Source: Candidatus Zhuqueibacterota bacterium
GTDB lineage: Bacteria; Zhuqueibacterota; Zhuqueibacteria; Oceanimicrobiales; Oceanimicrobiaceae
Reading direction: 5' to 3'
Length of the DNA: 33,189 nucleotides
Assembly (NCBI GenBank): GCA_029262055.1
Contig: JAJDAD010000075.1
Location: forward strand, 1-33,189
Of this stretch, positions 1 to 33,189 are shown in pieces. The stretch's first letter is position 1. Every line of letters starts with the position of its first letter. The notes beneath the pieces are model-generated. The model did not search any database. It saw only the letters and a program-made list of their open reading frames with translations, and was not told the DNA's origin. Position numbers and translations under genes: made by a program.

Positions 1-54
1 GCCAATCACCAAAATGTTATTCGTTTGCTGCGGATTCTGACTTGCGTCTTTCAT
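1..54 (-). CDS. N-terminus of a Rossmann-type protein, cut by the window edge
   Basis: Only the first 18 codons are present. The reading is MKDASQ...TNNILVIG, running off the left edge. The ATG at 54-52 is preceded on the minus strand by AGGGAG about six bases upstream, a good ribosome binding site. The end of the fragment, NILVIG, is the usual first beta strand and start of the glycine-rich loop of NAD(P)-binding proteins such as the NmrA/SDR atypical family. The family call is an inference from six residues. The gene lies downstream of the isochorismatase gene in the same direction. Confidence 0.5.
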   Translation of the reverse strand, partial: MKDASQNPQQTNNILVIG

Positions 55-106
55 GATATTCTCCCTTTGAAAGCTGTGCTTTACTAATCTCAACCCATAA
101 GCCTAT

Positions 107-140
107 CTGGGCTGTCCTCGGTCGTAGCAGAACAGCCCAG
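107..140 (-). terminator. Hairpin after the isochorismatase gene, possible terminator
   Basis: CTGGGCTGT (107-115) is perfectly complementary to ACAGCCCAG (132-140), giving a 9-bp stem with a 16-base loop just past the stop codon at 155. There is no clear U-run on the minus strand, so an intrinsic terminator is possible but not proven. Confidence 0.35.
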
Positions 141-154
141 ACAATTTGTCGCCA

Positions 155-916
155 TTAATTCGTAGCCGTAGCCTGCTTGATTTCTGCCACGGCTTCTTTG
201 GTGGTCCAGACCGCGTTCGCGATGAAACGGAAATTCACGAGAGCCGCCTGGTAGCCGTCACCATCCGGCACGACCGCCGCTGCTGTCGCGTCTTTAACAA
301 CCGCAACCTCAAAGCCTCGTTCCAGCAACTCGCGCAAATGGGATTCGGTACACAGGTTCGCAGACATACCGCCGAGGATAACTTTGTCGATTCCGCGTTT
401 GCGGAGCTGCAGCATGAGATCGTTATTTTCCGGGCCGTACACTTTATGCGGATTTGACACGATGGTCTGGCCATCCTGAATGTAAGGCTTATACAGTTCC
501 AAAAAGTCGGCGCCCGAACCTTCAAATCCTTCTAAGCTCAGTGCATCTTTGCGGTCGAACATCCCGATTTTGTGCATTAGGGCTTCCAGAGCGCCTTCAA
601 ACTTCCAGCCTTTATCAGTTGGGTAATAATAGTGCGGTGATATAAAAACCGGAATGTTATTCGCCTTGGCCACTTTCAGCAGCGCCTCGATGTTGGCGAC
701 TGTGTTGTTCTCGGTCACGCTTGCTCCGACTACGCCCCAGGTCACGCCGTCCGGACTCAGGAAGTCGTTCTGTGGATCGGTGATGACGATTGCCGTGCGC
801 TGCGGATCGATTTCCATGCCCGGGTTGGGGAGTTGCGCCTGTGCAATGGATGCCAGGTTAACAACCATAAAACTCGCGGTCAGGATTGTCGTCAAAGACT
901 GTCTTGGTGATTTCAT
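155..916 (-). CDS. Secreted isochorismatase-family cysteine hydrolase
   Basis: The protein has 253 residues if it starts at the ATG at 916. That start is preceded by AAGGAGG at ideal spacing and gives a classic signal peptide (MKSPRQS, hydrophobic core, AQA-Q cleavage site). A longer frame to 976 exists but would bury the signal peptide, so I reject it. The mature part shows the isochorismatase-family triad: Asp in TDPQNDF, Lys in NPHKVYGP and Cys in GMSANLCTESHLRE. Enzymes of this fold cleave amide or ester-type bonds (nicotinamidase, isochorismatase, N-carbamoyl amidases). The substrate cannot be told from sequence. Export from the cytoplasm is unusual for the family and suggests scavenging or detoxification. 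It is not obviously linked to the neighbouring retroelement. Confidence 0.88.
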   Translation of the reverse strand: MKSPRQSLTTILTASFMVVNLASIAQAQLPNPGMEIDPQRTAIVITDPQNDFLSPDGVTWGVVGASVTENNTVANIEALLKVAKANNIPVFISPHYYYPTDKGWKFEGALEALMHKIGMFDRKDALSLEGFEGSGADFLELYKPYIQDGQTIVSNPHKVYGPENNDLMLQLRKRGIDKVILGGMSANLCTESHLRELLERGFEVAVVKDATAAAVVPDGDGYQAALVNFRFIANAVWTTKEAVAEIKQATATN

Positions 917-966
917 TTTTGCTCCTCCTTTGTCAAGGATCATTGTAATTGCGTTTGATTGATTTT

Positions 967-978
967 CGATGATCATCG
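967..978. promoter_or_regulatory. Perfect 12-bp palindrome upstream of the isochorismatase gene
   Basis: CGATGATCATCG is an exact palindrome about 50 bases upstream of the preferred start at 916. Its position would suit an operator for a dimeric repressor. No matching regulator or second copy was noticed, so this is a weak call. The rest of the gap 979-1165 shows no gene or strong structure. Confidence 0.25.
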
Positions 979-1165
979 CTGGCGGTTAAGGCAAGGGGTG
1001 TGCCAGGTGGGATTTCATGCTTGTGAGGTGAAGACAACCTTTTGTAAAAATGGTTACTTAGGAGCGCAAGGGAGGTTCGATTGAATGGGTCAAATCATTA
1101 GAGGAAACTTCGAGATATCAAGGAGCCACGAAATATCAAGGGAAAAAAGGAAGGGCTGGTTATAT

Positions 1166-2212
1166 TCAATTGAGGCTTGGTGATTCATCTCTTTGTAAAC
1201 CTAAAGACCCTAGCAAGCAGAAAGAATTCGCCTGGTTCGCATGGCCCATCCAACTTGCTATGCGCTGTTCCGCATTATCACAAGGATATTTTTGCCATTC
1301 ATTAAACCGTTTCTTGAATTTATGAACGTTCTCACTACTTAATCTCCGATGTGTTCTGAAGATGAGTTGGCCGAGAAACTGGTTGCCGTTTTGAGCCGAA
1401 TAGACGTTGCATCTTGTCGGATGTAAGTTCAGGCGATACTGTTGCAGAAAATCGGCTATTCTCTTTTTCCAATGGTGCAGAATCTTTTTTGAGTTTGAAA
1501 AAAGAACGAAATCGTCAACATATCTGACGTAAGCGCAGCAGCCTAGCTGTTGTTGAACAAAATGGTCGAGTGGATCGAGATAGTAATTTGCGAAGAATTG
1601 GCTGGTCAGGTTGCCAATCGGTAAGCCCTTGCGTCTGTCAAAGGGCGTGAATAGATCGTCTTGTGGGAAGTATGAATTTTCGCCTTCCTGGAAATTACTA
1701 GCGTCAATAATTGTGTCGATTAATGACAGTGTTTTTTTGCAACCTAGTCTTTTTCGGGCCAGGCTTTTCAGGATAGTGTGGTCAATAGACGGGAAGTACT
1801 GTTTGATATCGCATTTAAGCGCAAAGCTATATTTTCTTAGAAATTTCTGATATCGTCTGATGGCTTTGTGAGTACCCTTTCCGACTCGATTGGCGTATGA
1901 GTCAAAAATAAAACTCCGCTCCAACAATGGTCCTATGATATTCATTAAGGCATGGTGGACAACGCGGTCTCGAAAGGGCGCTGCGCTGATCATGCGGGGT
2001 TTGGGATCATAGATCCGAAAAGTTCTGTACCTGCCGGGCTGATAAGTGCTTTCACTGAGTTCATTTTGTATTTGGTAGAGATTTTCTTCGAGCTTAAAGA
2101 AGAACTCAATAACGTAGCTTTTCTCCCGTTTGCCCTTTGCCGCGTTTTGAGCCGCGAGTAAAAGGTTTTCAAAAGAAGCGATTTGATGAAACAGATTCTT
2201 GAAGGTCTTCAT
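1166..2212 (-). CDS. DGR reverse transcriptase
   Basis: A 348-residue reverse transcriptase of the diversity-generating retroelement class. Visible RT motifs are the first catalytic Asp in LKCDIKQYFPSID (D135), the motif LPIGNLTSQ (197-205) and the catalytic box YVRYVDDF (YVDD at 231-234). The [I/L]G-x3-SQ form of the middle motif, in place of the usual QG-x3-SP, is characteristic of DGR enzymes. There is no maturase or endonuclease domain, which argues against a group II intron. In DGRs this enzyme, with Avd, copies the template-repeat RNA into cDNA with errors at adenines. It lies downstream of the TR (2407-2534) and the Avd gene in the same direction. The start has no strong ribosome binding site. 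Coding GC looks lower (about 32-43 percent in three sampled 60-base lines) than in flanking housekeeping genes, which may indicate acquisition. Confidence 0.96.
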   Translation of the reverse strand: MKTFKNLFHQIASFENLLLAAQNAAKGKREKSYVIEFFFKLEENLYQIQNELSESTYQPGRYRTFRIYDPKPRMISAAPFRDRVVHHALMNIIGPLLERSFIFDSYANRVGKGTHKAIRRYQKFLRKYSFALKCDIKQYFPSIDHTILKSLARKRLGCKKTLSLIDTIIDASNFQEGENSYFPQDDLFTPFDRRKGLPIGNLTSQFFANYYLDPLDHFVQQQLGCCAYVRYVDDFVLFSNSKKILHHWKKRIADFLQQYRLNLHPTRCNVYSAQNGNQFLGQLIFRTHRRLSSENVHKFKKRFNEWQKYPCDNAEQRIASWMGHANQANSFCLLGSLGLQRDESPSLN

Positions 2213-2223
2213 CTCAAAATTGA

Positions 2224-2267
2224 GAGCAGGCTTCTCTTTCGAGACATCCTACTGAAGAAGCCTGCTC
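2224..2267 (-). other. 12-bp stem-loop in the TR-RT spacer RNA
   Basis: GAGCAGGCTTCT (2224-2235) pairs perfectly with AGAAGCCTGCTC (2256-2267) around a 20-base loop. It sits just before the RT start codon. In characterised DGRs the RNA segment 3' of the TR is structured and is needed for priming of cDNA synthesis. This hairpin is a good candidate for part of that segment; the role is inferred. Confidence 0.6.
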
Positions 2268-2346
2268 CGGGTTATGTTTGGGTTCACTCCGTCAACGGCG
2301 GAGCGGCCACTGGCAGAAGAACCGCATGTCATGCCCGAACACCAGT

Positions 2347-2368
2347 CCGTTGTTCCTTGAAACAACGG
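2347..2368 (-). other. 8-bp stem-loop 3' of the template repeat
   Basis: CCGTTGTT (2347-2354) pairs with AACAACGG (2361-2368) around a six-base loop, 38 bases past the 3' end of the TR on the transcribed strand. A smaller CTCCG/CGGAG stem lies near 2287-2302. Together with 2224-2267 this makes the whole TR-RT spacer look like structured RNA. Confidence 0.55.
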
Positions 2369-2406
2369 CATCAGGAACGAGCACCTGCCGGGTAGCCGGT
2401 GGGCAT

Positions 2407-2534
2407 GATTGGGGACGCACAACACGAAACCCGATATTGTTGTTCCTGTTCTCGGGATTGTTGTTGTTGCGCTCGGAACAACGCAGGTTTTGTGTATTGT
2501 TGTTCCACGAGCCGCCGCGCAGAGCGCGGGCGTC
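2407..2534 (-). repeat. DGR template repeat (TR)
   Basis: This 128-base segment is the near-copy of the end of the NACHT gene (3301-3428, offset 894). Read on the minus strand it spells the same FGE C-terminus, but with AAC/AAT codons at the variable sites ([16 protein letters not shown]). The two copies differ at 18 sites. Seventeen are at template adenines (17 of 35 adenines, against 1 of 93 other bases). The remaining C/G difference is in the last dozen bases, where the initiation-of-homing element normally differs between TR and VR. Homology stops abruptly at 2534. A frame is open through the TR, but I regard the repeat as non-coding template RNA. Confidence 0.96.
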
Positions 2535-2553
2535 AGTTTGGTTCTTCTCCACC

Positions 2554-2569
2554 TGGCTTTTGCAAGCCA
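2554..2569 (-). other. Stem-loop just 5' of the template repeat
   Basis: TGGCTT (2554-2559) pairs with AAGCCA (2564-2569) across a TTGC tetraloop. On the transcribed strand it lies 19 bases before the TR begins, so the TR is bracketed by hairpins on both sides. It is a plausible domain of the DGR RNA. Confidence 0.45.
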
Positions 2570-2614
2570 AGTTCTGTTAGTTCTGACATTTCTCACTTCA
2601 GGGTGGTAATCAAA

Positions 2615-2641
2615 ATTATAAGTTTTTAGTCAACTTAACAA
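2615..2641 (-). promoter_or_regulatory. Candidate promoter for TR RNA and RT
   Basis: On the minus strand TTGTTA (2641-2636) is followed 15 bases later by TATAAT (2620-2615), about 80 bases before the TR. The spacing is short for a sigma70 promoter. The same stretch also reads TTG, 20 bases, TAATTTTG, which resembles the Bacteroidota -33/-7 pattern. Independent transcription of the TR RNA would fit known DGRs. This is a weak call. Confidence 0.3.
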
Positions 2642-2642
2642 G

Positions 2643-2839
2643 CTCCCATCTTGGGAGGGGACAGATTCCAACTCGTGCAGAGTTAGAATCAGGGGTGGGT
2701 CCGTGGCATGCGGCTAGCGGTAGCACCAACCCCGGTTCAAAGCGCTGAACGCGATTTGAACCTGCCCCTCCGCGCGCGTTGCGCGTTTGGAGGGGATTAT
2801 TACTTGCGAATACTTGCTTCCGGTCAGCAGAATGCAAGT
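2643..2839 (-). ncRNA. Array of six consecutive stem-loops between avd and TR
   Basis: No gene fits here, but nearly the whole stretch folds into adjacent hairpins. H1 is 2643-2657 (CTCCCA/TGGGAG). H2 is 2664-2690 (two 5-bp segments around one mismatch). H3 is 2692-2733 (8 of 9 pairs closing a longer loop). H4 is 2734-2762 (GGTTCAAA/TTTGAACC with an inner GCG/CGC). H5 is 2765-2795 (CCCCTCC/GGAGGGG with an inner CGCGC/GCGCG). H6 is 2812-2839 (ACTTGC-TTC/GAA-GCAAGT, one bulge). H3, H4 and H5 abut almost directly. None is followed by a good U-run, so simple terminators do not explain them. The strand is assumed from the surrounding operon. A structured RNA or DNA element belonging to the DGR is my best guess. 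Confidence 0.5.
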
Positions 2840-2851
2840 GAGAAATGTGAG

Positions 2852-3205
2852 TTAGTTTTTATTCTTGACACCAGGGTTTTTCATCCACCCGCCAAGAAGT
2901 CTGCCTAATTCGACCAACTTCTGGCTGCCAAATTCATAGGACTTTAAATTGATGAAACGCATTTCATAACTTAATCTAAACAAAAGGCGCAGGCGTGCCA
3001 GAGCTTCATCAGCCTGTTTCAATAGTGGCAGTTTATTCTGCCTCATGTTGGCGACAGTTGTCGCTTCGATAAAATCCAAAATGCCGTTTTCCAGTTTGGC
3101 CGCGACGCTAAAACGATAACTCCTGGGGAACTTACCCGTATGTTGCAACAGCCATTTGGAAAAATCATAACCCCTCTTAATAATAAGCATTTCAGCGGCT
3201 GCCAT
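2852..3205 (-). CDS. avd: Avd, DGR accessory variability determinant
   Basis: A 117-residue, almost all-helical basic protein. It matches what I know of the Avd four-helix-bundle family, which resembles the S23/IVS proteins: GKFPRSYRF (24-32), ARLRLLFRLSYEMRF (70-84), then LKSYEF and a C-terminal GRLLGGWMK (101-109). Avd proteins form a pentameric barrel that binds the DGR reverse transcriptase and the TR RNA and are needed for mutagenic homing. The ATG at 3205 is preceded by GGGAGGG at about six bases. It lies 85 bases downstream of the target gene's stop and upstream of the TR and RT, the common DGR order. Confidence 0.92.
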   Translation of the reverse strand: MAAAEMLIIKRGYDFSKWLLQHTGKFPRSYRFSVAAKLENGILDFIEATTVANMRQNKLPLLKQADEALARLRLLFRLSYEMRFINLKSYEFGSQKLVELGRLLGGWMKNPGVKNKN

Positions 3206-3265
3206 TTTTACCCTCCCGATTTCTCATACCAAAAAGTCAAATATAGAAAAAATTTCGATCAGAAA

Positions 3266-3288
3266 CTCAGAGAGACAGATTCCCTGAG
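3266..3288 (-). other. Stem-loop just downstream of the variable repeat
   Basis: CTCAGAGA (3266-3273) pairs with TCCCTGAG (3281-3288) as an 8-bp stem (one G-U pair in RNA) with a seven-base loop. It begins three bases after the target gene's stop and 12 bases past the VR, and the TR has no equivalent. Characterised DGRs have a hairpin/cruciform with an 8-bp stem close downstream of the VR that promotes target recognition, so that role is likely. A T-run about ten bases further along means a terminator is the alternative. Confidence 0.5.
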
Positions 3289-3290
3289 AT

Positions 3291-6290
3291 TCATTTTAAG
3301 GACTGGGGACCCACAACACGAAACCCGATAATGACGTTCCTGACCTCGGGAACGTAGCCGTAGCGCTCGGAACAACGCAGGAACCGTGTATTGTCGTTCC
3401 ACGAGCCGCCGCGCAGAGCGCGGGCGTCTTTATCCCTGTCATACCAGTTTTCCATCCATTCCCAGACGTTGCCGGCCATATCGTGCAGCCCTTCCGGGGT
3501 AGCGCCGTCCGGGTAGCGTCCGACCGGCGTGGTGGCGCCGACGTTGTGGTCGTAGTTTGCCAGCTTCTCATCCGGTCCACCCTTATTTTTCGGCCACGGG
3601 TACTCTCGTAAGGAGCCATCCGGCGTCCGTCCGGCAGCGGCCCAAAACCATTCGATCTCAGTCGGCAGGCGATAAAGGTCCGGGATTCTTTTTAAATCAC
3701 GCTCGCCGTTTTGCGCCGTCTCCAGGCAGGAGAGCCAGAAACAGTAGGCGCGAGCGGAATACCAGCTTATGCCGACAACCGGTTGTTCATCCTGGTTAAA
3801 ATGCTTGTTGCCGTCCTCCTCCGAACGCAATTTTCCCGGCCAGTCTTTGAGTTCGCTGCCCAGGTACTTGTCGTAACCCGAGATGGTTTGTGCAAATGCG
3901 CGCAGTTTTTCCGCGAAAAGCTCACGCCGGAGGATGCGGCTCGTTTCATCCGGCTGATTGTTGAGATAGGCGATAAAGCGGCGGTAGCGTTTGTTGGTGA
4001 CCGGGTATTTGGCAACATAGATATCCGGGACAGGTTCGACTTTCTCTGATACGGAGTACTTGAACTCTCCGCCCGGAATACGAATGTATTCAGCCCGGTC
4101 CTCCTGCTGATTCCGGAATGAAGGCCGCTCTGGAAAAAGTTCCGAAGCCGACATTATTTCTTCAGGAGAGATCACCATCTCTTGCGCATAACTCAAGTTG
4201 GCGGTATCACCCGCATTCCTGGTCACAAAAAGCTCTACTTCAGCAAGTGCCGCAGGTGTGCCGATGGTTTTCAAGCATTCCAGTACGTATCTCTGCTGAT
4301 TGGTGCCCGTAGTTTTGTTATGTAATTTTCTGGCGAGCGCATCAATTTTCTTCTGGGGCGCTTCCCGTACCAGGGTTTGCAGTAAATCCTGGCTCTTTTG
4401 CTGTAATTCTTTGCTCTTTGGGGCTGCGAAAAAACGAGCCATAAACTTATCAAAAGTACCATCGTCAGCCTCACACATAAAAAAGCGCAACGGTTCTTCC
4501 CACCAGTCCTCACCAAAGTGGTTGACCAGCTTTTTGAGCCATGTTTCCTTATTGTCTTCTTTGATGATCTGCGCGCCGGCCAGGTATTCACGAAACGATT
4601 TGTGCCGGAAAATGTAGTCGGTTCCGCCGTAGTTGGCCAGCAGGCCGGCCCGATCGACGAGATTCTTACAGAAAACTTCGGCATCCGGTTGCTTTTCCAG
4701 TGTATTCAGAATGGGCTGCATGCGGGCGTGCGTGTCTTTTTTTGGGGCCTCATCTTTCCCCAGGGTGTCCTGCATCCAGAGCGCAGTGGGTGAGAGCACC
4801 CGTCTGGCTTTGTCCGCAGGTAGTACCGGCAGCAGGTTACGGCGCTGGTCGCGAAAGTCTAGCAAGTAATTAAGAGAAGCGTTGTACAATTCAGACCGGC
4901 TCTGCGGAAGAATGTCACGTTCCTGCCAGAGGATGGCCATGATTTGCAGCAGCATGGGGACAGCGGCGAGCTGACGCAAACTTTTGTTTTTCTCATCCTG
5001 CAGAAAGTCGATGACAGTCTTCACCTTTTCGTCCGCCCGTTCGGCCTGGTGGTCGAGCCACTCCTGCGAGGGCTCGCCATCGTCCGCATAGTTGCGCTGG
5101 AAAACGGCACGAAACCACTTGGTCAAAAAGTCTGACTGTTGCTCAGGGGAAAAATCGCGTACATCGGCGCGCCGATGGTCGAAGCCCAGCTCGACGCCGT
5201 CAGCTTTGCGGTAGCCGGTCCAGCGCGAGGTCACGACAAATTTTGCGTTTTTAAGACCGGCACAGGTGTTGTCGATCCAATCGCAGACACGTTTTCTTTG
5301 TTCGAGGTCGCTGATTTCGTCAAGGCCATCGAGCAGCACCAAAGTCGGGCGTTCGTGCAGCCAGTCGTGAAACTCATCCGCCGAAATAGTGAGCACGTGC
5401 TTTTTCGCCCATCTTGCGAGATTTTCCGGCAAAGAGTCCGGAGTGGCGTCCTTTGGCTCTAACTCCCGCAACGGGAAGTAAAGCGGCAGCACGGGTTCCT
5501 TGAAACCGAACTTTCTGTAGCCGTCACCCGCGAGACAACTGACGGTGTAATATTTCATCAGGGTGGTCTTGCCGGAGCCCGGATCCCCGATAAGCAGCAA
5601 CAAACGGTATTTGCGGAACGTTCGTTTTAAGACATTTTCCGGCGTAGCATATTTTTCGTCTGTTTGGGACTGCTTCATTTTGCCCGGTTCGAAGCGGCTT
5701 TCGCTGCGCCAGGTTTCGGAGAGATCGAGCGAGACAAATGCATCGAGTAAATTTACCGGTACGCTTTCGATATCGGGGGAGCCGAGGATTTTGATGCTGC
5801 CGAGTTCTTCTGCGAGGGCAGCGCGGTAGCGTTGTTCGGCGGTTTTGGCCTTAGTCTCTTGTTCAGTTTGCGCGCGTTCGGCTGCGGCTTCTAGCTTTGC
5901 GAGTTCCTCTTTCTTAATTTGTTCCAGCCGCAACTGCTCCAACTTTTTCTCATATTCTTGTTTTACTTCTAGTTTGGCTTGTTCCACTTCCTTTGTGTGA
6001 CGGACACTTTTTCGGTAAACGTAAACTCGAAACAACAATCCTCCAAGAGCAATTAAGGCTACGACGATGTAGACCAAATCCCTTAAGGCAATGTCTCCTC
6101 CCGTATTCGTATCTTGATTTGGGTGTGTTCTGACTTCTGCTTGAAGGAGTTCGGTACTGTCCAAAACTGACGAATCTGACTTGGCTTGTTGGACAACCGG
6201 GGCAGGCTCTTGCCTTTGAGTTTCCTGCGCAAATAAATTGGAAAAACTGAGGCAGGCCAGCAAACCGAACCACACGTAGAGTTTAACCAT
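3291..6290 (-). CDS. DGR target: membrane-anchored NACHT ATPase with variable FGE/CLec domain
   Basis: A 999-residue protein. Residues 1-22 look like a signal peptide (FA-Q). Residues 70-92 form a membrane span followed by R93, K94, R97 and K100, predicting a cytoplasmic C-terminus. Residues 95-160 are a charged coiled coil. The NACHT/STAND ATPase follows: Walker A GDPGSGKTT (235-243), Walker B LVLLDGLDEI (317-326) and TSRW (354-357). A helical region leads to an FGE-sulfatase/C-type-lectin-like domain from about 735 to the end (IPGGEF, VTNKRYRRF, YRLPTEIEWFWAA, MAGNVWEWMENWYD, LRGGSWN, IGFRVV). The last 43 codons are the VR. Compared with the TR, residues D966, R969, F970, Y977, G978, Y979, V980, V983, V986 and I987 are altered. 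STAND proteins are switch-like sensors that oligomerise on ligand binding; here the ligand-contact face is the part being diversified. The start has a strong GGGAGGGG site, and the gene begins 19 bases after the sigma54 activator gene. Confidence 0.93.
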   Translation of the reverse strand: MVKLYVWFGLLACLSFSNLFAQETQRQEPAPVVQQAKSDSSVLDSTELLQAEVRTHPNQDTNTGGDIALRDLVYIVVALIALGGLLFRVYVYRKSVRHTKEVEQAKLEVKQEYEKKLEQLRLEQIKKEELAKLEAAAERAQTEQETKAKTAEQRYRAALAEELGSIKILGSPDIESVPVNLLDAFVSLDLSETWRSESRFEPGKMKQSQTDEKYATPENVLKRTFRKYRLLLLIGDPGSGKTTLMKYYTVSCLAGDGYRKFGFKEPVLPLYFPLRELEPKDATPDSLPENLARWAKKHVLTISADEFHDWLHERPTLVLLDGLDEISDLEQRKRVCDWIDNTCAGLKNAKFVVTSRWTGYRKADGVELGFDHRRADVRDFSPEQQSDFLTKWFRAVFQRNYADDGEPSQEWLDHQAERADEKVKTVIDFLQDEKNKSLRQLAAVPMLLQIMAILWQERDILPQSRSELYNASLNYLLDFRDQRRNLLPVLPADKARRVLSPTALWMQDTLGKDEAPKKDTHARMQPILNTLEKQPDAEVFCKNLVDRAGLLANYGGTDYIFRHKSFREYLAGAQIIKEDNKETWLKKLVNHFGEDWWEEPLRFFMCEADDGTFDKFMARFFAAPKSKELQQKSQDLLQTLVREAPQKKIDALARKLHNKTTGTNQQRYVLECLKTIGTPAALAEVELFVTRNAGDTANLSYAQEMVISPEEIMSASELFPERPSFRNQQEDRAEYIRIPGGEFKYSVSEKVEPVPDIYVAKYPVTNKRYRRFIAYLNNQPDETSRILRRELFAEKLRAFAQTISGYDKYLGSELKDWPGKLRSEEDGNKHFNQDEQPVVGISWYSARAYCFWLSCLETAQNGERDLKRIPDLYRLPTEIEWFWAAAGRTPDGSLREYPWPKNKGGPDEKLANYDHNVGATTPVGRYPDGATPEGLHDMAGNVWEWMENWYDRDKDARALRGGSWNDNTRFLRCSERYGYVPEVRNVIIGFRVVGPQSLK
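3301..3428 (-). repeat. DGR variable repeat (VR)
   Basis: The 3' end of the NACHT-FGE gene, ending eight bases before its stop codon begins. Against the TR there are 17 substitutions at template adenines: 9 A-to-G, 8 A-to-T and none to C, on the coding strand. There is one C/G difference (3311 versus 2417) in the terminal initiation-of-homing segment. The adenine changes alter ten codons, mostly AAC/AAT converted to Tyr, Val, Gly, Phe, Ile or Asp. The conserved framework residues of the lectin-like fold are unchanged. Confidence 0.96.
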
Positions 6291-6309
6291 ATTGAATTCC
6301 CCTCCCAGA

Positions 6310-8298
6310 TTAAAGATTGGTAGCTGTCGAGCCTTTTTTTATCCCAAGCTTCTGCATGCGGGAACGCAGCGTGTTGGGATTAATCCCCAAACGTAATGCC
6401 GCGCCCTTTGGTCCCTCGATACGCCAGTTGGTTTGCTCCAGAATCGTCAAAATGTGACCGTGCTCCACATCTGCGAGTGTGGTACTGGCTTGGGAAGACC
6501 CGGTCGGACTTTTCAGAAGCTCTATACTTTCGTCCAGTTGCAGGGTTTGGTCTTTGGTCAGAATAATCGCCCGCTCGATGATATTTTCCAGCTCGCGCAC
6601 ATTTCCAGGAAAATGGTAGGCCTGCAGAGTCTTCATCTCTTTCTGCGGGATAGTTGAAACCCTCTTTCCCAATTTTGCGCTGCCCTTTCCCATGAAGTGG
6701 TTCACCAGCAGCGGGATATCTTCCGGACGTTCCCGCAACGGCGGCAGAGAAATGGGGAATACATTCAACCGGTAAAACAGGTCTTCACGAAAGTCACCTG
6801 ACTGAGTGGCCTGCTCCAGCTCCCGGTTGGTGGCTGCAATCACTCGGACATCTACTTTGATCGTCTGCGTGCCGCCGACTCGTTCAAATTCCCCTTCCTG
6901 TAAAACACGTAAGAGTTTAGCCTGCAAATCCAAAGGAAGATCACCAATTTCATCTAAGAAAATGGTGCCGTGGTCGGCCAGTTCGAAGCGGCCTTGTTTG
7001 CGGGACAACGCACCGGTGAACGAGCCCTTTTCATGGCCGAATAATTCGCTCTCAATGAGGTTTGCGGGTAAAGCCGCGCAATTGACCTTTACCAGCGGTC
7101 TTTCCTTGCGGGGGCTCAAGGTGTGCAAGGCCCGGGCAATGAGTTCTTTGCCGGTGCCGGTTTCTCCCAGGATCAGAACCGTCGCGTCAGTTTCCGCGAC
7201 CTGCTCGACTTTGTGCAAAACTTTCTTGAAAGGTCCGCTGACACTGATGATTTCATCGAAATTATGCTCTAGTTTGATCTCTTCCTGTAAGTAGACATTT
7301 TCAGCCTGCAACCGGTCTTTCAGTTGTTCCACCTCGGCAAGAGCATTGCGCAGCGCCTCTTCAGCCTGTCTGCGCTTTGTAATATCTCGAAACGTGACTA
7401 CTGCCCCGACCAGGTTGCCGGCATCATCACGGATAGGCGTGCTGGTGTACTCGACAGGAAGGCTACTGCCGTCTTTACGCCAGAATAATTCGTCTGTCAC
7501 TGTGTGAGTTTGGCCATCTTTGAACGCGGCATAAATTGGACACTCTTCTTTGGGGTATTGCGAGCCGTCCGTCCTGGTGTGGTGAATGAGATTGTGCTGT
7601 GGTTTTCCAAGCAGGTCTGAGGCATCCCATCCCAGGATTCGGGCTGCGGCGGGATTCACAAATGTTGTGTTTCCAAGCAGGTCAAGACCATAAATGCCTT
7701 CGCCGGCGGATTTCAGAATGAGCTCATTTTTGTCACCGAGCTGCTGCAGCGATTTATAAAGCTGAGCGTTTTTTAGAGCAACGGCGGCCTGGTTTGCAAA
7801 AATCGCCAGCCGGGAGCGCTCCGCTTCCTTAATGGCTAAACGACTGAAGATAGCCAGGACGCCAAGAAGCTCATCTCTAAACACCACCGGATAGCCTGCG
7901 AAGGACTTGAGCCCATTTTCCGTGAGCCACAATTTGTTGGTTACCCGTTTGTCGGCCTGAACGTCATTGGTGATCAGTGGTTTGCGGTCTTGGGCAATTA
8001 GGCCTATCTTGAATGCTCCTAACGGAATGCGGCGATATTCGCCGTCAATGTGGGTATGTATCCCGGCACTGGCTTCCAGATGCAGGCACTGCACCTGGTT
8101 TGCACAACTGCCGGCTTTGTGGCATTCGGTGCACAGGTCACCGGGACCCAATAACCAGATGCGCGCAAATGCGGCGCCCAGGTCGTCTACCAGGCCTTGA
8201 GTGATTACAGCCAGGATTTCGCGCACGTCCAAAGTGGACGTCATTCTAAGGGCAATTCGCTCCAGGCTGTCACCCTTGCTTGAGAGCTGAACGGACAT
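6310..8298 (-). CDS. Sigma54-dependent activator, GAF-PAS-AAA-Fis
   Basis: A 662-residue enhancer-binding protein. An N-terminal GAF domain (about 20-180) contains four cysteines, C56-xx-C59-x5-C65-x5-C71, followed by [12 protein letters not shown] domain covers about 190-310 ([23 protein letters not shown]) and a coiled coil 311-345. The AAA+ sigma54-interaction domain has Walker A GETGTGKE (378-385), the sigma54-contact loop as GSFTGA (425-430; the usual form is GAFTGA) and [10 protein letters not shown] Fis-type helix-turn-helix ends the protein ([20 protein letters not shown]). There is no receiver domain, so signals probably enter through GAF/PAS. It is the first gene of the DGR cluster, and the next start follows after 19 bases, so co-transcription is likely. 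The promoter it controls is not evident. The start has only a modest GAGG site. Confidence 0.93.
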
Positions 8299-8480
8299 GA
8301 TTTGCCTCGTCTCTCTATCTGTAATGTGGGTTGAGCTATCAGGATGATAAATGAAATGACATTAATAATACAGCAAAATATTCGCTAAGCCGCACGAATA
8401 CGTCTTGCTGTGAATGGAGAGCTAGATAAACACGGGAAGAGTTTGGAGGGAAGCCCGCATGTATAGCATGACCGAGCGAC
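8299..8480. other. Gap upstream of the DGR cluster
   Basis: This 182-base gap should hold the promoter of the sigma54-activator/DGR cluster and the end of the M1 peptidase transcript. It is AT-rich near 8345-8385, with a TATTAT-like box on the minus strand but no convincing -35 element at the right spacing. No GG-N10-GC sigma54 element was found here. No gene or stable hairpin is visible. Confidence 0.4.
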
Positions 8481-10214
8481 CTAGTTGGCATCCTCAATTC
8501 TGTAGCTCAGGCCGCGCTTCACGCGCACGTAAAATAGGTCTTCCGCCACCCGGAAATCTTCTGCAGCCTCCAGGTCCAATTCCATTTCCTGCCAGGAAGT
8601 CGTCGGGTAGATGAAAGAAAAAGTTGCCGGTGCAGTCGTCACTTTGATTGGCATCCGGAAGTCAGGGACGTCTGCATTCCATTTGTATCTCGCGCTAATC
8701 GAGTCACCTGTGGTGTTGATCGCAACTTGCAGTTCCGGAATATTTGTGTTCCGAAAATATTGATCGAAAAAATAATTGAAGTCCTCGCCGGCTCTTTCGT
8801 TGATGTAGGAGAAAACATCTTCGCTGGTGATCGTCTGGTATTTGAATTTCTCTTGAATGCCGTGAATGATCTCAAACCAAAGCTCGTCGTTGTCGATGAC
8901 GCTGCGCAGCGTGCCCAGGGTCACCGCCCCTTTGGAATACATGTCCGACGAACCGGCATTGTTGACCTCATAAGTGCCGATTATCGGACGATCATTTCTG
9001 ATGCCCGGCTTGCGGCCATTCTGGTAAGTCAGGGAGGCCTCATAGCCATGCACGCACTCCACGTACAGCGCTTCGGCGTAGGCGCCAAAGCTTTCGTGGA
9101 TCCACATGTCTGCGATATCTTTTGAGGTGACACTGTTGCCCCACCACTCGTGCGCGGTCTCGTGCAAAATAATGAAGTCGAAGGTCAGCCCGACTTCCGC
9201 GAACGAGGTGAAGCGGTAACCGTTGCGATACCCGTTGCCGTAAGCTACTGCCGTTTGATGTTCCATGCCGTTGTGCGGTGACTCGATCAGCTTGTAGCCG
9301 TCGCGGTAGAACGGGTATTTCCCGAACAGGCGTTCCATACAGCTCATCATGGGTTTGACCTGCTGAAACTGCGTTTTTGCCTGTTCTAGGTTGTACGGCA
9401 AAACATAGTAGTCCAGGGTTAGGGTGTCACCGTCAGCGCTTTGGTAAGAATCTTCGAAGTGCGCAAACTTGCCGATGTTGAGCGTCACGTTGTAATTGTT
9501 GATGGGGTAGCTGATAAACCAATTCCACTGCATCCACCCGTCGCCCAGGTCGGTCTTATCTCGCAGGCGGCCGTTGGAAATGTTCATCAGAGAGTCGGGC
9601 ACGGCAACGCTGAGCAGCATGCTGTCGGGTTCATCCGATTGGTGTTCTTTGTTGGGCCACCACAAGAACGCACCGGAACCCTGCACGGTTACAGCGACCC
9701 AGGGATTGCCAAGTTCGTCTTCGGTCCAGACGAAGCCGCCGTCCCAGGGTGGGCGTTTGGCTGTTTGCGGCGTTCCGGAATAATAAATGGTGAGGTCGTG
9801 AACTGACCCTTGTTTGACTGCGCCAGGCAGCTCGATATAGACTGCGCCGAGTTCACGTTCGAATGCAACCGTCTGGCCGGCAAACACGATTTTCTCGATG
9901 GCCATGGACTCGGTCAGGTCGATTTGCATGCGATCAAAGTCCGTGGTTGCCCGGAACCGGACCGTGTTGCTCCCGGATACTGTTTTGGCACCCGGGTCGA
10001 CTTTTATGTCAAGGTGATAGTAGGTGACATCATAGCAGGTTCGGATCGGCGTGAGTTTTCCCCGCAGGCTGTCCGCCCGATTGAATCCCGGGTCTTGCGC
10101 AAATACGGCATTCTGAGTCAGGATGGCAAAGACGAGACCAACGGTGAAAGCAGCCACTGTCTTCCGGCTTGCGGGCATGGCGCTGATTCCGGTCACTGAG
10201 TTGTGCGAATGCAT
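8481..10214 (-). CDS. Exported M1-family zinc metallopeptidase
   Basis: A 577-residue aminopeptidase-N-like protein. The zinc site is HETAH (351-355) with the third ligand Glu in WIHESFGAYAE (E374), the M1 pattern HExxH-x18-E. The substrate-binding motif, usually GxMEN, appears as GMEHQ (316-320), with His in place of Asn; this could affect N-terminus recognition. The ATG at 10214 has GGGGAG about seven bases upstream, giving a signal peptide with a long basic n-region and cleavage near FAQ (38-40). An internal Met at residue 13 is the alternative start. It is shorter than full M1 enzymes and seems to lack the long C-terminal helical domain. Likely a periplasmic or secreted peptidase in protein scavenging. 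Confidence 0.9.
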   Translation of the reverse strand: MHSHNSVTGISAMPASRKTVAAFTVGLVFAILTQNAVFAQDPGFNRADSLRGKLTPIRTCYDVTYYHLDIKVDPGAKTVSGSNTVRFRATTDFDRMQIDLTESMAIEKIVFAGQTVAFERELGAVYIELPGAVKQGSVHDLTIYYSGTPQTAKRPPWDGGFVWTEDELGNPWVAVTVQGSGAFLWWPNKEHQSDEPDSMLLSVAVPDSLMNISNGRLRDKTDLGDGWMQWNWFISYPINNYNVTLNIGKFAHFEDSYQSADGDTLTLDYYVLPYNLEQAKTQFQQVKPMMSCMERLFGKYPFYRDGYKLIESPHNGMEHQTAVAYGNGYRNGYRFTSFAEVGLTFDFIILHETAHEWWGNSVTSKDIADMWIHESFGAYAEALYVECVHGYEASLTYQNGRKPGIRNDRPIIGTYEVNNAGSSDMYSKGAVTLGTLRSVIDNDELWFEIIHGIQEKFKYQTITSEDVFSYINERAGEDFNYFFDQYFRNTNIPELQVAINTTGDSISARYKWNADVPDFRMPIKVTTAPATFSFIYPTTSWQEMELDLEAAEDFRVAEDLFYVRVKRGLSYRIEDAN

Positions 10215-10295
10215 AAGGCTCTCCCCTGGTTTCAGGTCTGTGCGGGCAGGTAAGGCGTTTTGGGTTAAGATTTTGTCAGGTACGGCTTTGTATTG

Positions 10296-10341
10296 AAAAA
10301 ACGCGGTTCGGCCACCTGTCGCAGGTACTTTGAGCGAACCG
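10296..10341 (-). terminator. Intrinsic terminator of the transketolase gene
   Basis: CGGTTCG (10304-10310) pairs with CGAACCG (10335-10341), enclosing an inner ACCTG/CAGGT stem (10314-10318, 10322-10326). On the minus strand the stem is followed after two bases by six Ts (10301-10296). It lies about 40 bases past the transketolase stop. The rest of the gap 10215-10383 shows nothing further. Confidence 0.8.
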
Positions 10342-10383
10342 GGTGTCGTGCTTGCTGCTGCTCAAGCTACGTGTGGCCGTCTG

Positions 10384-12402
10384 CTATGCGACCAGGCGTT
10401 TGGCGTTCGCCACGATGTTCTCAACAGTGATGCCATACTGCCGGTACAATTCGGGGGCTGGTGCACTTGCCCCGAACGAGTCGATGGCGATAATGTCTCC
10501 GGCATCTCCCACCCATTTTTGCCAGCCGAATGAGGAGCCGGCCTCAACTGCCAGACGGGCCGGCACGGTTGCGGGCAGGACCTCCTGGCGATATGATTCT
10601 GATTGCTGTTCGAAGAGCTCCCAACTGGGCATGCTGACCACACGCGCGTCGATATTTTCCGCGCTCAGCCGCTCCTGCGCTGTCAGCAGAAGCGGAACTT
10701 CGGAACCGGTAGCGATCAGGACGACGTCCGGCTTTTGTCCCGCTTCTTTTGCCAGAACATAAGCGCCCCTGCCGGTCTCGTCTGCCGGCGCCAGAACGGA
10801 GCGATCCAGAATCGGGAGTTTCTGGCGCGTCAAAACCAGTATGGTCGGACCATCCGTCCGGGTCAGGGCGGCACGCCAGGCATACACAACTTCGTTTGCG
10901 TCGGCGGGTCTGATGATTGTCAGATTCGGAATAGCGCGCAGCGAGGCAAGATGCTCGACGGGCTGGTGCGTCGGACCGTCTTCACCCAGGCCGATGGAGT
11001 CGTGGGTCATGACATAGATGACCGGCAACTGCATGAGCGCCGCCAGCCGGATGGCGGGTCGGGCATAGTCGGTAAAAACGAAAAACGTTGCCGCAAACGG
11101 TCGCAGCCCGCCATGCAGCGCCATTCCCGAGCATGCGCCGCACATGGCGTGTTCACGCACTCCCCAGGCAATGTTACGGTTTGAATAGTTGTCTTTGTTG
11201 AAGTAGCCGCTGCATTTCATCAATGTGTTGGTTGAGGGTGACAGGTCGGCGCTACCTCCGACGAAGCCGGGGATTTTTTCAGCGAAACTGTTGATGACCT
11301 GGCCGGACGCGGAGCGGGTCGCGATGGCGCCGGCACTAGCTTCGAACTCCGGCAAGTCGTCGTCCCAGCCGTCCGGCAGGTCGCCGGCGACAGCGCTTTC
11401 GAACTGTTTTGCTAATTCCGGGTAGGCGAGTTTGTAGGCCTCCAGTTTAGCCTGCCAAGCAGATTCGAGTTTTTTACCTGCATCGACTGCAGCGCGCATG
11501 TGCTGTTTTGCTTTCTCAGGTACCAGAAATGTCTCATCTTCGGGCCAGCCGTACGCTCTTTTGGTGAGCTGGACTTCATCTTCTCCAAGCGGCGAACCGT
11601 GGACCCCGGCTGTGTCCTGCTTGTTCGGCGAGCCGAAGCCAATATGGGTGCGCAGGGAGATGAGCGACGGTTTGTCGGTAACGCTTTTGGCAGTCTCAAA
11701 CGCGGCGGTGATGGCGGCAACATCATTGCCCTGTTCGCCCAGGTCGATGACGTGCCAGTTGTAGCCTTCGAAGCGCGACTTCATATTTTCCGAGAAGGCG
11801 AGGGCGGTGTCGCCTTCGATGCTGATGTGATTGTCATCATAAAGATAGATCAGCTTGCCGAGGCCAAGGTGTCCAGCCAGGGAAGCAGCCTCGTGCGAAG
11901 CGCCCTCCATCAAGTCGCCGTCGCCGCAGAAAACGTAAGTGTAGTGATTGAGCAGCTCATGCCCGGGCCGGTTGTAGACTGCCGCCAAATGGGCCTCGGC
12001 AATGGCCATGCCGACCGCGTTCATGCAACCCTGGCCCAGCGGACCGGTTGTGGTTTCCACGCCGGCGGTCAGGTGGTTTTCCGGATGTCCGGGGGTCAAG
12101 CTGCCCCACTGCCGGAAGTTCCGGATATCTTCCAGCGTAAGATCGTAGCCGGTCAGATGGAGGAGGGAGTAGAGCAGCATGGATGCATGCCCATTTGAAA
12201 GGACAAAGCGATCGCGGTCAAACCATTTCGGATTGCGCGGATTGTGGCGCATCACCTTCGTCCAGAGCGCATAGGCTGCGGGCGCAAGCGCCATGGGCGC
12301 ACCCGGATGTCCTGAGTTCGATTTCTGAATTGCATCGATGGCCAGCGTCCGGATGGTGTTAACACAAAGCAGGTCAAGCGTGTCAGTATTGCTGTCAGTC
12401 AC
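10384..12402 (-). CDS. tkt: Transketolase
   Basis: A 672-residue thiamine-diphosphate enzyme of the pentose phosphate and carbon-fixation pathways, moving two-carbon ketol units between sugar phosphates. Visible features are [12 protein letters not shown] near the N-terminus, the TPP-binding segment [14 protein letters not shown] followed by DDNHISIEG, and the central transketolase motif [17 protein letters not shown]. Length and domain order are normal for a full-length enzyme (TPP, pyrimidine and C-terminal domains). The start is GTG at 12402-12400, preceded by AAGGAT at about eight bases. It appears monocistronic, with its own terminator at 10296-10341. Confidence 0.97.
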
Positions 12403-12755
<353 letters not shown>

Positions 12756-12766
12756 ATTAAAATGAT

Positions 12767-13372
12767 CTAAGCGGTTATTCCCTGCTTAGTTGCTAATAAC
12801 TCTCTGAATTTCTGAAAGGCTTGTCCACGGTGACTGATTTTGTTTTTCAAAGACAAGTCCATTTCCGCAAAAGTAAGTTCGTATTCCGGTAGATAGAAGA
12901 CCGGGTCATATCCGAATTTTCCTCTTCCTTTTGGCTCCGTCAGGATGAATCCGTGGCAGGAACCGGCAACAAGCTCTTCTTCGTTCTCGCTGACAAGTGC
13001 AACCACGGTGCGGAATGTTGCTGTTCGCTGCTCCTGCGCAACGTCCTCCATATCTTTGAGGAGCTTGTCCACGTTCTCTTCGTAGGTCGCGTTTTCGCCC
13101 GCGTAGCGCGCTGAAAACACCCCGGGTGCGCCACCCAAACAGTCGACCTCGAGTCCCGTATCATCTGCCACAGCCGGCAAGCCTGTGTAGGCGGAGATTG
13201 CAGCAGCTTTCTTGATTGCATTTGCTGCGAGCGTCTCACCGTCCTCGACGACCTCCGGTGCCCCGGGAAAGTCGTCCACATTGAGAATTTCTATCTCACT
13301 CCCAGACAGTAGCTTTCGAATTTCACGAAGTTTGTCCTGGTTGCGGGTTGCCAGGACCATCCGCTCAAACAC
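12767..13372 (-). CDS. rdgB: Non-canonical purine NTP pyrophosphatase (RdgB/HAM1)
   Basis: A 201-residue protein of the Ham1/RdgB family, which hydrolyses dITP, XTP and ITP to monophosphates and keeps deaminated purines out of nucleic acids. Family motifs are ATRNQDKLREI near the N-terminus, VADDTGLEVDCLGGAPGVFSARYAG in the middle and FGYDPVF in the C-terminal third. The start is GTG at 13372 with AGAGGC upstream. It lies 20 bases after the second microcompartment vertex gene in the same direction, so the three are probably co-transcribed. Confidence 0.95.
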   Translation of the reverse strand: MFERMVLATRNQDKLREIRKLLSGSEIEILNVDDFPGAPEVVEDGETLAANAIKKAAAISAYTGLPAVADDTGLEVDCLGGAPGVFSARYAGENATYEENVDKLLKDMEDVAQEQRTATFRTVVALVSENEEELVAGSCHGFILTEPKGRGKFGYDPVFYLPEYELTFAEMDLSLKNKISHRGQAFQKFRELLATKQGITA

Positions 13373-13392
13373 GGCTTAGCCTCTCGCCGAAG

Positions 13393-13665
13393 CTATTTTG
13401 AGAAAACATCGATTCGATCAACAATGCCAACAATCGCCGCATCTATTGGCGCCAGGTCTGCGGGATACGGAATTGTAGCCTCACGAGCCGATACAAAGTA
13501 GACCGTTTCACCCGGGCCTGCCCCAGCAGTGTCAACGGCAACGATGGGAGAACCGACATTCTGTTCCAGGTGATCCATCGGCTGGACTATCTGCAATTTC
13601 GCCCCTGTGAGTTCCGGATGTTTTTGCGTTGCCCAAACAGTGCCGATGACCTTTGCCAGGTTCAT
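13393..13665 (-). CDS. EutN/CcmL-family microcompartment vertex protein (copy 2)
   Basis: A 90-residue protein with the family opening MNLAKVIGTVWATQKHPELTG, then LQIVQP, VAVDTAGAGPGETVYFVSAREA and a C-terminal VGIVDRIDV. EutN/CcmL proteins form pentamers that cap the vertices of carboxysome or metabolosome shells. The start ATG overlaps the stop of copy 1 by four bases (ATGA), implying translational coupling. No shell hexamer (BMC domain) or enzyme of a known microcompartment lies in this window. Confidence 0.93.
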   Translation of the reverse strand: MNLAKVIGTVWATQKHPELTGAKLQIVQPMDHLEQNVGSPIVAVDTAGAGPGETVYFVSAREATIPYPADLAPIDAAIVGIVDRIDVFSK

Positions 13666-13931
13666 TCGACCACGTCCAGTTTGTCCACGATCGCCATGAT
13701 GGTGGCGTCGACTGCTCTGTTTTCGGTGGGCTCCGTCTGTCGGGCGGAACTGCCCTGGCAGACCAGAACAATCTCGCCGACGCCGGCGCCAACCACATCC
13801 ACGGCTACAAAGAATCCTTCCTTTTCAGCATAATCCAACTCGACCGGCCGCACGATTTGCAGCTTCATGCCGGTGAGTTTTTCGTCTTTTTTTGTGGCCC
13901 AAACAGTGCCAATTACTTTGGCTAGTATCAA
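13662..13931 (-). CDS. EutN/CcmL-family microcompartment vertex protein (copy 1)
   Basis: An 89-residue paralogue of the gene overlapping it (AKVIGTVWATKKDEKLTG, LQIVRP, VAVDVVGAGVGEIVLVCQGSSARQT, AIVDKLDVV). The loop after GAG-GE differs from copy 2, which would allow heteropentamers or different vertex types. The frame has no ATG at its start. The family's N-terminus is best matched by a TTG start at 13931, with GAGG about eight bases upstream. Likely made with copy 2 and rdgB. Confidence 0.92.
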   Translation of the reverse strand: MILAKVIGTVWATKKDEKLTGMKLQIVRPVELDYAEKEGFFVAVDVVGAGVGEIVLVCQGSSARQTEPTENRAVDATIMAIVDKLDVVE

Positions 13932-14008
13932 AACAAAGCCTCAGGGTTGTTGCCTGTTGAGAAAAGGCATGCCTGTAACATTGCTATTTCAAGCGATTGC
14001 CAGGCAGA

Positions 14009-14209
14009 CTACCCGTATACTTCAGCCTGGTTGCATTTGCAGACACGCACGAGGTTCTGGCTGAACTTCCATGCTTTCCCAGTCTCAGCCTTTTCCGAGA
14101 CCACTAACCTCACCATATTGTAGATTTCGCCGCAAGTCGCACAGGTAGTCCCGGATGGTCCGGAGGTAGCTTTTGCGACTTTTGCTGCAAAACTCTGCTC
14201 TTTTGCCAT
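14009..14209 (-). CDS. Small zinc-ribbon-like protein, function unknown
   Basis: A 66-residue protein with CATC (C23, C26) and CKC (C57, C59), a likely four-cysteine zinc site across a central beta-type segment (IYNMVRLVVSEK). The ATG at 14209 is preceded by TAGGAG at about nine bases, so it appears to be a real gene. It lies 77 bases upstream of the vertex-protein pair on the same strand and may share its transcript. I do not recognise a named family; a small regulatory or nucleic-acid-binding ribbon is possible. Confidence 0.7.
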   Translation of the reverse strand: MAKEQSFAAKVAKATSGPSGTTCATCGEIYNMVRLVVSEKAETGKAWKFSQNLVRVCKCNQAEVYG

Positions 14210-14274
14210 TGTTTACACACTCCTAATTTAAAAAAGCAAACACCAAAGTTACAATATCTTGCTGAAAAGTCAAT

Positions 14275-14304
14275 AAAAAAAACCGCGCAACACAAGGGCG
14301 GTTT
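14275..14304 (-). terminator. Intrinsic terminator after the HtrA-like gene
   Basis: AAACCGC (14280-14286) pairs with GCGGTTT (14298-14304) around an 11-base loop. On the minus strand the stem runs into a run of Ts (14282-14275). It lies about 35 bases past the HtrA-like stop codon and separates that gene from the zinc-ribbon gene. Confidence 0.8.
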
Positions 14305-14337
14305 CCGGAGACGCTGAAAGAGTACTTCAGTCGGTTA

Positions 14338-15528
14338 TTATTGTTTTATCAATTCTCTCAGCTTGGCTACTTCTGCCTGTAGTTGTTCGATGCGTTCGAT
14401 GAGGGTCGCTTCGTTCAGGGCCTGTTCAGCAGGCGTTTTGCTGTTCGTCACCGCAGCCCGCTGGTTGCGAACATTGCCGCCGCGGATTTTTACTTGCATC
14501 TTTTCGCCTAACCGGACTTGCGTTCGTAACCGCTGTTGATCGCGCAGATACTCCATAGGGACGGTCTCGCCCGGTTGTGTAGATTCGACCAAACGGGCAA
14601 GTTGTTCCACACTGGTTATGCTCGTGGATGAGAAGCTGAGGATGACATCGCCGGAAACCAGACCTGCTTGCTGTGCCGGACTGTTGTCCTTGATTTCCCG
14701 TATTTGTGGCTTTGCACTATTATCGAATCCGACGACGCCCAGCCAACCTTTTTTTACTTCACCAAACTTGATGATCCTTGCAACTATCTGCTGCAGCTTT
14801 TTGCTTGGATATGCCAAAGTCGTTGCGCTTAAGTCACCTGCGCTGAAGCCGCCATAGTAGCCGTTTGGCGCGTTGAGTTTGCCTGCGATCAGGCCGACGA
14901 CCTCGCCCGCCATGTTGATGATTGGGCTACCGTTGTTACCGGGATTGAGATGGGTCGAGAGTTGCAACATACCGTCTTCGCGAATACTGTTTATTGAGCC
15001 AAACACAACAGACGGGTAAGCTCCGTAAGAATTTCCAATCATGAATGTCAGGGAGCCGGGGTAGAGTTCGTCCGAGTCGCCTAATGAAACCGGAGTTGCC
15101 TCTTTCGCGATGCGCAGAACCGCAAAGCCGGTGTGCGGATCCTGGCCAACGTATTCGGCCAGGGTTTCTTCGCCGGTTGCAAATGTGACCTTGTTGGATC
15201 TGGCGCCCACGACCACACTGCTACGGGTGACCACAATTCCGTTTTCATCGAAGATTATCCCCGTGCCGACATTTAAATAGATCACTGAAGAAGCATCATC
15301 GGATGAACCCAAAAAGGAAAGGTTGCCGCGCTTGTCCTGGTTGGCGACTTTTTTCGCAAATTCGGATGTTACTGTGACGACAGATTGTTCTGCGGTTTTG
15401 AGGATGGCTTGGAGCTCTCGTTCCAGAGCTTTCAGCCCTTCTCCGGCTGTGGCAACCGGACCGGCAGTCAACAGGGAGACGAAGAGCCCAACGGCGGCGG
15501 GGACAGATATTTTTGTATGAGGAAACAC
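14338..15528 (-). CDS. HtrA/DegP-like pseudoprotease with PDZ domain
   Basis: A 396-residue exported protein with the S1C (HtrA) trypsin-like fold followed by one PDZ domain (about 260-340: GWLGV, NSPAQQAGLVSGDVILSFSS) and a C-terminal coiled coil (about 365-395). The signal peptide ends near residue 28. Aligning the three catalytic motifs by eye, VTNNHVV reads VTRSSVV (His to Ser104), DPxTDLAV reads DPHTGFAV (Asp to Gly134) and NPGNSGGP reads NPGNNGSP (Ser to Asn199). All three triad residues are gone, while the frame and fold motifs are intact, so it is a maintained inactive homologue rather than a broken gene. It follows a sigma and an anti-sigma-like gene, where an active DegS-type protease would be expected. 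A stress sensor or scaffold role is plausible. The start is GTG with no clear ribosome site. Confidence 0.85.
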   Translation of the reverse strand: MFPHTKISVPAAVGLFVSLLTAGPVATAGEGLKALERELQAILKTAEQSVVTVTSEFAKKVANQDKRGNLSFLGSSDDASSVIYLNVGTGIIFDENGIVVTRSSVVVGARSNKVTFATGEETLAEYVGQDPHTGFAVLRIAKEATPVSLGDSDELYPGSLTFMIGNSYGAYPSVVFGSINSIREDGMLQLSTHLNPGNNGSPIINMAGEVVGLIAGKLNAPNGYYGGFSAGDLSATTLAYPSKKLQQIVARIIKFGEVKKGWLGVVGFDNSAKPQIREIKDNSPAQQAGLVSGDVILSFSSTSITSVEQLARLVESTQPGETVPMEYLRDQQRLRTQVRLGEKMQVKIRGGNVRNQRAAVTNSKTPAEQALNEATLIERIEQLQAEVAKLRELIKQ

Positions 15529-15562
15529 TGATCTAAAAGGCAGAGTCTATCTTGAGCTACTG

Positions 15563-16144
15563 CTAGAATTCTACCGGCAAGATCTGGCGATCCGGCTGTC
15601 TTGTAGCCTTCAGGGAATCAACAGCAGTACGTCCACGTGAATTTCTTGACTCAATAGCCGTTCCTTTTCCGGCAAACGTAACTTTGTCAATCGGATAGTT
15701 GACGACGTTTTTTGTAGTAGGGGAGCTGGCAAAAAATGATTGGTTTGTGGTGCCTTGTGTTGAGTCAATAACTTCGGACGAATATGCTGTCGATGTTTCC
15801 GGGCTACTGAACCTGGAGGGGCCGCCAGCGAATACCAACAGCAGAGCAGCCAGAGCGCCGGCCGACACAAGTAGGGGCAAGCGCATTTGCCCCAGTGGCA
15901 GTCCGTATTTGCCGATGCTTCTCTCCATGCGGATGCGCGTAAGGAGAACCATGTCAAAGTCAGGGGAGGTCTTGACAGCCGGCAGTGATTTTAGCTGCTG
16001 CCGCAGGGACTTGATTTCGTTGTAGAACTGCTGATAGTCAGCGTTCGATGCGATTCTTCCTTCCACGTCCTTCCTGGCCTGTACCGACAATAAGCCATCA
16101 AGATAGTCCAGGATGTCTTGCTCGTACTGTTCCCGATTTGCCAT
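15563..16144 (-). CDS. Putative membrane anti-sigma factor
   Basis: A 193-residue protein with a helical N-terminal part (ILDYLDGLLSVQARKDVEGRI, then an IKSLRQQLKSLP helix), one membrane span at about 88-106 and a low-complexity Ser/Thr-rich C-terminal region expected outside the cytoplasm. This is the layout of anti-sigma factors of ECF sigmas. The usual HxxxCxxC zinc motif is absent. Position is the main argument: it lies 62 bases downstream of an ECF sigma gene and 34 bases upstream of the HtrA-like gene. Confidence 0.7.
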   Translation of the reverse strand: MANREQYEQDILDYLDGLLSVQARKDVEGRIASNADYQQFYNEIKSLRQQLKSLPAVKTSPDFDMVLLTRIRMERSIGKYGLPLGQMRLPLLVSAGALAALLLVFAGGPSRFSSPETSTAYSSEVIDSTQGTTNQSFFASSPTTKNVVNYPIDKVTFAGKGTAIESRNSRGRTAVDSLKATRQPDRQILPVEF

Positions 16145-16206
16145 AGGCTTACCTCATTCCATGCTGCTTTACTCGCGTTATTGTTTTCGGCTGTTGAGGG
16201 GAAAAA

Positions 16207-16794
16207 CTATTTCTTTTTCATCAAGAATTTGAGCTGGGTTTGCAGCTTTAGACGACCTCTGTTAACTCTTGATTTCACCGTGCCGATTGGAACTTTGATG
16301 ATCTTACTAATCTCCTCGTACGAGAGTTCCTGCACATCTCTCAAAATTATCACTTCTCTGAACCTGGGCGATAAGTTGTTGATCTCCCGGTGAATTATCT
16401 CCTCCTGGATCAAGCCGTCGACCTTGTTTTCCGGATTGTAGACTTCGTCCGAGATTTCATAGTCCCGGTCTTCAAATCCCATTTCACTGACGGAAAACAA
16501 CTTGCGTCGTTTTCGGCGCCGCAGTTCCGTGCGGGAAAGGTTGCCGGCGATTGTGTAAATCCAGGTTGAGAATTTGGCAATACGTTTGTAGGCCTTGCGC
16601 TTACGGTAGACCCTGAGAAACGTCTCCTGGACGATATCTTCCGCCTCTTCCTGGTTGCCCACAAATCGGTAGACGAAATTCAATAACTGCTCTTTGTACC
16701 GTTTGACGATCAAGTCAAAGGCATAAAGATCGCCGTTCTGAAAACGTTCGATCAGGTCTTCGTCGGAGGGCCGTTTGTCGGTTGCTTTTGACAT
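16207..16794 (-). CDS. ECF-family RNA polymerase sigma factor
   Basis: A 195-residue sigma70-family protein with region 2 (about 10-80: DEDLIERFQNGDLYAFDLIV, NQEEAEDIVQETFLRVYR, FSTWIYTIAGN) and region 4 (about 132-185: LSPRFREVIILRDVQELSY, then ISKIIKVPIGTVKSRVNRGR). There is a charged linker and no region 1 or 3, as in the ECF (RpoE/SigW-like) group. It is followed by the anti-sigma-like and HtrA-like genes, so it probably directs an envelope-stress regulon. It lies 29 bases after holA. Confidence 0.94.
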   Translation of the reverse strand: MSKATDKRPSDEDLIERFQNGDLYAFDLIVKRYKEQLLNFVYRFVGNQEEAEDIVQETFLRVYRKRKAYKRIAKFSTWIYTIAGNLSRTELRRRKRRKLFSVSEMGFEDRDYEISDEVYNPENKVDGLIQEEIIHREINNLSPRFREVIILRDVQELSYEEISKIIKVPIGTVKSRVNRGRLKLQTQLKFLMKKK

Positions 16795-16823
16795 TTGGAG
16801 TCGCGGTCCGCGTTAGGGATAAT

Positions 16824-17816
16824 TTAACGGAGAATGCGTAGCAGCATTGTTTGTAGTGCGATCCTGGGCGTTTGACGACTGGTCTTTAACGTCAGGTCCG
16901 TGGTCAACAGGCAGTCAAAGATGTTACTGAACTCTTCAAAGGAGTACTTCGCCGCCATCTCTTTGGTCTTGCTGACAAAGAATGATGGAATGCCTGTCAT
17001 TTTTGCCAGGTCACTTTGACTCTTGCCGCTGGCCACACCACCTTTGATCTTTAACAAGTTGCCGTAATGCCGCGCTACCATTGCCAGGATGGACGTCGAA
17101 GACTCACCGCTGGCCAGCATCTTGTTCAGGATCAGCAACGATTTGCTGATATCCTTGTTGCCGATGGCGTCATTCAGGTTAAAAACACTGTACGTTCGTG
17201 ACAGGCCGACCACCTGTTGAACGTCCTCTTCTTCGATTTTACGACTATCATGCAATAGATTGAGAGAAATCTTTTCCAGTTCATTGGTTAGCGCGCGCAG
17301 ATTATTCCCGACATGGGAATGAAGCAACAAAGTTGCACTGTAGGAAATTTCCTGTCCCTGGCTTTTGACGTAATCTTTGATCCAGCCCGCGACCTGGTTG
17401 TCATAGAGTTGTTTGAATTCCACGACGCAACAACCGGCCTTTATTTTGGCAATTCCTTTGGCCCTGCCGGCGAGTTCGGGAGACACCAGAACCAGCATGG
17501 TCGTTGCAGATGGGTGCTGGAGGTGCCTGGTAAGGGCCTTTATGCCGCTGGCTGTGAGCTTCTCAACATCTTTTAGGACCACCAGGCGCTTTTCAGACAT
17601 CATGGGGTACGCGTTTGCCGCTTCGATGACACGGCCGATATCTGTTTGGCCGGCGTAGAACAGGTCATAGTTGAATTCTCTGGTCGCCGGCTCTACGACG
17701 CGCTTCGTGAGATCTTTCAGACAGTCGTCCAGCAGATATTCTTCAGGTCCACAGAGAAAGTAGACTTTCTCGAGTTGGTTCTTCTTGAGATGCTGTTTAA
17801 ACTCGCGGTACTGCAC
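16824..17816 (-). CDS. holA: DNA polymerase III subunit delta
   Basis: A 330-residue clamp-loader delta subunit. It opens with YREFKQHLKKNQLEKVYFLCGPEEYLLDD, the usual HolA start with a degenerate nucleotide-binding loop. NAYPMMSEKRLVVLKDVEKL and the C-terminal SDLAKMTGIPSFFVSKTKE are also typical. Delta opens the beta sliding clamp during loading. The start is GTG at 17816, sharing one base with the TAG stop of the small gene upstream (TAGTG), so its translation is probably coupled to the transporter operon. Confidence 0.93.
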   Translation of the reverse strand: MQYREFKQHLKKNQLEKVYFLCGPEEYLLDDCLKDLTKRVVEPATREFNYDLFYAGQTDIGRVIEAANAYPMMSEKRLVVLKDVEKLTASGIKALTRHLQHPSATTMLVLVSPELAGRAKGIAKIKAGCCVVEFKQLYDNQVAGWIKDYVKSQGQEISYSATLLLHSHVGNNLRALTNELEKISLNLLHDSRKIEEEDVQQVVGLSRTYSVFNLNDAIGNKDISKSLLILNKMLASGESSTSILAMVARHYGNLLKIKGGVASGKSQSDLAKMTGIPSFFVSKTKEMAAKYSFEEFSNIFDCLLTTDLTLKTSRQTPRIALQTMLLRILR

Positions 17817-17923
17817 TATTTTTTACCTGACTCTTTGCGGATCACCGTCCTGAGGGCCAGGATGAATCCGCCCCAGATTAGACCTAAAATAAGGACCATC
17901 ACGATTGTGGCAGATGTGGTCAT
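17816..17923 (-). CDS. MetS-like small subunit of an NSS/SNF transporter
   Basis: A 35-codon gene. The product begins MTTSATIVMVLILGLIWGG and ends with a basic tail after a single membrane span (residues 6-25). The ATG at 17923 has an excellent GGGAGG site. It directly follows the sodium-dependent transporter gene (52-base gap), as do the small MetS subunits of bacterial methionine/alanine NSS transporters, and shares their short hydrophobic segment ending in IWGG. It overlaps the holA GTG by one base. Confidence 0.82.
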   Translation of the reverse strand: MTTSATIVMVLILGLIWGGFILALRTVIRKESGKK

Positions 17924-17975
17924 TTTGTTCTCCTCCCTTGTTGGGACTGGAACTGTACACTGTCGCTATTGCAAT

Positions 17976-19448
17976 TCATTCGGCTGTGGAACCGACGGTC
18001 CTGGCATACAACCAGTTGTTTGTCAACCGGAAAACGACGATGGCCAGGAGCCACTGAAAGATACACGTGCCCAGGCTGAAGGTCCTGAACGGGTCCCACC
18101 AGCCCTCAGGGTCATAAGAGGTCACAGCCTGCCAACTCCACCACGAAATCAAGACGACGAACTCGATGGGGATGATAAATGAGACAATTACATTGAACCA
18201 TTTTCCGGCCGCCAAGTCATTGCCCTCTGCATTGATGAGAGTTGTCCGCATGCGGTCGACGCCGTATTTGATGGCCGCGAAGGTGAAGAACATACCGCTT
18301 ATGATCAACCCCAATCCCCAGACCCAGTCCTGGTTGCCAAAAAACTTCAGGCTCAGCGCGGAAGGTAAACCGAGCAACAGGGAGAAGCAGGCAACGAAGA
18401 TGAGCGCCCGGTGCCGGTCCAGTCCGGCATCCATGAAAATTCTCGTGGAGAGTTCGAGCATGGCGATCAGGGAAGACAAGGCGGCGGTGGTCAGAGCAAG
18501 GAAGAAGATCACCACAAAGAATTGCCCGAAAGGCATGTTCTTAAAGAGCAGAGGAATCCAGACAAAAGCCATCCCCGTTGAAGCCGGACCGGAATCTGAA
18601 AGTACGGCGACCGGCTCCTGGCCCAACGCCGGCGCCAGCGCGAAAACCGCCGGGAACAACACCAGGCCGGCAAGCAAAGATGCGCTGTTGTTCCCCAGAC
18701 CGGCAACGAATGAGTTCAGGACAACATCTTCCTTTTGCTTCATGTAGACCGCGTAAGTCAGGATCAGGCCCCAACCTGCCCCGGTAGACCACGCTGACTG
18801 CGACAGCGCCTCCAGCCAGGTTTTGTGATCCAACAACAGAGCAAGATTTGGTTCAAAAAAGTAGTTTAAGCCTTGCAGTGCTCCCGGCAAAGTCAGGGCC
18901 CTGCCGGCTGCAAATACCAGGAGAAAGAACAGGAGCGGGATCAAAATCTTATTCGCTTTTTCAATTCCGGAAACAACGCCGCGGTAGATGACGAACGAAC
19001 CGAGGACAACTGAAAAAAAGTGAAAGACAACCGGCTGGTAACCGGTTGTGAACGAATCCCAAAACATGCTGGTGTCGACGGTGTTGAGCCCGCCGGTAGA
19101 CGCCGCCAGAAAGTACTTCAGACACCAGCCCATGACCACCGAGTAGTAGAACATAATGGCCATGGTGCAGAAGCCAACGAATGCGCCCATCCAGGTGTAT
19201 TTCTTGCCCAGAAATTTAGCAAAAGCACCGACTGTGCCATAGCGGGTTTCTTTGCCGATGGAGAATTCGATCATGAGAAGGGGGATGGACCAGAGGAAAA
19301 GAAAGATCACCCAGGGGATAATGAAAGCGCCGCCACCGTTTTGAGCGGCAACACGCGGAAACCGCCAAATGTTTCCGGTCCCAACCGCCATGCCAAGAGC
19401 TGCGAGGATCAGAGCCCAGCGGGAACTAAAGACTTCAGTTTGCCTCAT
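17976..19448 (-). CDS. Sodium-dependent SNF/NSS-family transporter
   Basis: A 490-residue multispanning protein of the neurotransmitter:sodium symporter (LeuT-like) family. The N-terminal sodium/substrate-site helix reads GMAVGTGNIWRFPRVAAQNGGGAF with the adjacent MIEFSIGK. About 12 membrane spans can be counted. The substrate is probably an amino acid; the MetS-like partner downstream points to methionine or alanine, but this is inferred. The ATG has GGGAG about six bases upstream. Confidence 0.93.
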   Translation of the reverse strand: MRQTEVFSSRWALILAALGMAVGTGNIWRFPRVAAQNGGGAFIIPWVIFLFLWSIPLLMIEFSIGKETRYGTVGAFAKFLGKKYTWMGAFVGFCTMAIMFYYSVVMGWCLKYFLAASTGGLNTVDTSMFWDSFTTGYQPVVFHFFSVVLGSFVIYRGVVSGIEKANKILIPLLFFLLVFAAGRALTLPGALQGLNYFFEPNLALLLDHKTWLEALSQSAWSTGAGWGLILTYAVYMKQKEDVVLNSFVAGLGNNSASLLAGLVLFPAVFALAPALGQEPVAVLSDSGPASTGMAFVWIPLLFKNMPFGQFFVVIFFLALTTAALSSLIAMLELSTRIFMDAGLDRHRALIFVACFSLLLGLPSALSLKFFGNQDWVWGLGLIISGMFFTFAAIKYGVDRMRTTLINAEGNDLAAGKWFNVIVSFIIPIEFVVLISWWSWQAVTSYDPEGWWDPFRTFSLGTCIFQWLLAIVVFRLTNNWLYARTVGSTAE

Positions 19449-19523
19449 TTCTCTCCCTCGTTTTCGTGCCCCCGCTCAATCTATGCGGGTAGCCCCAAGA
19501 TGGCTGCATGAAGGACTTTTATA

Positions 19524-20345
19524 TTAGCGCAACCATGCAATTGCGAGTCCTATTATACCGACAGTGAAACAGTAATAAGCAAAGCGATCGAAGCGACCTT
19601 GCTGCACGATGCCCACAAGCCATTTGATCGCCCACAAGCCCGACAGATAGGCCGCCAGGCTGCCGACGGCGTAGTGGAACAGCTCCATCGATTCCGGCGG
19701 GTTGGAGACGATCTCCAGCGATTTCATGAGCGTGACACCGAGAATCAGGGGAATTGCCAACAAAAATGAAAATCGTGCCGCTTCCTTCCGGCCGATTCCG
19801 AGCAGCAGGCCTGCGGTGATCGTGGTGCCGGAACGGGAAACACCCGGGAAAAGCGCCGCGACCTGGGCAAAACCAATAACGACCGCCTTGAATGTGTCCA
19901 GTTTAAACGTACTGTCCTGGACCTTTCTGGTTGTGCTCAGAACGACTCCTGTGAAAATGAGCGCCCCGCATACAAACGTCGGGCTGGAGAACGCGCTTTC
20001 GAATAGATCTTGCAGAAGCAATCCAAACATGCCTGCCGGAATGGTGGCTATGATGATAAATAAAAAGAAGCGTACGCCGTCAATCTCGCTTTCTTGTTCA
20101 TGGCCCTTTGCTTCGTCTCTGCGAACGAATCTGAACAGGTCACGGACGATCTGGGCCAGATCTTTTCGGTAGAGGGTAATGACCGCCAGCAATGTTCCGA
20201 AGTGTAAGAATATTTCAAATGCAATTCCATCTAGCTCTAACCCCAGCAGGAATTCAGCGAGGACCAGGTGTCCGGAGCTGCTGACGGGCAGAAACTCGGT
20301 TAAGCCCTGAACAACGCCAAGCAGGACAGCCTGTATGAGTGTCAA
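19524..20345 (-). CDS. uppP: Undecaprenyl-diphosphatase
   Basis: A 273-residue integral membrane enzyme (BacA/UppP family) that dephosphorylates undecaprenyl pyrophosphate to recycle the lipid carrier for peptidoglycan and other surface polymers. Signature segments are QGLTEFLPVSSSGHLVL (13-29) and FPGVSRSGTTITAG (166-179), both at the membrane face of the active site. The start is TTG at 20345, with AAGGAA six bases upstream. An ATG would truncate the first helix. Confidence 0.96.
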   Translation of the reverse strand: MTLIQAVLLGVVQGLTEFLPVSSSGHLVLAEFLLGLELDGIAFEIFLHFGTLLAVITLYRKDLAQIVRDLFRFVRRDEAKGHEQESEIDGVRFFLFIIIATIPAGMFGLLLQDLFESAFSSPTFVCGALIFTGVVLSTTRKVQDSTFKLDTFKAVVIGFAQVAALFPGVSRSGTTITAGLLLGIGRKEAARFSFLLAIPLILGVTLMKSLEIVSNPPESMELFHYAVGSLAAYLSGLWAIKWLVGIVQQGRFDRFAYYCFTVGIIGLAIAWLR

Positions 20346-20461
20346 ATAATTCCTTCCATAGAGTGAAGCCGCTGTTGTGAAATCAAATCAGGCTAAATAT
20401 ATACCATTCCCCCACGATTTTCAAGCGAAAATGGCGGCCCTGCCAAAGCAGGACGCACAAA

Positions 20462-20575
20462 AAAGCCTACCCTGAACGCCTGGCTGTCAAATCCTTGCGA
20501 AAAGCAGACGGTGGCCAGAACAGTCTCGCCAGCATCGCCAATCTCAGGTTGCAGAGCAGACATCGGGTAGGCTTT
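20462..20575 (-). terminator. Long-range hairpin with terminator-like end after the outer-membrane gene
   Basis: AAAGCCTACCC (20462-20472) is the exact complement of GGGTAGGCTTT (20565-20575). On the minus strand the closing arm ends in TTTTTT, as in an intrinsic terminator, but the loop is about 92 bases and itself contains short complementary segments. It lies 50 bases past the 20628 stop codon. It may be a terminator built on a structured 3' UTR or a small RNA. No gene is seen in the gap 20346-20627. Confidence 0.45.
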
Positions 20576-20627
20576 CAGCAGTTGGCCGATCCGGCAGTCC
20601 CGGGAATTCGGCTCGGGCGAACAAACG

Positions 20628-21116
20628 TCAGTTGCCGATTATATATGTTATTCCAGCAGTTATCTTGAAAACGGTTTGGTTATTGAAGACAAACCGAGCC
20701 TCGCCCGTTGCAACCCACTGTTCCGACACTGGTACATCGATGCCACCCAGTAGATTGAGGCCGACATCATTGTCCCCCGGGCTGTTGAGCAGAATCCCCA
20801 CACCGCCACCTGCAAAAAACTCGATATTCGAATCACTGGGGGGTGGAAAATAGTAGCGTACGTCGCCATTCAGCGCGATTTGATCGAACCCTCTCTTGCT
20901 CCAGATTTCTATGCTGGGATACAGGACGAGGTGTTCGACGAACTCACCGAGGTTTGCGTGCCCGCCAAAGCTGACAGTGCCATCGAACCCTTCCGGTTTA
21001 ACATAGCCAAGCCTGCCACCGACACCTTTGAACCGCAAGTCTCCCGCCCACAGCGTGGAAAGGGAAAAGGTGAAGACAACAAGAACAGCGATGCCCACAG
21101 ACAACGTATGCTTCAT
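20628..21116 (-). CDS. Small outer-membrane beta-barrel-type protein
   Basis: A 162-residue protein with a clean signal peptide (MKHTLSVGIAVLVVF..., cleavage near LWAG). It is followed by alternating hydrophobic/polar strands and glycine-rich turns (RLGYVKPEGFDGTVSFGGHANLG, FFAGGGVGILLN, ITAGITYIIGN) and ends in a hydrophobic strand. This looks like an eight-strand OmpW/OmpX-type barrel. No specific function can be assigned. The ATG has AAGGAGG upstream. It lies 59 bases after the TPR/BP_6 gene. Confidence 0.75.
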   Translation of the reverse strand: MKHTLSVGIAVLVVFTFSLSTLWAGDLRFKGVGGRLGYVKPEGFDGTVSFGGHANLGEFVEHLVLYPSIEIWSKRGFDQIALNGDVRYYFPPPSDSNIEFFAGGGVGILLNSPGDNDVGLNLLGGIDVPVSEQWVATGEARFVFNNQTVFKITAGITYIIGN

Positions 21117-21175
21117 TTACATCCTCCTTAGGTAGTCTCTACTCGGTTCGAGGTGGCGTGCCTGCCACGATTTTC

Positions 21176-22999
21176 TCAGCCTTCATGCTTGACAATCGTA
21201 CCATTTATGAATTGCAGGATATTGACTTCGCGATTTACCCGATTGTTACCCTGAAAAGAGATGGTGCCTTTTTTACCACGGTAGTCGCGTAGTTGTTTTA
21301 ACCTGTCGCTGACTTCACGGCCTGTGCCGGCGCCCGCGTTGATGGCATCGCTAATTATCTGGTAGGCATCGAAACCGAATACTTCCCAGCGCTCCGGGGT
21401 CCGCTTGGCGCTCAATCGGAAAGCCGTGCGGAAACGGCGAAACTGCGGGCTATCATCGCCCGGGAAATAATCGCTGACGAAGATCGCGCCGTTAATATAG
21501 CGTTGAATCTGTTTCTGGGTCAGCGTGTTCAGATCGTCCAGATATTCGCCACCAAGTATTTGTGTCTGAATATTGTGCAGTGCGAGCTGGGGGGCGACAT
21601 ACTTCAGGTCCTCGGAATAGACGGGTATGAAAAACGCATCGATGGAGGTCACCGGAATATCTCGTTCTTCCAGGTCACGGCCGGCTTCCGTTGCTTCCTG
21701 GATCATGGCTTCAACATCTGTCGAGTCGTGCAGGAATGCGGACTCGCGCATGACCTTGAACTGCCGGCTAAGATCTTCGGGTGTGCCAAGGTACCACGAC
21801 TGGGCGATGATGCGTCCGCCCAGCTCATCTACCGTGGCGGAAAAGCTGTCGATCATCTGCCGCCCGTAATTGTCGCTCGGGGCCAGCGTGCCGAAGGTAT
21901 GTAAGCCCAGGACCCGGATCGCATATTCGGCGAGCGCGCGTCCCTTGCCTTCCAGATCGCTGTTGAGCTGATAGACCGTAGCGCCCACCGAAGCCACGCC
22001 GTTTTCGGTGGCTGTGGGGCCGACAACCGGGACGTTTTTATTGGCTGCCAAAGCTCCCACGGCGGCCGTTGTTGCGCTCTCCAGGTCTCCGATGATGGCT
22101 CCAACATGTTCCCGATTCAGCAATTCCCGCGTGCTTTGGATCGCTTTTATCATGCTGCCGCCGGAGTCTCGTACGACAAGCTGCACGGGTTGTCGCGCGC
22201 CGCTTTGGTCTGTCTCATGTGCAAAGCGGATGCCGCTTAGCACTCCCTTGCCTTCGTCGCTGAAGTAGCCCGACAGCGGTAAAACAACACCGACCTTGAA
22301 CGGGCGATTCCCGGCATCTTTGGCTTCGGCGATAAGCTCGTCCACACGCGACCTGTAGACACTGCCCGGGAATTTTCTCTTAAATCGGTTGAGAATGGCG
22401 CGGGCGTTTGCGGCTGATCCCTGCCCAAGTTCTCTTTGAGCCAGTTCGATTGTGACGATGGCTGAAGCAATGTCGTGATTTGTCTGGTTTAGCAGGGTGG
22501 TTAAATCGGACGTGGATAGACTTGACCGCATGATCTGGCCGGCCAGCCCGACACTCTTATTGAGCAATTTCTTCTCTGCGCTGTTTTCCAGGACCCAAAA
22601 CAAGTCGCTGACGGCAGCGCTATGATTGTTGAGGCGGTAGTTGGCGGCGGCCCGGGCATAATAGGCGTCGTCCAAATAATCGCTTTGCGGAAAGGTAGAA
22701 ATCAAACGCCTGAAATAGGGCAGTGCATCCTGGTAGTGTCTCAGCTTGTAGAGGCTTTTGCCCGTCATCAATAGGGTCGCAGTTGCACGATGATGCAGAA
22801 TTCGGGCGTTGGACAGATCTTCAAACCTCACAAAGGCGGCGCGATAATCCCGCGCGACGTATTTTGCCAGGGCGTCTCGAAAACCTGCTTCCTTATCAGG
22901 TACGTACTCAACTCTGCCCTGGGTTTGGGCTTGTGCAAGCTGTAAGATGGTAAGGATAAAAAGGGTAGAAAGGACTGTGACTCTGAAGGTTCGATTCAT
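21176..22999 (-). CDS. Exported TPR plus LivK-type periplasmic-binding protein
   Basis: A 607-residue protein. It has a signal peptide (cleavage near AQA-Q), then helical TPR-like repeats (about 60-130: YQDALPYFRRLISTFPQSDY and neighbours). A type 1 periplasmic-binding domain of the branched-chain amino-acid (BP_6) class covers about 235-605 (FKVGVVLPLSGYFSDEGKGV, VVRDSGGSMIKAI, GAIIGDLESATT, PVVGPTATENGV). No lipobox is seen. TPR-BP_6 fusions resemble LpoA-like penicillin-binding-protein activators, and no permease genes are adjacent, so a cell-wall or sensing role is as likely as transport. The gene follows glmS by 16 bases, so it probably shares its operon. Confidence 0.82.
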   Translation of the reverse strand: MNRTFRVTVLSTLFILTILQLAQAQTQGRVEYVPDKEAGFRDALAKYVARDYRAAFVRFEDLSNARILHHRATATLLMTGKSLYKLRHYQDALPYFRRLISTFPQSDYLDDAYYARAAANYRLNNHSAAVSDLFWVLENSAEKKLLNKSVGLAGQIMRSSLSTSDLTTLLNQTNHDIASAIVTIELAQRELGQGSAANARAILNRFKRKFPGSVYRSRVDELIAEAKDAGNRPFKVGVVLPLSGYFSDEGKGVLSGIRFAHETDQSGARQPVQLVVRDSGGSMIKAIQSTRELLNREHVGAIIGDLESATTAAVGALAANKNVPVVGPTATENGVASVGATVYQLNSDLEGKGRALAEYAIRVLGLHTFGTLAPSDNYGRQMIDSFSATVDELGGRIIAQSWYLGTPEDLSRQFKVMRESAFLHDSTDVEAMIQEATEAGRDLEERDIPVTSIDAFFIPVYSEDLKYVAPQLALHNIQTQILGGEYLDDLNTLTQKQIQRYINGAIFVSDYFPGDDSPQFRRFRTAFRLSAKRTPERWEVFGFDAYQIISDAINAGAGTGREVSDRLKQLRDYRGKKGTISFQGNNRVNREVNILQFINGTIVKHEG

Positions 23000-23015
23000 T
23001 TAAGAAGAAACTCCC

Positions 23016-24848
23016 CTATTCGACAGTTACACTTTTTGCCAGATTCCTTGGTTGGTCAACATCGCAACCACGTAGCACGGCTATGTCGTACGCCAGCAGC
23101 TGCAGCGGTATGATGGTCAGAATCGGCGTTAGAAATTCCAAAGTCCGCGGTACATAAATAACATGGTCCGCGCGTTGTTTTATTTCCTCATCTCCTTCGG
23201 TGGCGATGGCGATAATCCGGCCTCGCCTGGCCCGGACCTCTTCGATATTGCTCGTTACTTTTTCGTAGATCGAGTCCTTTGTGGCGATGCAGACTACGGG
23301 CATATTCTCATCGATCAGGGCGATGGGGCCGTGCTTCATCTCCGCTGCCGGATAACCTTCGGCGTGGATGTAGGAGATCTCTTTCAGTTTCAGTGCGCCT
23401 TCAAGGGCTACCGGAAAATTGTACCCGCGCCCAAGATAAAGAAAATTTTGACTCTCGCAATATTCTTCGGCAATTTTTTTTATCTCGGCGTGACCTTGCA
23501 GGATTTGGCGGACTTTTTCGGGCAGTGATTGCATTTCTCTGATGATCTCCGCACCTCTGGAAGCGCCCATGGTGCGCATGCGGGCCAGCAGCAGGCTGAG
23601 CAAGCTGAGGACCGTCACTTGCGAGGTAAACGCCTTGGTCGATGCAACCCCGATTTCCGGACCGGCGTGCAGGTAGATTCCGGCGTCACTGTCTCTGGCA
23701 ATGGTCGAGCCCACGACATTGCAGATTCCGAGGACCTTCGAGCCCTTACGTTTGGCCTCCCGCATGGCGGCCAGCGTGTCGGCTGTTTCGCCGGACTGGC
23801 TTATGACAAACATGACCGAACCACGGTCCAGCACCGGATCGCGGTAGCGAAACTCGGAGGCGTATTCCACTTCCACCGAGGTGCGGACCAACTCTTCCAG
23901 CATGTACTCGCCGATCAGGGCGGCGTGCCAACTCGTGCCGCAAGCTGAAAAAAGTATCCTCGGTGCGTACAGCAGCGAATCGATCTCGTGGCGAATACCG
24001 CCCAGGTGGACCGTACCTTCTTCCGCGATCAAGCGGCCACGCATGGCATCTTCGATGGTCTGTGGCTGCTCCATGATCTCTTTCAGCATGAAATGATCAT
24101 AGCCGCTTTTTTCAATCTTGTCCAGGTCAAAGGAAATCTTTTCAACCTTCTTGTTGACCTGTAAGTTGTCGATGGTTTTTATGGCCATGCCGCTTCTGTG
24201 CACAACTGCCACTTCGTTATCATCGAGGTAGGTGACGTTCTTCGTGTGGCTTATGATGGCGGAAACATCCGAAGCGATGACAAACTCGTCCTGTCCGACC
24301 CCGACAACCAACGGGCTGCCGCGCCGGGCGGCAACCAACGTATCCGGATCATCCCTGGAGATTACAATAATCCCAAAGGTGCCCTCCACCTGGCTCAACG
24401 CGGAGCGGACCGCTTCATCGAGAGAATGCTCATTCTGATAGAATTCCGAGATCAGGTTAACCAGCGCTTCTGTGTCGGTATCTGTCGAAAACACGTAGCC
24501 GCTTTCGCTTAAACGTGCGCGGATGGCCTGGTAGTTTTCGATGATGCCGTTGTGGATCAGCGCCAGTCGTCCGGAATTGTCGGTGTGCGGATGCGCATTG
24601 ACTTTGTTGGGGAGGCCATGCGTCGCCCAGCGTGTGTGCGCAATCCCGACATTGCCTGCGAGAGGCTGGTCGGCCAGGGTACTTTCGAGCTTGCTAAGCT
24701 TGCCCGGCTCTTTCGCTACCTTGACGGAGCCGTTGCTCAAGATTGCCACGCCGGCAGAGTCATAGCCGCGATACTCCAGTCTCTTCAAACCATCCATCAG
24801 GATGGGAGTAGCATTCTTTTTGCCGATGTACCCGACTATACCACACAT
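23016..24848 (-). CDS. glmS: Glutamine--fructose-6-phosphate aminotransferase (isomerizing)
   Basis: A 610-residue two-domain enzyme making glucosamine-6-phosphate for cell-wall precursors. It starts MCGIVGYIG, so Cys2 becomes the N-terminal nucleophile of the glutaminase domain (about 1-220, with HTRWATHG and HPH). Two SIS sugar-isomerase domains follow (SACGTSWHAALIGEYMLEEL, FVISQSGETADTL, EGALKLKEISYIHAEG) and the C-terminus is LAKSVTVE. The ATG has GGAG upstream. The leader does not show a glmS ribozyme. Confidence 0.98.
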   Translation of the reverse strand: MCGIVGYIGKKNATPILMDGLKRLEYRGYDSAGVAILSNGSVKVAKEPGKLSKLESTLADQPLAGNVGIAHTRWATHGLPNKVNAHPHTDNSGRLALIHNGIIENYQAIRARLSESGYVFSTDTDTEALVNLISEFYQNEHSLDEAVRSALSQVEGTFGIIVISRDDPDTLVAARRGSPLVVGVGQDEFVIASDVSAIISHTKNVTYLDDNEVAVVHRSGMAIKTIDNLQVNKKVEKISFDLDKIEKSGYDHFMLKEIMEQPQTIEDAMRGRLIAEEGTVHLGGIRHEIDSLLYAPRILFSACGTSWHAALIGEYMLEELVRTSVEVEYASEFRYRDPVLDRGSVMFVISQSGETADTLAAMREAKRKGSKVLGICNVVGSTIARDSDAGIYLHAGPEIGVASTKAFTSQVTVLSLLSLLLARMRTMGASRGAEIIREMQSLPEKVRQILQGHAEIKKIAEEYCESQNFLYLGRGYNFPVALEGALKLKEISYIHAEGYPAAEMKHGPIALIDENMPVVCIATKDSIYEKVTSNIEEVRARRGRIIAIATEGDEEIKQRADHVIYVPRTLEFLTPILTIIPLQLLAYDIAVLRGCDVDQPRNLAKSVTVE

Positions 24849-24962
24849 GTTTGTTTCTCCTTCAACGTAGTTAAGTCCTTTTAAATATTACGTCAAGGCC
24901 GACTCTTGAAGCCAGCAAAAGTACCAAGATCAACCTCAAAAATCAAGCAAAAACACAGCCGC

Positions 24963-26516
24963 CTATTCCCATTCGATTGTGCTGGGCGGCTTGGAACTTA
25001 TGTCGTAGACCACGCGGTTTACCCCGCGCACTTCATTTATGATCCTGTTTGAAACCTGTCCAAGTATTTCATGTGGAATGTGTATCCAGTCGGCGGTCAT
25101 ACCATCGCTGCTGCCTACTGCGCGCAGGCCAACGACGTTTTCATACGTGCGGCGATCACCCATGACGCCTACGGATTTTACCGGCAACAGAACCGCGAAG
25201 GCCTGCCAGATGCGATCGTACCAGCCGGTTGCGCGCAGCTCCCCGATAAAGATGGCGTCGACTTCCCGCAGCAGGAGCAGCCGGTCCGGTGTGATGTCTC
25301 CGAGCACGCGTACCGCCAGGCCGGGGCCCGGGAACGGGTGTCGGCCGAGTACGACATCGGGGATGCCAAGCTGTCGACCTACTTTTCTGACTTCATCTTT
25401 AAATAATTCGCGCAGCGGCTCGATCAGTTTCAGGTTCATGGTCTCAGGCAAGCCGCCTACGTTATGGTGCGTCTTGATGGTTGCGGACGGCCCCTGCGTC
25501 GAGACACTCTCGATGACGTCCGGGTAAAGCGTACCCTGGACCAGAAACTGCACGTCCGGGATCTTGTCGGCTTCCGACTCGAAAACCTCGATGAATGTCC
25601 TGCCGATGAGCTTGCGTTTTTGTTCCGGGTCGCTCACCCCTTTAAGCCGGGTCAGAAATGTGTCAACTGCATCGACGGCGATAAAATTGGAATCAAAGGT
25701 GCTCCGGAAAGTCTCTTCGACTTCTCTGGCTTCATTTTTCCTCATTAATCCGTTATCGACAAAAACACAGGTCAGTTGATTGCCGATGGCTTTAAAAACC
25801 AGGGCCGCCGCAACAACCGAATCCACACCGCCGCTCAGTGCACAAATGACTTTACCGCTGCCGACTTTTTGTCGGACCTCGTCAACCGTGCGTTTTACGA
25901 ATGAGTCCGGTGACCACTGTCCCTTGCATTGGCAGATCTCAAAAAGAAAATTACCCAGGATAGCCTGGCCATCGACTGTGTGCGTGACCTCCGGGTGGAA
26001 CTGCACGCAGTATAGATCTTTTTTGCGATTGGCAACGGCCGCAAAGGGTGAGTTGTCGGTGTGTGCAATGGCTTCAAAGTCGGGCGGCAGCGTGGTCAGG
26101 GTGTCGCCATGACTCATCCAGACTTTAGAGTTTTGCTCTATTCCTTTAAAAAGGTCCGCTCTGTCATCAATGGTAAGTTCCGCCAGGCCGAACTCTTTCT
26201 TGGTGACCGCTGTTACCTTGCCGTCATGACAGAGGGCAGCGACCTGCAGTCCGTAGCAAATGCCCAAAATCGGTACTCCGAGGGCAAACAGATCGCGGTC
26301 AGGCATGGGCGCATCCTCGGCGTAAGCCGATTCAGGGCCACCGGACAGGACGATGCCGCTTGGGGCCAACCGGCGCAGCTCGTCGACGGTGGTGTTGTAG
26401 GGCATGATCTCGGAATAGACGCCAAGCTCACGGATCTTGCGCGTAATCAGTTGAGAATACTGCGCGCCAAAATCGAGAACGACGACCAGTTCTGCGGGAG
26501 ACTTATGCATTGTCAC
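24963..26516 (-). CDS. guaA: GMP synthase (glutamine-hydrolysing)
   Basis: A 517-residue enzyme converting XMP to GMP. The N-terminal class I glutaminase has [20 protein letters not shown], the nucleophile C87 in GICYGLQ and QFHPEV. The ATP-pyrophosphatase domain has [11 protein letters not shown] near residue 230, and the C-terminal dimerisation domain ends in PPSTIEWE. The frame opens with GTG directly after the surE stop codon; an ATG two codons later is equally possible. The tight packing implies surE-guaA co-transcription. Confidence 0.97.
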
Positions 26517-27290
26517 TTACGGGGTGAGTCCCCAGGATTCGAGTTGCGGAAGATAGTCGTAGTTCGTCAGGTCGTGGTGTAGGGGGGTCACGGAAACCAT
26601 ATTCTTTGTGATTGCAAAATCGTCGACTGCAAGATTTTCTTCCACGTCAATTTTCTTGCCGGTAAGCCAGTAATAGACACGATTGGCTGGATCCACGCGC
26701 CGGTCGAAATGCTCCAGATAGGCGGATTGCCCCTGACGCGTGATTTGCACGCCGGCTATTTCTGCTTCAGGGACGGGCGGGACATTTACATTCAGCAGCG
26801 TCCCTTGCGGCAGCCCATTGGCGAGAATGACGGCCGCCAGTTTGCGCGCGAATTTTGCGGCATAGGTAAAGTCCGGGTCCGTAAAAGTAGTAAGAGAAAT
26901 GGCAAAAGACGGGATGCGCAGAATGGTACCTTCGGTGGCGGCCGATACCGTGCCGGAGTAGATGGCGTTGATGCCGGAATTGGAACCCTGGTTGATGCCA
27001 GAGATGACCAGGTCCGGTTTTTCCTTCAGTAATGCCCAGTAAGCAATTTTTACACAATCGGCCGGCGTGCCGTTTACGGCATATCCGAAAAAGCGATCAT
27101 TGCGCTCGAAGTTCCATACCCGTAAGGGATCCGAGAGCGTGATGGCGTGCCCAACCGCGCTTTTTTCGCTGTCCGGTGCGACTACCACAACATCCCCGAG
27201 CCCCTGAATTTCTTGCCAAAGGGCCTTCAATCCCGGGGCGCTGATCCCATCGTCATTGCTGAGCAGAATTCTCGGTTTGCGTTCGTCCAT
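26517..27290 (-). CDS. surE: 5'/3'-nucleotidase SurE
   Basis: A 257-residue stationary-phase survival phosphatase that removes phosphate from nucleoside monophosphates. The metal site is LLSNDDGISAPG near the N-terminus, with PDSEKSAVGHAIT and SGINQGSNSG as the other family motifs. The gene begins six bases after the accD stop and ends where guaA starts, so the three genes sit in one tight cluster. Confidence 0.96.
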   Translation of the reverse strand: MDERKPRILLSNDDGISAPGLKALWQEIQGLGDVVVVAPDSEKSAVGHAITLSDPLRVWNFERNDRFFGYAVNGTPADCVKIAYWALLKEKPDLVISGINQGSNSGINAIYSGTVSAATEGTILRIPSFAISLTTFTDPDFTYAAKFARKLAAVILANGLPQGTLLNVNVPPVPEAEIAGVQITRQGQSAYLEHFDRRVDPANRVYYWLTGKKIDVEENLAVDDFAITKNMVSVTPLHHDLTNYDYLPQLESWGLTP

Positions 27291-27296
27291 GATCGC

Positions 27297-28241
27297 CTAG
27301 TTTGACTGCTCCTGGTCCAGGTCACCGGCCAGTGGTAGGTCGATGGCCGCAAGTTTTTCCACTTCTTCGTTGCTCAACTCACCGTTCGGCAGGGAGGACT
27401 GAGCACCGTCGCTGCAGAACTCCAGGACATCTCTAATCTTTTCTTTCATTTCATCGCGGGGCACTACGGCGTCGACAAACCCGTGTTTCAATTGGAACTC
27501 CGCTCTTTGAAACCCGTCCGGCAAATCCTGGCCGATTGTTTGTTTGATAACCCTTGGGCCTGCAAAACCGATCAGCGCACCGGGTTCCGCCAGAATAACA
27601 TCGCCCAGCATCGCGTAGCTGGCCGTGACGCCACCGGTGGTGGGGTCGGTGACAATTGAAATAAAGGGCAGTCCGTTCTCGCTCAGTTTTGCCAGGCGGG
27701 CCGATGTCTTGGCCAGTTGCATCAGGGAAATCGCTCCCTCCATCATGCGCGCACCGCCGGAGGCGGAGATTATGATGAGGGGCAGTTTGCGGTTTAGGGC
27801 CTCGTCTGCCGCACGGGCAATTTTTTCACCGACGACCGAGCCCATGCTGCCGCCGATAAAAGAAAAATCCATGATACTCATGACGACTTCATGCCCGAAC
27901 ATTTTGCCAAAGCCCGTACGAATGGCATCGTTGTGTCCGGTCTTTTTTACCGCGGCTTTCAGTTGGTCGGAGTACTTCTTGGTTGCCTTGAATTTCAGAA
28001 AGTCCACCGATGAAATATTCGCATTGAATTCGTCAAATTGGCCGTCATCGAGCAAATAGCGGATATAGTCAGCGCTCTGAATGCGAAAGTGAAAGCCACA
28101 TTTGTTGCACACGTGCGAGTTTTCTTCCAGTTTTTTCTTGTAAATGATCTCGCCGCACGGTTCACATTTGAGCCACAGCTCAGGCATTTCCTTTTTCGTT
28201 TGTGGTTTGATGCCTTTTGTTGCGCGCTTAAACCAGCTCAT
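27297..28241 (-). CDS. accD: Acetyl-CoA carboxylase carboxyltransferase subunit beta
   Basis: A 314-residue protein with the N-terminal zinc finger KCEPC...CNKCGFHF (C26, C29, C45, C48). The carboxyltransferase fold follows, with GGSMGSVVGEKIARA, SASGGARMMEGAISLMQ and DPTTGGVTASYAMLGDV. It catalyses the second step of malonyl-CoA formation together with AccA, which is not in this window. The ATG has AAGGAGG, a strong site. Confidence 0.97.
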   Translation of the reverse strand: MSWFKRATKGIKPQTKKEMPELWLKCEPCGEIIYKKKLEENSHVCNKCGFHFRIQSADYIRYLLDDGQFDEFNANISSVDFLKFKATKKYSDQLKAAVKKTGHNDAIRTGFGKMFGHEVVMSIMDFSFIGGSMGSVVGEKIARAADEALNRKLPLIIISASGGARMMEGAISLMQLAKTSARLAKLSENGLPFISIVTDPTTGGVTASYAMLGDVILAEPGALIGFAGPRVIKQTIGQDLPDGFQRAEFQLKHGFVDAVVPRDEMKEKIRDVLEFCSDGAQSSLPNGELSNEEVEKLAAIDLPLAGDLDQEQSN

Positions 28242-28360
28242 TTTGTTCCTCCTTTGAAAAGAGGTTTATCAAGATCGTATCCCCTTTCTGTTGCGTGATG
28301 CTTGTGTGTTTTCCGGTTTCCCGACAGCCTGTCCGGCCCCGCCGTGGCCTGTGCCAAATC

Positions 28361-29935
28361 TCAAGCTCCCTTCGGTTCGAGTTTAACCACCGGTAAAATC
28401 ATTTCTTCGAGTGAAACGCCGCCGTGCTGCAAGCTGTCACGATAGTGGTTCAAATAATGATGATAGTTTGTCGGGTAGACAAAGTAATAGTCTTCTTTCG
28501 CCAGCAGATAGTTGAAATTTATGCCGCGCGCGGGCAGTTTGTAAACCTCCGGATCGCGAATGATAATGGCATGCTTGGGATCGACCTTGAGACTCTTGCC
28601 GTATTTGTAACGTAAATTGGTCGACGTCGCCCGGTCTCCAATTACTTTCGCTCCCCGCATCCCGCGAATACTACCGTGATCGGTGGTAATGATGACGACC
28701 GAGTCGCGCTGTGCAAGCTCTTTCAGGATTTGAAAAACGTAGCTGTGTTCGAACCAAGATTTCGTGAGGGAGCGGTAGGCCGCTTCGTCCGGCGCGATCT
28801 CGCGTAAGACTTCGGAATCGCTGCGGCTGTGCGCCAGTATGTCCACAAAGTTGACCACGATTGCCGACAGGGGGATGTTGGAGTAGGTCGCGACCTTTCT
28901 GGCCACATTGCGGGCCTCGTTCACATCGAGAATCTTGACGTACTTCGAAGCCGGTTTCAGGTCGATTCCAAGAGACTCGAGTTGAAAGTCGAGGAGCTGG
29001 TGTTCGAAGCGATTCAGACTGTGCTCGTCGTCTTCGGCATTCACCCAAAACTCCGGACGACGCTCCGCAATCTCACTGGGGAAGAGGCCGCTGAAAATGG
29101 CATTCCTGGAAAATGGCGTGGCTGTCGGCAAAATGGAGTAGTAATACTCCTTGTCTATTTTGAAATAGGGGTAAAGCAAAGGTTCGATGGTCAACAACTG
29201 GTCGAGGCGCAGATTGTCCAGCACCAGGAAGACGACATTGCGTTTTTCCTGCAAGTGCGGCAGGACATAGCGTTTTATCAAATCCGGCGATAGCGGCGGT
29301 GCTTCCTGCTCACCGTTCAGCCAAAAGGGGTAGTGGTTTTCGACGAATTTCCCAAACTCCACATTGCATTCGCGGAATTGATCCTTCAAGGTCTGCTTCA
29401 GGCCCAGCTCGCGGTGCCCGTCGGTTTCGATCTCCCATTCACTCAGGCTACAATAGACGTCGATCCAGTCTTGCCAGGTCATCGTGCCGGTCAGCATCTG
29501 ACTGATCTGGTTAAACTCGCTGATGTAGTTTTTTGAGATGTGGGCGCCGGTGATCTGAGTGCGTTCGAGGATCTTCTTGCAGGTCATGAGAATCTGGCTG
29601 GGATTGACCGGCTTGGTGAGATAGTCGTCTATCTTGCTGCCGATGGCGTCTTCCATCAGTGATTCTTCTTCACTTTTTGTGACCATCACCACGGGCAGGG
29701 CAGGATTGATTTCCTTGATCTCGCCTAGGGCCGTGAGACCGTCTTTGCCGTGCAGCATCTCGTCCAACAGCACCATGTCAAAAGCTTCGGTGATGATCAG
29801 TGCGATGGCGTCGTCGGCATTGGTGCATGGCGTAACATCGTAACCACGTTCCTGCAAAAACATGACATGGGAACGCAAGAGTTCGATCTCATCGTCTACC
29901 CAGAGAATTTTTTTCTTTACTGCCACTTTTCTCAT
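28361..29935 (-). CDS. PorX-like response regulator with PglZ domain
   Basis: A 524-residue protein. The receiver domain (1-125) has the acidic pair D14/D15, phospho-acceptor D58 in MVLLDEM and K108 in TKPV. After a helical linker comes a PglZ alkaline-phosphatase-type domain (about 200-520: VFLVLDNLRLDQLL, PTATPFSRNAIFSG, IITTDHGSIRG). This pairing is PorX, known from Bacteroidota as a type IX secretion and oligonucleotide-phosphodiesterase regulator. No type IX secretion genes are nearby, so the target here is unknown. A well-spaced sigma70-like promoter lies upstream. Confidence 0.9.
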   Translation of the reverse strand: MRKVAVKKKILWVDDEIELLRSHVMFLQERGYDVTPCTNADDAIALIITEAFDMVLLDEMLHGKDGLTALGEIKEINPALPVVMVTKSEEESLMEDAIGSKIDDYLTKPVNPSQILMTCKKILERTQITGAHISKNYISEFNQISQMLTGTMTWQDWIDVYCSLSEWEIETDGHRELGLKQTLKDQFRECNVEFGKFVENHYPFWLNGEQEAPPLSPDLIKRYVLPHLQEKRNVVFLVLDNLRLDQLLTIEPLLYPYFKIDKEYYYSILPTATPFSRNAIFSGLFPSEIAERRPEFWVNAEDDEHSLNRFEHQLLDFQLESLGIDLKPASKYVKILDVNEARNVARKVATYSNIPLSAIVVNFVDILAHSRSDSEVLREIAPDEAAYRSLTKSWFEHSYVFQILKELAQRDSVVIITTDHGSIRGMRGAKVIGDRATSTNLRYKYGKSLKVDPKHAIIIRDPEVYKLPARGINFNYLLAKEDYYFVYPTNYHHYLNHYRDSLQHGGVSLEEMILPVVKLEPKGA

Positions 29936-29961
29936 GATCCGTTGTTAAAACAAGAACTTTT

Positions 29962-29990
29962 AAAATAGCGATAATGTACTAGATAGTCAA
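29962..29990 (-). promoter_or_regulatory. Sigma70-like promoter for the PorX-like gene
   Basis: On the minus strand TTGACT (29990-29985) is followed after exactly 17 bases by TATTTT (29967-29962), ending about 27 bases before the start codon at 29935. Confidence 0.6.
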
Positions 29991-30083
29991 TACGCATTTG
30001 TTGCTATGTCGACTGCCCGGGACTCTGCAAATGCGGTTAGAGAGTGACAGAAATAGTGAGTGGATTAGAGGGAGATGAAAATG

Positions 30084-30105
30084 GGAGCGACCTCAAGTTC
30101 GCTCC
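30084..30105 (-). terminator. Hairpin after the thioesterase gene
   Basis: GGAGCGA (30084-30090) pairs with TCGCTCC (30099-30105), 11 bases past the stop codon. The bases after it on the minus strand (CATTTTC) form only a weak U-tract. Confidence 0.5.
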
Positions 30106-30115
30106 TTCTTTCGAG

Positions 30116-30607
30116 TTAGCGGGGAGCTCGCAGTGCTTCTTTTTGTCTCATGCGGAAGTCCCTTCTGATTACCGCTTGTTGCCAACGGCGTTGCTCTTCG
30201 GGGGTTTCCGCAACAATCGGTTCGACTGGCGTAGGTTTCTTATTCTCATCGAGGGCCACGAAAGTCAGATAGGCGGTACTGGTGTGTTTGCGCTCGCCGG
30301 TTTCCAGGTCTTCGGAAAATACCTTGGCGCCGCATTCCATCGATGTCCGGAAGGCCCGGTTGACTGACGCCTTGACGATGATCAGGGCGCCTACTTTGAT
30401 CGGGTGCCGAAAGTCGAGATAGTCCATCGAGGCGGTTACCACCGGCCTACGGCAGTGGCGGTGCGCGGCGACCGCGCAAGCGATGTCTATCATGTGCATG
30501 ACCTTGCCGCCCAGGATATTCCCGAGCGTATTGGCGTCGTTCGGCAGGACAATTTCGCTCATCTCGATGTGCGTCGTGGCCACTGTTTTCTTAGTTGAAT
30601 CAGTCAA
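30116..30607 (-). CDS. Acyl-CoA thioesterase, hotdog fold (YciA/BACH type)
   Basis: A 163-residue protein with the BACH/YciA core: LPNDANTLGNILGGKVMHMID, then ACAVAAHRHCRRPVVTASMD, DFRHPIKVGALIIV and a C-terminal STAYLTFVALDENKKP. It is expected to hydrolyse medium or long acyl-CoA to free acid and CoA in the cytoplasm; the chain-length preference is not readable. It follows the MBL-fold gene by 44 bases. Confidence 0.92.
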   Translation of the reverse strand: MTDSTKKTVATTHIEMSEIVLPNDANTLGNILGGKVMHMIDIACAVAAHRHCRRPVVTASMDYLDFRHPIKVGALIIVKASVNRAFRTSMECGAKVFSEDLETGERKHTSTAYLTFVALDENKKPTPVEPIVAETPEEQRRWQQAVIRRDFRMRQKEALRAPR

Positions 30608-30651
30608 AATATATCCTGGGGTAGTATGCTGAGCTTATGCCCCGCAGAGGT

Positions 30652-31548
30652 TTAAAGCTCAAATCTGGTTCCTTCGATTCCCATCACAGTTTCCGGAAAA
30701 ATCTCCCGGGCTTTGCTTTCCATCTCGGCTAGCTTGTCATCATTATGATATGGGTCGTGATGAAAAAGGACGAGCTTCTTGACGTTCGCGGCCTGCGCAA
30801 CGTTGGCAGCCATTTCGTACGTGCTGTGACCATATCCTTGCGTTTTCCGGTATTCGTCGCAATCGTACTGGGCATCGTGGATAAGCAGATCGGCATTTTT
30901 CGCAAACGCGATCAGGCGCTGGTCATGACCGACATATCCTTCCGTATCTGTGGCATAAACCACGGTCTGCTCCCGGGTCGAGATTTTCAGCACAAAGGTG
31001 CCGATTTTGGGATGAGCGTAGTTCTGCATGGCGGTTAGCACTGCGGCGTTGGCGGGAATGGACGCCAGGCTGTTACTTTTGATGTGCTCGGGATTTGGCT
31101 GGTCACGGTGAAAGACCAGAGCGTTGCGTTCGGACAGGTCGTTGAAGTGCAACTCCGCTTTGAATTCATCCAGTTCGATTGGACTAAACTGCGGCCCCAT
31201 ATTTATTGCGAAAATATGTTCCAGGTCATTTGAGAAGACCCTGGGGCCAAACAGGTTGATAGTGCAGGTGGGACAATACGCCGGCGCGAAATAGAGAAAT
31301 CCCTGGATGTGATCGTGATGCGTGTGCGAGAAGACAATGTTGGTTGTAGATGCTTTCCCGGCCGCACTCTTCATGAGTTCAAGACCAAGGTTGACGATGC
31401 CCGTGCCTGCATCCAGAATGATGCGGTGGTCCAACACGCCTACTTCGACACAAGCGGTGTTGCCGCCAAAGCGCAGGGTGTCCCGTCCCGGCGTGGGATA
31501 ACTCCCGCGTACACCCCATAGTTTTACAAAAAAGTCCTGGTTGGCCAT
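30652..31548 (-). CDS. MBL-fold metallo-hydrolase
   Basis: A 298-residue metallo-beta-lactamase-fold protein. It has WGVRGSYPTPG near the N-terminus, GGNTACVEV and ILDAGTGI, and the metal motif FSHTHHDHIQG (H75-x-H77-x-D79-H80). Later metal ligands are in IHDAQYDCDEY and LVLFHHDPYHNDD. The N-terminal pattern matches the group of RNase Z/PhnP-like hydrolases often linked to cyclic-nucleotide or phosphodiester cleavage. The exact substrate is unknown. Confidence 0.9.
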   Translation of the reverse strand: MANQDFFVKLWGVRGSYPTPGRDTLRFGGNTACVEVGVLDHRIILDAGTGIVNLGLELMKSAAGKASTTNIVFSHTHHDHIQGFLYFAPAYCPTCTINLFGPRVFSNDLEHIFAINMGPQFSPIELDEFKAELHFNDLSERNALVFHRDQPNPEHIKSNSLASIPANAAVLTAMQNYAHPKIGTFVLKISTREQTVVYATDTEGYVGHDQRLIAFAKNADLLIHDAQYDCDEYRKTQGYGHSTYEMAANVAQAANVKKLVLFHHDPYHNDDKLAEMESKAREIFPETVMGIEGTRFEL

Positions 31549-31620
31549 GCTAACTAGTCCTCAAACGATGCTTATCTTAGACGCAATACAGCAAATCATT
31601 GAGATCGTCGTCGTGGGCGC

Positions 31621-32751
31621 TCAGGTAATCTTGAACACTCTTTTCAGCAAACCTGACTCCTGACCGTTCTTGCCGTTTACTTGTGCGACCAGGGTCTGGG
31701 TGATTTTCTGAAAGGCCTGTGAGACAGGAGAATCCGGATTGGAGATAACGATGGGTGTGCCACTGTCTCCTCCTTCACGGGTAGCTTGTTCCAGCGGGAT
31801 TTCTCCTAAAAACGGTATGGACATCTTGCCGGCCATTTTCTTGCCGCCGCCTTGGCCGAAGATGTCGTAGTGATTACCGGTGTCCGGCGCAACGAAATAA
31901 CTCATGTTTTCGATGACACCGAGCACGGGCACTTCGACCTTCTTAAACATGTTGATACCTTTCTTGGCGTCTGCTAGAGCGACCGCTTGCGGCGTAGAGA
32001 CAATCACTGCACCGGTAAGCGCCATGGTCTGAGTCAGAGTCAGTTGTGCGTCACCGGTGCCCGGCGGCATGTCGATGATCAGATAATCCAGCTCTCCCCA
32101 GTCGACGTCGGACAGGAATTGTTGGATCATCCGCCCGACCAGCGGTCCGCGCCAGATTATGGCGGCATCGCCTTGCGAAATAAACCCGACTGAAACCATG
32201 TCGACGTCATGCCGCCTGAGGGGTGCAATGCGGTTGTTGCGGGTGGTAAGTTTCTGGTCCAGCCCCATCATGATCGGAATATTGGGCCCGTAAATATCCG
32301 CGTCCAGCAATCCGACCTTTGCACCACTCTTGGCTAGGGAGACCGCGAGGTTGACCGATACGGTGGTTTTGCCGACGCCACCCTTGCCGCTGGCAACTGC
32401 GATGGTGTGCTTTGCGTTTGGCAACACTTTTTGCGGTGCCGGCGGCGGCCCGGCAGCGCTCTGCGGTCCCTGTGGCGGCGCGGACTGCAGGACCTTTAGC
32501 GGATCATTAACGCCGCTGCTTACCTGCACGCTTTCAACGCCGGCGACCGCCTTTACGGCCGTTTCGGCGCTTTTGAGCACTGCGTCCTTGAATGGGAATT
32601 TCTCGTCTTTGAATAGAACGGAAAAGGTGACCGTGCTGTCTGCAACCTTCACGTCCTTGATCATTCGGCTCTCGACTAAATTCAAGCCGGACTGTGGATC
32701 GCGCACATTTTGCAGGGCGGTCAGTATATCTTCATGGGAAATATTGCTCAT
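31621..32751 (-). CDS. mrp: Mrp/ApbC-type P-loop ATPase, Fe-S cluster carrier
   Basis: A 376-residue protein. The N-terminal MIP18/DUF59 domain (1-90) is joined by a Pro/Ala/Gln-rich linker to a ParA-like ATPase with deviant Walker A SGKGGVGKTT (121-130). YLIIDMPPGTGDAQLTL and GVIENMSYF also mark the family. Many Mrp/NBP35 proteins carry a CxxC after MSYF that holds the cluster; here the position reads VAPDTGNHYDIFG with no cysteines. Cluster binding may therefore be altered. It heads the run toward the MBL gene and has a promoter-like sequence upstream. Confidence 0.93.
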   Translation of the reverse strand: MSNISHEDILTALQNVRDPQSGLNLVESRMIKDVKVADSTVTFSVLFKDEKFPFKDAVLKSAETAVKAVAGVESVQVSSGVNDPLKVLQSAPPQGPQSAAGPPPAPQKVLPNAKHTIAVASGKGGVGKTTVSVNLAVSLAKSGAKVGLLDADIYGPNIPIMMGLDQKLTTRNNRIAPLRRHDVDMVSVGFISQGDAAIIWRGPLVGRMIQQFLSDVDWGELDYLIIDMPPGTGDAQLTLTQTMALTGAVIVSTPQAVALADAKKGINMFKKVEVPVLGVIENMSYFVAPDTGNHYDIFGQGGGKKMAGKMSIPFLGEIPLEQATREGGDSGTPIVISNPDSPVSQAFQKITQTLVAQVNGKNGQESGLLKRVFKIT

Positions 32752-32799
32752 GAGAATGTATGGACTCCAGGTCAGAAGATTAGGCTAAAATTGGAAGAG

Positions 32800-32829
32800 A
32801 TAATATAGCATGATATTCAAAAAAGTCAA
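32800..32829 (-). promoter_or_regulatory. Sigma70-like promoter for mrp
   Basis: On the minus strand TTGACT (32829-32824) is followed by overlapping -10 boxes TATATT (32807-32802, spacing 16) and TATTAT (32805-32800, spacing 18), about 50 bases before the start codon. The rest of the divergent gap (32830-33037) has no gene and no clear plus-strand promoter. Confidence 0.55.
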
Positions 32830-33037
32830 ACAAATTCAGGTAGTTCGGCGACGAGCGAATTGCCGTTTTCAGGCAGGTTGCCGCAGCCAGGTATGTCAAA
32901 TTATACTCTGATCTTCTTGTTTCTGAGCGCCAGATTCTTTTCTTGAAATAGGTTGGTCCATGTCGGAGTTCCTTTTTACGTAGGTACACCTATTCCCAAG
33001 GCAAAGACATTTATTCAGTATATTGGGAGAGAGCTTC

Positions 33038-33189
33038 ATGAATCACAATAAAGCAGTCGTCGGTGTGAACTTGATCCTTGCAGGGATGATATTCCTGTTC
33101 GTGTCCGCCAAGCCCGCGCGTTCGATGAGCGAAACTGCGATAGGCCAGGATCTGTTGCAGCAAGCCTTTCAAAAGCATGTTGCGGATGG
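33038..33189 (+). CDS. N-terminus of an exported protein, cut by the window edge
   Basis: Fifty codons and two bases are present, starting ATG at 33038 with GGGAG/GAGAG about eight bases upstream. The product opens MNHNKAVVGVNLILAG and continues with a hydrophobic core and a small-residue stretch (SAKPARS), a typical signal peptide, then SETAIGQDLLQQAFQKHV. It is the only plus-strand gene and is divergent from mrp. The family is not recognisable from this fragment. Confidence 0.65.
   Translation, partial: MNHNKAVVGVNLILAGMIFLFVSAKPARSMSETAIGQDLLQQAFQKHVAD

Follow-up and report, generated by a model that had tools for sequence, protein, structure and literature searches.

The NACHT-FGE type of system is already described for cellular diversity-generating retroelements (DGRs), as are NACHT-CLec targets with transmembrane (TM) variants (Dore et al. 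2024, PMC10907252). In the purple sulfur bacterium Thiohalocapsa PB-PSB1, DGR 3/6 comprises a reverse transcriptase (RT), a template repeat (TR) and a NACHT protein whose C-terminal CLec/FGE domain carries the variable repeat (VR), in a genome with several DGRs, TM variants, MITE-like insertions and some loci for which action in trans has been proposed (PMC10907252). The locus described here has the same layout and its source genome the same features, whereas its host is a Calditrichota-type bacterium; moreover, a conserved AGUAG hairpin and a YCTK tract are described here for its family. The phage element BPP-1 likewise shows the order Avd-TR-RT, adenine mutagenesis and a duplex between TR end and spacer followed by CA (spacer A56). 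On the other hand, the present element is cellular, has an FGE-NACHT target instead of Mtd and shares 36% RT identity with BPP-1, whose spacer is without the AGUAG hairpin, while the present locus is without a clear GRNA hairpin after the VR. We take the priming adenine of BPP-1 to be spacer A56. The variable protein TvpA of Treponema denticola (2y3c) has an FGE-type C-type-lectin variable domain like that of the present target, but is a surface lipoprotein without NACHT. Finally, ternary conflict systems with a DGR-diversified FGS domain (eLife 2020, PMC7159879) resemble, in their Trypco2, trypsin, AAA/MoxR-like and FGE genes, another locus of the source genome (on contig C86), whereas the target studied here is a NACHT protein and not a vWA protein.

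The window, that is, the whole stretch of 33,189 nucleotides that was analysed, contains a chromosomal DGR of a well-known kind, with the following main parts.

1166 to 2212, minus strand: DGR reverse transcriptase, 348 aa, with IGNLTSQ and YVDD (RVT_1; phrog_1423 reverse transcriptase, E 8.7e-117)
2407 to 2534, minus strand: template repeat (base-by-base alignment with the VR)
2852 to 3205, minus strand: Avd accessory protein, 117 aa (PF22296; NF033474; phrog_3206)
3291 to 6290, minus strand: target protein, 999 aa, with signal peptide/TM, NACHT, FGE-sulfatase (C-type-lectin fold) and C-terminal VR (Pfam; hydrophobicity; AlphaFold2/Foldseek)
3301 to 3428, minus strand: variable repeat, codons 955-996 of the 999-aa target

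RT, Avd, target gene, TR and VR all lie on the minus strand. The RT is of DGR type (IGxLTSQ and YxDD) and aligns with BPP-1 bRT at 36% and with the VP58.5 RT at 43% identity, its GLPIGNLTSQ/YVDD motifs standing opposite GIPIGSLTSQ/YMDD of BPP-1; Avd reaches 99.5 bits with the NCBIfam equivalog NF033474, against a cut-off of 80. The RT and Avd that the initial annotation had recognised from the letters are therefore confirmed. The element is chromosomal and not part of a prophage because its neighbours are, as we presume from the translations of the open reading frames, transketolase, glutamine-fructose-6-phosphate transaminase and GMP synthase.

TR and VR were compared base by base over 128 bp without gaps and differ at 18 positions, which on the plus strand are nine T>C, eight T>A and one G>C. 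Since the whole DGR is encoded on the minus strand, the 35 plus-strand T's are the template adenines; 17 of these 35 are changed, as against 1 of the 93 other bases (Fisher P = 1.1e-10), exactly as first annotated. The sole non-adenine difference is G 2417/C 3311. Adenine-driven amino-acid changes affect ten target codons (966, 969, 970, 977-980, 983, 986 and 987), with AAY codon placement seen in the VR. These ten codons had been noted before, together with the statement that framework codons were intact, to which codon 994 (CGT>GGT, R>G), where the one non-adenine difference falls, is an exception. One further codon, 996 (CAA>CAG), differs silently at the site 2409/3303.

2409, minus strand: fixed A in the TR against G in the VR (3303), IMH*/IMH mark and predicted first template base (A/G in 11 loci)

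In eleven related loci (the window, contig C2 of the source genome, G001, G031, G017, G033, G037, two in G052, G030 and G036) the last bases before homology stops are ...AA in the TR and ...AG in the VR; at the pooled A>G rate of 0.25, the probability of meeting this ten times by chance is about 1e-6, a rough figure since the loci are related. Because this A/G recurs in all eleven, comparison of the loci identifies 2409/3303 as a fixed IMH*/IMH mark separating target from template rather than as a product of mutagenesis, and mutagenesis therefore accounts for 16 differences, at 16 of 34 adenines. The earlier count of 17 adenine differences thus stands, whereas the attribution of all 17 to mutagenesis does not. 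The true end of TR/VR homology is really 2409, because positions 2401-2408 pair with the downstream spacer and the A/G pair is fixed in relatives.

The initial annotation had proposed aligning relatives' VRs to the TR, and comparison of TR/VR pairs found changes confined almost wholly to adenines: in the pooled core of the window and related TR/VR pairs, 297 of 549 adenines are changed and 3 of 1461 other bases (P 3e-195), A>G (138) and A>T (125) being common and A>C (34) rarer. Furthermore, at non-adenine sites where the TRs of two lineages differ, each VR matches its own TR (7/7 sites for window/G001, 15/16 for window/C2, 19/22 for window/G031 and 15/16 for window/L120), the simplest reading of these sequences being that, once the lineages had separated, copying from the TR replaced the VR in each of them. 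Since relatives share both the adenine bias and this concerted evolution, activity in the lineage is supported beyond a single pair; as a statement about the past, the claim that the element has been active is well supported by sequence comparison. A search of viral contigs for relatives gave one only, at 44%, and no near-identical VRs for comparison.

The RNA around the TR contains two structures for which covariation was found, the first of which is a predicted priming duplex.

2401 to 2408, minus strand: TR 3' arm UCAUGCCC of the predicted priming duplex (IMH*; covariation over 13 loci)
2329 to 2336, minus strand: spacer arm GGGCAUGA of the predicted priming duplex (pairs 8/8 with the TR 3' arm)
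2327 to 2328, minus strand: CA following the spacer arm, with A at 2327 as candidate priming adenosine, analogue of BPP-1 spacer A56 (from the duplex and the BPP-1 mechanism, PMC12875486)
2552 to 2571, minus strand: small hairpin CUUGGCU..AGCCAGG directly 5' of the TR, similar in G031 (read by eye from the sequence)

The stretch of eight bases past the fixed A, UCAUGCCC, is complementary at every position to GGGCAUGA of the spacer, after which CA follows. Over 13 loci 99 of 104 such pairs are formed, compared with a mean of 57 for shuffled partners (maximum 88 in 5000 shuffles), and the arms covary, as in UCAUACCU/AGGUAUGA, UUAUGCUC/GAGUAUAA and AACACCCG/UGGGUGUU. Taken alone, the duplex has P 0.07-0.14 in three loci, in one of which (G052b, L074) the best-scoring arm is not the positionally expected one. 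In BPP-1 the corresponding pairing is AUCACCU/AGGUGGU and then CA, the A of which is counted here as spacer position 56. Because the spacer duplex and CA geometry match spacer priming in BPP-1, where cDNA synthesis starts inside IMH* from an adenine within the spacer (PMC12875486), the fixed A 2409 is predicted, by analogy, to be the first templated base.

With high confidence, the locus is best explained overall as a chromosomal DGR in which spacer-primed copying would diversify a NACHT-FGE target, a reading that draws on the TR/VR adenine bias, concerted TR-VR evolution, gene content and the covariation of two RNA structures as seen in the sequences. According to this mechanism: i) an RNA containing the TR and its flanks would be bound by RT and Avd; ii) the TR 3' end UCAUGCCC would fold onto the spacer GGGCAUGA, and the A of the next CA would prime cDNA at TR base 2409; iii) template adenines would be misread by the RT; iv) the mutated cDNA would replace the VR and thereby change codons at the C-terminal end of the FGE/C-type-lectin domain of the target.

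The second structure lies in the TR-RT spacer and is accompanied, on the target side, by a repeated motif.

2224 to 2287, minus strand: conserved TR-RT spacer hairpin with A-rich GAACAUAA lead, 13-bp stem and loop AGUAG...UCGAA (covariation, 13 loci; model R1 63.6 bits)
3257 to 3292, minus strand: repeated YCT[GT] motifs directly after the VR (enrichment after VRs of related loci)

The AGUAG hairpin lies 117-183 nt past the TR. Among the 13 loci compared, every one of its 13 stem pairs has two-sided compensatory change, with 94% of cells paired compared with 40-47% when the frame is slid. The covariance model R1 recovers both copies in the source genome and 23 places in 19 of the 290 genomes searched; of ten matches on which the model was not trained, six stand behind a recognisable TR and two behind an FGE/VR-like stretch, while the last two have no recognisable feature beside them. 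At G017:C2:623760 an AGUAG-hairpin TR is part of a TR/VR pair with no RT within the 18 kb read; a DGR RT lies about 110 kb away from this pair (L132, G017:C2:623556-623822) on the same contig. R1 has no significant match at the C67 locus of the source genome, in BPP-1 or in other phage DGRs. Rfam holds no DGR RNA family and no AGUAG-hairpin family, and nothing on conserved DGR spacer RNA structure was found in the literature searched, which leaves aside the structure of the BPP-1 RNP by Handa et al. (2025).

The YCT[GT] motif, which was picked post hoc, recurs every 6-11 nt after VRs, the longest chain having a mean of 3.06 compared with 0.86 at 345 other gene ends (P 2e-12); in seven further loci the chain is 3-4 in three and 2 in one. 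A GC-rich inverted repeat with a GRNA loop just downstream of the VR is a mark of BPP-1 and phage DGRs (PMC3240598). After the VR of the window there is no clear repeat of this kind, only a weak CTCAG/CTGAG stem, and many relatives carry a GC hairpin some 50 nt beyond the VR, past the YCT[GT] motifs; the GRNA hairpin marks phage DGRs and is not needed in all DGRs. As a tentative proposal, the AGUAG hairpin and priming duplex may form a transferable recognition tag of this DGR clade, such that tagged TRs are copied in trans by an RT-Avd encoded at another place in the genome; RT-less TRs would then be functional modules, with the YCT[GT] tract as the matching signal on the target side. The hairpin model can find templates missed by RT-anchored surveys, which matters for counts of trans-acting DGRs, and the comparison, made outside Bordetella phage, bears on the cDNA start site and on the one-base difference between template and target. 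It is this RNA comparison that constitutes the added value here, conserved folding around the TR being less ordinary than the DGR itself.

In the source genome (5.74 Mb, 114 contigs, 97% complete) three DGRs come with an RT of their own, in the window and on contigs C2 and C67. The nearest named relative is a Caldithrix sp. MAG (RT 71%). The C2 element (RT 67%) has the same NACHT-FGE layout as that of the window, and the C67 element (RT 44%) has three NACHT-FGE targets. A multi-DGR genome of a Calditrichota-type bacterium is hereby added to the NACHT-sensor DGRs. Group II intron-type-like reverse transcriptases occur at or near contig ends (ends of G000:C38 and C107, start of C51). On C86 (L028, G000:C86, 6441-9228) a TR at 8074-8217 serves three VRs, two of them in one 1187-aa tandem-FGE protein; its best-matching TR/VR cores have adenine-only differences and zero non-adenine ones, and the locus adjoins Trypco2, trypsin-like and AAA genes. 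No RT or Avd was found on the 16 kb read of C86, and no further DGR RT in the assembly beyond the three. The simplest reading, by analogy with the proposal for some PB-PSB1 loci, is that one of the three genome RTs would serve this TR in trans; less simply, it may be served by an RT missing from the assembly. At the C86 TR the TR-end duplex has P 0.05, R1 is not significant (8.1 bits, E 0.07 in 700 bp) and a visible AGUAG-like hairpin is only suggestive.

The target has an N-terminal signal-like segment, a strongly hydrophobic stretch at about residues 67-91, NACHT at 229-395 (54.6 bits, cut-off 26.7) and FGE-sulfatase at 734-993 (133 bits), and is probably, from these sequence features, a membrane-anchored NACHT protein. 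With an AlphaFold2 model of its last 270 residues (pLDDT 84, pTM 0.89), Foldseek gives matches to formylglycine-generating enzymes and to TvpA of T. denticola, and TvpA was also found by profile search (2y3c, E 8e-42). The VR (codons 955-996 of 999) occupies the C-terminal end of the C-type-lectin fold; the diversified end is likely the binding tip of an immune-sensor-like protein. The combination of a STAND NTPase with a diversified CLec domain is that of NACHT/STAND DGR conflict systems, and the target is likely the sensor of such a defence system, a putative antigen sensor of the type already described for cellular DGRs. As regards an effector or adaptor, which such systems have as a domain or in a neighbouring gene, the N-terminus of the target is signal peptide/TM plus a coiled stretch without known effector, and its gene neighbours encode an isochorismatase-like protein and a sigma-54 regulator. 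It is possible, if somewhat doubtful, that the role of the diversified domain is in ligand signalling or in the recognition of kin or other cells instead of antiviral sensing: PMC10907252 mentions kin recognition as another option, the target carries a membrane anchor and signal peptide, and PADLOC gave no model above noise for it. However, NACHT with a variable C-terminal sensor is the antiphage NACHT/Avs layout (PMC10907252), and another TR of the genome serves the trypsin/AAA-type conflict locus on C86.

Every core part had been described as intact, which is accurate for the coding parts and the TR-flanking RNA, but the VR is followed by no obvious GC-rich hairpin, as noted above, and a MITE separates avd from the TR.

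2583 to 2851, no strand assigned: MITE with 16-nt terminal inverted repeats and 6-7 bp target duplication TTAGTT (genome matches, inverted repeats, flanks)

The MITE (269 bp, terminal inverted repeats 2583-2598/2836-2851) belongs to a family with about 32 matches in the genome and lies between the avd stop and the TR with TTAGTT on either side, the avd stop codon being kept within the target duplication; from about 45 nt upstream of the TR onward the sequence is unaffected. The C2 and G001 loci have 14-47 nt at this position and no MITE there. An Rfam search gave one sub-threshold whalefall-1 match, inside the MITE. By splitting avd from TR and RT, the insertion could reduce their co-expression. 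The DGR may in that case have been silenced recently, the differences recording past activity and the VR now being frozen. For this speak the position of the insertion directly at the avd stop, where C2 and G001 have none, and the single non-A change at VR 3311, which is derived relative to the TR and VR state of G001. We consider such silencing unlikely: the insertion falls outside RT, Avd, TR, priming duplex and 3' hairpin, each of which is intact, and there is one non-A difference only among 93 sites. The preferred reading is that of a DGR that was active in the past and may still be so.

That a gene fragment and the gene simply diverged or underwent gene conversion, without mutagenic reverse transcription, is vanishingly improbable: TR and VR are similar nearby repeats that alone would not require a DGR, but the restriction to adenines (P 1e-10 in the window, 3e-195 pooled), the placement of AAY codons and the RT and Avd in the cassette argue against it. 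The TR/VR differences of the window and relatives and the match of each VR to its own TR already contradict it, and the initial identification of a DGR with adenine mutagenesis holds, together with its diversified target.

Changes in length were also seen in VRs. The G001 VR (L067, 1528-1677) has a 6-nt insertion relative to its TR within an AAC repeat, giving two extra codons, which suggests, from this sequence, slippage as a second source of diversity. In one of the three C67 targets (L027, G000:C67, 11534-11666) a one-base length change in an AAC-rich part of the VR shifts the C-terminal frame.
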